From positions 1 to 64,000 of the forward strand of contig JAPLDQ010000011.1 in NCBI GenBank assembly GCA_026391675.1: a stretch of 64,000 bases of DNA, read 5' to 3'. Below are positions 1 through 64,000 of this stretch, piece by piece (position 1 is the stretch's first letter; the number at the start of each line of letters is the position of its first letter). A model generated the notes under the pieces. The model saw only the letters and a program-made list of their open reading frames with translations, did no database searches and was not told the origin of the DNA. The DNA is from Bacteroidota bacterium. GTDB lineage: Bacteria > Bacteroidota > Bacteroidia > Bacteroidales > JACABE01. Position numbers and translations under genes: made by a program.

Positions 1-108
1 GCTTCTGCTGAATCTTTTAATGCTAAAATCAAAGCGTTTAGAGCTTCTTTTAGAGGGGTAAGAAATATCTCTTTTTTCTTGTTCAGATTAGCTAATATTT
101 TTGCCTAA
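1..108 (+). CDS. C-terminal fragment of an IS transposase (ISL3/ISAon1-like)
   Basis: The window opens inside an open frame that ends with TAA at 106-108. The 35 visible residues contain ESFNAKIKAFR, then FRGVR, then FFLFRL. This is the C-terminal pattern I know from DDE transposases of ISL3/ISAon1-type elements in Bacteroidota, in which the E of ESFNAKIK is expected to be the last acidic catalytic residue. The rest of the gene lies left of the window, so completeness cannot be judged. Just downstream (about 119-142) is a stretch containing CAACTTTTCGTCTTGATCC, the kind of sequence that forms the end of such elements, but the matching left end is not visible. Family call is from memory of the motif; no search was possible. 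Confidence 0.72.
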   Translation, partial: ASAESFNAKIKAFRASFRGVRNISFFLFRLANIFA

Positions 109-483
109 ATAAATTAACTCCTCAACTTTTCGTCTTGATCCATTTGTTTGAACTTATTTTCTTTGCTTAATTATTTTAGCAAATATTAAATCTCAATAAA
201 TTATTTATCAAAATATCTTGGTGTACGAAAAATAAACTTAAAATGTTACCTTATTAATAATTAAAAAGAACTTATTTTACTCTTTATTATATATATAATA
301 TTGTAAATCAATTATATATACATATTTCTAAAGGTTGTTTATATTTCATTACATTATAAATTCTAAAATTATATTTGATGAAATTTAATCAATTATTGTC
401 AAAATTAAGAGGTCGAGAATTCTTCCTCTTTTGCGACAAAAAATGTTCAGGAGAGGGAGAATTGAAGATTTAACTCAAAAAAA
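109..483. other. AT-rich gap after the IS fragment
   Basis: No convincing gene. The first 30-35 bases may be the right end of the insertion sequence. The rest is very AT-rich with runs of alternating TA (around 288-325). A 77-codon open frame on the plus strand from 431 runs into the 3' end of the AAA ATPase gene on the other strand and has no recognisable features. Confidence 0.5.
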
Positions 484-1569
484 TTATAATTGTAATACTT
501 TATCGGATTCACTTGAATTCCATGTTTTAATTCTTTCTTTCATTTGTTTGATTTCCTTATGCAAAGTTTTGATATCAATCTCAAATGTTTCTTTTGCATT
601 TTTGCTGTTTATACAGTTCCCAAATACGTTTAAAGTATATCTCAGGTGGCCTGAAAATGAATGAAATAAAATATCATAAATATTTTCTTCAATCTTAAAT
701 TTTTCAATCTTAAATGATTTACAAATTAATTCTTTTATAAATTTTCTATTGGCAAACCCTTTTAATTCAACAATTTGAAATATTCTGGATTGTTCAGCTG
801 TTGATTTTAATGTTTCATAGTTTGCTACTACAATTAAAAAATTAAATTGATTGGCTCCAAAAAAATCTAAATAATCTTTTAATAAATGATATTGTTCTTT
901 TTCTGTGAGCTTATCAGCCTCATCACAAATCAGAACTATCTTGGTTTTTGAATATTTCTTTAATATAGTGTTTTTAATTTCTTTGATCAGCTCTAGTATT
1001 TCAAATGTTTGGATTGTACTGTTCTGCCATTCAAATTGTTCTATAGTATTAGGGTCAGATTTAACACCATATTTTAAGCTTAACATTGAACGGATTTCTG
1101 ATCTGATTTTTTGTTGCTCACGGGCATTAATATTATGTATTTCGATTAATCTTTGTTCGGCTTTCTTACTGAATAAGCTCATTTTATCAGGATTATCACC
1201 CATGTTTAATAATGTTGAATAATCATGTTTAAATAAATTAACCCAGATTTCTTTACATAACTGATCTAATATTAATGCAGGCAGTATTTTAATATAATTA
1301 ATTTCGCCTGAATATAATTCTAATGAACTTAAATCAATTCTGAATGAAAAAATTTCAGGGCTATTCCTTTTAATTGTATTTTCAAATAAACGGGATAGAT
1401 ATGTTTTTCCTTGTCCCCTGTCGCCGGTTAACAAAACATTCTCATTAACTTTAGTTATCAAATGGATAATATTATTTAATTCATCATCTCTGTCAACACG
1501 GCAATTTTCTATCTCTGCATCAGATAAAAAGTTTGCATTAATTGATACTTTGCGATAATTGTATTCCAT
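484..1569 (-). CDS. Orphan AAA-type ATPase (Orc1/Cdc6- or AAA_16-like)
   Basis: Predicted P-loop ATPase of 361 residues. A Walker A motif, GDRGQGKT, is at residues 49-56, and a Walker B motif, IVLICDEAD, at 211-219. Between them is a long helical insert (about 100-200). After Walker B come an NFLIVVANYE stretch, the right place for a sensor-1 strand, and a C-terminal helical region. The layout resembles Orc1/Cdc6-like or AAA_16 ATPases that act as stand-alone switches. There are no membrane segments or signal peptide, so it is probably cytoplasmic. No partner gene is adjacent: the IS tail is on one side and a LytTR regulator on the other. Its upstream region carries a regulatory array shared with the lipoprotein gene near 7.8 kb. 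The biological role is unknown; DNA-linked or defence functions are possible but not shown. Confidence 0.7.
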   Translation of the reverse strand: MEYNYRKVSINANFLSDAEIENCRVDRDDELNNIIHLITKVNENVLLTGDRGQGKTYLSRLFENTIKRNSPEIFSFRIDLSSLELYSGEINYIKILPALILDQLCKEIWVNLFKHDYSTLLNMGDNPDKMSLFSKKAEQRLIEIHNINAREQQKIRSEIRSMLSLKYGVKSDPNTIEQFEWQNSTIQTFEILELIKEIKNTILKKYSKTKIVLICDEADKLTEKEQYHLLKDYLDFFGANQFNFLIVVANYETLKSTAEQSRIFQIVELKGFANRKFIKELICKSFKIEKFKIEENIYDILFHSFSGHLRYTLNVFGNCINSKNAKETFEIDIKTLHKEIKQMKERIKTWNSSESDKVLQL

Positions 1570-1639
1570 CTTTTCTAATTGTTTTTGAATTGTTTATATT
1601 ATTACAAATTGTTGATTTAATTAAGTATTTATATACCTC

Positions 1640-1712
1640 CAAAGATAAATCAGCTTTTGCATATTGTTTCATTTTCAGACATAAACGTGACATTTAAATG
1701 ACATCGTAAAAT
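1640..1712 (-). promoter_or_regulatory. AAA-gene promoter with 11-bp-period GACAT array
   Basis: On the minus strand a TATCTTTG box, matching the Bacteroidota -7 consensus TAnnTTTG, lies at 1640-1647, about 70 nt ahead of the AAA start codon. Upstream of it, read on the plus strand, GACAT occurs at 1678, 1689 and 1700, an exact 11-bp period, followed by CGTAAAAT. The first unit begins 31 nt beyond the -7 box. There is no good TTG at -33, which would suit an activator-dependent promoter. The same arrangement precedes the lipoprotein gene at 7834. Confidence 0.55.
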
Positions 1713-1760
1713 ATTAAATTGTTAAAATATTGAAATATAGACAGATAAGTCTTCAGTTTT

Positions 1761-1782
1761 TGTGAGATTTTTGTGACATTTA
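1761..1782. promoter_or_regulatory. Second short GAGAT/GACAT cluster
   Basis: Two consecutive 11-mers, TGTGAGATTTT and TGTGACATTTA, continue the motif of the main array about 60 bp further upstream of the AAA gene. They may be a secondary or distal binding site, or serve the response-regulator gene on the other side. Confidence 0.35.
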
Positions 1783-1984
1783 TTTTTCACGGATAAAATA
1801 ATTGGATATTTTTATTAAGAACTGAATTTCTTGAATATTGTAAGCATAAGTATATCAGATAAATATGAATTAATCTTATTAAATTAAACGTTAAATAACA
1901 TTTTGTTATATTATTTTACTCAAATATTAATTATTTTTGTAAGTAATAATACAATTGTTAAATTAAAATACGATTAATTTTAAA

Positions 1985-2725
1985 ATGGAAACCCTGAAAT
2001 TTGTAATTATTGATGATGATGTACAAGCACACAATGTTATTTCAAAATTAATGGAGATTCATAAGAGTTATAAATGTGTGGGAGAATATTATGACGTAAT
2101 TAGTGCTATTGATTCCATTAAAGAGGTAAAACCCGATTTTATTTTTTTGGATATTGATATGCCAAATTTAAATGGATTTGAATTACTGAAATATATTGAT
2201 AAATCAATAAAAGTAATCGTCACCACTTCTCACAGGAATTATGCTGTTGATGGTTTTGACCGGGGAATCAACGATTTCCTGACTAAACCTATTCGTCAGG
2301 AAAGGCTGTTTGAAGCGCTTAACCGTATTACGAGTGCAATTGAAACCGAAGCCAAACTAAAAGGCGGTTTGTATATTAATCAACTTAAAAGATCTACTAC
2401 TTCAAATGTTAGTTATATCTGTGCTTCACGCTTAAGAGAAAAAAGTATTATACAGATAGAGAAAAAAGAAATCTATTATATTACCAAAACCGGCAATCAT
2501 ATCGAAATATTTACCGATACAGATGGACCTTTCTATAAAATAGGATCTTTAAAAGAAATTATGGAAGCATTGCCCGAAAATGAATTCTCATTTGCCAATC
2601 AGAGTTTCGTTTTAAACATCAAGAAAGTCAAAAGCCTCGACGGAGAAACAATAGTATTAAATAATGAGGATGAAACACTTATAAAAATAAGCCCAGCTTA
2701 CAGGGATGTTTTTAGAAAAAAATAA
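1985..2725 (+). CDS. LytTR-family response regulator
   Basis: Two-component response regulator of 246 residues. The N-terminal receiver domain (about 1-120) has the acidic pair at D10-D12, the phospho-acceptor D56 in FLDIDMP, T80/T81 and the conserved K101 before P102. The C-terminal half (about 140-246) is a LytTR DNA-binding domain, including the KIGSLKEIMEALPENEF and FVLNIKKVKSL stretches typical of it. A LytS-type kinase gene lies 18 bp downstream on the opposite strand, so the presumed partners are convergent rather than in one operon. LytTR proteins usually bind pairs of direct repeats upstream of their targets. Whether this one binds the 11-bp-period GAYAT arrays nearby is speculation. 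Confidence 0.9.
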   Translation: METLKFVIIDDDVQAHNVISKLMEIHKSYKCVGEYYDVISAIDSIKEVKPDFIFLDIDMPNLNGFELLKYIDKSIKVIVTTSHRNYAVDGFDRGINDFLTKPIRQERLFEALNRITSAIETEAKLKGGLYINQLKRSTTSNVSYICASRLREKSIIQIEKKEIYYITKTGNHIEIFTDTDGPFYKIGSLKEIMEALPENEFSFANQSFVLNIKKVKSLDGETIVLNNEDETLIKISPAYRDVFRKK

Positions 2726-2743
2726 TTTAGTTTATTGTGTTAC

Positions 2744-3772
2744 TTATTTGGTTTTTAAATGCAATTTTACGGTATATATATCTTCCCCGTTATTAATATC
2801 CAGTTGATGTTTATTCTTATAATGTAAATTTAAGCGATTGAAAGTATTATTCATTCCTTTTCCTGTTGATTTTACAACTCCTTTAGCCATTTTATTTACA
2901 GAGTTTTCGCTGAAAAAAATAATCTCATCAGCTTTACTTTCTATTTTAATGTTGATAAACCCATTGGTATTGATATTTGTATATTTAAATGCATTATTAA
3001 CGAATGATTCAAATATCATAGGAGGGACTTTATGTTGCGAAGTATCGCCATGAATATCAAAATTCAGGTTCATATTCTGATGGCGGATTCTTTCCAATGC
3101 AATATAATTCTGAATAAATCTGATTTCACTGTCCAGCGGAACCCATTCGTTTTCACTGTCGGAAACCACATATTCCATCAAATCCGATAAATTAAGCACA
3201 ATATCCGGTGTTTTATCGGATTTGTCCAGTGCCAGTGAATAAATACTGTTCAAGGTATTGAAAAAGAAATGGGTATTTACTTTAGATTTTACCATATTGA
3301 TCTGGGTAATCAATTGTTGTTTTTCCAATGCTGTATTTTCTTTCAATAATTTATAGGCTTTAATGGCATCGCGGTAAATCTTGAACATGGTAAAAAAGCC
3401 GGCAAACAATGCATCACGGAAAAATATACCGAAAAAATTCCAGAAAAGTAAACCATTTCGGATTTTTGTATTATTTGTCTCTACAAGAAAAAGAATATCA
3501 TCTTTTATATAAGAAAATTCGATAGCTGTTATAATAATCAGTAATAATATCAAAAAACTAAAATATTTCAGGTATTTCTCTTTGGTGAAAAACTGAGGGA
3601 TAAATATAAAATAATTGATATATATAATAGCAAACACGAGAAGAAAAGAATAATATTCTTCTCTGATATCCATTGATTGGTATCTTAGAAATGAATTTTT
3701 TACAAAAAAATAAAAGCATAAAACCCAGAATAGCAGATGAAGGATAATTTCTATAATGGTTTTTCTTTTCAT
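2744..3772 (-). CDS. LytS-type sensor histidine kinase
   Basis: Membrane sensor kinase of 342 residues. Four hydrophobic segments (about 8-25, 42-60, 70-88, 108-130) form the sensor part, with no extracellular domain. A short coiled region (135-160) leads to the His_kinase domain, with H168 in NTHFFFNTLNSIYSL; most relatives have NPHFLFN at this point. The ATP-binding region has ESFVNNAFKYT as N box and TGKGMNNTFNRL as G box, both somewhat degenerate, as is common in this family. It presumably phosphorylates the LytTR regulator encoded convergently 18 bp away. The signal is unknown. The ATG was chosen because it precedes the first membrane helix directly. Confidence 0.88.
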   Translation of the reverse strand: MKRKTIIEIILHLLFWVLCFYFFVKNSFLRYQSMDIREEYYSFLLVFAIIYINYFIFIPQFFTKEKYLKYFSFLILLLIIITAIEFSYIKDDILFLVETNNTKIRNGLLFWNFFGIFFRDALFAGFFTMFKIYRDAIKAYKLLKENTALEKQQLITQINMVKSKVNTHFFFNTLNSIYSLALDKSDKTPDIVLNLSDLMEYVVSDSENEWVPLDSEIRFIQNYIALERIRHQNMNLNFDIHGDTSQHKVPPMIFESFVNNAFKYTNINTNGFINIKIESKADEIIFFSENSVNKMAKGVVKSTGKGMNNTFNRLNLHYKNKHQLDINNGEDIYTVKLHLKTK

Positions 3773-3913
3773 TTTCTGTTTTTTTTACAAAAATAAGAAA
3801 ACTATGAGTGATACGGCAATCAAATAGCAATAAAGTTTAGATATTAATTGTAAATCATTATTATCTTTTTAAATAATTGTCTTTTCTGATTTATAAGGAA
3901 GATTTGAGGACTT

Positions 3914-6900
3914 TTATTTTACCAAAACCTTTGCTGTATGCAGATTTTCAGCGGTAAGCAGTTTTACGATATAATAGTCAGGTGGTAAAGCATTTAATCT
4001 GAATGAAGTTAATTTTCCGGGATTATATATAGTCTTAATCAATTGACCAAGCATATTATAAACCGTTATTTGTTTTATATTCTCATTCGTATTAAGATAC
4101 AGTATATTATCGTAAACATAAATATTGCAATTATTAATAGTTTCATTATTAATAATTAAAGGAGATATGCTGAATATCAGCTGGAAACGCTCTGCTGCAT
4201 CGCCTGTTAAGCCTGAAAAGCTATAGGTGTCATTCTGATACAGTTCCTGTATAAGATTAGCTTTTAAGTCTTTTAAGTAAATATAAGTATTAGTGGTGAA
4301 ACTGCTTAATTCTGACGCTTTAATGCTATAGCTGCCGTTTATACCTGCTTTAAAGCTTAAAGGAACAATCAAGGTGTTGGATAATGCAGGCAAAGTATTA
4401 ATAGAAAAATTCTTAGAATTTTTAACCGTATATAATGATGGGGCATCTGCCAGCAAAGAGAACCATTTTGCCACACCTGCATCAGGCAAAGCATTGCTGT
4501 TAAAGTTTACGATGATTTCATCGCTGTAATTATTGGCTGTTGAGCTAAGTTTTAATCTAAGCAGATTGTTAGCTGTTGATTTTAAGAAATTCTGACTGCC
4601 AGGATGTAGCCTGACAGCATTCGATAGCAAAATTGATCCCGGGTTAACTGCCTGAACAAAAAATCCCTGATGGGGTGCAATTATGTGGCTGGCATTATTT
4701 ACACCTCCACTAAGGCTATTATATGTTGCATAATTTCCCACTGTTTCATTCCATATCCAATAAGCCGGAGTTGAACCCAGTGTATAATTTGTTTCCACAA
4801 CCAATGCTGTATTATCCCAGTCTATGGCTGAGGGATATGGATTACCTATCAGATTATAGTTGTTTCCTCCATTGGTAATAGGAATTGTAATGTTGCCGGT
4901 ATTTAAGTGGCCGCTGAAATTATGGGTTGAACTGCCATAAGCATTGCTATAAGCAACAAGATATCCTCTTCCATTTTCGAAATTATCGAAACCGCTCATA
5001 TAATTTCCAGCACCATTTCTTATATTTAACCAAGGGTAGCCGGGATCTATCAGATTCGTTTCATCCCATTTAAAAAAATCAAAGGTATTATCAGCTGTAA
5101 TTGGAGCAAATTCAGGTTTTATGTTCTGATTATCTACAGGAGAAGATAAAAAATGCCAGCTATTGTCGTTGGGGATAAAACGTTCTAATGTTGCGCCTAC
5201 ATTAGCTGTATTTTGAATCAGGGATGCAGTAGCTGAAGCGTCTGATTTTAATACAAAACCTGTTGTATCTGCCATATTATTTATGGTTCCGTTAACTGTC
5301 AGGGCTTTGCCTGCATTCACTGTAAGTACTGCCTCAGGATAAATGGTAAGATTATTACAGACACTTGGTGTAGCAGCACTATTAGTTATTAGCGGTTGAT
5401 TTAAAGGAGTGGCTCCAATATATACATTGGAAGCAGCTGTTGGAACATTATTTCCATCCCAGTTAGTTGCCACATCCCAGTCGGTTGATGTAGTCCCCAG
5501 CCAGCGTCCGGCTATACTGCCTTCGTAAGCACCCATTGCAGGTGGGTCATTACGGCTTAGGCTATTAATATCATTCTTTACATTACTTATTGCAGTGCCA
5601 GGTATAAAATTACCTGCTGTTGGTGTTAAATCAGATGTAGAAGTGAAATTTGGATTGGTGTTTATTGAATTAGCATCTTGTAAAGTTACATATCTCCATG
5701 AAATTAAATTAGATTGATCAGCATATAAATATCCTATAAAATTATTAGTTCCTGATAATATATAATAATTATTGTAATTAATAGAATTTAAATTAACAGC
5801 AGAACTATTGAAATAAATACAATAACGTTTTGAAGTACCTGAGCCAATTGTTGAATAGTTTGCAAATATATTATTTTGAATATTATACATTGGTGGAGTC
5901 GATGAATTTCCACCTAAATATAAACATGTAGAGGTTGGATACTGATCTTCTTCAATTCTAACAGAATTAAAATAAAAATTTACTGATCCATAACCTACTA
6001 AACCTGCAGTTAAACCTTGAATAAATGGTTGATTTGAGCTATAACTATTAATACCATGCATTAATTTGCAAATGGTATTATTAAAAACATTACAAATTTG
6101 TCCTGTATTGATATCAATTCTAATTGCATATATTCTAGCTGTTGAAGAAGTATTTGTTGTTGTTAAATCGTGAACAAAATTATTATAAACTTTATTTAAT
6201 AAACCTTGTAAAGACTGAATATAAATACCATATAAATTAACAGCTGCAATATTATTTGTTAATAAATTTCTTACTTCATTATTGTTAATTTTAATATTTG
6301 AAGAATTAATAAGTTGTATACCACTTAAAGCAGTATTAGAACCATTACCAATGTCATAATTAGGTGTACTAGCACCTATAATACAATTACTTACTTCAAT
6401 ATTTATATCAGGGAATGAAGCATTACCATTTATAATAATTCCTTGATATGAATTCTCAATGGTAATAAATTGAAATGTATTATATGAATTTGCTCCATCA
6501 ATAGAAGACGGTGTTGTTGCAACATTTTGATAAAATGCTATACTTGAAGTATTAGACCTGTTTAATGTAATTTTGCAATTTTTAATAGAATCATGTTGTG
6601 CTCCGTTTATAGCAGACGCATTAGAAATGTAATAACCATATTCCATTTGAGTAGTAGGTGTGGAATTACTAGCCCTTTCTTTAACATCAATACCATCAAT
6701 AGTTATATAATTACCACCAGCAATTTTAATAATAGCATCAGTTGCAGAGTTTCCAACTCCGGCAGTAATCAAGGGATTTGCACCTATTCCATTTTTCTTT
6801 ATAGTAATAGTGTTGACAGAACTTCCCGTAGCTGTTATAATACCGCTGGTTAAAGTAAAAGTTTCTGTACTACCTGGAGCACAATTAATGATAACTGGGG

Positions 6901-7099
6901 CTGTAATTGTAGCAGCATTAAGTGCAGTTATAGCTGCAGCCAGATTGGAATAGCTTGCTGCAAGTCCGGAACTACTATTCGTTGTTACTGCAATCTGTCC
7001 AATAGTAAATAAATTGCAGCATAAACTAAGCAAAACTGTAAGTATAGCATACTTTAAATTAATAACCAGGTTATTTAATCTGCAATTTGATAGGTTCAT
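3914..7099 (-). CDS. Large secreted beta-helix protein with type IX sorting domain
   Basis: Secreted protein of 1061 residues. A longish N-terminus with a hydrophobic core (about 15-35) acts as signal peptide. Residues about 100-450 are rich in Asn, Ile and Ser with repeated short strands (NYITIDGIDV, DSIKNCKITL, NIKINNNEVRNL), the pattern of a right-handed parallel beta-helix. The middle (about 540-620) contains WLGTTSTDWDVATNWDGN, a module common in Bacteroidota surface proteins. The last 75-80 residues (ITVYNMLGQLIKTIYNPGKL through KVLVK at the end) are a type IX secretion C-terminal sorting domain. It is therefore expected to cross the outer membrane by the Por system and be released or anchored. 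No enzymatic motif is recognised; adhesion or glycan binding is a guess. No operon partner is evident. Confidence 0.85.
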   Translation of the reverse strand: MNLSNCRLNNLVINLKYAILTVLLSLCCNLFTIGQIAVTTNSSSGLAASYSNLAAAITALNAATITAPVIINCAPGSTETFTLTSGIITATGSSVNTITIKKNGIGANPLITAGVGNSATDAIIKIAGGNYITIDGIDVKERASNSTPTTQMEYGYYISNASAINGAQHDSIKNCKITLNRSNTSSIAFYQNVATTPSSIDGANSYNTFQFITIENSYQGIIINGNASFPDINIEVSNCIIGASTPNYDIGNGSNTALSGIQLINSSNIKINNNEVRNLLTNNIAAVNLYGIYIQSLQGLLNKVYNNFVHDLTTTNTSSTARIYAIRIDINTGQICNVFNNTICKLMHGINSYSSNQPFIQGLTAGLVGYGSVNFYFNSVRIEEDQYPTSTCLYLGGNSSTPPMYNIQNNIFANYSTIGSGTSKRYCIYFNSSAVNLNSINYNNYYILSGTNNFIGYLYADQSNLISWRYVTLQDANSINTNPNFTSTSDLTPTAGNFIPGTAISNVKNDINSLSRNDPPAMGAYEGSIAGRWLGTTSTDWDVATNWDGNNVPTAASNVYIGATPLNQPLITNSAATPSVCNNLTIYPEAVLTVNAGKALTVNGTINNMADTTGFVLKSDASATASLIQNTANVGATLERFIPNDNSWHFLSSPVDNQNIKPEFAPITADNTFDFFKWDETNLIDPGYPWLNIRNGAGNYMSGFDNFENGRGYLVAYSNAYGSSTHNFSGHLNTGNITIPITNGGNNYNLIGNPYPSAIDWDNTALVVETNYTLGSTPAYWIWNETVGNYATYNSLSGGVNNASHIIAPHQGFFVQAVNPGSILLSNAVRLHPGSQNFLKSTANNLLRLKLSSTANNYSDEIIVNFNSNALPDAGVAKWFSLLADAPSLYTVKNSKNFSINTLPALSNTLIVPLSFKAGINGSYSIKASELSSFTTNTYIYLKDLKANLIQELYQNDTYSFSGLTGDAAERFQLIFSISPLIINNETINNCNIYVYDNILYLNTNENIKQITVYNMLGQLIKTIYNPGKLTSFRLNALPPDYYIVKLLTAENLHTAKVLVK

Positions 7100-7264
7100 G
7101 CTAATAATAAGGCTTTTATTAATTTAATACGTTCGTATTTTTCAACATCAACTTTTTACTTCAGCAAAAATATTACATAATTGTAACCGGAAATCAAGCT
7201 ATGTATTGATTTTAATTCCAGCAAAAAGCTATGAATGCTTTGCTTAAACTTAAGTTAAAAGCAA

Positions 7265-7834
7265 TTATAAATTAGGGTAAAGTTGAGTTTCGCTGAAAGT
7301 AATATCATTGTAAATGAACTGATGACTAACAGGATTCCTTAGCAATATCTGAGCAGGAATATTTAACCAGATATAACCATCATCATTATTTTTATCTTCA
7401 ACTTTAAATGAACGGTCAGGCATAAGAAAACTAGTTTCGTCTGTTGGTTCATAATCATTCAATCCCTTACCAATGTATTTATGTGTAGAGGGTATAAAGT
7501 CTACGCTAACAGAAGCTCTCAAGGTACAAGCATTGCCGAAACCCTGGCAATTTGCATGATAATAAACACCATTCATATATCTGCATTTTCCACCGCAATC
7601 AGCAGATGTATGTCCTACATTTGAGGTTAACTGATAGATACCTTCGAAGCCTCCACCGGGTAATACAGCTGCGGTTAAATTTTCAGCACTTTTGTGTTTT
7701 TTTAAAATTTCTGCTGTAGGAGTATTAAGTTGTTTTTGATTTGTTGGATTAGGTAAATCATTGTCTTTCATACAAGAAGTAGTAATAATTCCTACCAGAC
7801 TTAAAAGTACTAAAATTGAATTTATTTTTTTCAT
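7265..7834 (-). CDS. Predicted lipoprotein with conserved-looking Cys cluster
   Basis: Protein of 189 residues starting with a lipoprotein signal peptide: a positively charged start, a hydrophobic run, then ITTSC with C21 as the lipidation site. The mature part has a disordered start (DNDLPNPTNQKQLNTPTAE) and then a compact region with CGGKCRYMNGVYYHANCQGF and NACTL, giving four closely spaced cysteines that might bind metal or form disulfides. I do not recognise the family. The gene is monocistronic by spacing. It has a near-consensus promoter (TTG, 20 nt, TACTTTTG) preceded directly by the GAYAT array described for the AAA gene. That makes regulated expression likely and links it to the AAA gene or to the neighbouring two-component system. 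Confidence 0.7.
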   Translation of the reverse strand: MKKINSILVLLSLVGIITTSCMKDNDLPNPTNQKQLNTPTAEILKKHKSAENLTAAVLPGGGFEGIYQLTSNVGHTSADCGGKCRYMNGVYYHANCQGFGNACTLRASVSVDFIPSTHKYIGKGLNDYEPTDETSFLMPDRSFKVEDKNNDDGYIWLNIPAQILLRNPVSHQFIYNDITFSETQLYPNL

Positions 7835-7876
7835 GATTTTAAAGTTTTTTATTTGTTAATAATATTAATAATAAAG

Positions 7877-7949
7877 CAAAAGTAGGGTGCAATTTAAGAT
7901 TAGCCAAGCGATATGACATTTACATGATATTTTTGTGATATCGTTAAAT
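7877..7949 (-). promoter_or_regulatory. Lipoprotein-gene promoter with GAYAT array
   Basis: Minus-strand TACTTTTG at 7877-7884 fits the -7 consensus, and TTG (plus-strand CAA, 7905-7907) lies 20 nt further up, the right place for -33. Immediately beyond, on the plus strand, GACAT at 7915, GATAT at 7926 and GATAT at 7937 repeat with an exact 11-bp period and end in CGTTAAAT. The first unit is 31 nt from the -7 box, as at the AAA gene. The position just above -33 suits an activator. Confidence 0.6.
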
Positions 7950-8004
7950 TTTAGTTGCATTTTTCAAATTTTATTTATTGTAAGTTATTGAAAATAAAAT
8001 GGTT

Positions 8005-8049
8005 GATATTTTTAATTGTATTTTTTAATTGTGATATTTTTTGTGATAT
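8005..8049. promoter_or_regulatory. Looser GATAT cluster upstream of the lipoprotein gene
   Basis: GATAT at 8005, 8033 and 8045 in the context TTGTGATATTTT. The last two are 12 bp apart. It resembles the secondary cluster at 1761-1782 and may be a distal site of the same regulator. Confidence 0.3.
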
Positions 8050-8430
8050 TTTTTCATGATTTTAAGGTGGAGTCATTTGCATACCAAAATAGAATAATAA
8101 GGTTAATTTATTAGTAATCAATAATATAAATATATTTTTATTGTATTGCTTTAAAATATACATCTGTTTACTCCTGATTTTTGTTTTATAAAGCGCATTA
8201 TCAAAAACTTTATATTGTTTTTATAAGCATTTTATCATCTATACGAGTATTTGATGGCATTGTTACAGTTTGTGCGGTTATCATTTTGTTAAAATACTAA
8301 ACTGAAGTATCCCGAAGAATTGATAATAACAGCATCAGTGAGCTATCAGAAAGGAATATGATTCAATGTTTTGGACATTTCGATATATGGACTTCGCTCA
8401 GTGTCCTCGGTTTCGCTACTTGTGAAAAGT

Positions 8431-8562
8431 AAAAGCAGATGCTTCTCATACTTTTAGCGAGACAGCATGTTAAAAATAACCAAATGAAAATGTGGTCTTT
8501 TGTCATGCTGAGTGATTGCGAAGCATCTAATAGCATAAAGTATATAAAGAGATGTTTCCTTA
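8431..8562. repeat. Degenerate TCATGCTGAG-type inverted repeat
   Basis: The right arm (8501-8527) reads TGTCATGCTGAG then GCGAAGCATCT. The left arm (about 8433-8470, AGATGCTTC ... GACAGCATG) is its imperfect reverse complement, and a further AGATGTTTC follows at about 8550. This pattern recurs in intergenic DNA of many Bacteroidota and looks like a decayed non-coding repeat or MITE. It is called from memory of the motif. Confidence 0.45.
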
Positions 8563-8605
8563 TGCAGTAATTATTAAATAAATTTGATGACGGATTTTTA
8601 TGGCA

Positions 8606-10111
8606 TTACCAGATAAAAACATCCATTTTTTCTTTGGGACGCTGATGGATTCTCCATTTAAAGTTTTTCAGCAGTCGTTCGGCATCGGGTAATTCTTTTA
8701 CAGGATAGAGCGTACCTTCAGGGCTTTTGATAAATGTAATGGTATGCATTTTTTTGTCTTTGATAAACATAAGCAGATCACTCGATATAGCTTTATTTAT
8801 ACCCAGCAAATCCTCACTTCCCTCTTCTTTCATATAGTAAATGGTTTCAGCATTTCCTTTTGCAGCTACCTTATACAATTGATTCTTACTAAAAAATGCA
8901 TGCATATTCTTTGCTTTTACCTGATCAAACTGATTGGTATCGCTTTGAGAAACAATAAATGCATTATTCAGCAAATACATTTCTTTCATTTCTTCCTTCC
9001 CAGTATAAAGATGGATGGTGTCAGCAGTAAGCTGATTTTCATCTGTCCAGATGACCGGATCGTAATACATGCACATTAATGAATCTTTCATGATAAATGA
9101 AACGGAATCGCATCTGCCTTGTAAATCTATCCTGAAGAACTTTACTTTATGATATGCCCTGATGATTTCAATATTATTAGCTGTATCATATTTGGCCCTG
9201 ATGGTATCGGCATGTAAAAAAAGCGAATCGCCCTTGTCAACAAAAATAGCCAAAACACTGTCGGTTGACATTGATTTATGAAATAATTCGCTGTTTTCGA
9301 TATAATTGGCCTTGATGATAATATTCTGAGCAGAATCTACTAATGTAACATTGTTAAAAGCCCTGCCAAATTTTATTTTTCTGTCATAATACAGGCTGTC
9401 GCCATCTAAATGCTGGTTTTCTGTTTGCAACCAGGCATTTTTACTGAACTGCGAAATATCTGTATGGGTATTGTACCAGCCGTTTTCGCAATAAATGGTA
9501 TTTTCTTTACTTACAATGTGTGTGGGACCATAGAAATAAGCAATTTCTGATTTGGTATTATACATCATTGTATCAGAATTTATAGTGTATTTCGGGTTGA
9601 CAAGAACTACGTCATTTTTAAAAAAAAATTCCTTGACATTGGTGAAATAATGCCCTATTTTACTGGTCAGGACGTTTTCTTTATTTACAATTTTCCCTCC
9701 CGTATAATAACTGGCAATTCCGCTGACTCTGCTATAATTCAGGTAGTCGCAAGTGAGAATGCTCTGATTGTCGATCATTTTAACCCTGTTGAAAATCTCA
9801 GCCACTTTTGTATTTCCGTCATATCTTAATGAATCACCATAAATATTAAGGGTATCGCTCATTTTAATTCTAACCTTACTAAAAGCTTTAATCTGATTTG
9901 TGCTGGTATAAAAATAAGCACTGTCGCAGTACATTATAGTGCTTCCATGTATAAACACTGCATCACCTAAAAGAACAGTAATATCTTTATCAGTTTTATG
10001 TGGATTTAGTGCTCTGGCTGAATAGGTGATATTGGTTTGCCCATAAATAATGAAGGGGAAAACCAGCATTATAAGAAATACTATTTTATTTATTATATAG
10101 CGATATTGCAT
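8606..10111 (-). CDS. OstA-like (LptA/LptD N-domain-type) envelope protein
   Basis: Exported protein of 501 residues with an N-terminal signal peptide ending near FIIYGQ. The body is built of repeated beta-strand units of the OstA type (GDAVFIHGSTIMYCDSAYFY, VRIKMSDTLNIYGDSLRYDG, VKMIDNQSILTCDYLNY), as in the periplasmic LptA/LptD jelly-roll that carries lipopolysaccharide to the outer membrane. Bacteroidota encode a long periplasmic version like this one, so a role in LPS transport is likely but inferred from the fold. It follows the PepSY-like gene at 65 bp in the same direction, but an intrinsic terminator ends 12 nt before its ATG, leaving no room for a promoter between. Expression would need read-through of that hairpin. 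Confidence 0.82.
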   Translation of the reverse strand: MQYRYIINKIVFLIMLVFPFIIYGQTNITYSARALNPHKTDKDITVLLGDAVFIHGSTIMYCDSAYFYTSTNQIKAFSKVRIKMSDTLNIYGDSLRYDGNTKVAEIFNRVKMIDNQSILTCDYLNYSRVSGIASYYTGGKIVNKENVLTSKIGHYFTNVKEFFFKNDVVLVNPKYTINSDTMMYNTKSEIAYFYGPTHIVSKENTIYCENGWYNTHTDISQFSKNAWLQTENQHLDGDSLYYDRKIKFGRAFNNVTLVDSAQNIIIKANYIENSELFHKSMSTDSVLAIFVDKGDSLFLHADTIRAKYDTANNIEIIRAYHKVKFFRIDLQGRCDSVSFIMKDSLMCMYYDPVIWTDENQLTADTIHLYTGKEEMKEMYLLNNAFIVSQSDTNQFDQVKAKNMHAFFSKNQLYKVAAKGNAETIYYMKEEGSEDLLGINKAISSDLLMFIKDKKMHTITFIKSPEGTLYPVKELPDAERLLKNFKWRIHQRPKEKMDVFIW

Positions 10112-10123
10112 AGTTTAAACATT

Positions 10124-10151
10124 AAAAAAACCCACTTTATACTGTGGGTTT
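10124..10151 (-). terminator. Intrinsic terminator after the PepSY-like gene
   Basis: On the minus strand AAACCCAC and GTGGGTTT pair (10144-10151 with 10128-10135, 8-nt loop) and are followed by a run of T (plus-strand A's 10124-10130). It lies between the PepSY-like gene and the OstA-like gene and ends 12 nt ahead of the latter's start. Confidence 0.8.
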
Positions 10152-10176
10152 TATAATTTTTTTGAGTGATAAGATT

Positions 10177-11394
10177 TTAATCTCCAGCTTTATCTTCGAA
10201 TCCTTTATCGTGTTTGCTCCTTTTTTCTTTTACAGGTGCTTCATCTTCCACATCACCTTCTTCCACGCGGTCAATCTGACCTACTCCATCAAACCACAAT
10301 TTGGAAATTTTAGGAATTTTACTTCCTTTAACTTTTTGTGAAATTTCTACATAATAGTAATTTTTAAGCTTTTTATCCGGGAACATTTTTTGGTAGGTTC
10401 TTTCATATACTACTTTTTCAGCTTTTATTACCTTATATCTGTCAAATTTTTTGGTTAAATAATTTTCTAAGGGTTTAAAAATATTTTTTGGATCCATAAT
10501 AGAAGTTGTTCCAACTAATTTGCCGTCAGGAGCAAATTCTGCTCTTTGCTCCATTTCATGGAAAATAAAACTTGCAACATAATTTGAATCAAGCTGAGTC
10601 CATTCAACTTTTTCAGATCTTGGGAATTTTTTATCAAAATATTTTTTTACTATCATTGGAGTTCCAGAACTTGATGAAGAAGCTTCTTCGTCTTCAGCTG
10701 TTTTTTTAGCAACTTTAGATGTTTTAGCAACTCTGGGTTCAGGTTTTGATTCAGCTTTTGCAGAAACTCTTGATGATTTAGCTGTTTTTACCGGTTTTTC
10801 AGCTTTTTCAGCTTTAGGTGCAGGAATATCATCCTCTTCAACTACTTCTTTTTTCTTCTTGGATTTTACAGGTTTGTCATCTTCTTCAAAAACATCATCC
10901 TTTTTAGCTGTTTTCTCAGCCGGTTTTGCTTTTGCAACAGGTTCAGGTGCGGTATTTTTAGTTAATTTACCTGTTAAATCAAAGAAAAGTTCACCGTTTT
11001 GTTCCTGTCCGATTCCTTTTTTCTGAATTTTTAAATAATAATAGCTGATGTCATTTGGTTCTTCAATAATTTGAGAAACATTAATTTTATATTCAGGAGC
11101 ATAATTATCATAGAAAAATTTTACTACTGTACTTGGTAATTCTTTCTCACCGACCGGAAATTTGGTAACAACCCATTTTCCATCCGGTGTAAATTCTGCA
11201 ATTCCTGATTGTCCGTCAACTTTAACATTGGCCAGGTAATTACCATCTTTAATTTCCCATGATTTGGCTTTAACTTCAGGATATGCAGTTTCCAGTCCAA
11301 TCAGAACATCTTTAGGAACTTGTTCTTCGTTAACTTTTTGTGCAAAAACGTTAACGGATAAGAAGATTAAAATAAATAAAATTTTTGTTTTCAT
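10177..11394 (-). CDS. Secreted PepSY-like (DUF2874-type) two-domain protein
   Basis: Exported protein of 405 residues with a clear signal peptide ending at NVFAQ. Two related globular parts flank a low-complexity linker. The first (about 20-150) has VLIGLETAYPEVKAKSWEI and ADFTPDG-like turns (AEFTPDGKWV); the second (about 245-375) has MIVKKYFDKKFPRSEKVEW and AEFAPDGKLVGT. Both follow the PepSY-like/DUF2874 pattern of small beta-lactamase-inhibitor-like domains in Bacteroidota. The linker (about 150-240) is rich in Lys, Ala, Pro and Glu and likely disordered, and the C-terminus is highly charged. Function is unknown; such domains are usually periplasmic. It sits between purA and the OstA-like gene on the same strand and has its own terminator. 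Confidence 0.72.
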   Translation of the reverse strand: MKTKILFILIFLSVNVFAQKVNEEQVPKDVLIGLETAYPEVKAKSWEIKDGNYLANVKVDGQSGIAEFTPDGKWVVTKFPVGEKELPSTVVKFFYDNYAPEYKINVSQIIEEPNDISYYYLKIQKKGIGQEQNGELFFDLTGKLTKNTAPEPVAKAKPAEKTAKKDDVFEEDDKPVKSKKKKEVVEEDDIPAPKAEKAEKPVKTAKSSRVSAKAESKPEPRVAKTSKVAKKTAEDEEASSSSSGTPMIVKKYFDKKFPRSEKVEWTQLDSNYVASFIFHEMEQRAEFAPDGKLVGTTSIMDPKNIFKPLENYLTKKFDRYKVIKAEKVVYERTYQKMFPDKKLKNYYYVEISQKVKGSKIPKISKLWFDGVGQIDRVEEGDVEDEAPVKEKRSKHDKGFEDKAGD

Positions 11395-11447
11395 TTGGTA
11401 TTTTTTTTATTATTTATTTGTCAAATGGAATTCGCCATAAATATTAT

Positions 11448-11455
11448 CAAAAATA
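11448..11455 (-). promoter_or_regulatory. Candidate -7 box for the PepSY-like gene
   Basis: Minus-strand TATTTTTG matches TAnnTTTG and lies 54 nt ahead of the start codon. No good TTG is seen at the expected distance, so this is only a candidate. Confidence 0.35.
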
Positions 11456-11504
11456 ATATATATTTTATTATAAGGCTCATTTCATAACAACTATATATTT
11501 AAAA

Positions 11505-12803
11505 TTACATACTTCTGAAAATTGTCTGCGTTCTGTCAGCACCGTTTGAAACGATTGATATTGGCACATTTACATGTTTTTCAATAAACTGAATATAGGC
11601 TTTTAGATTTTCAGGAAAATGGTTATACGTTGAAATCTGATTAATGTTACTATTCCATGCTTTTATTTCAGTATAAACCGGTTTTAATAAATTTTCCTCG
11701 CTGTCAAAAGGGATATAATCAATTTGCGTGCCATTATAATCATATTGAAGGCAAACATTTATGTTTTCAAAAGAATTGAGTACATCTATTTTGGTAATTA
11801 CCAGTTCTGTTACGCCGTTAAGCATGATAGCATACTGCAATGCAGGAATATCCAGCCAGCCACATCTTCGTGGGCGGCCGGTTGTTGATCCAAATTCATA
11901 ACCGTCAGTTCGTAGTCTTTCACCATCGCTGTTTATGAGTTCGGTAGGGAAGGGGCCACTTCCAACACGCGTACAATAGGCTTTAAAAACACCAATTACT
12001 TTCCCAATCTTATCCGGAGAAACACCTAAACCTGTGCAAACACCGGCTGTTATCGTGTTAGAAGAAGTAACAAAAGGATATGACCCAAAATCAATATCCA
12101 GTAATGTACCCTGAGCACCTTCGGCTAAAATGGATTTATTATCCTTTAAAGCCTGGTTAATATAGTACTCGCTGTCAATCAAGTCGAATTTTTTTATGTT
12201 TTCAATTACAGCCAGCCATTTTGCTTCATAATCTGCAAAAATCAGTTTTTCAATCTGTTGTGTTTGATAATCAAAATTATGAAACTTTAATATTTCAATA
12301 TGCTGATTTTTTAACTGATTGTATTTTTGCATGAACTGAGGATGTAACAAATCGCCTATCCTTAAACCATTTCGCGCTGTACGGTCAGTGTAGGCAGGGC
12401 CAATGCCCTTGAGTGTTGAACCGATTTTGTCTTTTCCTTTTGCAGCTTCATAGGCAGCATCCAACAGGCGGTGGGTTGGGAGAATCAGATGTGCTTTTTT
12501 CGAAATTTTAAGATTCTTTGTAGCATCAACTTCACGTTCAATTAATTTATCTATTTCCCGCTGGAAAATAAACAGATCAATTAAAACACCATTTCCAATA
12601 ATATTGATTTTTTTTTCGTGAAATATTCCTGATGGTATGGTATGCAAAACGTGTTTTATTCCGTTAAATTCCAACGTATGTCCTGCGTTTGGACCGCCCT
12701 GAAAACGGGCTATAATGTCATAATCAGGTGTTAAAACATCAACTATTTTTCCTTTTCCTTCGTCGCCCCACTGTAGTCCGAGCAATACATCAACTTTCTT
12801 CAT
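11505..12803 (-). CDS. purA: Adenylosuccinate synthase
   Basis: Joins IMP and aspartate with GTP to make adenylosuccinate, the first committed step to AMP; cytoplasmic dimer. The 432 residues are of normal length. GLQWGDEGKGK at 9-19 is the GTP/IMP-binding loop, GGPNAGHT follows at about 36-43, and STTGRPRRCGW near 285-295 is the conserved PurA signature. The start is the first ATG after the Fur-family gene's stop, only 6 bp away, so the two are very likely cotranscribed. Nothing is unusual in the sequence. Confidence 0.97.
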   Translation of the reverse strand: MKKVDVLLGLQWGDEGKGKIVDVLTPDYDIIARFQGGPNAGHTLEFNGIKHVLHTIPSGIFHEKKINIIGNGVLIDLFIFQREIDKLIEREVDATKNLKISKKAHLILPTHRLLDAAYEAAKGKDKIGSTLKGIGPAYTDRTARNGLRIGDLLHPQFMQKYNQLKNQHIEILKFHNFDYQTQQIEKLIFADYEAKWLAVIENIKKFDLIDSEYYINQALKDNKSILAEGAQGTLLDIDFGSYPFVTSSNTITAGVCTGLGVSPDKIGKVIGVFKAYCTRVGSGPFPTELINSDGERLRTDGYEFGSTTGRPRRCGWLDIPALQYAIMLNGVTELVITKIDVLNSFENINVCLQYDYNGTQIDYIPFDSEENLLKPVYTEIKAWNSNINQISTYNHFPENLKAYIQFIEKHVNVPISIVSNGADRTQTIFRSM

Positions 12804-12809
12804 TCTTTA

Positions 12810-13265
12810 TTATTTGTTTTCTTTTAATTTCTTTTTTGCATAGAACACCAGGGAATGTTCAATAATATCAACATCGAACATTGTTTCTATAGATTTTTTA
12901 ATTTCTTCAATCCGTGGATCACAAAATTCCAGTATTTCATTGTTATCTGTAATCAGTATATGATCATGCTGTTTAAAATGAAATGATTTTTCGTAAATAG
13001 CACTGTTTTCATTAAAAGCGTGCTTGGTAACCAGATTGCAGTTGAGCAGCAGCTCCATGGTATTGTACAACGTTGCCCTGCTGATTGCATGTTTTGCTTT
13101 TCGCATTTTAACATATAAGGAATCAATGTCGAAATGACCGTCGTAAGCATAGATTTCTTTTAAAATGGTATATCTTTCAGGTGTTTTACGATGCCCGTTA
13201 GCTTCAAGGTACTGAATAAAATGTTTGCGGACTGTTTCGTAAGTATTGTCGATTACTACTCCCAT
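12810..13265 (-). CDS. Fur-family transcriptional regulator without the CxxC zinc pair
   Basis: Fur-superfamily repressor of 151 residues. The N-terminal winged helix (about 12-85) includes RKTPERYTILKEIY and the recognition-helix region HAISRATLYNTMELL. The dimerisation part has H96, H100 and H102 in HFKQHDHILI, the usual metal-binding neighbourhood. The CxxC that normally follows HHDH in Fur/PerR/Zur is replaced here by LITD, and only one cysteine (C115) lies downstream, so the usual structural zinc site is missing. The subfamily (Fur, PerR, Zur) cannot be told. It precedes purA by 6 bp and follows the RelA/SpoT gene by 82 bp, suggesting shared transcription with purA. Confidence 0.87.
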   Translation of the reverse strand: MGVVIDNTYETVRKHFIQYLEANGHRKTPERYTILKEIYAYDGHFDIDSLYVKMRKAKHAISRATLYNTMELLLNCNLVTKHAFNENSAIYEKSFHFKQHDHILITDNNEILEFCDPRIEEIKKSIETMFDVDIIEHSLVFYAKKKLKENK

Positions 13266-13347
13266 TTTCTTTTTTATTTGATTGCATAAAATTAGTAAAA
13301 AATTAGAATATAATTTAGTTCTGATTAAAATCTTATTAAATTTTTAA

Positions 13348-15591
13348 CTAACTCATTCTGATAATCTTCTGAACACCTTCTATTTGCCGTAATTTCTTCA
13401 TTAAATCTTTTAAGTGCTTTGTGTCATTAACATAAACCATTATTGAACCTTCAAAAAGGCCTTCGCTGCTTTGTATGTTAAACGACCTGATATTAAGATT
13501 CAAATCTTCAGAAATTATACGTGAAATATCTTTTACTATTCCTTTTTTATCAATACCACTGATTTTTAAACCTGTTAGGAAGGTAATAACTTCGTTTTCT
13601 CTCCATTTTGCTTTAACAATGCGGTTCCCGTATTTCGACATGAGCTGAATAGCCTGTTGGCAGTTAGTCCTGTGAATTTTTATCCCCTCATTAGGAGTAA
13701 TTAAGCCAATTACGTCATCACCCGGTATTGGATTGCAGCAAATAGAAGTGCTGTAAGAAAGATTTTCATTATTCTCACCCAGCATCAGCGTTTCAGGTTT
13801 GTTTTTAATCTGACCTCTTATTTCGTCAGCCAGTGAAACAATAGGTTTATAGATAGCTTTTTTAGTAATGGCAAAAGGATTGATATAATCAGTCCATTTT
13901 GTTTTTTCTTCGTTCTGGAAACAATTTTTTAAGTCTTTGTTGTTAATTTTATTGGTAAATGCCAGGTAAAACAGATGGGAAGAACTTTGAATGCCAAGAT
14001 ATTCTTTTAAAATACCAATATTGGTTTTACTGAATTCAATACCCATCTGTATAAAATTTTTCTGCAGCATTATCTTACCTTCATCAGCATGGGTTTTATG
14101 TTCATCCTTTAAAGCAGCTTTTATTTTAAGTTTGGCTTTAGCAGTAACAACATTTCCATACCATTCGTTGGTTGGTTTCTGCTTACTTGAAGTTATTATT
14201 TCAACCTGATCACCACTTTGTAACTGGTAGTTCAAACCTACTAATTTGTGGTTAACTTTTGCCCCAATACAGGTATTTCCAATATCGGAATGGATATTAT
14301 AGGCAAAATCGAGTACGGTTGAATTTTGCGGTAAGGCTTTCATATCACCTTTGGGTGTAAAAACAAAGATTTCTTCAGCAAAAAGATTGAGTTTAAAATC
14401 ATCTAAAAAGTCCAGGGCATTGGATTCGGGATTCAGAATAATTTCTTTAATTTTATTCAGCCATTCATCCAGACCGGATTCTGATTTGCTGTTCTCTACA
14501 TCGATATCTTTATATTTCCAGTGTGCAGCATAGCCTTTTTCAGCAATTTCATCCATACGTTTGGTCCGGATCTGAACTTCAACCCATTTTCCGGAATGAC
14601 TCATTACTGTTGTATGAAGGGCTTCATACCCATTTCCTTTCGGAATCGAAATCCAGTCGCGTAGTCTGTCGGGATTAGGGCGGTAAAAATCAGTAACTAT
14701 GGTGTATACGTTCCAGCAATCCGCCTTTTCGTTCTCAATGGGAGTGTCGATAATAATCCTGATGGCAAAGATATCAAAGACTTCTTCGAAAGGAATTTCC
14801 TTCTTTTTCATTTTTCCCATTATTGAGAAAATAGATTTGGATCTGCCGGTGACGGCGTATTTAAAACCTTTTTCGGATAAGGTTTTTTTAATGGGGTAGA
14901 TAAATTTGTTGATAAAACGGGCACGTTCGGTTTCCGATTCTTTTAATTTTTTTGTAATGGATTCGTAAACTGCCGGTTCTGTATATTTTAACGATAAATC
15001 TTCGAGTTCACTTTTAATGGCATGTAATCCCAGCCGGTGGGCGAGGGGAGCATAAAGAAAAATTGTTTCTGAAGCAATTTTCAGTTGTTTATCTTTGGGC
15101 ATGGCATCCAGTGTACGCATATTATGCAGCCTGTCGGCCAGTTTAATAAGGATAACCCTTACATCATCAGACAACGTAAGTAATATCTTTTTAAAATTTT
15201 CGGCTTGTATGGACAGGGATGAATGGTCGAAAATCTCTTCGATTTTAGTAAGTCCATCAATAATCTGGGCCACTTTACTGCCAAATGATGCTTCAATATC
15301 TGCAATGGTATAGTCAGTATCTTCCACAACGTCATGCAGTAAGGCACATATAACAGAAGTTGTACCAAGTCCTATTTCCTGAACAGCAATATAGGAAACT
15401 TCCAGCGGATGATAAATATAGGGCTCACCGGTACGGCGGCGCATATCTTTATGGGCGGTTACAGCCAGGTTGAATGCTTTGCGTATCAGTTTTTTGTCTT
15501 CTTTACTGATATTGGTACGCCATACCGTGAAAATATTGCGATAGCGTTTAAGTATCTCTTTTTTCTCTAATTCCTCATCAATTATATACAT
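13348..15591 (-). CDS. Bifunctional RelA/SpoT (Rsh) (p)ppGpp synthetase/hydrolase
   Basis: Makes and degrades the alarmone (p)ppGpp in the stringent response. The 747 residues have the full Rsh layout. An HD hydrolase domain (about 30-190) includes HDVVEDT, so hydrolysis is likely active. A synthetase domain (about 230-345) includes FDIFAIRII and GNGYEALHTTV. A TGS domain (about 405-465) begins VFTPKGDMKALP. A CC-type region has SICCNPIPGDDVIGL (about 620), and a C-terminal ACT domain ends at IIRMS. As in most Bacteroidota with a long Rsh, both activities appear intact. It heads the leftward run Rsh, Fur-family, purA. Confidence 0.95.
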   Translation of the reverse strand: MYIIDEELEKKEILKRYRNIFTVWRTNISKEDKKLIRKAFNLAVTAHKDMRRRTGEPYIYHPLEVSYIAVQEIGLGTTSVICALLHDVVEDTDYTIADIEASFGSKVAQIIDGLTKIEEIFDHSSLSIQAENFKKILLTLSDDVRVILIKLADRLHNMRTLDAMPKDKQLKIASETIFLYAPLAHRLGLHAIKSELEDLSLKYTEPAVYESITKKLKESETERARFINKFIYPIKKTLSEKGFKYAVTGRSKSIFSIMGKMKKKEIPFEEVFDIFAIRIIIDTPIENEKADCWNVYTIVTDFYRPNPDRLRDWISIPKGNGYEALHTTVMSHSGKWVEVQIRTKRMDEIAEKGYAAHWKYKDIDVENSKSESGLDEWLNKIKEIILNPESNALDFLDDFKLNLFAEEIFVFTPKGDMKALPQNSTVLDFAYNIHSDIGNTCIGAKVNHKLVGLNYQLQSGDQVEIITSSKQKPTNEWYGNVVTAKAKLKIKAALKDEHKTHADEGKIMLQKNFIQMGIEFSKTNIGILKEYLGIQSSSHLFYLAFTNKINNKDLKNCFQNEEKTKWTDYINPFAITKKAIYKPIVSLADEIRGQIKNKPETLMLGENNENLSYSTSICCNPIPGDDVIGLITPNEGIKIHRTNCQQAIQLMSKYGNRIVKAKWRENEVITFLTGLKISGIDKKGIVKDISRIISEDLNLNIRSFNIQSSEGLFEGSIMVYVNDTKHLKDLMKKLRQIEGVQKIIRMS

Positions 15592-15623
15592 CTGCTCTCC
15601 AAAAATATTATATATTCAATTAA

Positions 15624-15631
15624 CAAAAATA
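15624..15631 (-). promoter_or_regulatory. Candidate -7 box for the Rsh gene
   Basis: Minus-strand TATTTTTG, 33 nt ahead of the start codon, matches TAnnTTTG. No clear -33 TTG is seen. Confidence 0.35.
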
Positions 15632-15737
15632 CGGTAATTTTTCTTTTTGTGAAGTTTCTTTTTTAGTTTTTAAACAAAGAATTGTGATTATATCCTTATA
15701 AGATTTACAGTTTATAAAAAATGATAACTTAACTTTC

Positions 15738-15772
15738 AAAAAAAATCCGGCAGTTTTTAAAGCTGCCGGATT
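15738..15772 (-). terminator. Intrinsic terminator after nifJ
   Basis: A 10-bp stem, AATCCGGCAG (15744-15753) with CTGCCGGATT (15763-15772), has a 9-nt loop and a T-run on the minus strand (plus-strand A's from 15738). It lies 22 bp beyond the nifJ stop. T's on the other side make it potentially bidirectional. Confidence 0.88.
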
Positions 15773-15794
15773 TTTTTATAGATTTAAATATGAT

Positions 15795-18700
15795 TTATTT
15801 GGTATAATCCATTGCAGCTACGCGCTTGTAGCCATCATATCTCCATTTTGCATTTTCCTGTGCCAGTTTAAACAATTCAGCAGCTTCGGCAGGGAAGGTT
15901 TTCTTTAAGGAAGAATAACGTACTTCGCTGTTTAAGAAGGTCTGGAAATTATCCCATTGTGGTTCTTTTGAATCCAGCAAGAATGGATTTTTTCCTTCTT
16001 CGGCCAGTGCAGGATTGTAACGGAACAAATGCCAGTAACCACATTCAACAGCTAATTTAGCTTCTTCCTGTGTTTTACCCATACCGTTTTTCAAACCATG
16101 GTTGATACATGGAGCATAAGCAATTATCAAACTTGGTCCGGGGAAAGCTTCTGCTTCTTTTAATGCCCTGAAATACTGTCCCTGATTTGCACCCATTGAA
16201 ACCTGAGCAACATAAACATAACCATAGGTCATGGCCATGGCACCCAAATCTTTTTTACGTATCCTTTTACCTGAAGCAGCAAACTTAGCTACAGCTCCAA
16301 CAGGAGTTGCTTTTGAAGATTGTCCGCCTGTATTTGAATAAACTTCGGTATCCATTACCAATACATTGATGTCATCACCGGAAGCCAATACATGGTCTAA
16401 ACCACCAAAGCCGATATCATAAGCCCAGCCGTCGCCACCAAATACCCAAACTGATTTTTTAATTAAATATTGACGTAATTCGTAAATTGATTTACAATAT
16501 TCACAATCACATTTTTCGATTAATGGTAATATTTTTTTACTTAATTCCTGAGTTTTTGGACCGTTTTCTTTGTTTTCAATCCATTCAGTAAATAAAGCTT
16601 TTATTTCGTCTGAACAACAATCACTGCTAAGCGCATTTTTCATAATCATAGCAATCCTGCCGCGTAATTTATTAACAGCAGTTACCATACCATAACCATA
16701 TTCAGCATTGTCTTCAAACAAAGAGTTAGCCCATGCAGGTCCCTGGCCTTCGCTGTTTTTGCAATAAGGCATGGAAGGCGCAGAACCACCATAGATGGAA
16801 GAACAACCTGTTGCATTGGCAACCATCATTCTTTCGCCATATAACTGGGTGATTAATTTAATATAAGGAGTTTCGCCACAACCTGCACATGCACCTGAGA
16901 ATTCGAAAAGTGGCTGAGCAAACTGGCTGTTTTTGAAAGTTTTTTCTCTAGGAGCCAGTTCAGTTTTGTAAGTAACATTATCGATAAGATAATCCCAGTT
17001 TTTGGTTTCCGGCATTTGTGTTGCCAGTGGTTTCATCTCCAACGCTTTAGTTTTTGCAGGACAAACATCAAAACAATTGCTGCAACCGGTACAATCCAGA
17101 GGTGTAACCTGAATTTTAAATTCCAGACCTGTTAATTCTTTACCAATAGCTTTTAAGGTTTTCATACCTTTAGGTGCTTTCTTCATTTCTTCTTCATTTA
17201 ATAAGAAAGGACGAATGGCAGCGTGAGGACAAACATAAGCACATTGGTTACACTGGATACAGTTTTCAGGAATCCATTCAGGAACATTAACAGCAATACC
17301 GCGTTTTTCGTAAGCAGCAGTACCTGCAGGGAAAGTTCCGTCTTCTCTGCCAACAAATGCACTTACAGGTAAATCATCACCTTTAAGGTTATTGATAGGT
17401 TCAACTACATTACGGATAAAATCAGGTATATTTCTGTTGTCTTTTTCTGTTGTTAAGGCCAGTTTAGCCCATTCAGCAGGAACTTCAACTTTAATAACAT
17501 CGCAACCACGGTCAACAGCCTGATTGTTCATATTTACAATTTCTTCACCTTTATTGCCATAAGATTTTTTAATGGCATATTTCATTTCTGAAATGGCTTT
17601 TTCGTAAGGAATAACCTGGGCTACCTTAAAGAAAGCAGCCTGCATAATGGTATTGGTACGGTTTCCCAAACCGATTTCTTCAGCAATTGCAGTAGCATTG
17701 ATGATGTAGAAATTGATTTTATTTTCAGCCAGGTATTTTTTAACGTGATTTGGCAGGTGTTTTTTTGTTTCTTCGGTATCCCATAAGCAGTTGATAAGGA
17801 AAGTGCCTCCTTTTTTCAAACCTTTGAGCATATCATATCTGTCAAGATAAGAAGGTACATGGCAGGCAACAAAGTCAGGAGTGTTTACCAGATAAGGTGA
17901 ACGGATTGGTGTATCTCCAAAACGTAAGTGGGAAACAGTGATACCACCTGATTTTTTTGAATCATAAGCAAAATAAGCCTGAGCATATTTATCGGTAGAA
18001 TCACCAATAATTTTAATTGAGTTTTTATTTGCACCTACAGTACCATCAGAACCTAAACCATAGAATTTGGCTTCGAAAGTACCTTTATTGGCTAAACTAA
18101 CTTCAGGTAATAAAGGTAAAGAGTGGAAAGTAACATCATCAACAATACCAACTGTAAATTGATTTTTAGGTTCTTTTAATTTCAGATTTTCAAAAACAGA
18201 GATCATCTGAGCAGGAGTAGTATCTTTTGAACTTAAACCATAACGTCCACCAACAATAAGAGGTTGTTCAGTTTTGTTATAGAACATTTCAACAACGTCT
18301 AAATACAATGGATCACCATTGGCACCAATTTCTTTGGTACGGTCTAAAACAGCTATTTTCTTAACGGTTTTTGGTAAAACATTAAAGAAATATTTTTCAG
18401 AGAAAGGACGATACAAATGAACACTGATTAAGCCAGTTTTTTCGCCTTTTGCATTCAGGTAATCGACAACTTCTTTTGTTGTATCGGTAATAGAACCCAT
18501 AGCAACAATAATATTTTCTGCATTTTTATCACCATAAAATGTAAATGGATGATAAACCCTGCCTGTAATTTTTGCAATTTCCTGCATATAAGCTTCAACC
18601 ATATCAGGAATTGGTTCATAAAAAACGTTACTGGCTTCCTTAGCCTGGAAGAAAATGTCAGGATTCTGAGCAGTACCACGGGTTACCGGATGTTCTGGAT

Positions 18701-19331
18701 TTAAAGCGCGATCTCTGAATTCCTGTAATGCTTTATAGTCGATAAGCGGAGCTAAATCTTCATTTGCCAGTACTTCAATTTTCTGAATTTCGTGAGAAGT
18801 ACGGAAACCATCAAAGAAATGACAGAATGGAATTCTTGATTTGATAGAAGTTAAGTGTGCAACACCAGCCAGATCCATAATTTCCTGTACACTTCCGGTA
18901 GCTAAAAATGCAAAACCGGTCTGACGGCACGCATAAACATCAGAATGATCACCAAAAATCGATAAGGCATGAGCTGCTAAAGTTCTGGCACTAACATGAA
19001 ATACGCCAGGTAATAATTCACCGGCAATTTTATACATATTTGGTATCATTAACAATAAACCCTGTGAAGCGGTATAAGTAGAGGTTAAAGCACCAGCCTG
19101 TAATGAACCGTGAACAGCACCAGCAGCGCCTGCTTCTGATTGCATTTCAACAACTTTTACCTGGTCGCCAAAAATGTTTTTTCTGCCATGTGCAGCCCAT
19201 TCATCAACATTTTCTGCCATGTTTGAAGATGGTGTGATAGGATAAATTGCCGCAACTTCACTAAACATATATGCGATATGAGCAGCCGCATGATTACCGT
19301 CACATGTGATAAATTTTTTCTTTTTTTCCAT
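15795..19331 (-). CDS. nifJ: Pyruvate:ferredoxin (flavodoxin) oxidoreductase
   Basis: Single-chain, thiamine-diphosphate- and iron-sulfur-dependent enzyme that oxidises pyruvate with CoA to acetyl-CoA and CO2, reducing ferredoxin or flavodoxin. The 1178 residues are of usual length. The N-terminal pyrimidine-binding part contains YPITPSSNMAE. Two 4Fe-4S motifs, CIQCNQCAYVCP (about 691) and CTGCSNCFDVCP (about 745), form the ferredoxin-like domain. The C-terminal part has CAGCGETPYIKL (about 813) with the cysteines for the third cluster, and GDGWAYDIGFGGLDH (about 966) for ThDP-Mg binding. Its presence points to anaerobic or microaerobic pyruvate metabolism. It is transcribed alone, divergent from the nuo operon. 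Confidence 0.97.
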   Translation of the reverse strand: MEKKKKFITCDGNHAAAHIAYMFSEVAAIYPITPSSNMAENVDEWAAHGRKNIFGDQVKVVEMQSEAGAAGAVHGSLQAGALTSTYTASQGLLLMIPNMYKIAGELLPGVFHVSARTLAAHALSIFGDHSDVYACRQTGFAFLATGSVQEIMDLAGVAHLTSIKSRIPFCHFFDGFRTSHEIQKIEVLANEDLAPLIDYKALQEFRDRALNPEHPVTRGTAQNPDIFFQAKEASNVFYEPIPDMVEAYMQEIAKITGRVYHPFTFYGDKNAENIIVAMGSITDTTKEVVDYLNAKGEKTGLISVHLYRPFSEKYFFNVLPKTVKKIAVLDRTKEIGANGDPLYLDVVEMFYNKTEQPLIVGGRYGLSSKDTTPAQMISVFENLKLKEPKNQFTVGIVDDVTFHSLPLLPEVSLANKGTFEAKFYGLGSDGTVGANKNSIKIIGDSTDKYAQAYFAYDSKKSGGITVSHLRFGDTPIRSPYLVNTPDFVACHVPSYLDRYDMLKGLKKGGTFLINCLWDTEETKKHLPNHVKKYLAENKINFYIINATAIAEEIGLGNRTNTIMQAAFFKVAQVIPYEKAISEMKYAIKKSYGNKGEEIVNMNNQAVDRGCDVIKVEVPAEWAKLALTTEKDNRNIPDFIRNVVEPINNLKGDDLPVSAFVGREDGTFPAGTAAYEKRGIAVNVPEWIPENCIQCNQCAYVCPHAAIRPFLLNEEEMKKAPKGMKTLKAIGKELTGLEFKIQVTPLDCTGCSNCFDVCPAKTKALEMKPLATQMPETKNWDYLIDNVTYKTELAPREKTFKNSQFAQPLFEFSGACAGCGETPYIKLITQLYGERMMVANATGCSSIYGGSAPSMPYCKNSEGQGPAWANSLFEDNAEYGYGMVTAVNKLRGRIAMIMKNALSSDCCSDEIKALFTEWIENKENGPKTQELSKKILPLIEKCDCEYCKSIYELRQYLIKKSVWVFGGDGWAYDIGFGGLDHVLASGDDINVLVMDTEVYSNTGGQSSKATPVGAVAKFAASGKRIRKKDLGAMAMTYGYVYVAQVSMGANQGQYFRALKEAEAFPGPSLIIAYAPCINHGLKNGMGKTQEEAKLAVECGYWHLFRYNPALAEEGKNPFLLDSKEPQWDNFQTFLNSEVRYSSLKKTFPAEAAELFKLAQENAKWRYDGYKRVAAMDYTK

Positions 19332-19399
19332 TTTAATATTATTTAAAATATTGATTTATAGTATATAAGCTTTAAAAATACGCATTGTGAATTATTTAG

Positions 19400-19407
19400 C
19401 AAAAGTA
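19400..19407 (-). promoter_or_regulatory. Candidate -7 box for nifJ
   Basis: Minus-strand TACTTTTG matches TAnnTTTG and would give a leader of about 60 nt. A matching TTG was not found at the expected spacing. Confidence 0.4.
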
Positions 19408-19613
19408 GTAATAATAAATTAATTAATCAGTATAGTAAACGGACTTTTTATTCAAAATTTAGGTATTTAGCTATAGTCTTATGTATTAGATTAAAAATTG
19501 AAATTTCAAATAAAAACTAAGTAAAAAATTATTTTTGTATTACATTATTTTGCATCTTTACATGAACAATTTCATGAAAACATCGTTAAATCATTCACAA
19601 TAAATTTTGCGAT

Positions 19614-19976
19614 ATGCCAAAAGATTATTTACCAATAATAATACAATCATTATTCGTCTTAGGATTTGTAATTTCTACCATGGTAATTACACATTTGCTG
19701 GGACCCAAGCGATTTTCGCGGGCTAAGCTTGAAAATTTCGAATGTGGAATTGAGGGTATGGGTAATGCCCGCAGTCCTTTTTCAGTAAAATATTTCCTTA
19801 TTGCTATACTTTTTGTCCTCTTTGATGTTGAAGTAATATTTATGTACCCCTGGGCTGTAAATTTTAAATCATTGGGAAAGGATGGCTTTATTGATATGTT
19901 ATTATTTATGCTATTGGTTTTGGCAGGCTTTATTTATATTATTCTTAAAGGTGCGTTAAAGTGGAATAAACGCTGA
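19614..19976 (+). CDS. nuoA: Complex I subunit NuoA
   Basis: Membrane subunit of NADH:quinone oxidoreductase, first gene of the operon. The 120 residues hold three membrane helices (about 8-28, 64-84, 92-112). The cytoplasmic loop has the family signature FECGIEGMGNARSPFSVKYF (about 43-62) with its conserved Cys, Glu and Gly residues, followed by FDVEVIFMYPW, the conserved acidic patch near the quinone channel. It starts 282 bp from the divergent nifJ gene; that gap must hold the operon promoter, but I could not pick out a consensus one. nuoB follows 18 bp downstream. Confidence 0.96.
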   Translation: MPKDYLPIIIQSLFVLGFVISTMVITHLLGPKRFSRAKLENFECGIEGMGNARSPFSVKYFLIAILFVLFDVEVIFMYPWAVNFKSLGKDGFIDMLLFMLLVLAGFIYIILKGALKWNKR

Positions 19977-19994
19977 GCAATTTAATGAAATATT

Positions 19995-20558
19995 ATGACT
20001 GACAATACATCAAATATAAATACGCCGAAAGTTGCTGAAACACCGGAAGGTATTTCAGGACAAGGTTTTTTTGCAACTTCCTTTGATAAAGCTGTAGGAT
20101 TGGCAAGAAAAAATTCCTTATGGCCGCTTCCTTTTGCAACATCCTGTTGTGGCATTGAATTCATGGCCACCATGGGAGCGCATTATGATCTGGCAAGATT
20201 TGGGTCCGAACGCTTAAGTTTTTCGCCAAGGCAAAGCGATTTGCTGATGGTAATGGGAACTATTGCAAAAAAAATGGGACCTGTTTTAAAAGAGGTTTAT
20301 ATACAAATGGCAGAACCAAAATGGGTTATTGCTGTGGGTGCCTGTGCTTCCAGTGGAGGCATTTTCGACACTTTCAGCGTTTTGCAGGGTATCGATCGCA
20401 TTATACCTGTTGATGTTTATGTCCCCGGTTGTCCTCCCCGGCCTGAACAAATTATCGATGGAATATTGAAAATTCAGGATTTGGTCGGTAATGAATCATT
20501 ACGCAGAAGAAACTCCCAGGCGTATCAGGATTTGATGGACAAATATCATATTGAATAA
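19995..20558 (+). CDS. nuoB: Complex I subunit NuoB (cluster N2)
   Basis: Peripheral-arm subunit that carries the last iron-sulfur cluster, N2, which hands electrons to quinone. In the 187 residues, C51 and C52 in SCCGIEFMAT, the Cys of GACASSGG, and the Cys of VPGCPPRPEQII give the four expected ligands of the tandem-cysteine N2 motif. An N-terminal extension of about 35 residues is poorly conserved. It lies 18 bp after nuoA and 18 bp before nuoC. Confidence 0.97.
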   Translation: MTDNTSNINTPKVAETPEGISGQGFFATSFDKAVGLARKNSLWPLPFATSCCGIEFMATMGAHYDLARFGSERLSFSPRQSDLLMVMGTIAKKMGPVLKEVYIQMAEPKWVIAVGACASSGGIFDTFSVLQGIDRIIPVDVYVPGCPPRPEQIIDGILKIQDLVGNESLRRRNSQAYQDLMDKYHIE

Positions 20559-20576
20559 ACTAAACATTTTAAGTTA

Positions 20577-21089
20577 ATGTTTAAAATAAATACAAATAGA
20601 GATCAGTTGGTTGTTAATAAACTTCGGCAGCATTTTGGCGAAGCTATTGAAAACGATGAAATTATGACGGATATGCTCTGTATTACTGTGAGTAAGCAGA
20701 ATATTTACGATGTTTTATTATTTTTACACGAAAATGATGAAATGCAATTCAACTTTCTGACTACACTCTGCGGAATGCATTATCCGGAAAAAGAAGAGCT
20801 TGGAGTTGTGTATCATTTGCATAATTTCATTGAAAATCACAGAATCAGGATAAAAACGAGCACAAAAATCAGTAATCCTGTATTACCTACAATAACAACA
20901 ATCTGGCCTGCTGCCAACTGGCTTGAGCGTGAAACCTATGATTTTTATGGAATTCAGTTTCAGGGACATCCTAATCTTAAGAGGATACTCAATATGGATG
21001 AAATGACTGATTTTCCCTTAAGAAAAGATTTCCCTCTGGAAGATCAAACGCGTGAAGATAAAGATAATACCATGTTTGGAAGAAAATAA
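20577..21089 (+). CDS. nuoC: Complex I subunit NuoC (30 kDa)
   Basis: Peripheral-arm structural subunit of 170 residues that holds NuoD and NuoB in place. The C-terminal half carries the family signature ERETYDFYGIQFQGHPNLKR and the DFPLRKDFPLE stretch. It is separate from NuoD, unlike the fused NuoCD of enterobacteria. It starts 18 bp after nuoB and ends 9 bp before nuoD. Confidence 0.95.
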   Translation: MFKINTNRDQLVVNKLRQHFGEAIENDEIMTDMLCITVSKQNIYDVLLFLHENDEMQFNFLTTLCGMHYPEKEELGVVYHLHNFIENHRIRIKTSTKISNPVLPTITTIWPAANWLERETYDFYGIQFQGHPNLKRILNMDEMTDFPLRKDFPLEDQTREDKDNTMFGRK

Positions 21090-21098
21090 TGCATCAGG

Positions 21099-22355
21099 AT
21101 GTATAAAGACAGACAATTAATAAAAGAAGGCTTTAAATCAGAAATCTGGGAAAAGGATTTAGTACAATCCGAAGAACATAAGGAATACAATACCCTTAAT
21201 GTCGGACCTACTCATCCTGCAACTCATGGCGTTTTCCAGAATATTATGCTGATGGATGGCGAATTTATTGTCGAAACCGAACAAACAATCGGCTATATTC
21301 ACCGTGCTTTTGAAAAAATTGCCGAACACCGTCCTTTTTATCAGATTACACCACTTACTGACCGCCTGAATTATTGTTCAGCTCCATTGAATAATATGGG
21401 CTGGCATATGACGGTTGAAAAATTACTGGGCATTGAAATCCCCAAAAGAGTTGATTATCTGCGTGTTGTCGTTATGGAGTTGTCACGTATTGCAGATCAT
21501 TTGATTTGTAACAGCGTAATTGGTGTGGATAGCGGTGCTTTAACCGGATTCACTTATTTGTTTCAGGACAGGGAGTTTATTTACGAAATTTATGAAGAAA
21601 TCTGTGGCTCAAGATTAACCACAAATATGGGCAGAATAGGTGGTTTCGAACGTAATTTCAGTCCAAAAGCATGGGATAAGATCAGACATTTATTAAAATC
21701 ATTACCTGCCAAACTAAAAGAATTTGAAAGACTGTTGGTCAGAAACAGGATTTTTATGGACCGAACCATAAATGTGGTCCCCTTTTCAGCAGAACGTGCG
21801 CTGGCTTACGGTTTCACAGGCCCGAATCTGAGAGCATGTGGTGTTGATTATGATGTAAGGGTAATGAATCCTTACAGTTCTTATGAAGAATTTGACTTTA
21901 CAATTCCAATCGGACAAAATGGAGATACCTATGACCGTTTTATGGTTCGTCAGGAAGAAATTTGGCAGAGTTTGCATATTATTCAACAGGCATTGGATAA
22001 GCTTGATGTTATAGAAGATAAAGAATGTTATTTTGCCAAAGATCCAAGGTATATACTTCCTCCGAAGGAAAAAGTTTACAATAATATGGAAGCCCTCATC
22101 TGGCATTTCAAAATTGTTATGGGTGAGACTGATATTCCTGCCGGTGAAGTATATCATTGTATAGAAGCCGCAAATGGCGAACTGGGATTTTATCTTATAA
22201 GCGATGGCGGACGTACTCCCAGCCGTTTACATTTTCGACGTCCATGTTTTATTTATTATCAGTCTTATCCGGAAATGGTAAAAGGATGTATGTTATCCGA
22301 TGCAATTATCGGGATGAGTTCAATGAATGTAATTGCAGGAGAATTGGATGCATAA
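21099..22355 (+). CDS. nuoD: Complex I subunit NuoD (49 kDa)
   Basis: Quinone-site subunit, related to the large subunit of NiFe hydrogenases but without the metal-binding cysteines. Of its 418 residues, NVGPTHPATHGVFQ (about 35-48) supplies the His of the quinone-binding loop, and GYIHRAFEKIAEHRPF, ADHLICN and DGGRTPSRLHFRRP are further conserved stretches. It starts 9 bp after nuoC. Downstream, the operon is interrupted by a 247-bp repeat-filled gap before nuoE. Confidence 0.97.
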   Translation: MYKDRQLIKEGFKSEIWEKDLVQSEEHKEYNTLNVGPTHPATHGVFQNIMLMDGEFIVETEQTIGYIHRAFEKIAEHRPFYQITPLTDRLNYCSAPLNNMGWHMTVEKLLGIEIPKRVDYLRVVVMELSRIADHLICNSVIGVDSGALTGFTYLFQDREFIYEIYEEICGSRLTTNMGRIGGFERNFSPKAWDKIRHLLKSLPAKLKEFERLLVRNRIFMDRTINVVPFSAERALAYGFTGPNLRACGVDYDVRVMNPYSSYEEFDFTIPIGQNGDTYDRFMVRQEEIWQSLHIIQQALDKLDVIEDKECYFAKDPRYILPPKEKVYNNMEALIWHFKIVMGETDIPAGEVYHCIEAANGELGFYLISDGGRTPSRLHFRRPCFIYYQSYPEMVKGCMLSDAIIGMSSMNVIAGELDA

Positions 22356-22377
22356 ATTAAGATACAAAATAAAAAAA

Positions 22378-22585
22378 ATTGCCACTAAGGCACAAAGGCA
22401 CAAAAAAAATATAAAGTTATAGCCACAAAGGCACGAAGCCACAAAGAAATATGAAATTATAGTCACAGCGGCACAAAGAAAATGAAAATAAAGAAATAAG
22501 ATTATAGCCACAAAGGCACAAAGAAATATGGAAAAAACCAAATAAAGAAATAAATCTTTGTGTCTTCGTGTCTTTGTGGCAAAAA
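22378..22585. repeat. CCACAAAGGCACAAAG repeat array between nuoD and nuoE
   Basis: Four direct, imperfect copies of the pattern GCCACAAAGGCACAAAGAAA (about 22380-22410, 22421-22450, 22462-22480, 22506-22528) are followed by one inverted copy (about 22556-22583, reading CTTTGTG ... GTCTTTGTGGC). The ends can pair into a long hairpin. This resembles a recurrent non-coding repeat of Bacteroidota genomes. It fills nearly the whole nuoD-nuoE gap and interrupts an otherwise tightly spaced operon. Confidence 0.8.
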
Positions 22586-22602
22586 TAATATAAAATGAAT
22601 TA

Positions 22603-23136
22603 ATGCAGGAAAAGCAAAATATATCAGCATTTAAAAGCGAAACTATTGAATTGGTGAATAAAATCATCAACCGTTATCCCGAAGGAAGACAGAAATCAGC
22701 CTTGCTGCCCATTCTGCACATTGCCCAGGCTGAGAACAACGGATGGTTAAGTACCGGAATAATGGATTATGTGGCTTTGTTACTCAATCTTCAACCCATA
22801 GAAGTTTATGAAGTGGCAACTTTCTATTCTATGTTCAATCTTGAGCCGGTTGGTAATTGTGTTATTGAGGTTTGCCAGACCGGGCCTTGCTGGCTGAAAG
22901 GATCTGATGAAATATTGGCTCATTTCGAAAAACGTCTTGGAATCAAGCCCGGAGAAACCACAGAGGACGGGAAATTTACACTTAAAACCGTAGAATGTCT
23001 GGCTGCCTGTGGAAATGCTCCTGTAATTCAGGTCGGGACTGATTATCATGAAAATTTAACAACAGAAAAAGTTGATGAATTGATTGAGAAATGGAAAGCA
23101 GAAAATAAAGTATCACATTCTAATCCTTATTTATAA
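22603..23136 (+). CDS. nuoE: Complex I subunit NuoE (24 kDa, cluster N1a)
   Basis: Thioredoxin-fold subunit of the NADH-dehydrogenase module that carries the 2Fe-2S cluster N1a. The 177 residues contain the four ligands C91 and C96 (CQTGPCWLKG) and C132 and C136 (CLAACGNAP), with the usual four-helix N-terminus (ILHIAQAENNGWLS, VYEVATFYSMF). It follows the repeat array by about 20 bp, so its translation signals lie close to the repeat. nuoF starts 1 bp after its stop. Confidence 0.96.
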   Translation: MQEKQNISAFKSETIELVNKIINRYPEGRQKSALLPILHIAQAENNGWLSTGIMDYVALLLNLQPIEVYEVATFYSMFNLEPVGNCVIEVCQTGPCWLKGSDEILAHFEKRLGIKPGETTEDGKFTLKTVECLAACGNAPVIQVGTDYHENLTTEKVDELIEKWKAENKVSHSNPYL

Positions 23137-23137
23137 G

Positions 23138-24445
23138 ATGGCAAGAAAGATACTTTTACATGATATTGATGTTGCAAATCTTACCGATTTTAATGTTTAC
23201 AGAAATCTGGGAGGTTATACTGCTGTTGAGAAAATGTTTAAAAATTTTACTCCTGATCAGCTGACAGAAGAAGTAAAAAAATCAGGATTGAGAGGCCGTG
23301 GTGGTGCCGGCTTTCCAACAGGGTTAAAATGGAGTTTTCTCGATAAAAAAACAGATAAACCCAGGTATTTTGTTTGTAATTTCGATGAAAGTGAACCGGG
23401 TACATTTAAGGACAGACATATCGGTCAATTAAATCCTCATCAGCTGATTGAAGGAATGATACTTGGGTCTTATGCATTGGGAGTCCGAACTGCTTATGTT
23501 TATATACGCGGTGAATTGTTTTATGTTTTGAAAATCATCGAAAAAGCTATTGAAGAAGCTTATCAGAACGGATTTTTAGGAGAAAATATAAAGGGTAGTG
23601 CATATTCGCTCGATTTATATTGTCAGCCCGGTGCAGGAGCTTATATCTGTGGTGAAGAAACTGCCTTGCTCGAATCCCTCGAAGGGAAAAGAGGCAATCC
23701 TCGGATTAAACCTCCGTTTCCGGCAGTTGTCGGTTTATATGGTTGTCCGACCGTTGTAAACAATGTGGAAACTATTGCATCACTGCCATGGATTATTAAC
23801 AATGGTGCTGAAGCATACGCTGCCATTGGAACAGAAAAGAGCAAAGGAACCAAATTGATTTCTGCCTGCGGGCATATCAACAAACCGGGTGTTTATGAAA
23901 TTGAATTGGGTTTGCCTGTTGAAGAATTTATTTATAGTGATGAATATTGTGGAGGAATAAGAAACGGGAATAAATTAAAAGCAGTTATTGCCGGAGGTTC
24001 TTCTGTACCGATTCTTCCTGCAGAACTTATATTAAAAACAGCAAAAGGTGAACCCCGTTTGTTAAGTTATGAATCATTGGAAGAGGGTGGTTTTGAAACA
24101 GGTACTATGCTGGGTTCAGGCGGATTTATTGTAATGGATGACACGACCTGTATGGTAAAAAGCTTGCTTACTTATGCCAGATTTTATCATCATGAATCCT
24201 GTGGTCAGTGTAGTCCCTGTCGTGAAGGAACCGGCTGGATGGAAAATATTTTGCGCAGGATTGATACAGGCAAAGGATCAATGAAAGATATTGATTTGCT
24301 TGTACATATTGCAAAACACGTTGAAGGAAATACGATTTGTCCGCTCGGGGATGCAGCTGCATGGCCGGTAGCGAGTGCCATTCGTCATTTCCGTGAAGAA
24401 TTTGAAGAACATATAAAATTACAGCAATGTCGCTTTACAAAGTAA
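23138..24445 (+). CDS. nuoF: Complex I subunit NuoF (51 kDa, NADH and FMN site)
   Basis: Catalytic NADH-oxidising subunit with FMN and cluster N3. I place the start at ATG 23138 (MARKILLHD), one base after the nuoE stop; a longer open frame reaches back into nuoE but has no homologous extension. The resulting 435 residues fit the family. GRGGAGFPTGLKW is the NADH/FMN loop and CGEETALLESLEGKRG an FMN-binding loop. ESCGQCSPCREG near 350-360 plus a later Cys in GNTICPLGD ligate the 4Fe-4S cluster. Its 3' end overlaps nuoG by 19 bp. Confidence 0.96.
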   Translation: MARKILLHDIDVANLTDFNVYRNLGGYTAVEKMFKNFTPDQLTEEVKKSGLRGRGGAGFPTGLKWSFLDKKTDKPRYFVCNFDESEPGTFKDRHIGQLNPHQLIEGMILGSYALGVRTAYVYIRGELFYVLKIIEKAIEEAYQNGFLGENIKGSAYSLDLYCQPGAGAYICGEETALLESLEGKRGNPRIKPPFPAVVGLYGCPTVVNNVETIASLPWIINNGAEAYAAIGTEKSKGTKLISACGHINKPGVYEIELGLPVEEFIYSDEYCGGIRNGNKLKAVIAGGSSVPILPAELILKTAKGEPRLLSYESLEEGGFETGTMLGSGGFIVMDDTTCMVKSLLTYARFYHHESCGQCSPCREGTGWMENILRRIDTGKGSMKDIDLLVHIAKHVEGNTICPLGDAAAWPVASAIRHFREEFEEHIKLQQCRFTK

Positions 24446-25377
24446 CGATAGATAATATTGAGGTTGAGGTGGAAGCCGGAACAACCATTTTAAATGCTGC
24501 CCGTAAAATCGGCGGCAAGGTAGTTCCGCCTGCCATGTGCTATTATTCCAAACTGGAAGATAGTGGTGGTAAATGCAGGTCTTGTCTGGTAAAAGTATCA
24601 CAGACCTCTGCAACCGACAGCCGTCCCATGCCAAAGCTGGTAGCTAGCTGCAGAACGATGGTTCAGGATGGAATGCAGGTGCAGAATACGACTTCAGCTG
24701 AAGTACTTGAAAGCAGAAAAGCAGTAACTGAGTTTTTATTGTTGAATCACCCGCTGGATTGCCCTGTTTGCGATCAGGCCGGAGAATGCCATTTACAGGA
24801 TCTTTCCTATGAACACGGTCTGGAAGAAACTAATACAGAAGAAGAAAGACGTACTTTTGAACCTATTGATATCGGAGATTATATTAAACTGAACATGAAT
24901 CGTTGCATACTATGTTACAGATGTATAATGGTTGCTGATCAACTGACTGATAAAAGACATCATGGCGTTTTGGGCCGTGGCGATCATTGCGAAATAGGAA
25001 CATATATTCAAAAAGCGGTTGATAACGATTTTTCAGGTAATATGATAGATGTTTGCCCTGTTGGTGCACTTACTGACAGAACATTCCGCTTTAAAAGCCG
25101 TGTATGGTACACCAATCCGTTTGATGCGCATCGTGAATGTGATAAATGCAGCGGTAAAACAGTATTATGGTTGAAGGGGGAAGATATACTGCGTGTTACA
25201 GGCCGTAAAGATAAATATGGCGAACTGGAAGAATTTATTTGTAATGATTGCCGTTTTCATCATAAAGATATTAAAGACTGGATTCTAGAAGGACCAAGAA
25301 AAATTGAAAGACATTCTGTAATTTCACAAAATCATTACGAAAACAAATCAACATCGGGAGATAATATAACGCAATAA
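24427..25377 (+). CDS. nuoG: Short NuoG-type iron-sulfur subunit of complex I
   Basis: Electron-wire subunit of the NADH module. It has 316 residues, against 700-900 in typical NuoG, because the molybdopterin-fold C-terminal domain is absent. Many Bacteroidota have such a short form, so this is not a truncation. Cluster ligands seen are C38, C50, C53, C75 (2Fe-2S), H108, C112, C115, C121 (the His-liganded 4Fe-4S) and C160, C163, C166, C210 (4Fe-4S). A further set, C238, C241, C272, C275, could hold an extra cluster. It overlaps nuoF by 19 bp, which suggests translational coupling. Confidence 0.93.
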   Translation: MSLYKVTIDNIEVEVEAGTTILNAARKIGGKVVPPAMCYYSKLEDSGGKCRSCLVKVSQTSATDSRPMPKLVASCRTMVQDGMQVQNTTSAEVLESRKAVTEFLLLNHPLDCPVCDQAGECHLQDLSYEHGLEETNTEEERRTFEPIDIGDYIKLNMNRCILCYRCIMVADQLTDKRHHGVLGRGDHCEIGTYIQKAVDNDFSGNMIDVCPVGALTDRTFRFKSRVWYTNPFDAHRECDKCSGKTVLWLKGEDILRVTGRKDKYGELEEFICNDCRFHHKDIKDWILEGPRKIERHSVISQNHYENKSTSGDNITQ

Positions 25378-25397
25378 AAGGAATACAAATTTTTAAT

Positions 25398-26429
25398 ATG
25401 GACTGGACATTATTACTATATAAAACCATTTTTCTTTTCATCATTTTTTTGATTACACTGGTTGTTGCCATGTATTCAACTTATGGCGAAAGAAAAGTTG
25501 CCGCTTTTATGCAGGATCGGATTGGTCCTAACCGTGCAGGTATTTTTGGACTTTTACAACCTTTGGCTGACGGTGTTAAAATGTTTATGAAAGAAGAAAT
25601 TATTCCATTAACTGCAAATAAAAAACTGTTTATTTTAGGCCCTTCCATTGCAATGTCAACAGCTTTACTAACAGGAGTCGTAATTCCATGGGGTGGTATG
25701 CTCAATATTGGTGGTCGTGAATTTTCTATGCAGATAACCGATTTGAATATTGGTATTTTATACGTTTTTGCCATGGTTTCCATTGGCGTTTACGGAATTA
25801 TGATTGGTGGCTGGGCTTCAAATAATAAATATGCATTATTGGGTGCCATCAGGGCAGCTTCCCAAATGATCAGCTACGAGCTGGCAATGGGAATGTCGAT
25901 AGTTGCACTGGTTTTAACTACAGGAACCTTAAGCCTTCATGAAATTGTAAGCCAGCAGCACGGAATGCACTGGAATGTTTTTTATCAGCCCTTGGGCTTT
26001 TTGATTTTTATGACCTGTGCATTTGCCGAAACCAACCGTGCACCCTTCGATTTACCGGAATGTGAAACAGAACTTATCGGCGGATATCATACCGAGTATA
26101 GTTCTATGAAATTGGGATTTTATCTTTTTGCTGAATATATCAATATGTTTATCTCATCGGCAGTTATTGTAACACTGTATTTTGGCGGATTTAATATGCC
26201 GTTTATAGATCAGTTGGGACTTTCTCCCAATTTTGTTACCTTGCTGGGGTCTTTGTTTTTCTTCCTTAAAATATTTGCATTCATCTTCCTTTTTATGTGG
26301 ATAAGATGGACTTTGCCAAGATTCCGTTACGACCAGCTGATGAATCTTGGATGGAAAGGCTTACTCCCGCTGGCTATTTTTAATATAATGGCAACAGGAG
26401 TATATTATTATTTTACAGAATTGATTTAA
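25398..26429 (+). CDS. nuoH: Complex I subunit NuoH
   Basis: Membrane subunit that links the peripheral arm to the antiporter-like subunits and forms part of the quinone chamber. The 343 residues hold about eight membrane helices. Conserved stretches include AFMQDRIGPNRAG, LADGVKMFMKE and the acidic loop AFAETNRAPFDLPECETELIGGYHTEYS. It starts 20 bp after nuoG and is followed by nuoI after 11 bp. Confidence 0.97.
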   Translation: MDWTLLLYKTIFLFIIFLITLVVAMYSTYGERKVAAFMQDRIGPNRAGIFGLLQPLADGVKMFMKEEIIPLTANKKLFILGPSIAMSTALLTGVVIPWGGMLNIGGREFSMQITDLNIGILYVFAMVSIGVYGIMIGGWASNNKYALLGAIRAASQMISYELAMGMSIVALVLTTGTLSLHEIVSQQHGMHWNVFYQPLGFLIFMTCAFAETNRAPFDLPECETELIGGYHTEYSSMKLGFYLFAEYINMFISSAVIVTLYFGGFNMPFIDQLGLSPNFVTLLGSLFFFLKIFAFIFLFMWIRWTLPRFRYDQLMNLGWKGLLPLAIFNIMATGVYYYFTELI

Positions 26430-26440
26430 AAGGATAGATT

Positions 26441-27016
26441 ATGCAATCACTGACAGACAGATCTAAAATAGCTTCAGATAAAAAGATGAGTTTTCTTGAG
26501 AAGATTTATCTCCCTGCAATTGCTAAAGGGATGGCAATTACATTGAAACATTTTTTCAAAAAGAAAGCTACGATAAGTTATCCTGAACAAAAACGTGAAT
26601 TCAGTGAAGTTTATCGCGGGCAACACGTTTTAAAACGTGATGATATTGGTCGTGAACGATGTACTGCCTGTGGTTTGTGTGCCGTTGCCTGTCCCGCAGA
26701 AGCTATAACAATGATAGCTGCAGAACGCAAACCGGGCGAGGAAAATTTGTACCGTGAAGAAAAATATGCTGCAGTTTACGAAATAAATATGTTAAGATGT
26801 ATCTTTTGCGGCGATTGCGAAGAAGCTTGTCCAAAAGAGGCTATTTTTCTTACAGACCGTATTGTTGCATCTCAGTATGAAAGAGAGCCGTTTATTTATG
26901 GTAAAGATATTTTGTTGGAACCACTGGATATTGAAAAGAGAATAGATATCTCAAAAAGACAAACAGAAAGTGTGCTTAAATTTAAAGAAAACAAGCGTTT
27001 TGCTCACAATAAATAA
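26441..27016 (+). CDS. nuoI: Complex I subunit NuoI (clusters N6a and N6b)
   Basis: Ferredoxin-like subunit with two 4Fe-4S clusters between the NADH module and NuoB. In 191 residues, C74, C77, C80, C84 (CTACGLCAVACP) and C120, C123, C126, C130 (CIFCGDCEEACP) form two complete CxxCxxCxxxCP motifs. The N-terminal 45 residues contain a short amphipathic or hydrophobic helix that lies on the membrane. It sits 11 bp after nuoH and 15 bp before nuoJ. Confidence 0.96.
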   Translation: MQSLTDRSKIASDKKMSFLEKIYLPAIAKGMAITLKHFFKKKATISYPEQKREFSEVYRGQHVLKRDDIGRERCTACGLCAVACPAEAITMIAAERKPGEENLYREEKYAAVYEINMLRCIFCGDCEEACPKEAIFLTDRIVASQYEREPFIYGKDILLEPLDIEKRIDISKRQTESVLKFKENKRFAHNK

Positions 27017-27031
27017 TATAAACAGAAAAAG

Positions 27032-27532
27032 ATGATTTTCTTATTTTACTTTCTTTCGGCCATTATGATAATCAGCGCATTATTAGTAGTGCTTTCCAGA
27101 AGTCCTATCAACAGTGTAATTTTTCTGATTATTTGTTTTATTGCAATGGCCGGTCATTATATTTTACTGAACGCTCAGTTTCTTGCGGTAGTCCATATTA
27201 TTGTATATACAGGTGCTATTATGGTATTGTTCCTTTTTGTTATTATGCTGCTGAACCTCAATAAGGCAAATATTCCTCAAAAAACATCATTAACCAGAAT
27301 AGCCGCAGTAGTAACAGCCGGTTTATTTTTTCTGGTAATATTGGCTGCTACGCGTCATACTTTTGAATTTCATGCACGCTATGCTTTTAACAGTAATATT
27401 GGTTTGGTTTCAGATGTGGGAAAAGTACTGTTTCACGAGTTTTTGCTTCCGTTTGAAATATCCTCCATTTTATTTATTTCATCCATGATAGGAGCGGTAA
27501 TGTTTGGTAAACGCGACGTTAAAGAGTTATGA
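27032..27532 (+). CDS. nuoJ: Complex I subunit NuoJ
   Basis: Small membrane subunit of 166 residues with five hydrophobic helices. The third contains VVHIIVYTGAIMVLFLFVIMLLN, the helix that flips between alpha and pi forms in known structures. The stop codon, TGA at 27530-27532, lies inside the left copy of the repeat that borders the following four-helix-bundle cassette, so the insertion stopped at the very end of this gene. Confidence 0.95.
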   Translation: MIFLFYFLSAIMIISALLVVLSRSPINSVIFLIICFIAMAGHYILLNAQFLAVVHIIVYTGAIMVLFLFVIMLLNLNKANIPQKTSLTRIAAVVTAGLFFLVILAATRHTFEFHARYAFNSNIGLVSDVGKVLFHEFLLPFEISSILFISSMIGAVMFGKRDVKEL

Positions 27533-27533
27533 A

Positions 27534-27931
27534 TTATGAATTATAAATTATGAGTAAGAATATATTAAAAGATAAAAGTTTCCATTTTGCAATCAGGATT
27601 ATTAAACTTTATAAATATTTGATTGAAAATAAGAAAGAATACGTCTTGAGTAAACAATTATTGAGAAGTGGAACTTCTATTGGTGCTCTTGTTAGGGAAG
27701 CACAAAATGCTGAAAGTAAAAATGACTTTATTCATAAATTAGGAATATCTCAGAAAGAATGTGATGAAACAATATATTGACTTGAGTTATTAAAAGAGAC
27801 AGAATATTTGACAGAAAAAGAATACGATGAAATATATAATGTTGCTAATGAATTATTAAAAATGTTAAGAAGTGCCATTTTAACAACAAAGCAAAACATC
27901 TCAAAAACTGCTCATAACTCATAATTCATAA
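27534..27931. mobile_element. Repeat-bounded cassette with a four-helix-bundle gene in the nuo operon
   Basis: A 21-bp inverted repeat bounds this segment: 27534-27554 on the left and 27911-27931 on the right, 19 of 21 matching, built of TTATGAATTAT and TTATGAG pieces. The left copy overlaps the start codon of the enclosed gene, the right copy supplies its last codons and stop. The element separates nuoJ from nuoK, which are adjacent in most nuo operons. I see no transposase and no clear target duplication. Confidence 0.6.
27550..27924 (+). pseudogene. Four-helix-bundle / 23S rRNA-IVP-type protein, split by TGA
   Basis: Reading from ATG 27550 gives SFHFAIRIIKLYKYL and SKQLLRSGTSIGA then EAQNAESKNDFIHKL, the clear pattern of the small four-helix-bundle proteins first found in intervening sequences of 23S rRNA genes. 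TGA at 27778-27780 (codon 77) interrupts it, but the same frame continues with LELLKETEYLTEKEYDEIY to TAA at 27922-27924, giving a normal family length of about 124. The family has Trp at the interrupted position, so one base change (TGG to TGA) explains it. Other genes here end in TGA, so recoding is unlikely; a recent nonsense mutation or a sequence error is more likely. Confidence 0.82.
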
Positions 27932-27950
27932 CTTATAATTTAATTTACCT

Positions 27951-28280
27951 ATGAAAGAAATTACTTCGGCAATTCAGTTAATTCCGCTCGAACACTATAT
28001 ATTATTAAGTGTTGCACTTTTTAGTATTGGATTACTGGGCGTATTATTCAGAAGAAATACTATCATCATATTAATGTGTATCGAATTGATGTTTAACTCG
28101 GTAAATCTTTTATTGACAGCATTTTCTGCTTATCACTCCGATCCTGCAGCCCAGGTATTTGTGTTTTTTATCATGATAGTTGCAGCAGCAGAAGTTGCAG
28201 TTGGATTATCCATACTGGTTATGATGAAGCGTAATGTAGATTCAGTAGATATTAACCTTTTGAATCGTTTAAAATGGTAG
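27951..28280 (+). CDS. nuoK: Complex I subunit NuoK
   Basis: Small antiporter-like membrane subunit related to MrpC. The 109 residues form three helices. The second has the conserved Glu in IILMCIELMFNSVNLLL and the third contains EVAVGLSILVMM, a second conserved Glu. It starts about 20 bp after the right repeat of the four-helix-bundle cassette and overlaps nuoL by 7 bp, so K and L are tightly coupled. Confidence 0.96.
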   Translation: MKEITSAIQLIPLEHYILLSVALFSIGLLGVLFRRNTIIILMCIELMFNSVNLLLTAFSAYHSDPAAQVFVFFIMIVAAAEVAVGLSILVMMKRNVDSVDINLLNRLKW

Positions 28281-30175
28281 AACAAATTCCTTATATAAAT
28301 CTTGCTTTTTTTATTCCAACTTTTCCTTTGTTGGGATTTCTGATTACCGGATTGTTTTATAAAAGATTAAAACATAATCAGGCCGGTATAATTGCAAGTA
28401 TAATGATTACATTATCTTTTCTGTTTACTGTAATTTTATATTTTATTTTAAAATCATCGGATAAACAAGCTGCTACGGTTACACTTTTCGACTGGATTTC
28501 CATCGGAAATATGAAAATTCCCTTTGCTTTTCTCATTGATCATCTTTCGTTGACCATGATGATGATTATTACCGGAGTTGGTACACTTATACATATTTAT
28601 TCTATCGGCTATATGCGTGGTGATGAAAGGGTGAATTCTTTCTTTTCGCAGATGAATTTATTTACTTTCAGTATGCTGCTGCTGGTTATGGGTGCAAACT
28701 ATCTCATTTTATTTATAGGCTGGGAGGGCGTTGGATTGTGTTCCTATTTATTAATCGGTTTCTGGTTTAAAAATCCGGTTTATAATTATGCTGCCCGAAA
28801 AGCATTTGTAATGAACCGTATCGGTGACCTGGGTTTTATTCTCGGAATTATCCTGATCTTTTTTACATTCAAATCACTTAGTTTTTCAGAAGTATTTTCA
28901 CAGGCTGCTGCATTACAAATTGGAATGCCTGTAATTACATTGATTACTATTCTATTATTGGTTGGTGCAGTTGGTAAAAGTGCTCAGATACCGTTGTTTA
29001 CGTGGTTGCCTGATGCAATGGCAGGCCCGACACCGGTTTCTGCGCTAATTCATGCGGCTACCATGGTAACTGCCGGTATTTATATGATTGCCCGTTCGGG
29101 TATTTTATATAATCTGGCGCCAATTACACTTCAAATTATTATAATACTTGGGTTATCAACTGCAATACTGGCCGCAATTATCGGTTTAAAACAGAATGAT
29201 ATTAAAAAAGTGCTGGCTTATTCTACGGTTTCGCAATTAGGATATATGTTCCTGGCTTTAGGGCTGGGAGCTTATTCAACCGCAGTATTTCATGTTACAA
29301 CCCATGCCTTTTTTAAAGCATTATTGTTTTTAGGTGCCGGAAGCATCATTCACGCTATGGGTGGCGAACAGGATATCCGTAAAATGGGTGGCCTGAGAAA
29401 AAAAATGCCGCTTACCTATATTACTTTTCTGGCTGCTACATTGGCAATAAGCGGTCTACCTCCTTTTTCAGGTTTCTTCAGTAAAGATATGATTTTAAAT
29501 AAAGCATTTGAACACAATATATTATTATATATAATTGCTTTATTTGGTGCATTGCTCACCTGTTTCTATATGTTCAGACTATTGTATCTCGTATTCTACG
29601 GAAAGCAGCGGATTGCAACAGTTCGTCCGCATGAATCGCCTAAAGTGATGACTTATCCATTAATAATATTAGCAATACTCTCTGTTTTTGGTGGTTTCCT
29701 GAATATTCCGGCTCTGTTTAACGGAAATTCAAACTTCTTAAACTATTTACAAACTGCAGTTTCAGTAAAAATAACAGAAGAAATAAGTCATACAACAGAA
29801 ATCATATTGATATTCATTTCATTGATATTTTTAAGTTTGGTAATTTTATTTGCATACCGGATTTATGTAAAAAAATCAACCTTGCCCGAAGAAGATGGAG
29901 CCTCAATGTCTGTCATAACAAGAATAATTTACCGCAAATTTTATATTGACGAAATCTATTGCACTATAATTGAAAAACCTTATGCCTTACTGTCAGGATT
30001 CTTTTATAATACTATTGAAAGTGCAATACTAAATCCAATAATAGACGGAATTGGAAATACTACTTACTGGCTTGGAAATATGACGAGGAAACTTCAAAAA
30101 GGCAATATCAGTTTTTATCTTTTTGCTATGGTTGCCGGAATTTTGTTATTCATCTTTTTTATCCTTATAATTTAA
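28274..30175 (+). CDS. nuoL: Complex I subunit NuoL
   Basis: Largest antiporter-like, proton-pumping membrane subunit. The 633 residues contain about fifteen helices plus the long lateral C-terminal helix. The core has GWEGVGLCSYLLIGFWF with the key Glu, KSAQIPLFTWLPDAMAGPTPVSALIHAATM with the conserved Lys and His residues, and KKVLAYSTVSQLGYM. It starts 7 bp inside nuoK and ends 5 bp before nuoM. Confidence 0.97.
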   Translation: MVEQIPYINLAFFIPTFPLLGFLITGLFYKRLKHNQAGIIASIMITLSFLFTVILYFILKSSDKQAATVTLFDWISIGNMKIPFAFLIDHLSLTMMMIITGVGTLIHIYSIGYMRGDERVNSFFSQMNLFTFSMLLLVMGANYLILFIGWEGVGLCSYLLIGFWFKNPVYNYAARKAFVMNRIGDLGFILGIILIFFTFKSLSFSEVFSQAAALQIGMPVITLITILLLVGAVGKSAQIPLFTWLPDAMAGPTPVSALIHAATMVTAGIYMIARSGILYNLAPITLQIIIILGLSTAILAAIIGLKQNDIKKVLAYSTVSQLGYMFLALGLGAYSTAVFHVTTHAFFKALLFLGAGSIIHAMGGEQDIRKMGGLRKKMPLTYITFLAATLAISGLPPFSGFFSKDMILNKAFEHNILLYIIALFGALLTCFYMFRLLYLVFYGKQRIATVRPHESPKVMTYPLIILAILSVFGGFLNIPALFNGNSNFLNYLQTAVSVKITEEISHTTEIILIFISLIFLSLVILFAYRIYVKKSTLPEEDGASMSVITRIIYRKFYIDEIYCTIIEKPYALLSGFFYNTIESAILNPIIDGIGNTTYWLGNMTRKLQKGNISFYLFAMVAGILLFIFFILII

Positions 30176-30180
30176 AAACT

Positions 30181-31641
30181 ATGATATTACTGATAATACT
30201 ATTAATTCCCCTTATTACTGCAGTATTTCTTTTATTTTTAAAAGATAAGGCATGGGTCAGGTCAATTGCGTTGGCTGCAACTTTGCTTAATCTGTTGTTA
30301 ACCCTATATCTGATTTTTTATAGTCCGCAAACTGAAATTACATTTAGTGCTGTGAATAATATGGGAATCAACTTCTCATTTGGCTATGACGGCATTAGTT
30401 TGATAATGTTACTATTATGCAATCTTCTTTTTCCTTTTATCATACTTACAGGATTTAAGCAGGAACAAAAGCAAGTTCCCTTACTTAATTTTCTGATATT
30501 ATTTGCGCAATCGGCATTGATAGGTGTATTTTTAGCTAAAAATGCATTCTTATTTTATATTTTCTGGGAACTGGCTTTAATTCCGGTTTATTTTATTTTG
30601 CTGCTTTGGGGCGGCGAAGGCAGGGCCCGTATTACATTAAAATTCTTTATTTATACGTTGAGCGGAAGTTTGTTCTTATTATTTGGAATTATCTTTTTGT
30701 ATCAGCTGACACCAGGAATGCATTCAACAGATTTTTCTGTATTCAATCAGCTTCAACTGCCTGCACATACCCAAATATATTTATTCTGGATATTATTTAT
30801 TGCATTTGCCATAAAAATGCCGGTATTTCCTTTTCATACCTGGCAGCCTGAAACATATACCATGGCATCTACACAGGGCGTGATGATTTTAGCCGGTGTT
30901 ATGACAAAAATGGGTATTTATGGTGCATTAAGGTTTTTGTTTCCTGTAGTTCCGCTTGGCGTTCAGTACTGGCAGAATTTTGTTGTTATATTATGTCTGA
31001 TTGGCGTTATATATGCTTCAATTATAGCTTTCCGGCAGACGAATTTTAAGAAACTGATAGCATTTTCGTCCATGGCGCATATTTCGTTAATGACTGCTGC
31101 TATGTTTGTGCTGAATTATTATGCATTGCAAGGTATGCTTTTTCAGGTAATCAGTCATGGTGTGGTAATTGTTGCCTTATTTTATATGGTGTATTTAACC
31201 GAAAAAAAAACAGCTACGCTGGAATTAAATGGAATGGGTGGTTTAAAACTCGTGGCACCTAATATGGCAATATTGATGTTGATTATCATGCTGGCATCCA
31301 TTGCTTTACCCCTTACTTCAGGTTTTATCGGTGAATTTCTGATGATTAGCGGTCTTTTTCAACAATCCATATGGTTTGCTGTTTTTGGAGGTTTGGCAAT
31401 GATATTCAGTGCTGTATATATGCTGTATGCTTATCAGAAAGTGATGCTGGGCGATAAAAACAAACTGATGGAAAATATAAAGGATTTACAATTCATCGAT
31501 TATATGATTTTAATACCGTTGATAATGATTATTTTGATACTGGGAATTTATCCCAATACCATTTTAAATTTACCGGATTTAGATGTAAGGTCTATGCTTA
31601 ATCATATTTCTCAGATAAATGAAATAGTTAAGGGATTTTAA
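30181..31641 (+). CDS. nuoM: Complex I subunit NuoM
   Basis: Second antiporter-like, proton-pumping membrane subunit, 486 residues and about fourteen helices. FYIFWELALIPVYFILLLWGG carries the conserved Glu; AIKMPVFPFHTWQPETYT and KKLIAFSSMAHISLM carry conserved Lys and His residues. It starts 5 bp after nuoL. Beyond it the operon is interrupted by about 750 bp containing a GxxExxY gene and repeats before nuoN. Confidence 0.97.
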   Translation: MILLIILLIPLITAVFLLFLKDKAWVRSIALAATLLNLLLTLYLIFYSPQTEITFSAVNNMGINFSFGYDGISLIMLLLCNLLFPFIILTGFKQEQKQVPLLNFLILFAQSALIGVFLAKNAFLFYIFWELALIPVYFILLLWGGEGRARITLKFFIYTLSGSLFLLFGIIFLYQLTPGMHSTDFSVFNQLQLPAHTQIYLFWILFIAFAIKMPVFPFHTWQPETYTMASTQGVMILAGVMTKMGIYGALRFLFPVVPLGVQYWQNFVVILCLIGVIYASIIAFRQTNFKKLIAFSSMAHISLMTAAMFVLNYYALQGMLFQVISHGVVIVALFYMVYLTEKKTATLELNGMGGLKLVAPNMAILMLIIMLASIALPLTSGFIGEFLMISGLFQQSIWFAVFGGLAMIFSAVYMLYAYQKVMLGDKNKLMENIKDLQFIDYMILIPLIMIILILGIYPNTILNLPDLDVRSMLNHISQINEIVKGF

Positions 31642-31655
31642 TTAATATGACTATC

Positions 31656-31682
31656 TGTTTGCTTGTCTATTCATAGCAAACA
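31656..31682. repeat. Hairpin after nuoM
   Basis: TGTTTGCT (31656-31663) and AGCAAACA (31675-31682) form an 8-bp stem with an 11-nt loop, between the nuoM stop and the start of the GxxExxY gene. There is no T-run, so it is not a clear terminator; it may be the left border of the insertion. Confidence 0.4.
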
Positions 31683-31698
31683 TTGAAAAATATATTTT

Positions 31699-32076
31699 AT
31701 GATAGAAAATGAGATTTCAGAAAAGATAATCGGTTGTGCAATTGAGGTTCATAAATCACTTGGGCCGGGTTTGCTTGAAAGTGCTTATCTTGAGTGCATG
31801 TTTTACGAATTACAAAAGGCTGGTTTAAAAGTTGAAAAACAAAAGCCTTTACCATTAGTTTACAAGGAAGTAAAGTTGGATGTAGGATACCGAATAGATT
31901 TAGTTGTTGAAGGGAAAGTAATCATCGAACTAAAGTCTGTTGAAGCGTTAAACGATATTCATATAGCACAAGTTTTAACTTATTTGAAATTATCAGGTTG
32001 TAAATTAGGTTTATTAATGAACTTTAATGTTTTACGTGTTGTGGAAGGAGTAAAGAGATTGGTTAATAAGCTTTAA
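31699..32076 (+). CDS. GxxExxY protein (PD-(D/E)xK nuclease-like)
   Basis: Small protein of 125 residues inserted between nuoM and nuoN. It has the name-giving motif G24-LL-E27-SA-Y30 within GPGLLESAYLECM. A strand-loop-strand follows with D67 in RIDLVV and E77-L-K79 in VIIELKS, the D ... ExK pattern of the PD-(D/E)xK nuclease fold. Family members are common in Bacteroidota and scattered across genomes; their function is not established. The reading frame is intact. Immediately downstream is a set of CGCAGAG inverted repeats, which suggests the gene arrived with them. It has no evident link to complex I. Confidence 0.85.
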   Translation: MIENEISEKIIGCAIEVHKSLGPGLLESAYLECMFYELQKAGLKVEKQKPLPLVYKEVKLDVGYRIDLVVEGKVIIELKSVEALNDIHIAQVLTYLKLSGCKLGLLMNFNVLRVVEGVKRLVNKL

Positions 32077-32395
32077 CTCTGCGCTTAGATTTTTTAACCG
32101 CAGAGAACCGCAGAGAATGCGCAAAGAACCGCAGAGTAGTGTAAAATTAATTTTAAACAAAAAAGATAGTAATATATAAAACTATTAAGAATAAAATGTA
32201 AATGAGAGTATTTAAAATAACATCAATCTCTTTAGCTTTGCGGCTCTCTGCGTAAAAACTCTGCGGCTCTCTGCGGTTAAACCTTTTTTTACCGCAGAGA
32301 TTCGCAAAGAAGGCGCAAAGAGCCGCAGAGTGGCTAAATATTTATTAGGTATACAAAAGGAAAGTCATTAATTAAATTTTGAAAATAACAAGCAA
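32077..32395. repeat. CGCAGAG inverted-repeat block between the GxxExxY gene and nuoN
   Basis: Three long copies of an ACCGCAGAG-type sequence lie here: direct at about 32095-32136, inverted at 32234-32282 (CTTTGCGGCTCTCTGCG, then CTCTGCGGTT), and direct again at 32290-32333. The middle copy could pair with either neighbour to make alternative hairpins. The AT-rich DNA between copies is featureless. The block belongs to a repeat type seen often in Bacteroidota intergenic DNA and pushes nuoN about 320 bp from the gene before it. Confidence 0.8.
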
Positions 32396-33772
32396 ATGAA
32401 TGCACTAATATTTACATCTATACTTGGAATAGTTATCTTGTACCTGGGTTTTACAAATTATAAGAAAATATTATCTCCGGTTGCCATTACAGGTTTGCTG
32501 ATATCATTATACCTTAGCTGGAAAGAATGGGGTTTAGGCTCGAAGATTTTTCATGACATGATAATCTTCGATAATTTTTCCATCGCCTTTAATATTTCAA
32601 TGCTTATTATAACAATACTGATCTTTTTATTTGGTATTGATTATTACAAATTGATGGAGTTTCATGTGGCAGAACAATATGCTCTTATGATTTTTGCGCT
32701 TGTCGGTGCATTTCTTATGACTTCGTTTTCCAATCTTATCATGCTTTTTATGGGAATTGAGATATTATCCATTCCATTATATATATTAGCCGGAGGTAAA
32801 AAAACATCTTTCCGTTCCAATGAAGCTTCCTTCAAATATTTTATGCTGGGCTCCTTTGCCACTGCTTTCTTTTTATTTGGTGTTGCCTTGGTGTATGGTG
32901 CTTCAGCCAGCTTTTACCTGCCCGAAATAAAATCATATATTGCCCAGTTTAATGGCAATTTACCACCCATGTTAATGTTGGGCTTACTCTTTATATTAAT
33001 AGGTATTGCATTTAAAGTTGCTGTAGCGCCTTTCCATTTCTGGAGCCCTGATGTTTATGAAGGTTCACCAACATTGGTAACTGTATTTATGGCTACAGTG
33101 GTAAAAACAGCCGGATTTGCTGCTTTTTACCGTTTTTTGGGTATGGGACTATTGCCTTTACCATCACATTTGGAAAAAGCACTTTGGGTTATGACAGCCT
33201 TATCATTATTTATTGGTAATCTTGCTGCATTAAACCAAACAAATTTTAAACGCTTACTGGCTTATTCTTCTATTTCCCATAGTGGTTTTATACTGTTGAT
33301 TTTGCTTTCACAACATAATTCATCCGCATCAGTATTGTTATATTATACCTTCGTATATTCTCTGGCTACCGTTCCGTTGTTTATCATATTTGTTTTAATG
33401 AAAAGGGCAACTGAAGGCATTGAAGACCTTACAATATTCAGAGGGCTTTTTAAAGAAAAACCCTGGATAGCTGTATTTATAACTATTCTTCTGCTATCAC
33501 TGGCTGGTATTCCACCTACTGCAGGATTTATGGCAAAATATCAGGTTTTTGTGTTGTCAATCAGTCAGGGCTATTTGTTTATTTCAATATTTGCAATTAT
33601 CATGGCTATTATTGGTATATATTATTACTTCTTTGTGATGCGCGAAGTTTTTACAGAAAGCAAAATACCCAATCCAATAATTGTTGGTAAATTAAATGCT
33701 GCTATTATCATTGCTTGTGGAATTGCAGTCCTGATTAGTGCATTTTTTATCTGGAATTTACCTTTATTATAA
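32396..33772 (+). CDS. nuoN: Complex I subunit NuoN
   Basis: Third antiporter-like, proton-pumping membrane subunit and last gene of the operon. The 458 residues form about fourteen helices. FMGIEILSIPLYILAGG carries the conserved Glu; AFKVAVAPFHFWSPDVYEGSPT and FKRLLAYSSISHSGFI carry conserved Lys and His residues. It is separated from nuoM by the GxxExxY gene and repeats, so its expression depends on read-through of those or on its own promoter. A strong hairpin terminator follows 22 bp downstream. Confidence 0.96.
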   Translation: MNALIFTSILGIVILYLGFTNYKKILSPVAITGLLISLYLSWKEWGLGSKIFHDMIIFDNFSIAFNISMLIITILIFLFGIDYYKLMEFHVAEQYALMIFALVGAFLMTSFSNLIMLFMGIEILSIPLYILAGGKKTSFRSNEASFKYFMLGSFATAFFLFGVALVYGASASFYLPEIKSYIAQFNGNLPPMLMLGLLFILIGIAFKVAVAPFHFWSPDVYEGSPTLVTVFMATVVKTAGFAAFYRFLGMGLLPLPSHLEKALWVMTALSLFIGNLAALNQTNFKRLLAYSSISHSGFILLILLSQHNSSASVLLYYTFVYSLATVPLFIIFVLMKRATEGIEDLTIFRGLFKEKPWIAVFITILLLSLAGIPPTAGFMAKYQVFVLSISQGYLFISIFAIIMAIIGIYYYFFVMREVFTESKIPNPIIVGKLNAAIIIACGIAVLISAFFIWNLPLL

Positions 33773-33794
33773 TAGTTTCCTTTTCATCATGAAC

Positions 33795-33824
33795 AAAAAA
33801 GAGGAGATCATTCTCCTCTTTTTT
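33795..33824. terminator. Bidirectional intrinsic terminator after nuoN
   Basis: GAGGAGA (33801-33807) and TCTCCTC (33812-33818) pair with a 4-nt loop, flanked by six A's on one side and six T's on the other. It can therefore end both the nuo transcript and the leftward metallophosphoesterase transcript. Confidence 0.9.
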
Positions 33825-33854
33825 ATAAATTATATCAAATTAGCCGATGCTTAT

Positions 33855-35432
33855 TTATTTGATGATAAGTTTCTTTGATAATACTGTATTATTGATTTTA
33901 AGTTGAATAATATATTGTCCGGCAGCTTTATCAGAAACATCAATAACTACATTTTGATTATTTCTGCTTTCTTTTTCATAAACCAGCCTGCCATTGATGT
34001 CGAAGATTTTAATCAGAACTTTATCTTTTGTTTCCGGTAATAATAAATTACAAATACCTAAGGATGGATTCGGGAATAATATAATATTGTTCAGATTATA
34101 GGTTTCTGCTACACCTACTGTGTATGTAGGTGTATTTAAATCTATACTTACAGTCCAGTCATCAGGCGCAAGATCAGTCCATATACCTTCAAGAATATAG
34201 CCTATAAAACCATAGGTAGGAGATTGTTTCAGCATAGCAATGGTAGCCAGCGTTTGAGCAGATGGATTACTTTCATTGCCTCCGAAATGTGCAATAAATG
34301 TTTCAGTAATAGCAGGTTCAATTGCGTGTGCAGTAGCAGAGTCAACATTATATGGTGGTGACATTAACATATAAATAATTTGAATAGGTAAACCGGTTTG
34401 CAAACTGTTTTTGGCATATTGCTGGAATGTCATGGTACCGGTATTGTAATTAATATTGGTAACGTGTTTACCTGTAATGTTCAGCATAGTATCTGTTGCT
34501 AAATTCATAATACGGTAGGGGCAGGGGTAGGTAATGGCTGAACCAGTTTCAACATCATAAATACTATTTCCTAAAGTTGTTGTTTTCTTAACTATATCTT
34601 GGGCATGATAATGTCCGGTAAAAATTACCTTTAAGCCCAGATTAGCCAATTGAGTTGATATTGTGTCGTAATCATCAATAATATATTCACCAAAAATAGC
34701 ATCTTGTCCTGCATAATGTTCAAACAAATTGTGATGTTCCATGCCCAGCATTACTTTACCACTCACTCTTGCTTCATTGATGCGGTCTTTGCACCATTGT
34801 AAAACATGGGGTTTAAAACCTCCGTCGGTTTCAGGTTCTCCGTTAGCGTAATTATTATCATAACGGCATACATCCATAGAAAGAATCTGTAATCCGGCTA
34901 TTGGTTCAACTATGTATGAAAGCGAAGCTGTGTCGGTTTTTAAAGCTGCACTGTATCCATAATTATTATACAATATTTTAAACTGTGCAGGTGTAATTGA
35001 GAGTACCGGTGTAACTGTATCATAATTAAATGATAATGCATGCGGATTGTTAATATCATGGTTTCCGGGAGCAACAAAAACCTTGATATTGTTGTTTTTC
35101 AATTTAAGAATAAAATTTAATATCTTTTGATGACAAGCATCTTCGCCATCTTTTGTTAAATCACCCGGTATTAAAACGATATCCGGATGTTCTGCCAGCA
35201 GTGAATCGAAAAGTGATACCATGATGGCATTACTTTCTTTTAATAATTTTCTGTCCTGTGCTAAATACATTTGAAATGCATAGCCATCATGAATTAGAAG
35301 TGTCGTATCAAAATAATGTAAATCAGAAATTACACAGATTTTGATATTTTGCAAGCCCACCTGACTGAAACCATTTATTGTTCCCATCAAAAATACACTT
35401 GTAAACAGGAAAACAAAATAAAACTTTTTCAT
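33855..35432 (-). CDS. Secreted calcineurin-like metallophosphoesterase with type IX sorting domain
   Basis: Exported phosphoesterase of 525 residues. The signal peptide ends near NGFSQ. The metal-binding motifs are in order: D37-LH39 in ISDLHYFD, GDLTKDG (about 92), GNHD (about 124), the His pair in GMEHHNLFEH (about 230), and GHYHAQD (about 275). These are all the two-metal-site residues expected. A C-terminal block (about 450-525; NIILFPNPSLGICNLLL through LSKKLIIK) is a type IX sorting domain, so the protein is sent across the outer membrane. Substrate is unknown (nucleotide, phospholipid or phosphosugar). It is transcribed alone. Confidence 0.9.
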   Translation of the reverse strand: MKKFYFVFLFTSVFLMGTINGFSQVGLQNIKICVISDLHYFDTTLLIHDGYAFQMYLAQDRKLLKESNAIMVSLFDSLLAEHPDIVLIPGDLTKDGEDACHQKILNFILKLKNNNIKVFVAPGNHDINNPHALSFNYDTVTPVLSITPAQFKILYNNYGYSAALKTDTASLSYIVEPIAGLQILSMDVCRYDNNYANGEPETDGGFKPHVLQWCKDRINEARVSGKVMLGMEHHNLFEHYAGQDAIFGEYIIDDYDTISTQLANLGLKVIFTGHYHAQDIVKKTTTLGNSIYDVETGSAITYPCPYRIMNLATDTMLNITGKHVTNINYNTGTMTFQQYAKNSLQTGLPIQIIYMLMSPPYNVDSATAHAIEPAITETFIAHFGGNESNPSAQTLATIAMLKQSPTYGFIGYILEGIWTDLAPDDWTVSIDLNTPTYTVGVAETYNLNNIILFPNPSLGICNLLLPETKDKVLIKIFDINGRLVYEKESRNNQNVVIDVSDKAAGQYIIQLKINNTVLSKKLIIK

Positions 35433-35437
35433 ACACC

Positions 35438-35451
35438 TAGATTTAAATCTA
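35438..35451. repeat. Perfect palindrome TAGATTTAAATCTA
   Basis: A 14-bp perfect palindrome, 6 bp upstream of the metallophosphoesterase start codon. It resembles a short palindromic repeat (CCATGGATTTAAATCC type) scattered in Bacteroidota intergenic DNA. It could also be an operator or leader structure for the gene. Confidence 0.4.
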
Positions 35452-35672
35452 TGGGTTCTGTTTTTTTTGTTAAATTTTTCTTAAAGAACATCAAGAACCC
35501 TTAAATATTATTTAAGAATATTTTAACAAATATACTACAAAAATATCCCTATTCCTAGAAAATATATTAAAAGATTAACTGTAAATGAATGGTTTAAGCG
35601 GAAATGCTTATTGTTGTTGATGTTTGATTATTTGTTAAAATTTTAAACTTAATCAGCATTTAATCGCATTCT

Positions 35673-35797
35673 TTTTGATTTTAGAACAACGATTAACGAT
35701 TGCAAAATTATGAAGACTAAAAATACCACAGCCTAACAGTCTAAACTTCTTATTGATTTAAGAACAACGATTAACGATTGCAGAAGTATTAAGACTA
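35673..35797. repeat. 47-bp direct repeat, two copies
   Basis: Copies at 35673-35719 and 35751-35797 share TTAGAACAACGATTAACGATTGCA-like cores and end in AAGACTA, differing at a few bases. They lie in the gap downstream of pfkA, with no coding potential. Confidence 0.75.
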
Positions 35798-35812
35798 CAA
35801 TCAACCATAACC

Positions 35813-35847
35813 TATTGCCTGTTGCCTATTGCCTAATGCCTAATGCC
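35813..35847. repeat. Five 7-bp tandem units at the pfkA stop
   Basis: TATTGCC, TGTTGCC, TATTGCC, TAATGCC, TAATGCC follow one another directly and end 2 bp from the pfkA stop codon. Such short tandem arrays can vary in length between strains. Confidence 0.85.
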
Positions 35848-35849
35848 TA

Positions 35850-36947
35850 TCAATCTCCGAATTCTATCCCGACACCCTTTGCTGTTCTTACAATATCGCC
35901 TTTGCTGCTTACAATTTTGGGATGAATAAGTGCTTCTTCAAATGAAACGGCAACTATATGCGGATGATGATAAGCTACCATATGACCGAATTTATTTTCC
36001 AATACCATTTCAAAGGCTTTAACACCAAATTCTGTTGCCAATACGCGGTCGTACGCCATTGGTATTCCTCCTCTCTGTAAATGTCCCAGTACCACAGTTC
36101 TTACATCGGCTTCAATGCCTGCATTTATTAAATCATGTCTTAGCTTTTCTCCAATTCCGCCAAGTTTGATATGTTCATTGCCAATTTCATGCATATCTTC
36201 ACCTGTAAATGTTCCTCCGTGGGGTTTAGCACCTTCGGCAACCACGATATTGCAAAATCCCCTGCCATTATGATAGCGTGAATTTACCTTTTCAATGACT
36301 TTGTCTAATTTATAAGGTATTTCAGGAATCAGGCAAACATCAGCTCCGCCGGCAATGGCAGAATGGGCAGCAATCCAGCCTGCATCACGTCCCATAACTT
36401 CCAGGATAAAAACCCTGTTATGACTTGCAGCTGTGGTTACCAGTTTATCAACCGCTTCTGTAGCAATCTGAACAGCAGTTTGAAATCCGAAAGTAAAATC
36501 GGTTGCTGCCAGATCATTATCAATGGTTTTAGGAACACCAATAATATTAAGTCCTTTTTTAAAAAGTTTTTGTGAAATCCTTTGTGATCCGTCACCTCCA
36601 ATATTGATGACAGCATCAATGCCCATATATGAAAGTTTGCGTATCATTTCATCCGAACGGTCAACTGTAGACCAGCTGCCATCCTGATTCTTTACAGGCC
36701 ATGCAAAAGGTCCGCCTTTATTTACAGTACCAATAATAGTTCCACCCTGAACATGAATTCCTGCAACTTTATGCTCATCCAGCACAACAATTTCTGTAGG
36801 TTCCCTTAAAATACCATTAAAAGATTCAATACTTCCGATAATTTCCCAGTCTTTTTCCTGTGCAGCACGTTTAACAATAGCCCTGATAACGGCATTTAAT
36901 CCAGGGCAATCGCCACCTCCTGTGAGAACCAATAATCGCTTACTCAT
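35850..36947 (-). CDS. pfkA: 6-phosphofructokinase (Gly/Lys signature type)
   Basis: Phosphorylates fructose 6-phosphate in glycolysis. The 365 residues carry GGGDCPGLNAVIRA at the N-terminus, GGDGS at 117-121 and PKTIDND at 139-145. The residue after GGD (E. coli position 104) is Gly, which favours ATP, whereas K140 (E. coli position 124) is the Lys found in pyrophosphate-using and group III enzymes rather than Gly. The combination is typical of the group III ATP enzymes, so ATP is the likelier donor but this is inference. A perfect palindrome and a -7 box lie right upstream of the start. Confidence 0.93.
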   Translation of the reverse strand: MSKRLLVLTGGGDCPGLNAVIRAIVKRAAQEKDWEIIGSIESFNGILREPTEIVVLDEHKVAGIHVQGGTIIGTVNKGGPFAWPVKNQDGSWSTVDRSDEMIRKLSYMGIDAVINIGGDGSQRISQKLFKKGLNIIGVPKTIDNDLAATDFTFGFQTAVQIATEAVDKLVTTAASHNRVFILEVMGRDAGWIAAHSAIAGGADVCLIPEIPYKLDKVIEKVNSRYHNGRGFCNIVVAEGAKPHGGTFTGEDMHEIGNEHIKLGGIGEKLRHDLINAGIEADVRTVVLGHLQRGGIPMAYDRVLATEFGVKAFEMVLENKFGHMVAYHHPHIVAVSFEEALIHPKIVSSKGDIVRTAKGVGIEFGD

Positions 36948-36972
36948 TTTGCATAAATTTTATGCAAAAGTA
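36947..36972 (-). promoter_or_regulatory. pfkA promoter box with overlapping palindromic operator candidate
   Basis: A perfect inverted repeat (arms 36947-36957, TTTTGCATAAA, and 36959-36969, one base between) lies directly upstream of the pfkA start codon. The minus-strand -7 box TACTTTTG (36965-36972) overlaps its outer arm. The transcription start would fall inside the palindrome. This is a classic place for a repressor site; no regulator can be named. Confidence 0.5.
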
Positions 36973-37045
36973 AATAAAGTCTCGCTACGGTAAACTTTTA
37001 TTCGTTTAATTTGTTTTGTAGCTGAATTAAAAAATAAATATAACC

Positions 37046-37495
37046 TTGGAAAAAGCAACTAAAATTAACAGATTTACACCACAGATCAAGACCTCAAATT
37101 TATTAATAATAGCTGGAATTGTATGGTTTTCAGTAGGATTAATGCTATGCAATTTTGCCTATCACTGGATGACGCATTACGAAGGAAAATACACCCTGCT
37201 TATTGTTTTTCTGGGATTAGTTTTTGCTGTAGCTTTTGCTATTTTTAAATTTAAACACTTTGCTGATAAAAATATAAAAAGAATTCAGGCAAAAGCAGAA
37301 AAATCCTGTGCTTTTTCTTTCATGTCGTGGCAGACTTATATTATTGTTGCTTTTATGATGACCGGAGGAATAATGCTGAGACATTCATCACTTCCAAAGG
37401 AATATTTATCAATACTTTATATCGGAATTGGCGGTGCTTTGTCTTTATCAAGTTTTAGGTATTTCAGCATTTATTTTACTTCTTTTAAAAAGTAA
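37046..37495 (+). CDS. Small multi-spanning membrane protein of unknown function
   Basis: Protein of 149 residues beginning with TTG at 37046 (EKATKINRF); no ATG precedes the first helix, so this start is the best available but uncertain. Four hydrophobic segments (about 18-38, 50-68, 95-112, 120-138) predict an inner-membrane protein. The stretch GGIMLRHSSLPKEYLSILYIGIGGAL is distinctive and I believe conserved in Bacteroidota, but I cannot name a function. It is divergent from pfkA, 98 bp away, and sits alone. Confidence 0.65.
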   Translation: MEKATKINRFTPQIKTSNLLIIAGIVWFSVGLMLCNFAYHWMTHYEGKYTLLIVFLGLVFAVAFAIFKFKHFADKNIKRIQAKAEKSCAFSFMSWQTYIIVAFMMTGGIMLRHSSLPKEYLSILYIGIGGALSLSSFRYFSIYFTSFKK

Positions 37496-37670
37496 TATTA
37501 GATTAAGTGGATAATGTAACGATTTGGTTATTGGTTAATGGTTATTAAGTTATTAAGTCGCAAGTGACAAAAAAAGACTTGCATATTCCACAAATTTGAC
37601 TGATTTACACTGTTAAGGTATTACATACTCCAACTTAAGTGCTCCAAGGACTTCCTTCACTACGAAGCCA

Positions 37671-37852
37671 GACTGACCTCAAATACTTAACGCTACAAAA
37701 CAAGACATTAAAATAGCGAAGGCCTTGCAGCAAGCAATACAGAAGATAGCGAAGTTCAAATGAAAAATATATGCTTTAAAGATTATTTCGCTACGACTTG
37801 TATTGCGCAGGAATTTTAATGTCGTAGTTTTGAAGTTAAGGATTTGCAGTCT
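37671..37852. repeat. Imperfect inverted repeat (MITE-like)
   Basis: The left arm (37671-37740) read in reverse complement matches the right arm (37800-37852) at GTATTGC, ATTTTAATGTC, GTTTTG, AG and GTTAAG blocks, with a roughly 17-base extra segment in the left arm. Coding is absent. The arms could fold the whole 180 bp into one stem, as in miniature inverted-repeat elements. Confidence 0.5.
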
Positions 37853-37862
37853 AGAATTTTTC

Positions 37863-37888
37863 GTTCTTTTTTTTCATGAAAAAAGAAC
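37863..37888. terminator. Palindrome with T- and A-runs
   Basis: GTTCTTTTTT and AAAAAAGAAC pair around a short CATG-containing loop. It could act as a weak transcription stop in either direction, but the stem has only two G-C pairs per arm. It equally fits the end of the neighbouring repeat element. Confidence 0.35.
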
Positions 37889-38107
37889 AAAAAAACTTTA
37901 AATTCTCACTTAAGTTGATGAAATACCCAATCAGAGTATTTTTAGTTAATGAAATAATACAAATTTTATATTTTTAAAATATAAGGTATTTCCTCATTTT
38001 TTTACTTTTTCCTATTCTATTAAATTAACTAATTTTACACTTAATTTTTATCTGCATTTTGAATGCTTTGCATTTAATTGTATAGCAAAAATCATAATTG
38101 TAAAACC

Positions 38108-41100
38108 ATGAAATCATTTTATTTTGCCAGATTCACAGCTTTAATTATAGTAACATTTATTTTTAAATATGGTCTGGCCCAGAATACTCAATTTAATGAT
38201 AACTTTAATACGTTTAAAGAACTTAAAGATAATTTTCTGGATCCTCCTGCAAAATACCGTACAGCACCTTTCTATGTTTGGAATGATGAAATTACAGAAC
38301 AACAGATTGATGAAATACTCAGCGATTATAAAGCCAAAGGAATAGGTGCAGCCTTTATTCATCCAAGACCAGGTTTAATTACAGAATATCTGTCTGATAA
38401 ATGGTATAAACTCTTTAAATATGCTGTTGATAAAGGGAAATCATTGGGAATGCAAATCTGGATTTATGATGAAAATACCTATCCCAGCGGAAATGCCGGA
38501 GGACATCTTCCTGTAATAATGCCTGAATCTAGTAATCAGGGTTCAGCTGTTGCAATAAAACATACCACAAGCTTTCCCGATAGTATTGATAAAAAGTATT
38601 TTATTATTTTAAAGAAGCAAGGGGACAAATTCATTGATATAACTGATAATTATGTTTCAGAAAAAGCTAAATCAGGTGATTATTATCTCTGCGAAAAGAA
38701 GTATTATGAGAAATCAGCCTGGTATGCAGGAAATACTTATGTTGATTTGCTGAAACCTGAAGTTTGCAATACATTCATTGAAACGATAATGACCCGGCAT
38801 GAAAAACTGCTTAAGGATGAATTCGGTAAGACATTGATAGGTATGTTTACAGACGAACCCGGTATCTATATCAATGATATTTGCTGGACTCCAAAGTTGT
38901 TTGAGAAATTTCAGAAGAAATGGGGATATGATTTAAAACTAAATTTACCATCCTTAAATTATGAAGTGGGTGATTGGAAAAAAGTACGGCATGATTATTA
39001 TTCATGCATACTGAATTTGTTTATCAATGGATTTTGTAAACCTTATTCTCAATACTGCTCAGAAAACAACCTGATATTTACAGGTCATTTTCTGGAACAC
39101 GACTGGCCAATACCTGCCATGACACCTGATTTTATGTCGGTTCAGGCCTATGAAGGCATGCCGGGAATCGATAATTTGTTTAATCAATATGATGAAGGAG
39201 TTAATGCTCAGTTTGGAAATATAAGAATGCCACGGGAAGTCAGAAGTGTTGCCAACCAGATGGGACGAAACAGAACGTTGAGTGAAACTTATGGTGGTGC
39301 CGGATGGGATTTGAGCTTTCAGGACATGAAACGCATTGCCGACTGGCAGTTTGCCGGAGGAATTAACTTTGTTAATCAGCATTTATCACAAACAACCATA
39401 AAAGGCTGGCGAAAACGCGACTACCCGCAGTCTTTTTCTTCACATGAACCCTGGTGGATGCTCTATAAAAACATAGTTGATTATACTGCCAGAATGTCAC
39501 TTGCTATGTCATCAGGCCAGCAAATGAATAAAATATTGGTGCTGGAGCCAACTACCACAGCCTGGTTGTATTTCTCCCGAAATGAAAAGAATAGAAAGTT
39601 TGATGAAATAGGTCCGGCGTTTACCAATTTTATTAATAAACTTGAAAAATACCAGATTGAATATGATTTGGGCTCTGAAAAGAATATTGAAAGCTTCGGC
39701 AAGGTTGAAAACGGGAAGTTTTATATCGGAAATAGAGGCTATGATATAATAGTCTTACCTCCTTCGTTTGAAAATTTCGATAAAAAAACGTTGGAATATC
39801 TGGAATTATTCCTGAATCAAGGTGGTGAAGTAGTTTCTTATACTGGAATACCTTCTTTTATTGATGGATTAGCAAGTGATAGGGTAAATTTGCTTTCAAA
39901 ACAATATACAAGGAAATGGACAAATTTTTATACAATTGCAGAAAAAGCTTCCTTAGATATACTTACCTCCAAAGATTTTAGAATAATAGAACCAACTAAA
40001 ATTAAAGGAAAATTATTACACCAAAGAAGAAAATTTAAGGATGGTGAACTGATTTTATTAACCAATACCAGTAAAGATTATTGGGCTAAAGGTAAACTTG
40101 TAGTTAAAGGAACAGAAGTGCAGGAATTGGATGTTTCTACAGGGAAGATGTTATTGTATAAAACAACTGCTAATGGTGATTATGCTGAATTGCATTTTGA
40201 AATCCCTCAATGCGGAAGTCTTTTACTTTATGTACATTATGATATAAATTCTTTAATCAATTATAAAAAAAGCAAAACCAACATTAAAATCTTAAGTCCG
40301 CTTGGTAAGGTTAAAACTGAAATTACTAAACCAAATACCCTAAGCCTTGATTATTGTGATTTAAAATTCAGTGATGGAACAGTTGAAAATGATATCTATG
40401 TTGTAAGTGCCGGAAATAAGCTGTTTAAACATTACGGTGTTAAAGATGGAAATCCATGGAGTTATCCGCAGTACAAAACTGTATTTATTGATTCAAATAA
40501 ATTTGCCGATAATTCAGGATTTGAAGCCACGTATCATTTAAAGATAGATAAAGGTGTAGATTTTACAACTATTCAGGCATCTGTAGAACAAGCAAACATA
40601 TGGAAATTATCCGTCAATGGAAATATTGTTGATGCCAAGCCCGGTGAAAAATGGCTCGACAGAAATTTTAGCCTGTTTGAAATCGGGAAGTTCCTAAAAG
40701 AAGGTGATAACGAGCTTAAAATTATTGCCACAAAAATGACAATATTCTCAGAACTTGAAGCTATTTATATAATTGGAAATTTTGGACTACAGGAAATAAC
40801 TAAAGGATTTAAACTTATTCCTCAGCATAAGATTGCATTAGGCAGCTGGCTGAATCAGGGGTTGCAGATGTATACCAACAGCGTATCCTATACCCATGAA
40901 TTTAAGATAAAAAAAGAAGATAAGCATTTTATTGTTTCGTTAGATAGATGGAATGGCTCGGTTGCAGAAGTTGCAGTTAACGGAAAACCTGCAGGTATTA
41001 TTTATGCTGAACCTTATGAGCTTGATGTAAGTGATTATATTATTGATGGTGAAAACAAGATTTCAGTTGCAGTATATGGCTCTCTCAAGAATCTGCTTGG

Positions 41101-41998
41101 ACCCCTTCATTCCAAGGTTCAGGGAATGGCCGGTCCCGGTGATTTTGCAAATGCTCCAAGGCATCAGCCATCAGGAAACAGTTATAATTTAATTGATTAT
41201 GGCTTGTTAGATGATTTTAATCTATTAGAAATCAGTGGAGAACAGCAGAAATATTATACTAAAAAAGAAAAAAGGGCTGCTTTAAAGCTAATTGATCCTG
41301 TTATTTTAGTTGATAAATCACATTCAAATGAAGTGTCGAAAAGAATTATTATTACTGATGAAGCCAAAAACGCTATGATTTTTTATACAACAGATGGCAG
41401 TGAACCAACAATGAACTCCGGACTTTATAAAAAGCCGTTTGATATATGCAAAAATACTGTTGTTAAGGCTTTTGCAGTAAAAAATGAAATGTTTGAAAGC
41501 AATGTCAGTATTAAAAATATTGTATTTGGTATAAACATAGCAAAAGCTGTTTATAAAAATGATTATTATTTTTACACTGCCGGAGGAAAAGAAGGTTTAT
41601 TCGATAAAGAAAGAGGTTCGGATAATTTCTTTGATGGCCATTGGCAGGGATTTGAAGGTAATGATATGGATGTTACTTTCGAATTGTATAAACAGCAAAA
41701 AATCAAAAAGATAACGATAGGTTTGCTTGAGAATATTGCATACTGGATTTATTTTCCTGTAAAATTAGAAGTTTATATTTCTAATGATGGTAAAGATTTT
41801 ACTAAAATTAAAACCATCAACAAAGAAGAAATCTATAAAATAGCAGGAGATCCGCTGAAAGATATCAGCATTCAATTAAATGATGTTGAAGCAAAATATA
41901 TCAGAATATTTGCAAAAAATATAGAAAAATGCCCCGAAGGTGACCCCGGTTCTGGAGGTAAAGCATGGATATTTACGGATGAGGTAATTATTGAATAA
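38108..41998 (+). CDS. Secreted multidomain glycoside hydrolase, GH106-like
   Basis: Exported protein of 1296 residues. I place the start at ATG 38108 (KSFYFARFTALI), which gives a good signal peptide ending at GLAQ; the frame also opens at an earlier TTG. The catalytic part starts with DPPAKYRTAPFYVWNDEIT, then IGAAFIHPRPGL and MQIWIYDENTYPSG (about 115-130), a barrel pattern shared with GH106 alpha-L-rhamnosidases and related unclassified Bacteroidota enzymes. Beta-sandwich regions follow (about 800-1040), then a chitobiase-C-like module with FYTTDGSEPT (about 1100) and a C-terminal discoidin/F5-8C-like carbohydrate-binding domain. No type IX domain is seen. Substrate is probably a rhamnose-containing or other plant/microbial glycan. 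GH92 lies convergently downstream. Confidence 0.78.
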   Translation: MKSFYFARFTALIIVTFIFKYGLAQNTQFNDNFNTFKELKDNFLDPPAKYRTAPFYVWNDEITEQQIDEILSDYKAKGIGAAFIHPRPGLITEYLSDKWYKLFKYAVDKGKSLGMQIWIYDENTYPSGNAGGHLPVIMPESSNQGSAVAIKHTTSFPDSIDKKYFIILKKQGDKFIDITDNYVSEKAKSGDYYLCEKKYYEKSAWYAGNTYVDLLKPEVCNTFIETIMTRHEKLLKDEFGKTLIGMFTDEPGIYINDICWTPKLFEKFQKKWGYDLKLNLPSLNYEVGDWKKVRHDYYSCILNLFINGFCKPYSQYCSENNLIFTGHFLEHDWPIPAMTPDFMSVQAYEGMPGIDNLFNQYDEGVNAQFGNIRMPREVRSVANQMGRNRTLSETYGGAGWDLSFQDMKRIADWQFAGGINFVNQHLSQTTIKGWRKRDYPQSFSSHEPWWMLYKNIVDYTARMSLAMSSGQQMNKILVLEPTTTAWLYFSRNEKNRKFDEIGPAFTNFINKLEKYQIEYDLGSEKNIESFGKVENGKFYIGNRGYDIIVLPPSFENFDKKTLEYLELFLNQGGEVVSYTGIPSFIDGLASDRVNLLSKQYTRKWTNFYTIAEKASLDILTSKDFRIIEPTKIKGKLLHQRRKFKDGELILLTNTSKDYWAKGKLVVKGTEVQELDVSTGKMLLYKTTANGDYAELHFEIPQCGSLLLYVHYDINSLINYKKSKTNIKILSPLGKVKTEITKPNTLSLDYCDLKFSDGTVENDIYVVSAGNKLFKHYGVKDGNPWSYPQYKTVFIDSNKFADNSGFEATYHLKIDKGVDFTTIQASVEQANIWKLSVNGNIVDAKPGEKWLDRNFSLFEIGKFLKEGDNELKIIATKMTIFSELEAIYIIGNFGLQEITKGFKLIPQHKIALGSWLNQGLQMYTNSVSYTHEFKIKKEDKHFIVSLDRWNGSVAEVAVNGKPAGIIYAEPYELDVSDYIIDGENKISVAVYGSLKNLLGPLHSKVQGMAGPGDFANAPRHQPSGNSYNLIDYGLLDDFNLLEISGEQQKYYTKKEKRAALKLIDPVILVDKSHSNEVSKRIIITDEAKNAMIFYTTDGSEPTMNSGLYKKPFDICKNTVVKAFAVKNEMFESNVSIKNIVFGINIAKAVYKNDYYFYTAGGKEGLFDKERGSDNFFDGHWQGFEGNDMDVTFELYKQQKIKKITIGLLENIAYWIYFPVKLEVYISNDGKDFTKIKTINKEEIYKIAGDPLKDISIQLNDVEAKYIRIFAKNIEKCPEGDPGSGGKAWIFTDEVIIE

Positions 41999-42467
41999 GA
42001 TGTAAATTTGTTGAAATAAATTCAGCTTAATAATATCTGTTTTAAATCCTTTTTCTTTTAATATTATAACAACGTAGCTTCGTAAGGTTCACGTTACAAC
42101 TTAATAAAAATAACAGGATGCACCTGACGGTGCTAAGTTTAGAAATACGATTTTTTATTATTAACAGTATGCAACTACGCAGCAAAAGTAAATATGAAAA
42201 TATTATAAAAAGTTTATTTAGATAAAATCACCATCTATATTTTGCTTCATTTCCGAATTAGCAATGGTGCAAAAGTCCGTAGGACTTTACTGTTAATAAT
42301 AAAGTTAATGAATATAGCAACAAAGCTGCGTAGCAGCGACCTGTTATATTTTATTGTAGAACAATGACTTAAGATTGAGACCTTGCTCAACGGAGGTTTA
42401 AATCAACTTTTAAAACTTAGTAAAAAAGACTCTGCATTACCACATCACCGCAACAACACATTACGCA
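41999..42467. repeat. Gap with REP-like palindromes (GTA-loop type)
   Basis: Between the convergent GH106-like and GH92 genes lie several short palindromes: GCACC-TGAC-GGTGC (42120-42133), AAAGTCC-GTA-GGACTTT (42272-42288) and GCTGC-GTA-GCAGC (42325-42337). The last two share the GTA loop and are set in similar AT-rich flanks containing TGTTA. They resemble the mobile short palindromes often found between Bacteroidota genes. No coding potential and no clear terminator T-run. Confidence 0.6.
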
Positions 42468-44765
42468 TTATTTCGCCATCATCAATGGCTTATCATAATC
42501 AGCCATTTTTTTATTGGGCGATTTACCCATAAAAAATTCTATTACACCACCGCTAACTATATCATTATGTGTGATGTAATTCCTGGTATAAGGCTTGCCA
42601 TTCAATAATATTTTCTGAATATAGATATTCTCTCCACCTGCATTGTTGGTGATGATTTTAAACTGCTTTCCTTCAGCAAGGTTTATGCATGCTTTGGCCA
42701 GTTGTGGTGAACCAAAACAATACACACTGTTGGCAGGATTTACAGGATAAAATCCCATGGCACTGAAAATATACCATGCCGACATCTGACCACAATCTTC
42801 ATTACCTGAATAGCCTGAATGCTGGTCGTTGTATAATTCGTTCATTATTTTAGCGCTATAAAACTGGGCTTTCCATGGTTCATTGGTAAAATCAAACAAA
42901 TACACAATATGATGGCTGGGCTCGTTTCCATGTGCATATTGTCCGATAAAACCTGATGCATTGCCGTTTACATCTTCAGGTTTTGCATCCAGATTAAAAA
43001 ATGTATCCAGTTTTTGTGTAAACTTCTTGTCGCCACCCATTAAATCAATAAATGATGGTACATCCTGTGGAACATACCATAAATATTGCCATGCATTACC
43101 TTCAGTAAATGGAAATCCTCCGTTACCGCCATAAGCCAGCGGATTAAACGGATTTATCCAGTCACCCTTGCTATCTTTGGCTCTGAAAAAGCCAATATTT
43201 TTATCGAAAAGATTTTTGTAACTACCGGATCTTTTCAGAAAGAACTGATAATCATCTTCGTGTCCCATTTTCTTTGCCATTTGAGCCACACACCAGTCAT
43301 TATAAGCTATTTCCAGCGTTATGGATACAGATTGTGTTTGTAAATCTTCAGGAAAAAATCCGTATTTGTCCAGAATATTAAAAGGTGCATTTTTATGTGA
43401 ATTTATTGAAGAAGCTTTTACTGCTTCATATGCCAGCTTAAAATCGATACCCGGAATTCCTTTCATAAATGCATCCACAATCACAGGAATGGCATGATTG
43501 CCAATCATGCAGTAGGTATCAGTTCCCCATAACTGCCAGATGGGAAGGTAACCATAGGTTTGATACTGGCGCAGCAAGGAATTGATAAAGCCTGCCGTTC
43601 TGTCCTTTTGCAAAAGTGTATAAAGCGGATGAGCTGCACGGTAGGTATCCCAGAGCGAAAATGTGCTGTAATGCCTTTTGTCCGCTGCATTTTTAATATT
43701 ATCATCTGTACTCAGATAATTGCCAGAAACATCTGCAATATTATTTGGCTGAATAAAAAGGTGATACAATCCTGTATAAAAGATGGTTTTCTGTTTTTCA
43801 CTTCCTTCAATATCAACACATGAAAGTTCTTTATTCCAGGCTTTACCGGCTTGTAACGCAATATTTTCAAAATCAAAATTCTTAATTTCAGCAGCCAGAT
43901 TTTCTCTGGCACCTTCAGCTGAAACAGATGAAATCCCAACTTTTACCAGTAAAGGTTTATCATTATCTTTATTGAAATTCATTATAATTTTCAATTCTGC
44001 ATGATTACCAACTGTTACATCAGCAAATTCATATTGACCTTCTCTGAATATATGTGAATCAAAAGGACGTGAAAATTCAGCCCTGAAATATACTTTGCGG
44101 AGTTTTGCCCAGCCTGAAATTATCCTGTATCCTTCTATGGTTTTATTATCTATAACTCGAACCTGAGAAGAAAGTATTTTTACAAAACGGTAAGGACTGT
44201 TTCTTACCAGAGAATGATCCAGATCCACAATGAGATGGTAGGGTTTATTATCTGTAAAACTATATCTGTGCATTCCACAATGTTCCGTAGCTGTCATTTC
44301 AGCTTTGATGCTGTAATCATCCAATAGCACACTGTAATAACCCGGAACTGCTTTTTCATTTATATGGAGGTATTTAGAACGGAAACCTTTGGTTTTACCA
44401 TCATCGCTGCCTGCTTTCCATTTGATATCGCCACCATATGGCATAAACAAAAAATCGTACAAATCAGGACATCCTGTTCCGTTTAAATGGGTATGGCTAA
44501 AACCGAGTATTGTTGGGTCATTATAGTCATATCCGCTGCAGGGATCATCGGGATATTCTCTGGTATCAGGACTTAATTGTACCAATCCGAAAGGCATACA
44601 TGCACCGGGGAAATTGCTGCCCGATAAACTTAAACTATCAACAGCTCCTGTTCCGATAAAAGGATTGACATATCTTGTATAAGTTGTATTTGGAATTGTT
44701 TGAGCTGAAATTCTGATTGTAAACAAAAAAGCTATTACAATAATGGTAAAAGTGATTTTTTTCAT
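42468..44765 (-). CDS. GH92 alpha-mannosidase, secreted
   Basis: Calcium-dependent exo-acting alpha-mannosidase family (GH92), which trims mannose from N-glycans or yeast mannan. The 765 residues start with a signal peptide ending at RISAQ. YVNPFIGTG opens the N-terminal domain, followed by NFPGACMPFGLVQLSPDT and GFSHTHLNGTGCPDLYD. The alpha-toroid domain has STFSLWDTYRAAHPLY, GNHAIPVIVDAF and the C-terminal NEDCGQMSAWYIFSAMGFYPV, which carry conserved acidic catalytic and calcium-site residues of the family. Export without a type IX domain suggests a periplasmic location. No SusC/SusD pair is present in the window. Confidence 0.95.
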   Translation of the reverse strand: MKKITFTIIVIAFLFTIRISAQTIPNTTYTRYVNPFIGTGAVDSLSLSGSNFPGACMPFGLVQLSPDTREYPDDPCSGYDYNDPTILGFSHTHLNGTGCPDLYDFLFMPYGGDIKWKAGSDDGKTKGFRSKYLHINEKAVPGYYSVLLDDYSIKAEMTATEHCGMHRYSFTDNKPYHLIVDLDHSLVRNSPYRFVKILSSQVRVIDNKTIEGYRIISGWAKLRKVYFRAEFSRPFDSHIFREGQYEFADVTVGNHAELKIIMNFNKDNDKPLLVKVGISSVSAEGARENLAAEIKNFDFENIALQAGKAWNKELSCVDIEGSEKQKTIFYTGLYHLFIQPNNIADVSGNYLSTDDNIKNAADKRHYSTFSLWDTYRAAHPLYTLLQKDRTAGFINSLLRQYQTYGYLPIWQLWGTDTYCMIGNHAIPVIVDAFMKGIPGIDFKLAYEAVKASSINSHKNAPFNILDKYGFFPEDLQTQSVSITLEIAYNDWCVAQMAKKMGHEDDYQFFLKRSGSYKNLFDKNIGFFRAKDSKGDWINPFNPLAYGGNGGFPFTEGNAWQYLWYVPQDVPSFIDLMGGDKKFTQKLDTFFNLDAKPEDVNGNASGFIGQYAHGNEPSHHIVYLFDFTNEPWKAQFYSAKIMNELYNDQHSGYSGNEDCGQMSAWYIFSAMGFYPVNPANSVYCFGSPQLAKACINLAEGKQFKIITNNAGGENIYIQKILLNGKPYTRNYITHNDIVSGGVIEFFMGKSPNKKMADYDKPLMMAK

Positions 44766-44832
44766 GGAATTATTATGTAAATATCAGTATAATAGTTGAT
44801 TAAACTTCAGGAATGTAGTTTATAACATCCTG

Positions 44833-44840
44833 CAAATATA
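44833..44840 (-). promoter_or_regulatory. Candidate -7 box for the GH92 gene
   Basis: Minus-strand TATATTTG, 67 nt ahead of the start codon, matches TAnnTTTG. The TTG upstream is at about 25 nt, longer than ideal. Confidence 0.35.
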
Positions 44841-44952
44841 GGATATTTATTGATTTACATTAAACCAATATTTAAGATGTTGTTTAAATTTGATTTATTG
44901 AAATGATGAAAAAAACGAAAGTATAACAGATAAATAGAATGGTAATTCTGTA

Positions 44953-45270
44953 CTACATTTTCCCGAAAAACATTGAAATATCAAAATAGATTTCTTTTTC
45001 TTCGCTTTCTTTTGTTTCTATTTTAATAATATCATAAGGCTTATTTTTGTGATCCACTAGTTTTTGTCCTTTAATTGTTGCATTGGGGTAATGTTCCCTT
45101 ATCCATAAGTATTCAGCAGCTACACCTTTTGTTTCAGTTTTTTCTTTTATTATTATGGCTTTGCTGAATGAAGAACCGTCATTTTCAGTTGATGAAGTTG
45201 TTGTATTTTTAGACGAAGAACATCCTGTTGCTAAATAAGCAATGAAAATCAGGAAAAATAGCTTTTTCAT
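44953..45270 (-). CDS. Small predicted lipoprotein
   Basis: Protein of 105 residues with a lipoprotein signal peptide: hydrophobic run and LATGC with C17 lipidated. A Ser/Thr-rich tether (SSSKNTTTSSTENDGSS) precedes a charged domain containing EYLWIREHYPNATIKGQKLV and ending in IYFDISMFFGKM. I do not recognise the family. It lies 5 bp downstream of the DUF2339 gene on the same strand and is probably cotranscribed with it. Confidence 0.75.
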   Translation of the reverse strand: MKKLFFLIFIAYLATGCSSSKNTTTSSTENDGSSFSKAIIIKEKTETKGVAAEYLWIREHYPNATIKGQKLVDHKNKPYDIIKIETKESEEKEIYFDISMFFGKM

Positions 45271-45275
45271 AATTA

Positions 45276-47627
45276 TTATATTTTAGAATTATTATCAATT
45301 TCTTCAGAAATAATATTTTTGTATTTATTGTAAAGAAAGGAAATTATCAACAGTAAAATTCCTAACGAAACAAACACTATGGTTTTTGAAATGGTATCCA
45401 GATATGAAATATCATACAAGAATAGCTTAAGTAAAGTAACTGTAAATAAAGCAATTGCACCAATTCTTAAGTGTTTCTTCTTTTTCCAGATTCCCAGTGC
45501 TATTATTAATAATGCATAAATGCCCCAAAAAATGCTTAATCCAAGTTTATATGATTGTGAGGAATGTGCAATATCCATCCAGTTAATCAGCTCGCTGCTT
45601 GCTATCCATAATACTGAAAAATAAAGCATTATATCAAATGCCATATTCAATTTAACTTTGATAAAATCCTGACGAATATAAATTGAACATACATATAACA
45701 ATGCAGCCACAAAAGCAAATGCTAAATATCTGACAATAATATTAAGCATCCCGTTCTGATAAAATTGTGATGGTGAATTTTGTAAATAACTATCACGAAG
45801 TTCGCTCAACTGATAAAGTCCGATAAGTAGAAAAACCAGCATCATAAATGCATTTAATACAAGATTTATATATCCCAGTTGTGAATTTTTTAGTTTTTTG
45901 ATATTCACAATCGAAAGCAATGTAAGAAATAATAAGGAATAATTTATCAGCCAGATTGTTTTGAATTTCAAAAGATCAGAGTTTATATATGCTTCATAAT
46001 CAGCTTGTCCGATAATTTTATTGTTTTGTATAGAATTGTCGAGCAATCGATTGAAATAATTAGCAATTTCCATACGGAATGAAAAATAGATTATAAATAA
46101 AAGTAAAGCAGGAATGATAAAATTCATGATTTTTGATATACTCTTTTGTTTATCAAATGCCTGAATATAATTTTTGTTTTGGTTTAAGATATTTATAAAA
46201 CCAAATGAAATTATCAGCAATAAGGAAGTCAGGAAATTGATGTTAAATAAGGGGATCATGGTATTTACAGTATCAATCTGGCTATTGTAATTTAGCATCC
46301 AATCCGTTGAAATGCTTATAAACGCCAGCAACATCAAAGGATAGGAACAGATTTCATAAAAAGCAATGTTTTTGGTTCTTCCAATCCAGAACAATAAAGC
46401 TGCTTCACCGGTCCAAAGCATTGTTATCCAGTTTCCATGCAATTGAACCGGAATTGCTATGGTTATAAAAATAAGAACTAAACCCGATACCAGGTAAAAT
46501 AAATTACGGTCACCCAATTTTTGTTTGTAAATCAGCACACTTACAATACAATGAACCAGAGCATTCCCGAAAGTAAACAAGCCGAGCAATTTATTGTAAA
46601 CAGGATGATTATTCAAAATTACATATCCAATTCCATAAAAAATAAATGAATTGGATAAAATCAGGGCAACATCCAGTAATTGATACTTCTCATTTTTGAT
46701 GAGTTTATAGGCAAGAAATATCGAATAAAAGCATACAAAGAAAATGGCTGCAAATACTCTCGCCAGAACTAAGTGTTCTGTGACTGTATATTGTGTGCTA
46801 AACCACGATAAATAGATAATCCAGCTGAGTGCAAATGAAATATAATACAAAAGCTTCCAGTATTTCTTAAACGCAATTACCAGAATTCCAATATTTATAA
46901 TAGCCATATAAGTAAAAAGTACTATAACTTTCCCTGAACCGTCACTTAACAAGAACGGAACTGCATAAGCACCAACCAATCCAATAATTGCAATTAGCTG
47001 TTTATTATAATTTATTGCCATTGCAACCGTAAATACAGTAAATAATACCATTAATCCAAATGCAATATACTGAGGTATTAATGCATAAAAATCATAAGCA
47101 GCAAATGTGATAAAATATAGGATTGTCATTGCACCGCTTACCAAAACAGCACTGTAACTGTCATATTTTTGCTTTAGCTTAAATCCAATTCCCAATAAAC
47201 CCAAACCAATCAGATATCCTAAAATTATTCTGGCCAATGGACTGATCAGGTGATGGTCGATGGAGTATTTGGCACCAATAGCAACGCCAATTATTGTAAT
47301 TACAATACCAACCTTACTGATTAAATTCTCTCCAATGAATTTTTCAAATTCAATGCTTATCCTTGGTTTTGAGCTTTCTTTCTTTTGAGATTTGATTGCT
47401 TGGATAGTAACTTGCTTTTTTGCCTGAAAATCAGAGTTTTGATTTTTATTCTCTATAACAAAATCAGTTGTAATTTTTTCAGTTTTATTTACTTCCTCTT
47501 CAGTATGTTTTAACCTGAATATTTCCTGACGCAATACATTTATTTCATTCGAAAACTGAGCTTGTCGTTTTATAAGATTATCCAGTTTTTCGATAAGTTG
47601 GTTTATGTTATTTTGATTTTCAACCAT
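45276..47627 (-). CDS. DUF2339 multi-spanning membrane protein
   Basis: Membrane protein of 783 residues. The N-terminal 100 residues are soluble with a coiled-coil stretch (INQLIEKLDNLIKRQAQFSNEINVLRQEI) and a charged linker. About twenty or more hydrophobic helices follow from residue 105 on, beginning with GENLISKVGIVITIIGVAIG, which marks the DUF2339 family. The function of that family is unknown; size and helix number suggest transport or envelope assembly. It lies between the leuS terminator and a small lipoprotein gene 5 bp downstream. Confidence 0.85.
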   Translation of the reverse strand: MVENQNNINQLIEKLDNLIKRQAQFSNEINVLRQEIFRLKHTEEEVNKTEKITTDFVIENKNQNSDFQAKKQVTIQAIKSQKKESSKPRISIEFEKFIGENLISKVGIVITIIGVAIGAKYSIDHHLISPLARIILGYLIGLGLLGIGFKLKQKYDSYSAVLVSGAMTILYFITFAAYDFYALIPQYIAFGLMVLFTVFTVAMAINYNKQLIAIIGLVGAYAVPFLLSDGSGKVIVLFTYMAIINIGILVIAFKKYWKLLYYISFALSWIIYLSWFSTQYTVTEHLVLARVFAAIFFVCFYSIFLAYKLIKNEKYQLLDVALILSNSFIFYGIGYVILNNHPVYNKLLGLFTFGNALVHCIVSVLIYKQKLGDRNLFYLVSGLVLIFITIAIPVQLHGNWITMLWTGEAALLFWIGRTKNIAFYEICSYPLMLLAFISISTDWMLNYNSQIDTVNTMIPLFNINFLTSLLLIISFGFINILNQNKNYIQAFDKQKSISKIMNFIIPALLLFIIYFSFRMEIANYFNRLLDNSIQNNKIIGQADYEAYINSDLLKFKTIWLINYSLLFLTLLSIVNIKKLKNSQLGYINLVLNAFMMLVFLLIGLYQLSELRDSYLQNSPSQFYQNGMLNIIVRYLAFAFVAALLYVCSIYIRQDFIKVKLNMAFDIMLYFSVLWIASSELINWMDIAHSSQSYKLGLSIFWGIYALLIIALGIWKKKKHLRIGAIALFTVTLLKLFLYDISYLDTISKTIVFVSLGILLLIISFLYNKYKNIISEEIDNNSKI

Positions 47628-47695
47628 AAAAATTAGATTTATAATACAAATTTAATCTTATTTAAAGTTAAAAGCTTAAAAACACAATATTTGCT

Positions 47696-47736
47696 GATAA
47701 AAAAAGGTAATCGGTTATTAATTACCAATTACCTTT
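47696..47736 (-). terminator. Intrinsic terminator after leuS
   Basis: AAAAGGTAAT (47701-47710) and ATTACCTTTT (47727-47736) pair, and on the minus strand the stem is followed by a T-run (plus-strand A's from 47696). It lies 28 bp beyond the leuS stop. Confidence 0.82.
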
Positions 47737-47764
47737 TACATTATTAATGTTCTAACTTTATATA

Positions 47765-50700
47765 CTAAATCACAATATTCACAATTTTTCTGGGTACAAT
47801 AATCACCTTTTTGGGAGTTTTACCTTCCAGCCATTTTTGTGCATCAGGATTGGCAAGTACAGCTTTTTCTATTTCAGTTACAGGCAAATCAACGGCAAAT
47901 TCCATTTGAAAACGTGTTTTTCCATTAAATGAAACCGGGTAATTGAAAGTATTTTCTACCAGATAAGTTTCGTTTAATTCTGGGAAAGCTGCATAAGTAA
48001 TACTCGTATTATTACCTAAACAATGCCATAATTCTTCTGCAAGATGAGGTGCATAGGGTGAAATCAAAACCGCAAGGGGTTGTAGTATTTCGCGTTTGTG
48101 ACATTTCAGTTCAGTAAGTTCATTGGTGCATATCATAAATGTACTTACCGCAGTATTAAACGAAAAACGTTCGATATCTTCCTGTATCTTTTTAATGGTG
48201 CGGTGCAGCACTTTTAATTCATGTGGACTAGCCTGTTCATCTATAACACACAATATATTTTCTTCGTTATGGTACAATTTCCAGAACTTACGGATAAAAC
48301 GGAATACACCTTCTATGCCTTTGGTATCCCATGGCTTTGATTGTTCCAATGGGCCAAGAAACATTTCATACATACGCAATGTATCAGCGCCATAGCGAAC
48401 TACCAAATCATCAGGATTCTGCACATTGTGCATTGATTTTGACATTTTTTCCACTTCCCAGCCACAATGGTATTTACCGTTTTCCAGTATAAATTCTGCA
48501 TTGGAAAAGTCGGACATCCAGTTTTTGAATTTTTCGGTATCCAGTATATCCGCATCTACTATATTTACATCCACATGAATGGCTTGCGTATCGTAATTAT
48601 CCTTTAAACCATAGGATACGAACTGATTAGTTCCTTTAATCCTGTATACAAAATTAGAACGACCCTGTATCATTCCCTGATTGATTAATTTCTGGAAAGG
48701 TTCATCTTTAACACAAAGTCCTAAATCGTAAAGGAATTTATTCCAGAAACGCGCATAAATCAAATGGCCTGTGGCATGTTCAGCACCACCGATATATAAA
48801 TCTACATTTTGCCAGTATTGATTGGCTTCTTTTGAGAAAATTTCTTTTTCATTGCCTGCATCCATATAGCGGAGATAATAGGCGCTGGAACCGGCAAAAC
48901 CCGGCATTGTATTGCATTCCAATGGATAACCCTCATCAGTAAACCATTTTTCGGCACGTGCCAGCGGTGGTTCGCCACTTTCGGTAGGTAAATATTTGTC
49001 TACAGCAGGTAATTCCAGTGGAAGTTTGGACTCATCCAGCATATAAGGCATACCATCCTTGTAATATACAGGAAATGGTTCTCCCCAATAACGCTGACGG
49101 CTAAAAATTGCATCACGCAGGCGATAATTCACCATTCGTTTTCCAATGCCTTCTTTTTCAACAAAATCAATAACAGCTTTTATACCTTCTTTTACATTCA
49201 TGCCGGTAATAAAACCGGAATTGATACAAATGCCTTCTTTTGAATCCTTTGATTCTTTCCATGATGATGTATCTTCAGGATTTTCGCCTGTTGGGACAAT
49301 TACCTGAGGAATAGGCAATCCGAAATGACGCGCAAATGCAAAATCGCGGCTATCGTGAGCCGGAACAGCCATTATGGCACCGGTTCCATAACCGGCCAAT
49401 ACATATTCCGATATCCAGATGGGGATTTCCTGCAAGGTTAATGGATTAATGGCATACGCACCGGTAAATACACCGCTGATTTTGTTTACCTCAGACTGAC
49501 GTTCCCGTTCAGTTCGGTTTTTAGTCCATTGCAGATAATCAGCAACTTCTTTTTTCTTATCATCGGTAACTATAGTTTCAATTATTTCATGTTCAGGACA
49601 TAAAACCATAAAACTTACACCGAAAATAGTATCAGGTCTTGTCGTAAAGATTACCACCTCACCTAAATCCTCTCCAGAGGAGAGGACTTTAGATTTGAGC
49701 TTGGATTTAATTTTTTCGACAACTTCATCAATATTATTAATTATTTCTTCATTTGAAAACCGGATAATTTCAAAACCTATTTTATTGAGTTCTGAAATGC
49801 GTTTTACATCTTCATCCTTTTGATTTTCATTTACTTTGCCTTCAACTTCAATGATCAGTTTCTTTGATAAACATACAAAATCAGCAATATAATTACTTAC
49901 AACCTGTTGCCTTCTGATTTTAAAACCTGTTTGACTTGATCTTAAACTATGCCAAAGAATATTTTCTGTTTCAGTTGGTTCTTCCCTCATTCTTTTGGCA
50001 TTGTCTTTCAGTGCGGCCCAATCCGAAGGATTTGTAGCATAAAAACGTGATTTGGCTCCCTCTTCTTTGGAAAGGGTTGGAGATAGGTGAAATTTAACTT
50101 CAGCCCCAACAGATTTACCTATCCAGTTTTTTTGAATTTCTTTTATTGAATCGCTCCAATCAATGGTATCCAGACCTTGCAGTAATCTTTCAGCATAGGC
50201 AGATATTCGCAACGACCACTGACGCATGGATTTGCGTTCAACAGCATATCCTCCTCTTACAGATAAGCCGCCAACTACTTCATCATTGGCCAGAACAGTT
50301 CCTAACTGTGGGCACCAGTTTACCATAGTATCTGAAAGATAAGCCAGACGATAGTTTAATAAGATTTCCTGTTGCTGTTTTTCTGATTTTGATTTCCATG
50401 CTGCAGCAGTAAATAGTTCTGTTTCATTACAACTTGCTTCAATATTGTTATTACCTTCTTTTTCAAATAACTGAATTAATGAAGCAATAGTTTCTGCTTT
50501 TTGTGTTTTATTATTGTACCAGTGATTGAATAATTGAATAAAAGTCCATTGAGTCCATTTATAATAAGAAGGTTCACAGGTACGGACTTCTCTGTCCCAA
50601 TCGAAAGAGAAACCGATTTTATCAAGTTGTTCGCGGTAACGGGCTATATTTTTTTCAGTAGTAATGGCAGGATGTTGTCCGGTTTGTATGGCATATTGCT

Positions 50701-50956
50701 CAGCTGGCAATCCATAAGCATCGTAGCCCATGGGATGCAATACATTAAAGCCTTTATGCCGTTTATAGCGTGCATAAATATCAGAAGCTATATAGCCAAG
50801 GGGATGTCCAACATGCAAACCTGCACCTGAAGGGTAGGGGAACATATCCAATACATAAAATTTTGGTTTTTCTGATTTATTCTCAGCCTTAAAAGTTTTA
50901 TTCTTGCTCCAGTAATCCTGCCACTTTTTTTCTATCTCATTAAAATTGTAGTCCAT
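47765..50956 (-). CDS. leuS: Leucyl-tRNA synthetase with an inserted DUF559 domain
   Basis: Charges tRNA-Leu and edits mischarged products; class I enzyme, cytoplasmic. The 1063 residues exceed the usual 850-930 for this phylum. [17 protein letters not shown] holds the HIGH-type motif (HVGH at 48-51), KMSKS is at about 837-841, and the editing domain has TTRPDTIFG (438-446). Between [12 protein letters not shown] (278-289) and [10 protein letters not shown] (434-443), where relatives have only a short loop, about 145 residues are inserted that read as a complete DUF559 domain. The frame is open throughout, so the fused protein should be made. It is read alone with its own terminator. Confidence 0.96.
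49654..50092 (-). mobile_element. In-frame DUF559 cassette inside the leuS editing domain
   Basis: The insert encodes leuS residues about 290-433. Its core, [12 protein letters not shown] (328-339), FKIRRQQ (345-351), ADF with D359, and LIIEVEG with E370 and E372, is the DUF559 pattern, a Vsr-like endonuclease fold with acidic residues in place. The ends are DNA repeats translated as [13 protein letters not shown] and [11 protein letters not shown]. In DNA, the leftmost end (49656-49690) contains the stem CCTCTCC-AGA-GGAGAGG and the other end (50056-50092) is its diverged inverted partner (CCCTCTTC ... GGAAAGGG ... AGGTG). So the unit has terminal inverted repeats and a nuclease-like domain, and its length keeps the frame. 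Confidence 0.85.
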
Positions 50957-50987
50957 ATCCTTATTTTGTCATTTTTTAAACGAAATG

Positions 50988-50995
50988 CAAAAGTA
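50988..50995 (-). promoter_or_regulatory. Candidate -7 box for leuS
   Basis: Minus-strand TACTTTTG, 31 nt ahead of the leuS start, matches TAnnTTTG. No clear TTG at -33. Confidence 0.4.
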
Positions 50996-51144
50996 GGAAA
51001 ATTTTGGGATTTGGGAATCTGATAAAGTTGAGGCTCTAAAATCTGATAATTGGATTTTTGAACAAAACATACTGTTTACCCTGATAAAATTATTTCTTCA
51101 GAAGAAAAGTTAACTTAAAATCAGAGCAAATATATTGTTAGTGT

Positions 51145-51414
51145 TTAATAAATAATTAGTAAAGCTATTGCCACAACAGCAAGAACAGCAACAATTGCAA
51201 TAATAATTTTTGATTCAGACTTAATCTTAGCATTGCAATCAGCAAGTTTAGCGCCAGCCAATTCATTATTTACATTCATTTTTAAAGCAGCTTCGTAACA
51301 TTCTCTGGCGTTGCGGTAAATTTGGATTTTCATAAAATTTTCACCGTGACTGATTAAATCGAAGAAATTCTTTTCTTCCGGACTTAAATTCTGATCGGTT
51401 TCAAGATGTGCCAT
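51145..51414 (-). CDS. Small tail-anchored protein with a TPR-like helix pair
   Basis: Protein of 89 residues. The N-terminal two-thirds are helical: QIYRNARECYEAALKMNVNNELAGAKLADCNAKI looks like one TPR-type helical hairpin. The C-terminus is a single hydrophobic helix (about 71-88, IIIAIVAVLAVVAIALLII), which predicts a tail anchor in the inner membrane with the helices in the cytoplasm. Function is not recognised. It is divergent from ftsX, 208 bp away. Confidence 0.7.
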   Translation of the reverse strand: MAHLETDQNLSPEEKNFFDLISHGENFMKIQIYRNARECYEAALKMNVNNELAGAKLADCNAKIKSESKIIIAIVAVLAVVAIALLIIY

Positions 51415-51622
51415 AACATTTATTTTTTATTATACAAATATAAGCTATTTGAAATCAAAATAAAAGATTTTATCTATTAATTTTAGAACGGATTGAAAAG
51501 ACCTGATCTTTTAAAAATGGAAATTAATTTGACTTTATTTAAAAAATATTTTAGCATAAAAATGTTCTGATACTTCAATCCTAATGCAATTTTTATTAAT
51601 TTAGCTGCAAGATTCTAAAATT

Positions 51623-52501
51623 ATGTCAATACAAGAAGAAAAATTCAATAAACGCCGTTTAAAGAGTTCATATATCACCACTGTTGTAAGTATTTCGCTG
51701 GTTTTATTTATGCTGGGATTATTGGGCTTGATTATAATGCACGCCCAAAAGATATCCAATCAGGTAAAGGAAAATATCGGGTTTTCGATAATTATGAAGG
51801 AAGCTGCCAAAGAAGCAGATGTAATTCGTTTCCAGAAAATGCTGGATGCCAGTTCATTTACTAAATCAACAGAATATATTACCAGTGAACAGGCAGCTAA
51901 AAATGTATCAAAAAATCTGGGAGAAGATTTTATCAGTTTATTGGGCAATAATCCATTAACAGCACAGATAGATGTCCGGATTAATGCTGCTTATGCCAAT
52001 AACGACAGCCTGGAAGTAATTGAAAAGCAAATGCTGAAAAATGAATTTGTCAAAGAAGTTTATTATCAGAAATCACTGGTAAAGCTGGTGAATGAAAATA
52101 TCAGAAAAATTAGTCTGATTTTTCTGTCTTTCTCCACTTTATTGCTCATTGTTGCCATAGCTTTAATTAATAATACCATACGATTATCAGTATATGCCAA
52201 CCGTTTTTTGATTAAAACAATGCAATTGGTGGGTGCTACCCAGCATTTCATTAGAAAACCTTTTATAATAAAAGGAATAATAAGCGGAATTATCGGTGCA
52301 TTTCTTGCGATATTCTTTTTGACAATTGTCTTATATTTTGCACAACAACAATTACCCGATTTGGTTAAATTCCAGGAAATAGATTCGTATCTGGTTGTAT
52401 TTGGAATCGTTATAGTGCTTGGCATCATTTTCTCATGGTTGTCAACATTTATGGCAGTACGCAAATATTTAAATATTAAAACGGATAGCTTGTATTACTA
52501 A
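51623..52501 (+). CDS. ftsX: FtsX-type permease (cell division)
   Basis: Membrane partner of the ATPase FtsE; the pair controls peptidoglycan hydrolases at the division septum. The 292 residues show the FtsX layout: a cytoplasmic N-terminus (RRLKSSYITTVVSIS), a first helix (about 20-42), an extracytoplasmic domain (45-165), and three more helices (about 170-190, 220-245, 258-280), with RFLIKTMQLVGATQHFIRKPF as the conserved loop. ftsE is not adjacent, which is common in Bacteroidota. It leads the rightward run ftsX, DUF3098, uppP, truB, queA, a conserved neighbourhood in the phylum. Confidence 0.92.
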   Translation: MSIQEEKFNKRRLKSSYITTVVSISLVLFMLGLLGLIIMHAQKISNQVKENIGFSIIMKEAAKEADVIRFQKMLDASSFTKSTEYITSEQAAKNVSKNLGEDFISLLGNNPLTAQIDVRINAAYANNDSLEVIEKQMLKNEFVKEVYYQKSLVKLVNENIRKISLIFLSFSTLLLIVAIALINNTIRLSVYANRFLIKTMQLVGATQHFIRKPFIIKGIISGIIGAFLAIFFLTIVLYFAQQQLPDLVKFQEIDSYLVVFGIVIVLGIIFSWLSTFMAVRKYLNIKTDSLYY

Positions 52502-52616
52502 AGATAATTTACAATATAATTAATTATTGAATAATACATTATTTATTGAATTTTTGATAGAAGTTGTTAGTTATGTGTTTTTTAAGAACTTTTATAAATT
52601 GAATAAAAAATAAACA

Positions 52617-52624
52617 TATTTTTG
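52617..52624 (+). promoter_or_regulatory. Candidate -7 box for the DUF3098 gene
   Basis: TATTTTTG 37 nt ahead of the start codon. A second identical box lies at 52640-52647, only 14 nt ahead. Either could drive an internal promoter in the 160-bp gap after ftsX. Confidence 0.35.
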
Positions 52625-52661
52625 TATCGTAAAAATTTTTATTTTTGTAAAAAAAATCGCC

Positions 52662-52988
52662 ATGGCACAAATAAAAAAAACAATAATTACCAATAAGCAA
52701 AATCCAACTCAGGCAAAAACTACTGTTTCTGCAACTTTAAATAAAACAAAGACAACTGAACATAAAGGTCTTGAGTTTGCTTTTGGAAAAGAAAATTACC
52801 GCTTATTGTTAGTTGGTTTGGGATTTTTATTGCTTGGTTATATCTTAATGATAGGTGGTGGCTCTGAAGACCCTAAGGTATTCAGCGATAAAATCTATGA
52901 TTTTCAACGTTTAACTTTAGCTCCTGTTCTTTTAATTATAGGTTTTGTTATCGAAGTTTTTGCCATAATGATAAAACCAAAAGACTAA
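52662..52988 (+). CDS. DUF3098 membrane protein
   Basis: Protein of 108 residues. A polar, Thr/Lys-rich N-terminus (1-40) is followed by FAFGKENYRLLLVGLGFLLLGYILMIGGG and a second helix ending in IMIKPKD. This is the two-helix pattern of DUF3098, a family confined as far as I know to Bacteroidota and usually found, as here, between ftsX and uppP. A link to division or cell-wall lipid cycling is inferred only from this context. Confidence 0.9.
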   Translation: MAQIKKTIITNKQNPTQAKTTVSATLNKTKTTEHKGLEFAFGKENYRLLLVGLGFLLLGYILMIGGGSEDPKVFSDKIYDFQRLTLAPVLLIIGFVIEVFAIMIKPKD

Positions 52989-53012
52989 TTTTCCAATCCA
53001 GAATTTCTTATT

Positions 53013-53813
53013 ATGACTTTTTTTCAAGCTATTATTATTGCCATCGTAGAGGGCTTAACTGAGTTTTTGCCAATTTCATCCACTTATCACATGGCATTGA
53101 CTTCTAAAATATTAGGCATTGATCTTGAAAATGATCTCTTTATAAAATTATTTATTGAAAGTATTCAATTTGGTGCAATAGTTTCAGTTATATTCATTTA
53201 CTGGCGTAAATTCTTCGATTTTACTAAATTCAGTTTTTATTATAAAATAATAGTTGCTTTTGTTCCAGCTGCAATTGTTGGTGTTTTACTGAAAAAGCAT
53301 ATCGATAATTTGCTTGGCAACCTTATGGTGATGACTGTAATTACATTTCTCGGTGGATTTTTACTCATATTTGCCGATAAATGGTTTAATAAATCGAAAG
53401 AAGATAATCTGGATAATGTCAGCTATAAAAAATCATTTCTCATCGGTATATTTCAGTTATTAGCCATTGTCTTTCCCGGATTTAGCCGTTCGGCAGCTAC
53501 TATAATAGGTGGAATGCAACAAAAATTAAGCAGAAAACTGGCTGCAGAATTCTCTTTCTTTTTAGCTGTACCAACTTTAGCCGGTGCTTTTGTAAAAAGT
53601 ATGTGGGATGCGTATAAACATACTCCTGAATTACTAAACAAAGGGAATATCAATCTTTTGATAGTTGGTAATGTTATTGCTTTTATTGTTGCTATGATTG
53701 CCATAAAAGGGTTTATCGCCTTCCTTACCAAATATGGGTTTAAGGCCTTTGGTTATTATAGAATTATTATGGGTGCTGCAGTTATACTATTACTTATATT
53801 CCACATTTTATAA
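53013..53813 (+). CDS. uppP: Undecaprenyl-diphosphatase (BacA type)
   Basis: Recycles the C55 lipid carrier for peptidoglycan and other surface polymers by removing one phosphate from undecaprenyl diphosphate. The 266 residues form about eight helices. The catalytic motif EGLTEFLPISSTYHM is at 13-27, with E13, E17, S23 and H26; relatives usually have Gly at Y25. The second motif, PGFSRSAAT, is near 150. It lies 24 bp after the DUF3098 gene and 6 bp before truB. Confidence 0.96.
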   Translation: MTFFQAIIIAIVEGLTEFLPISSTYHMALTSKILGIDLENDLFIKLFIESIQFGAIVSVIFIYWRKFFDFTKFSFYYKIIVAFVPAAIVGVLLKKHIDNLLGNLMVMTVITFLGGFLLIFADKWFNKSKEDNLDNVSYKKSFLIGIFQLLAIVFPGFSRSAATIIGGMQQKLSRKLAAEFSFFLAVPTLAGAFVKSMWDAYKHTPELLNKGNINLLIVGNVIAFIVAMIAIKGFIAFLTKYGFKAFGYYRIIMGAAVILLLIFHIL

Positions 53814-53819
53814 AGATAA

Positions 53820-54533
53820 ATGAATGAATTCAATTTCTCCGAAGGGGAAGTGCTGCTTATCAATAAACCATATAACTGGACATCATTTGATGTTGTAAAC
53901 AATATCAGATATTTTATAAGAAAAATACTGGATTTACCCAAGTTAAAAATTGGTCATGCCGGAACATTGGATCCTCTGGCTACAGGTTTATTAGTGCTTT
54001 GTACCGGTAAGTTTACCAAGAATATTGATACGTTTCAGGCTCAGGAAAAGGAATATACCGGAAGCTTTATCATAGGCGAAACCACACCTTCGTATGATAT
54101 GGAAAAAGAAGTTGACCGGACTTTTGATTATTCCCATGTAAACGAAGAATTAATCAGGCAAACCGCTCAAAAATTCACAGGCAGTTTTGAACAGATTCCA
54201 CCTGTTTTTTCAGCTGTTAAAATAAAAGGCAAACGTGCCTATGAATTTGCCCGTAACAGTGAAGAAGTAAAAATTATCCCTAAACTTATAACTATAAGTG
54301 AGTTTGAAATTACCAATATTGAACTTCCGCATATTGATTTCAGAATAGTATGCAGTAAGGGGACATATATAAGGGCATTGGCCCGTGATTTTGGAGAAGC
54401 CATGCAGTGTGGTGCCTATTTATCTGCCTTATGCAGAACAAGAATAGGAAGTTTTATGTTAACAGAAGCAATGGAAATAGAAACGCTAAAATCCATTATT
54501 TTGGCACAAAGTAAGCCAGAAAACCCTGAGTAA
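53820..54533 (+). CDS. truB: tRNA pseudouridine-55 synthase
   Basis: Converts U55 to pseudouridine in the T-loop of tRNAs. The 237 residues have the catalytic motif GHAGTLDPLATGLL with D51, the N-terminal LLINKPYNWTSFDVV, the conserved KIKGKRAYEFAR, and RIVCSKGTYIRALARDFG. It is shorter than proteins with a C-terminal PUA domain, as usual in this phylum. It starts 6 bp after uppP. Confidence 0.96.
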   Translation: MNEFNFSEGEVLLINKPYNWTSFDVVNNIRYFIRKILDLPKLKIGHAGTLDPLATGLLVLCTGKFTKNIDTFQAQEKEYTGSFIIGETTPSYDMEKEVDRTFDYSHVNEELIRQTAQKFTGSFEQIPPVFSAVKIKGKRAYEFARNSEEVKIIPKLITISEFEITNIELPHIDFRIVCSKGTYIRALARDFGEAMQCGAYLSALCRTRIGSFMLTEAMEIETLKSIILAQSKPENPE

Positions 54534-54578
54534 TCAGAAATTATTTTTAACAGTTTTCTTAAATAGTCTTAAAAACAC

Positions 54579-54609
54579 TTGACTTTAGCCTCAATTTTGA
54601 TTATCTTTG
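54579..54609 (+). promoter_or_regulatory. queA promoter
   Basis: TTG at 54579-54581 and TATCTTTG at 54602-54609 are separated by 20 nt, a full match to the Bacteroidota promoter pattern. It gives a leader of about 35 nt before ATG 54651. It is the cleanest promoter in the window. Confidence 0.7.
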
Positions 54610-54650
54610 CATACTTTTCTGACAAATTTTCATTAATATAAAATATACGC

Positions 54651-55706
54651 ATGAAGTTATCACAATTCAGGTACAATTTACCAAAAGAATTAATAGCGGA
54701 TCGCCCCTCCGACCAAAGAGATGAATCTCGTCTTATGGTACTCAATCGCAAAACACAAACAATAGAACATAAAGTATTTAAGGATATCCTTGAATACTTT
54801 AATGACGGTGATGTATTTATTTTAAATAATACAAAGGTATTTCCAGCTTTATTGTATGGCGAAAAAGAAAAAACAGGTGCAAAAATTACAGTATTTCTAC
54901 TTAGAGAACTCAATGCAGAAAGCCGTTTATGGGATGTGTTGGTTGACCCGGCCAGAAAAATTAGAATTGGAAATAAATTATATTTTGGCGATGACGATGC
55001 TTTAGTAGCAGAAGTAATTGATAATACAACTTCCAGAGGAAGAACCTTACGTTTCCTTTTTGACGGAACACACGAAGAATTTAAACAAACCATTAAAAAT
55101 TTAGGACATACTCCTTTACCTGATGAACTTCAGCGCTTAAGGGATATTGAACCCGAAGATAAAGAGCGGTATCAGACAATATATGCTAAACATGAAGGTG
55201 CTGTTGTAGCACCAACTGCAGGATTCCATTTTAGCAGGGAACTGATGAAACGTCTGGAAATTAAAGGTGTTAATTTTGCCAACGTTACACTACATGCAGG
55301 TTTAGGAAACTTTCGTTCTATTGACGTTGAAGATCTTACAAAACATAAGACAGACTCAGAAGAAATGATTATTTCTGAGAAAGCAACATTAATCATCAAT
55401 ACTGCCAGAGAAAACAAGAAAAACGTTTGTGCTGTGGGTACAACAACCATGAAAGCCATAGAATCTTCTGTAGCTATTTCAGGCAACGTAAAACCATACA
55501 ATGGATGGACCAATAAATTTATATTCCCTCCTTATGATTTTAGTGTTGCTAACTGCATGGTTACCAATTTCCATCAGCCTTTATCATCTATGCTAATGAT
55601 GGTAGCCGCTTTCGGTGGTTACGATTTAGTAATGAAAGGCTACAAGGAAGCTATAGAAAAGAAATACAAATTTCTTACCTATGGCGATGCTATGCTGATT
55701 ATCTAA
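54651..55706 (+). CDS. queA: S-adenosylmethionine:tRNA ribosyltransferase-isomerase
   Basis: Next-to-last step of queuosine synthesis: transfers the ribosyl group of S-adenosylmethionine to preQ1 in tRNA to form epoxyqueuosine. The 351 residues begin [14 protein letters not shown], and contain [34 protein letters not shown] and [10 protein letters not shown], all family markers. The C-terminus has [18 protein letters not shown]. It has its own promoter and an intrinsic terminator 21 bp downstream. Confidence 0.96.
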
Positions 55707-55727
55707 AAATTAAAATACATCAAAATA

Positions 55728-55768
55728 AAAAAAGACGTAACTTTGCTCTATAAGCTTACGTCTTTTTT
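55728..55768 (+). terminator. Intrinsic terminator between queA and ispD
   Basis: A 13-bp stem, AAAAAAGACGTAA (55728-55740) with TTACGTCTTTTTT (55756-55768), with a 15-nt loop and its T-run in the stem's 3' arm. It follows the queA stop by 21 bp and ends only 10 nt before the ispD ATG, so it also lies in the ispD leader. Confidence 0.85.
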
Positions 55769-55778
55769 ATTATATATA

Positions 55779-56441
55779 ATGCAAAAATCAGTTATCATCG
55801 TTGCTGGTGGATCAGGTCGCAGAATGCAATCCGATATTCCCAAACAATTTATTGAAATATCCGGCAAACCAATAATTATCCTTACCATCGAAAAATTTTA
55901 TGCGTATGATAACGATATCAATATTATTCTTGTTTTGCCCTCTAAACATATTCCACATTGGAATACTCTAGCAGTAAAATACAATTTAATGATACCATTT
56001 CTAATTGCCAAAGGTGGTGATACACGATTCCAATCGGTTAAAAATGGTTTGGCTTTGGTTGAGAAGGGTATCGTAGCTATTCATGATGCAGTTCGTCCAA
56101 TGGTTGCTGTAAAAACTATTCAAAGATGCTTTGAAACTGCTTTACAACTTGGAAATGCAATACCTGTAATTCCTGTAAATGATTCATTAAGGGTAGTTGA
56201 AAACGAATCTAATAAACCTTTCGACAGAAACTTTGTTAGAATTGTACAAACACCTCAGTGTTTTAACGTCAATCTGATTAAAAATGCCTATTTGCAGGAT
56301 GATGATATAAGATTTACTGATGACGCTACAGTATTTGAAAAATATGGTGAAAAAATTAATCTCGTAGAAGGAAATCCTGAAAATATTAAAATTACCCATC
56401 CGGTTGATATAGCTTTTGCAGAAGCTTTATTAAAATTATAA
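55779..56441 (+). CDS. ispD: 2-C-methyl-D-erythritol 4-phosphate cytidylyltransferase
   Basis: Third step of the MEP isoprenoid pathway: joins CTP and methylerythritol phosphate. I place the start at ATG 55779 (QKSVIIVAGGSG); the frame opens earlier at a TTG inside the terminator hairpin, which is implausible. The 220 residues carry IIVAGGSGRRMQSDIPKQF (the CTP-binding loop with conserved Arg and Lys), AIHDAVRPM, and TPQCFN before FTDDATVFE. It implies the MEP route rather than mevalonate. A terminator ends 10 nt before the start. Confidence 0.95.
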   Translation: MQKSVIIVAGGSGRRMQSDIPKQFIEISGKPIIILTIEKFYAYDNDINIILVLPSKHIPHWNTLAVKYNLMIPFLIAKGGDTRFQSVKNGLALVEKGIVAIHDAVRPMVAVKTIQRCFETALQLGNAIPVIPVNDSLRVVENESNKPFDRNFVRIVQTPQCFNVNLIKNAYLQDDDIRFTDDATVFEKYGEKINLVEGNPENIKITHPVDIAFAEALLKL

Positions 56442-56653
56442 ATGTCTGCAACTTCTTAATAACATAAAAAATACATCCAAATAAACCCTCAATTCAACCT
56501 TATAAAACTAAATAAAATTTAGTTTAAAAAAATAACACATGAAATAGCCATAAAGATAACATTTATACCAAAGACAATGATATATTATTGGCGTATTCTC
56601 CCGATAAATCGGGACAAGCTATGTGACCTATAAAAAAATAAAAATAATAACAC
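56442..56653. other. Leader of rnr with duplicated start region and short palindrome
   Basis: The 14-mer AATAACACATGAAA occurs at 56531-56544 and again at 56646-56659, where it carries the true rnr start. The first copy reads ATG AAA TAG. Between them is TCCCGA-TAAA-TCGGGA (56599-56614), a short palindrome of a kind common between Bacteroidota genes. Confidence 0.55.
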
Positions 56654-58810
56654 ATGAAAACAAAAACACACACCATCGATTTAAGCAATAACGCATTCCT
56701 TACCAGTGTATTACGGATATTTGCCAATGACCCTTTTTCAGTATTTAATTACAAGCAAATATCTGCCAGAATGGGCATAACTGACAAAGCCAGTAAGGAA
56801 CTTGTCATCAATGTTTTACACAAACTGCTTATGTCCAATGCAATTACAGAACAAAGCCGTGGAAAATATAAACTTAATCCCTCTTATATAAATGAAGATT
56901 TAGTCCCAAACTCCTATGTAACAGGCAAAGTGGACATGAAACAAACCGGGAAAGCCTATATCATCCGTGAAAATGAAAGTGAGGATATTTTTATCTCTGC
57001 CAATAACACCAATCATGCCCTGCATGGTGATAAAGTCAAGGTATTTCTCTTTCCCCGCCGCAAGGGCAGAAAACTGGAAGGTCAGGTAATTGAAATTATC
57101 GAAAGAGCACACAAACAATTTGTTGGCATTGTACAATTGTCAAAAAAATTCGCTTTTTTAGTTCCTGATAACAATAATGTTCCCGTTGATATTTTTATAC
57201 CCCTCGATAGCCTTAATGGGGCTAAGAATGGCGAAAAAGCTTTAGCCCGAATTACCGACTGGCCTGAAAGGGCAAGTAATCCTTTTGGAGAAATTATACA
57301 GGTATTAGGCAAGCCGGGCGATAATAATGTGGAAATGCAGTCTATTTTGGCTGAATTCGATTTTCCTTTGTCATTTCCTGAGAATGTTGAAAAGGAGGCC
57401 GATAAAATTCCCGAAGCAATACCCGAAAAGGAAATCACTAAACGAAGAGATTTTCGTAATGTTGTTACTTTTACAATTGACCCTGAAGATGCCAAAGATT
57501 TTGATGATGCACTTTCATTGCGTAAGTTACAAAACGGGAATTGGGAAGTAGGCGTTCATATTGCTGATGTTTCATATTATGTTACTCCAAATTCTATTAT
57601 AGATAAGGAAGCTTATGAAAGAGGAACTTCTATTTACCTTGTTGACAGGGTAATTCCGATGCTTCCTGAACGATTATCCAACGGTGTATGCTCATTGCGT
57701 GCCAACGAAGATAAATTGTGCTTTTCGGCCGTTTTTGAAATGGATGAAAGTGCCCATATTAAAAATGAATGGTTTGGGAAAACCATTATCTGTTCCGACA
57801 GACGCTTTAATTATCAGGAAGCTCAGGATATTATTGAAACAGGAAACGGTGATTTTGCAGAAGAAATTTTAACTTTAAACAAATTAGCATTTAAATTAAG
57901 AGATGAACGTTTTAAAAGCGGCTCCATCAATTTTAAATCAACAGAAGTAAAATTTAAACTTGATGAAAACGGAAAACCACTGGGTGTTTTTATCAAAGAA
58001 ATCAAGGATTCCAACCGGTTGATTGAAGATTTTATGTTGCTGGCCAACAAAAAAGTAGCTTCACGGATTGGAGTGAAAAAAGGAAGCGAAACCCCTAAAA
58101 CCTTTGTTTATCGTGTACATGATGAACCCAATGCAGAAAAACTGAGCACATTTGTCCAGTTTTTATCTAAACTAGGATATTCAATGAAAACCGGCTCACG
58201 CAAGAACCTGGCTACTTCTTTCAATAATCTTTTTGAAGCCATTGAAGGTAAAGGTGAAGAAAATATGATAGAAACAATTGCCATCAGAACCATGGCAAAA
58301 GCCTATTATTCTACTGATAATATCGGTCATTACGGACTGGCTTTTCCTTATTATTCGCATTTTACATCACCCATTCGCCGATATCCTGATTTAATGGTTC
58401 ATCGTTTGCTGGAAATGTATATGGATGGCAAACCATCCGTAAATAAAAAGGAATATGAAGGCATGTGTGAACATTCTTCTATCATGGAACGTAAGGCTGC
58501 TGAAGCTGAAAGGGCATCCATCAAATACAAACAGGCAGAATACCTGCAGGATAAAATAGGTCAGACTTTCTTTGGCCTGATATCAGGTGTGAGCAAGTGG
58601 GGTCTTTTTGTTGAACTCGAAGGCAATAAATGCGAAGGCATGGTATCACTCCGGAGTATGATTGATGATTATTACTTCCTGGATGAAGACAATTATCAGG
58701 TTATTGGTCAGCGCTATGGCCAAAAATACAAGCTTGGCGACCGCATTAAAATTAAAATTGTAAGGGTTGATTTAGCCAAAAAACAAATGGATTTTGTTAT
58801 AGAAGAGTAG
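56654..58810 (+). CDS. rnr: Ribonuclease R
   Basis: Processive 3'-5' exoribonuclease of the RNB (RNase II) family that degrades structured RNA. The 718 residues follow the family order. An N-terminal winged-helix-like region (about 10-75) is followed by cold-shock-type domains (80-240). The catalytic RNB domain (about 260-600) has TIDPEDAKDFDDALS, whose aspartates bind magnesium, and HYGLAFPYYSHFTSPIRRYPDL. A C-terminal S1 domain (about 635-716) begins IGQTFFGLISGVSKWGLFVEL. It follows ispD by 212 bp and is convergent with the glycyl-tRNA synthetase gene. Confidence 0.96.
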   Translation: MKTKTHTIDLSNNAFLTSVLRIFANDPFSVFNYKQISARMGITDKASKELVINVLHKLLMSNAITEQSRGKYKLNPSYINEDLVPNSYVTGKVDMKQTGKAYIIRENESEDIFISANNTNHALHGDKVKVFLFPRRKGRKLEGQVIEIIERAHKQFVGIVQLSKKFAFLVPDNNNVPVDIFIPLDSLNGAKNGEKALARITDWPERASNPFGEIIQVLGKPGDNNVEMQSILAEFDFPLSFPENVEKEADKIPEAIPEKEITKRRDFRNVVTFTIDPEDAKDFDDALSLRKLQNGNWEVGVHIADVSYYVTPNSIIDKEAYERGTSIYLVDRVIPMLPERLSNGVCSLRANEDKLCFSAVFEMDESAHIKNEWFGKTIICSDRRFNYQEAQDIIETGNGDFAEEILTLNKLAFKLRDERFKSGSINFKSTEVKFKLDENGKPLGVFIKEIKDSNRLIEDFMLLANKKVASRIGVKKGSETPKTFVYRVHDEPNAEKLSTFVQFLSKLGYSMKTGSRKNLATSFNNLFEAIEGKGEENMIETIAIRTMAKAYYSTDNIGHYGLAFPYYSHFTSPIRRYPDLMVHRLLEMYMDGKPSVNKKEYEGMCEHSSIMERKAAEAERASIKYKQAEYLQDKIGQTFFGLISGVSKWGLFVELEGNKCEGMVSLRSMIDDYYFLDEDNYQVIGQRYGQKYKLGDRIKIKIVRVDLAKKQMDFVIEE

Positions 58811-58845
58811 AGATAATATCATTTTGGCTAATTCATATAAAAGAA

Positions 58846-58878
58846 AGACCTGACAGATTTTTAATTGCTGTCAGGTCT
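58846..58878. terminator. Hairpin between convergent rnr and glyQS
   Basis: AGACCTGACAG (58846-58856) and CTGTCAGGTCT (58868-58878) form a perfect 11-bp stem with an 11-nt loop. There is no T-run rightward and only an interrupted one leftward, so it may stop or protect both transcripts without being a textbook terminator. Confidence 0.6.
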
Positions 58879-58898
58879 GATATCATTGTATTGTAAAG

Positions 58899-58938
58899 AA
58901 TTTATTAACCTAATAACTTAATAACTATTAACCATTAA
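58899..58938. repeat. AATAACTTAATAAC simple repeat at the glyQS stop
   Basis: A stretch of TTAACC/TAATAAC/TTAATAAC units abuts the stop codon of the glycyl-tRNA synthetase gene. The same kind of repeat occurs at about 37515-37556 and at 62228-62314. Confidence 0.6.
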
Positions 58939-60459
58939 CTACTTCCCCAATAACTTATTCACTACATTAGTAATTTCCTCAACAGAGATTCTTTCCTGCT
59001 GCATGGTATCGCGGTGACGAATGGTTACCGTATTGTTTTCAATGGTTTCATTGTCAATGGTAATACAATAAGGTGTTCCAATGGCATCCTGACGGCGGTA
59101 ACGGCGGCCGATAGAATCTTTTTCTTCGTAGGCACACTGGAAATTCAGTTTCAGTGTATCCATAATTTCACGTGCTTTTTCCGGAAGGTTATCTTTTGCA
59201 ACCAGAGGCAAAACAGCTACTTTATAAGGTGCCAGAACAGGTGGGATATTTAATACCACACGTTCAGAACCATCTTCCAGTTTTTCTTCGTGATAGGCAT
59301 TGCTTAAAACTGCCAGGAAAGTACGGTCAAGCCCAATGGATGTTTCAATTACGTATGGGACATAGCTTTCGTTCAGTTCCGGGTCAAAATACTGTAATTT
59401 TTTACCTGAATATTCCTGATGTGCTTTTAAATCAAAATCGGTGCGTGAATGTATGCCTTCCAGTTCTTTGAATCCGAATGGAAATTCAAATTCAATATCT
59501 GTTGCGGCATTGGCGTAATGCGCCAACTTTTCGTGGTCATGGAAACGGTATTTCTTTTCAGGAATTCCCAATGAAAGATGCCAGTTTCTGCGTTCGTTTT
59601 TCCAGTATTCGAACCATTTTAATTCTTCACCGGGACGGACAAAAAACTGCATTTCCATTTGTTCAAATTCCCGCATACGGAAAATAAACTGACGGGCAAC
59701 GATTTCATTACGGAAAGCTTTACCAATCTGAGCAATACCGAAAGGGATTTTCATTCTGCCTGATTTCTGAACGTTAAGGAAATTTACAAAAATTCCCTGT
59801 GCCGTTTCAGGACGCAGATAAACCTGACCTGAATCTTCGGTTACAGATCCCATTTGGGTTGAAAACATAAGGTTGAACTGGCGTACATCGGTCCAGTTGC
59901 GGCTGCCCGAAACAGGGCAAACAATGCCTAATTCTTCAATTAAAGTTTTTATATCAGCAAGGTCATTTTTTTCAAGTGATGAATAAAAGCGTTTGTTAAT
60001 AGCTTCTATCTTTTGCTGGTATTCCATCACACGTGGATTGGTGCTGAGGTATTGTTGTTCGTCGAAAGTATCGCCAAAACGTTTGGCGGCTTTTTCCACT
60101 TCCTTGTCAATTTTATCCTGAATTTTGGCAACAAAATCTTCAACCAATACATCAGCGCGATAGCGTTTTTTTGAATCTTTATTATCAATCAATGGATCGT
60201 TAAAAGCATCAACGTGACCTGAAGCTTTCCATATTGTAGGATGCATAAAGATTGCACTGTCAATACCCACAATGTTTTCATGGTATTGTACCATGGCTTT
60301 CCACCAGTATGCTTTGATGTTGTTTTTTAGTTCTACTCCATTTTGTCCGTAATCATAAACGGCAGCCATTCCATCGTAAATTTCGCTTGATGGAAAAATA
60401 AACCCATACTCCTTGGAATGAGCTATTATCTTTTTAAAAATATCTTCGTTATTTGCCAT
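58939..60459 (-). CDS. glyQS: Glycyl-tRNA synthetase, single-chain (alpha2) type
   Basis: Charges tRNA-Gly; class II dimeric enzyme like those of archaea, eukaryotes and many Gram-positives rather than the alpha2beta2 type. I place the start at ATG 60459 (ANNEDIFKKI); the frame opens 15 bp earlier at a TTG. The resulting 506 residues include SSEIYDGMAAVYDYGQNGVELK, MGSVTEDSGQVYLRPETAQG (motif 2 region), FRNEIVARQFIFRMREFEQME and SIGLDRTFLAVL (motif 3). It may be cotranscribed with the DUF-type gene upstream at 60528, from which it is 68 bp away. TTAATAAC-type repeats touch the stop codon. Confidence 0.95.
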   Translation of the reverse strand: MANNEDIFKKIIAHSKEYGFIFPSSEIYDGMAAVYDYGQNGVELKNNIKAYWWKAMVQYHENIVGIDSAIFMHPTIWKASGHVDAFNDPLIDNKDSKKRYRADVLVEDFVAKIQDKIDKEVEKAAKRFGDTFDEQQYLSTNPRVMEYQQKIEAINKRFYSSLEKNDLADIKTLIEELGIVCPVSGSRNWTDVRQFNLMFSTQMGSVTEDSGQVYLRPETAQGIFVNFLNVQKSGRMKIPFGIAQIGKAFRNEIVARQFIFRMREFEQMEMQFFVRPGEELKWFEYWKNERRNWHLSLGIPEKKYRFHDHEKLAHYANAATDIEFEFPFGFKELEGIHSRTDFDLKAHQEYSGKKLQYFDPELNESYVPYVIETSIGLDRTFLAVLSNAYHEEKLEDGSERVVLNIPPVLAPYKVAVLPLVAKDNLPEKAREIMDTLKLNFQCAYEEKDSIGRRYRRQDAIGTPYCITIDNETIENNTVTIRHRDTMQQERISVEEITNVVNKLLGK

Positions 60460-60527
60460 GTGGCAAAAATACAAAAATTTTGTGATTTTGTGATTTGACG
60501 AATTTGGAATTTAAAAAGTAATAATAG

Positions 60528-61277
60528 TTATTCGAGTTTATACTCTTTTTTTAATGAATTGGAAAGGTCTTTTGCTTTATTATCAACTTCTTCCAGTAAA
60601 ACTATATAGTAAATTACTATTCCCTGGAATAGTTTTGCTTTATTGCCCAGTTCAATAAGCTGATTGTTATCATGACTGACTAATTTTGCTGTTTTAAATG
60701 CATTATTACCTGTGTCCCATTGATAAGTTTCATGGTTTAGGGGGAAAACATTCATATTGATTATATGTTCCAATGCTTCTATCAATGCATTAAGATGAAG
60801 TTCGTAATAGGTTTGCTGGTTAATCAGTTTTTTTGTAGCATCCTGGTAAAAAATGATGGAATCTACAGCTATTGGATTCTGAATCAATCGCATACCACCT
60901 GAATTATTAAGCTGACTAATTGTTCTTTCAACAGGACTGACAAAATAAGGATGTTTGATACATTCAACCATAACTTTATAAAAGAACATATCTTTGGAAG
61001 TTGCCGGATTATAGTTAAAGCAAAAATTAGCCAGAGAATCCAGGTATAAAACCCTTCTTTTATTTTTAACAAGAGACTTCTGAATATTATTTATATCTGT
61101 GTGCGCATCTTGAATCATGGACACAATATATTCTTTTTCTTTATTATGATCAGCAATGTTTTCCCTGATTTTTTCAGCGAAAAAGCCCATGGTAACTGCC
61201 ATAAATATCATTAAACCTTCAAAAACGTATTCTTTAAGGTTTTTGTTCCTTACATCAGGATGATGGTGTACTTCCAT
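60528..61277 (-). CDS. Membrane-anchored protein of unknown function (HHPD-type)
   Basis: Protein of 249 residues. It begins MEVHHHPDVRNKNLKEYVFEG, then a single hydrophobic helix (about 22-38, LMIFMAVTMGFFAEKI), then a long helical, probably soluble part with several amphipathic stretches. The start is typical of a frequent but uncharacterised Bacteroidota family, each with one N-terminal membrane anchor. The remaining domain probably lies in the periplasm. No catalytic motif is seen. It is upstream of glyQS on the same strand. Confidence 0.75.
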   Translation of the reverse strand: MEVHHHPDVRNKNLKEYVFEGLMIFMAVTMGFFAEKIRENIADHNKEKEYIVSMIQDAHTDINNIQKSLVKNKRRVLYLDSLANFCFNYNPATSKDMFFYKVMVECIKHPYFVSPVERTISQLNNSGGMRLIQNPIAVDSIIFYQDATKKLINQQTYYELHLNALIEALEHIINMNVFPLNHETYQWDTGNNAFKTAKLVSHDNNQLIELGNKAKLFQGIVIYYIVLLEEVDNKAKDLSNSLKKEYKLE

Positions 61278-61384
61278 AGAAATGTATTTTAAATCATAGT
61301 CTGCTAGAAATCAGGTATAAAAATACATAATAATTTATGAAGAAGTTAATAAAAATGGAATTTTTAAAAATTCTCTAAAATTAT

Positions 61385-61392
61385 TACCTTTG
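61385..61392 (+). promoter_or_regulatory. -7 box touching the DUF3109 start (possible leaderless transcript)
   Basis: TACCTTTG ends 4 nt before ATG 61397. With the usual 5-7 nt from box to transcription start, the RNA would begin at or within the start codon. The protein start itself matches the family (MISIDNTLIS), so a downstream start is unlikely. Confidence 0.5.
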
Positions 61393-61396
61393 CACC

Positions 61397-61957
61397 ATGA
61401 TTTCCATTGATAATACATTAATTTCCGATGACCTTAACAATGTTTGCTTTGTATGCGACCTTAAAAAATGCAAAGGAGCCTGCTGTGTTGAAGGTGATGC
61501 CGGTGCACCGCTTGATATGGAAGAAATCAGCATACTGGAAGACGAAATAGATGTAATTAAACCCTATATGACGGCTGAAGGTATTGCTGTTGTTGAAAAA
61601 GACGGTGTTTTCGATTACGATGCCTGGGGTAATATGGTTACACCGCTGATAAATCACCGGGAATGTGCTTTTGTTTATTTTGAGGATGATATCGCCAAAT
61701 GTGCCATTGAAAAAGCCTGGGAGTTAAAACTACTCAAATTTAAAAAGCCAATTTCCTGCCATTTATACCCCGTAAGAATTAATCAGTACAAAGATTTTGA
61801 CGCAGTGAACTACCACCAATGGCATATCTGCGAAAAAGCCTTAATTTATGGCAAACGCTTAAATGTAAAGGTGTATGAATTTCTGAAAGAGCCTTTAATC
61901 CGTAAATATGGAGCGAAATGGTATAAGGAACTACAAGAGAGCTACAAAAGTTTATAA
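61397..61957 (+). CDS. DUF3109 cysteine-rich protein
   Basis: Protein of 186 residues with the family start MISIDNTLISDDL, then VCFVCDLKKCKGACCVEGDAGAPL, later HRECAFVYFEDDIAKCAIEKAW, and SCHLYPVRI with HQWHICEKALIYG. The eight or so cysteines follow the CxxxxC ... CC pattern of DUF3109 and YkgJ-like proteins and probably bind zinc or an iron-sulfur cluster. No signal peptide. The role is unknown. It overlaps the convergent DUF1294 gene by 6 bp at the 3' ends. Confidence 0.92.
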   Translation: MISIDNTLISDDLNNVCFVCDLKKCKGACCVEGDAGAPLDMEEISILEDEIDVIKPYMTAEGIAVVEKDGVFDYDAWGNMVTPLINHRECAFVYFEDDIAKCAIEKAWELKLLKFKKPISCHLYPVRINQYKDFDAVNYHQWHICEKALIYGKRLNVKVYEFLKEPLIRKYGAKWYKELQESYKSL

Positions 61958-62227
61958 AGTAAAAAGCTTTGGGAAATCAATTTTATATAAAAAAACTATC
62001 CAGGCTATAGCGATAAAATAAGTAATCAGAAAATAACTTGCTTTTCGGTTTTTATGATGTATCAGATACATTAATAATAAATTGCTGAATACACCTCCAA
62101 AAAATTCCAATAAATGTAATGTTGCTTCAGGTATCCGCCTTCGGTTTTTAATGGCTTTCCTTTTATCTGTATAAAAAACAATTGCAGACAGCAGATTAAT
62201 TATAAGGAAGTAATAGACTATAAGCAT
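61952..62227 (-). CDS. DUF1294 small membrane protein
   Basis: Protein of 91 residues with three hydrophobic helices (about 2-18, 38-55, 66-84). The loop DKRKAIKNRRRIPEATLHLLEFFGGVFSNLL and the HHKNRKASYF stretch define DUF1294. Function is unknown. Its 3' end overlaps that of the DUF3109 gene by 6 bp, and it is downstream of secA on the same strand. Confidence 0.88.
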   Translation of the reverse strand: MLIVYYFLIINLLSAIVFYTDKRKAIKNRRRIPEATLHLLEFFGGVFSNLLLMYLIHHKNRKASYFLITYFIAIAWIVFLYKIDFPKLFTL

Positions 62228-62314
62228 TTTGTTAGTTATTGGTTATTAGGTTATTAGTTATTAAGAAACTGTCAATATATTTTTATTGAATAATAACTTA
62301 ATAACTTAATAACT
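62228..62314. repeat. Inverted TTATTAG/AATAACTTAATAAC repeat at the secA stop
   Basis: The left part (about 62229-62266, GTTATTGGTTATTAGGTTATT) and right part (about 62288-62314, AATAACTTAATAACTTAATAAC) are reverse complements of each other apart from a few bases and can form a long AT hairpin. It fills the gap between secA and the DUF1294 gene and reaches the secA stop codon. Confidence 0.7.
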
Positions 62315-64000
62315 AATTTTCCATATCTTTCCCATGGCATTGTTTGAACTTTTTGCCACTACCGCAAGGGCACGGGTCATTACGCCCAACTTTTTTCTCC
62401 ACCCTGACCGGTTGAACTTTTTCTTCGCCCTGTGTACGATTGCCTGCTGTAGGAAGTTGCTCATCGCGACTGGTTTTAAGCCTGCTCATGTCAGTATGTT
62501 GCACTTTACCTTCCTTTATACTGGATGAATCCTGAATAGGTAAGTTACCTAAGCATAAAAAGGCAGAGATTTCCTTGTTAATATCCTGAATCATCGTTTT
62601 GAATAATTCAAAGGATTCAAATTTGTAAATTAACAACGGATCTTTTTGTTCATAAGTTGCATTCTGAACGGATTGTTTTAACTCATCCATTTCACGCAGT
62701 TGTTCTTTCCATGCATCATCAATCAAAGCTAATGTTAAACTTTTTTCGATAGCTACAATTAATTCTTTTCCTTTGGTATCATAGCATTTTTTTATAGGAG
62801 CGATGATATTCAGTGTTTTTTTACCGTCGGTTATAGGTATGGCAATGTTTTCGTAACGGCTTCCGTTATTTTCATAAACATCTTTTATAACAGGATAGGC
62901 TTGTTCGGCCATGTGTTCTGATTTGCGGTGATAGTTCTGATAGACTTCATTAAAAATTCTGTCTGTCATATCTTCTAATTTTGAACTAAAAAATTCTTTC
63001 TGTTCAATTGGAGATTCAACGCCGAAAGTACGTATCAGTTCTATGTTAAATCCATCAAAGTCGCGGCTTTCAAAATGATCGTGAATAATACTTTCGCTGA
63101 CATCATACATCATGTTTGAAATATCAATCGGCAAGCGATCGCCATATAATGCATTGCGGCGTTTATTGTAAATTACTTCACGCTGTGAATTCATTACGTC
63201 ATCATATTCCAGCAATCGTTTACGAATGCCAAAGTTGTTTTCTTCTACTTTTTTCTGCGCTCTTTCAATTGAATTGGTAATCATGGAATGCTGGATAACT
63301 TCACCTTCTTTCAGTCCGAGTCTGTCCATAACCCTTGCAATACGGTCTGAGCCGAATAATCGCATCAAATCATCTTCGAGCGAAACAAAAAACTGAGAAC
63401 TACCCGGATCACCCTGACGTCCGGCACGACCACGCAACTGACGGTCAACACGGCGTGATTCATGACGTTCAGTACCAACAATTGCCAGACCACCAGCTTC
63501 TTTTACTCCCGGTCCTAACTTGATGTCAGTACCACGTCCGGCCATATTGGTAGCAATGGTTACAGTTCCTGCAAAACCTGCTTCAGCAACGATATCAGCT
63601 TCTTTCTTATGCAACTTTGCATTCAGTACATTATGTTTGATATTGCGCATTTTCAGCGAACGGCTGAGTAATTCGGAAATTTCAACGGAAGTGGTACCTA
63701 CCAGCACAGGACGTCCAATATTTACCAGATTCTGGATTTCATCAATTACTGCATTGTATTTTTCTTTCTTGGTTTTATATACAAGGTCTTCCATATCCTT
63801 ACGGATAATAGATCTGTTTGTTGGAATAACCACTACGTCCAGTTTGTAAATATCCCAAAGTTCACCTGCTTCAGTTTCAGCAGTACCGGTCATCCCGGCT
63901 AGCTTGCTGTACATTCTGAAATAATTCTGGAGGGTTATGGTAGCATAGGTTTGTGTTGCAGCTTCAACATGAACATTTTCCTTGGCTTCGATAGCCTGAT
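62313..64000 (-). CDS. secA: SecA preprotein translocase ATPase, C-terminal part
   Basis: Motor ATPase of the Sec protein-export system. The gene runs off the right edge; 562 C-terminal residues are visible, beginning just before [22 protein letters not shown]. The second nucleotide-binding half is present: [27 protein letters not shown] and [17 protein letters not shown]. The helical scaffold and wing regions follow. A linker rich in charged residues leads to the C-terminal zinc-binding tail [14 protein letters not shown] (SEC-C), used for SecB or ribosome contact. An ATG at 63914 is internal and not the real start. Confidence 0.97.

Follow-up and report, generated by a model that had tools for sequence, protein, structure and literature searches.

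The leucyl-tRNA synthetase (LeuRS) gene of a Bacteroidales genome carries, in frame and in a poorly conserved loop, an element in which two palindromic inverted repeats enclose a DUF559 nuclease domain, and DUF559 inserts are found in about twenty different host genes across Bacteroidota. We put the probability at about 0.6 that, as the sequences suggest, these inserts form a family of homing-type nuclease elements that are translated with their hosts, are not spliced, and occupy tolerant loops, the LeuRS copy being one probably ageing member. With a little less assurance, we favor seeing in them a distinct autonomous selfish class in Bacteroidota that would have given up splicing and, at least in some copies, start signals. 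Such a homing nuclease, bounded by palindromes and intermediate between inteins and Rickettsia palindromic elements, would spread through translation as an additional domain that housekeeping enzymes tolerate and on decay would become a source of new protein domains.

The inserted element in leuS

The window analyzed here is a stretch of 64,000 nucleotides, positions 1–64,000 of contig JAPLDQ010000011.1 (assembly GCA_026391675.1; Bacteroidota bacterium; Bacteroidales; JACABE01), from a genome labelled G000. Its leuS product reaches 912 bits with the bacterial LeuRS model, for which the cut-off is 548. Because this is the only LeuRS match at E ≤ 1e-100 in a genome of 4.04 Mb that is 98% complete, the cell presumably depends on it. 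The initial annotation had read leuS as open for 1063 codons, with about 145 extra codons at 49654–50092 and inverted repeats of the CCTCTCC/GGAGAGG type at both ends, within the LeuRS frame. All of this was borne out, and the repeats themselves now set the exact borders of the 145 codons (Table 1). The element begins on a codon boundary. Each end combines an outer tail of 13 nt with a hairpin of 19 nt and is free of stop codons in the LeuRS frame, where it reads as 11 residues. Aligned as inverted repeats, the 32-nt ends agree at 22 of 32 positions; among 20000 random position pairs with the same spacing within the window, not one did as well.

Table 1. Coordinates of leuS and of its inserted element within the window
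Feature	Position	Strand	Remarks
leuS, leucyl-tRNA synthetase, insert included	47765..50956	minus	1063 aa; single genome match at E ≤ 1e-100
Element, tail to tail	49655..50089	minus	435 bp = 145 codons (leuS codons 290–434); inverted repeats, and short loops in relatives
5′ terminal repeat (leuS sense)	50058..50089	minus	32 nt; tail 50077–50089 and imperfect hairpin 50058–50076
3′ terminal repeat (leuS sense)	49655..49686	minus	32 nt; perfect hairpin 49668–49686 and tail 49655–49667
DUF559 (PF04480) nuclease domain, predicted EDxHD/Vsr-like fold	49697..50011	minus	E331, D359, and E370 present; D372 replaced by E, H376 by N

Pfam places DUF559 at LeuRS residues 316–420 (E = 7.5e-32; 109.9 bits against a curated cut-off of 20.6) and the LeuRS editing domain directly after it, at residues 432–599. 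The insertion site is the loop just ahead of the FTTRxDT motif of the editing domain. In insert-free relatives this loop is short (e.g., GAEMTF-KVKDSDVEM-VIFTTRADT in L019), and its conservation falls in the 2nd percentile along LeuRS (26 insert-free rows). Where filled and empty sites were compared, about 5–10 loop residues are missing in the filled ones, either lost on entry or trimmed later. At these sites no target duplication was seen, the borders being blurred by the lost loop residues. In one relative (L018, genome G050), the loop is filled by another, low-complexity repeat insert (SQQSAVSRDELKTQNSELK...), so the LeuRS site tolerates unrelated DNA.

We modeled the insert alone with AlphaFold2 from a 24-row alignment of the window copy, L004, and IMG/VR loci. 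The model (mean pLDDT 79.7) has a confidently predicted core, 81 of its 146 residues scoring at least 90, and disordered ends (residues 1–15 and 138–146, below 50); a model of whole LeuRS, built from two rows only, had a mean pLDDT of 28.9. In a Foldseek search, the best match to the insert model was 3hrl, a putative endonuclease-like protein (1.3e-6), followed by 3r3p_B (3.9e-5); 3r3p is the catalytic domain of the homing endonuclease I-Bth0305I. Mitoribosomal proteins, PvuRTs1I, and Vsr matched more weakly. A sequence profile from 24 in-gene copies found the same two entries in the PDB (3hrl, 1.4e-29; 3r3p, 1.1e-6). On these models, the insert is predicted to have the catalytic-domain fold of EDxHD homing endonucleases. 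Of two published papers, one assigns a DUF559 gene to the EDxHD homing endonuclease family (PMC9403480) and the other places DUF559 proteins with Vsr-like PD-(D/E)XK nucleases (PMC12907096).

Host genes, nuclease motif, and terminal repeats

At the order level, DUF559 matches occur in at least 161 of 393 genomes, and in 28 rows with frames of 311–1459 aa the domain lies inside the longer frame, mostly bounded by repeat-coded peptides. For the whole class, we ran an in-gene profile against 395 genomes and counted the best 79 rows (E ≤ 3.9e-37) by hand: 77 lay in frames of at least 359 aa (61 of the 395 genomes) and the other two in frames of 146 and 235 aa, and the ten rows after these all had frames of 120–213 aa. 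Long-frame and short-frame copies are sharply split in this class-wide listing. A phylum-wide draw of 395 genomes added long-frame copies in genomes of other classes. We read 99 in-gene copies; about ten of the 77 class-wide long-frame rows and the new phylum-wide rows lie outside this set.

Hosts identified by NCBIfam are LeuRS, IleRS, acetyl-CoA synthetase (Acs), and RecG. Pfam adds MetH (two sites), pseudouridine synthase, RecJ, methylmalonyl-CoA mutase, a SpoIIE-type phosphatase, TsaB- and TsaD-type proteins, Sua5/YrdC, a UvrD-type helicase, an M23 peptidase, a CoA transferase, a sugar epimerase, a DegT aminotransferase, and HsdM, as well as a PurL-type amidotransferase with the domain at the frame end. 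Further members were assigned to these hosts by blastp. By motifs, in part read by eye, other hosts are probably ValRS, HsdR, Cap5F, and TsaB, and LeuRS probably has a second site. In-gene copies number 31 at LeuRS site 1 (30 of them among the 99), 11 at LeuRS site 2, 8 in MetH, 7 in Acs, and 6 in IleRS. One host is without a name (L091), and in two records the domain lies at the frame end (L271) or near the frame start (L231). The 124-domain tree and the hairpin and motif counts leave out L281 and L213, L220, and L230, which are second records of the copies in G023, G000, and G208; L009 (G006) is in the insert trees and outside the 99-copy hairpin and motif counts.

Residues conserved across the DUF559 inserts are an E, a D, and the motif E-x-D-G-x-x-H, which is intact in 95 of the 99 in-gene copies (87 by script, with 8 of the 12 script exceptions added by eye). 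The window copy is among the four that depart from it, with E372 in place of D and N376 in place of H. The acidic residues D359, E370, and E372, named in the initial annotation as signs of a complete domain, are all present, but relatives have a near-invariant D at position 372 and a near-invariant H at 376. The sister copy in G001 has more motif changes than the window copy, and the copies in G002 and G003 are intact. With two near-invariant active-site residues changed, the window copy is probably decaying and may itself be passive now. In 16 of the 99 copies there is no ATG, GTG, or TTG between 25 codons upstream of the domain and the first conserved E, which suggests that host translation is the sole source of the nuclease in at least 16 copies.

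The terminal repeats recur with the domain. C-rich hairpins flank the domain on either side in 28 of the 33 in-gene copies at order level (0 of 1064 control positions within these loci) and in 14 of the 24 free DUF559 copies (0 of 23 control positions). Among the 99 in-gene copies, 80 have hairpins on both sides and 19 are without a detectable hairpin on one or both; with the end-to-end match in leuS, the element thus has the terminal inverted repeats of insertion sequences and MITEs. Across 80 elements, the two tails of one element match at 9.75 of 16 positions, against 8.13 when tails are swapped among elements (highest of 200 swaps, 8.49), so the two ends of an element co-vary.

We also looked for the ends elsewhere in G000, in 459 kb made up of the window and 20 further stretches. 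The palindrome CTCTCC-N2..5-GGAGAG occurs there in one place, the leuS element, and palindromes of the CTCTCC and CTCCCC types solely at the two DUF559 genes of this genome. A looser scan gave five C-rich hairpins, four of them at the two DUF559 genes, compared with three in one Markov-shuffled copy. Dispersed REP repeats as a source of the ends were rejected for G000 on this ground. In the whole genome, no second DNA copy of the element was found (short matches only, E 0.0016 and above). Besides the leuS insert, a single DUF559 gene was found, and its ends are of this type too. A third, weak protein match (L003, E = 0.16), within a long frame resembling that of a transporter, appears fortuitous. 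Around the free gene (contig C40), three CCTCCCC/GGGGAGG palindromes with outward tails stand at L120:19152, 19281, and 19776.

Ends also occur in other arrangements. They are tandemly duplicated in LeuRS of L098 (G003), L089 (G265), and L090 (G173), the peptide ALSFGEDLGEV being read twice in G003, and they may multiply on their own. Within 200 kb of the G208 genome, three similar paired palindromes have no nuclease gene in the flanking sequence examined (L194 near 4815, L200 near 5201, and L202 near 14689). A lone end-like palindrome with a tail stands at L206:19137 (G310), likewise with no nuclease gene in the flanking sequence examined.

Gain, loss, and movement

Empty sites, for which the initial annotation had proposed aligning related LeuRS, were found even within genera. 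Same-genus LeuRS differ in this respect between G057 and G256, between G006 and G221, and between G122 and both G300 and G363; IleRS of G240 and G380 and epimerase of G358 and G114 form further with/without pairs. Remnants are seen as well: LeuRS of G004 keeps both ends with the nuclease gone, and one end remains at the insertion sites in ValRS of G023 and IleRS of G033. Empty sites, remnants, and the two younger inserts described below point to gain, loss, and some movement of the element. The 99 in-gene copies, their many hosts, the empty sites, and the remnants likewise support the proposal that a nuclease-like gene in a palindromic cassette colonized an essential gene without breaking it. 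An old domain fusion, with all close relatives filled and no repeat ends elsewhere, is not the pattern found: four same-genus genomes are filled, relatives in the order differ within a genus, and the second DUF559 gene shares the ends. LeuRS loops of L011 (G034) and L134 (G147) hold an in-frame DUF559-like domain without palindromic ends and without ExDGxxH, a decayed or domesticated copy.

On the LeuRS host tree (50 rows), insert presence needs 7 changes, compared with 14.6 when shuffled; here G031, G055, and G147 were left unlabelled, the decayed G034 copy was scored as an insert, and G256 counted as empty despite a possible half-hairpin remnant in its loop. In the tree of 124 domains, 92 in-gene copies group at SH-aLRT 95 with no free copy inside and eight in-gene copies fall outside, so the in-gene habit probably arose more than once, many forks of this tree being unresolved. 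A smaller, careful tree groups 27 in-gene copies at 99/98. Inserts cluster by host gene (42 changes, compared with 84.9 shuffled and a minimum of 29, free copies counted as one group), and there is a host switch, the UvrD- and PurL-type copies of G576 grouping together at SH-aLRT 91. One ancestral LeuRS insertion followed by losses only is compatible with the host tree and is disfavored by the insert tree, which speaks against a single LeuRS clade (p = 0.015), and by lateral movement between G080 and G344.

In two pairs the insert is, from synonymous differences, clearly younger than the host gene. Between the LeuRS genes of G080 and G344, 24 of 111 synonymous codons differ in the insert and 229 of 503 in the host (p = 2.3e-6), and 0 of 53 host windows are as low; with other borders the counts are 23 of 90 and 223 of 487 (p = 3.1e-4). 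DNA identity in this pair is 88% in the insert and 78% and 75% in the flanks. Between the RecJ genes of G548 and G408, the differences are 15 of 95 in the insert and 200 of 471 in the host (p = 4.2e-7). Including these two, 5 of 16 pairs in one set and 5 of 28 in the other reach p < 0.05, always with the insert lower; pairs share genomes, and one pair is common to both sets. For the weaker differences, the lower GC3 of the insert is a possible explanation. In the remaining pairs insert and host do not differ, so that elements are usually inherited together with their host gene, and homing in most pairs was dropped as a reading. One SpoIIE-type pair has inserts that are 74% identical in hosts that are 30% identical. 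In ten LeuRS pairs, dN/dS is 0.11–0.34 for the insert and 0.03–0.09 for the host, one host value being undefined and several dS near saturation.

Proposed homing and its alternatives

The mechanism that we propose starts from an element in which two terminal inverted repeats, composed of an outer tail and a hairpin and coding for flexible linkers in the host frame, enclose an in-frame, EDxHD/Vsr-like DUF559 nuclease. It would enter a variable loop, replacing about 5–10 loop residues, and be translated with the host protein, the nuclease folding independently as a side domain. Tolerance by the host protein would come from the disorder of the linkers and from this independent folding. Produced together with the host, the nuclease would cut empty alleles, and repair would copy the element in. 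Occasionally the element may reach a new gene, perhaps by way of its palindromic ends. After a site has been occupied, decay of the nuclease would be unopposed, as seemingly in the window.

The initial annotation had offered a homing-like element and a passive passenger as alternatives. For the family, the homing-like reading fits better, given the near-universal motif and the two inserts younger than their hosts, but the window copy looks decayed and is perhaps a passenger now. A general form of passive cargo, in which REP- or MITE-like palindromic ends are moved in trans by an unrelated transposase with the nuclease uninvolved, seems to us unlikely. It would account for the nuclease-less remnants with one or two ends at the same sites, and the tail-plus-hairpin ends do look like REP units, can duplicate (G003), and stand as nuclease-less pairs in G208; against this, four of the five C-rich hairpins in the 459 kb of G000 belong to the two DUF559 genes, free DUF559 genes bear the same ends, and 95 of 99 in-gene copies have kept the nuclease motif. 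Pfam found no transposase family in the window insert. We give still less weight to a host function, whereby the host enzyme has acquired a regulatory or protective domain, or a defense nuclease is expressed from housekeeping genes. The same element sits in hosts of unrelated function, its presence is scattered, with empty sites within one genus, and leuS has stayed open in G000 and G001 while the motif decayed, all of which weigh more with us than the purifying selection on the insert (dN/dS 0.11–0.34), its persistence within genera, and the motif-less DUF559-like domain kept in LeuRS of G034 and G147.

Removal of the insert after transcription or translation, by an unrecognized intron, intein-like splicing, or ribosome bypass, is improbable. 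Placement in conserved enzymes recalls intein hosts, and the complementary ends could fold the insert out; yet Rfam gave no group I or group II intron in 49300–50500 at E ≤ 1 (the best E, 0.19, belongs to a non-intron family), and an intein model was found neither among all NCBIfam matches to LeuRS and IleRS, nor among the top 25 listed for Acs and RecG, nor in the Pfam scans. In the copies read, the frame and both ends are also kept open, which removal would make unneeded, a weaker point since open frames were a selection criterion. The window genome and many relatives are draft assemblies, but an assembly or binning artefact is scarcely credible with the same site and frame in four same-genus genomes and many families and with in-gene copies in the single-contig genomes G524 and G698.

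Our preferred reading, a translated homing-type element, sets the family apart from known systems that it partly resembles. EDxHD homing endonucleases (I-Bth0305I, 3r3p) share its nuclease fold and sequence profile, but this element lies outside any intron or intein, is translated as an internal host domain, and has palindromic ends. Inteins with a homing endonuclease are likewise in frame in conserved genes, include a nuclease, and are scattered in distribution, whereas the present element matches no splicing model and in LeuRS sits in a poorly conserved loop. Rickettsia palindromic elements too place palindromic DNA in frame in probably working genes (PMC3733652). They are short and are not known to encode an enzyme; the LeuRS element differs in being 435 bp long with a nuclease domain and in occurring in Bacteroidota. 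ShiLan (PMC11855218) is an in-frame, non-intein, non-intron insertion in a phage methylase that carries a nuclease gene and has a homing-like distribution, but its HNH nuclease is read out of frame, whereas the DUF559 nuclease shares the frame of its host, is bounded by palindromes, and has many host genes. WHO elements of yeasts (PMC7282813) home into an essential gene without protein splicing, as the DUF559 element would; however, they replace the 3′ end of FBA1, and the DUF559 element is an internal domain. REP/RAYT systems and MITEs (PMC3733652) also have tail-plus-hairpin ends flanking a nuclease-type gene, but here the gene product is a DUF559 nuclease with no Y1 transposase, and the ends are not dispersed in the 459 kb of G000. 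The element would work like a homing element but lacks what defines inteins, introns, and REP/RAYT systems.

Our search of the literature on in-frame nuclease insertions and on palindromic elements in coding genes returned nothing of this kind, which is weak evidence because most subscription papers and preprints lie outside its coverage. We rate the arrangement as categorically new, the nuclease family itself being already known. The usual view is that selfish DNA in an essential gene becomes harmless through splicing, as inteins or introns do. If our reading is true, a lineage that manages without splicing, by means of tolerant loops and ends that code for linkers, would have solved this problem in a new way and would explain many odd insertions in Bacteroidota enzymes. 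LeuRS, IleRS, MetH, RecG, and other hosts would also offer a natural catalogue of loops able to take up a domain of about 100 residues, and the entry of foreign domains into proteins would become testable. For annotation, DUF559 in LeuRS, Acs, or RecG need not mean a purposeful domain fusion.

In L281 (G400, contig C20), a DUF559 match lies at the start of a SpvB/TcdB-mid type gene. In L283, a contig from the IMG/VR viral collection that is probably bacterial DNA, the element lies in a gene that is ValRS-like by motif.
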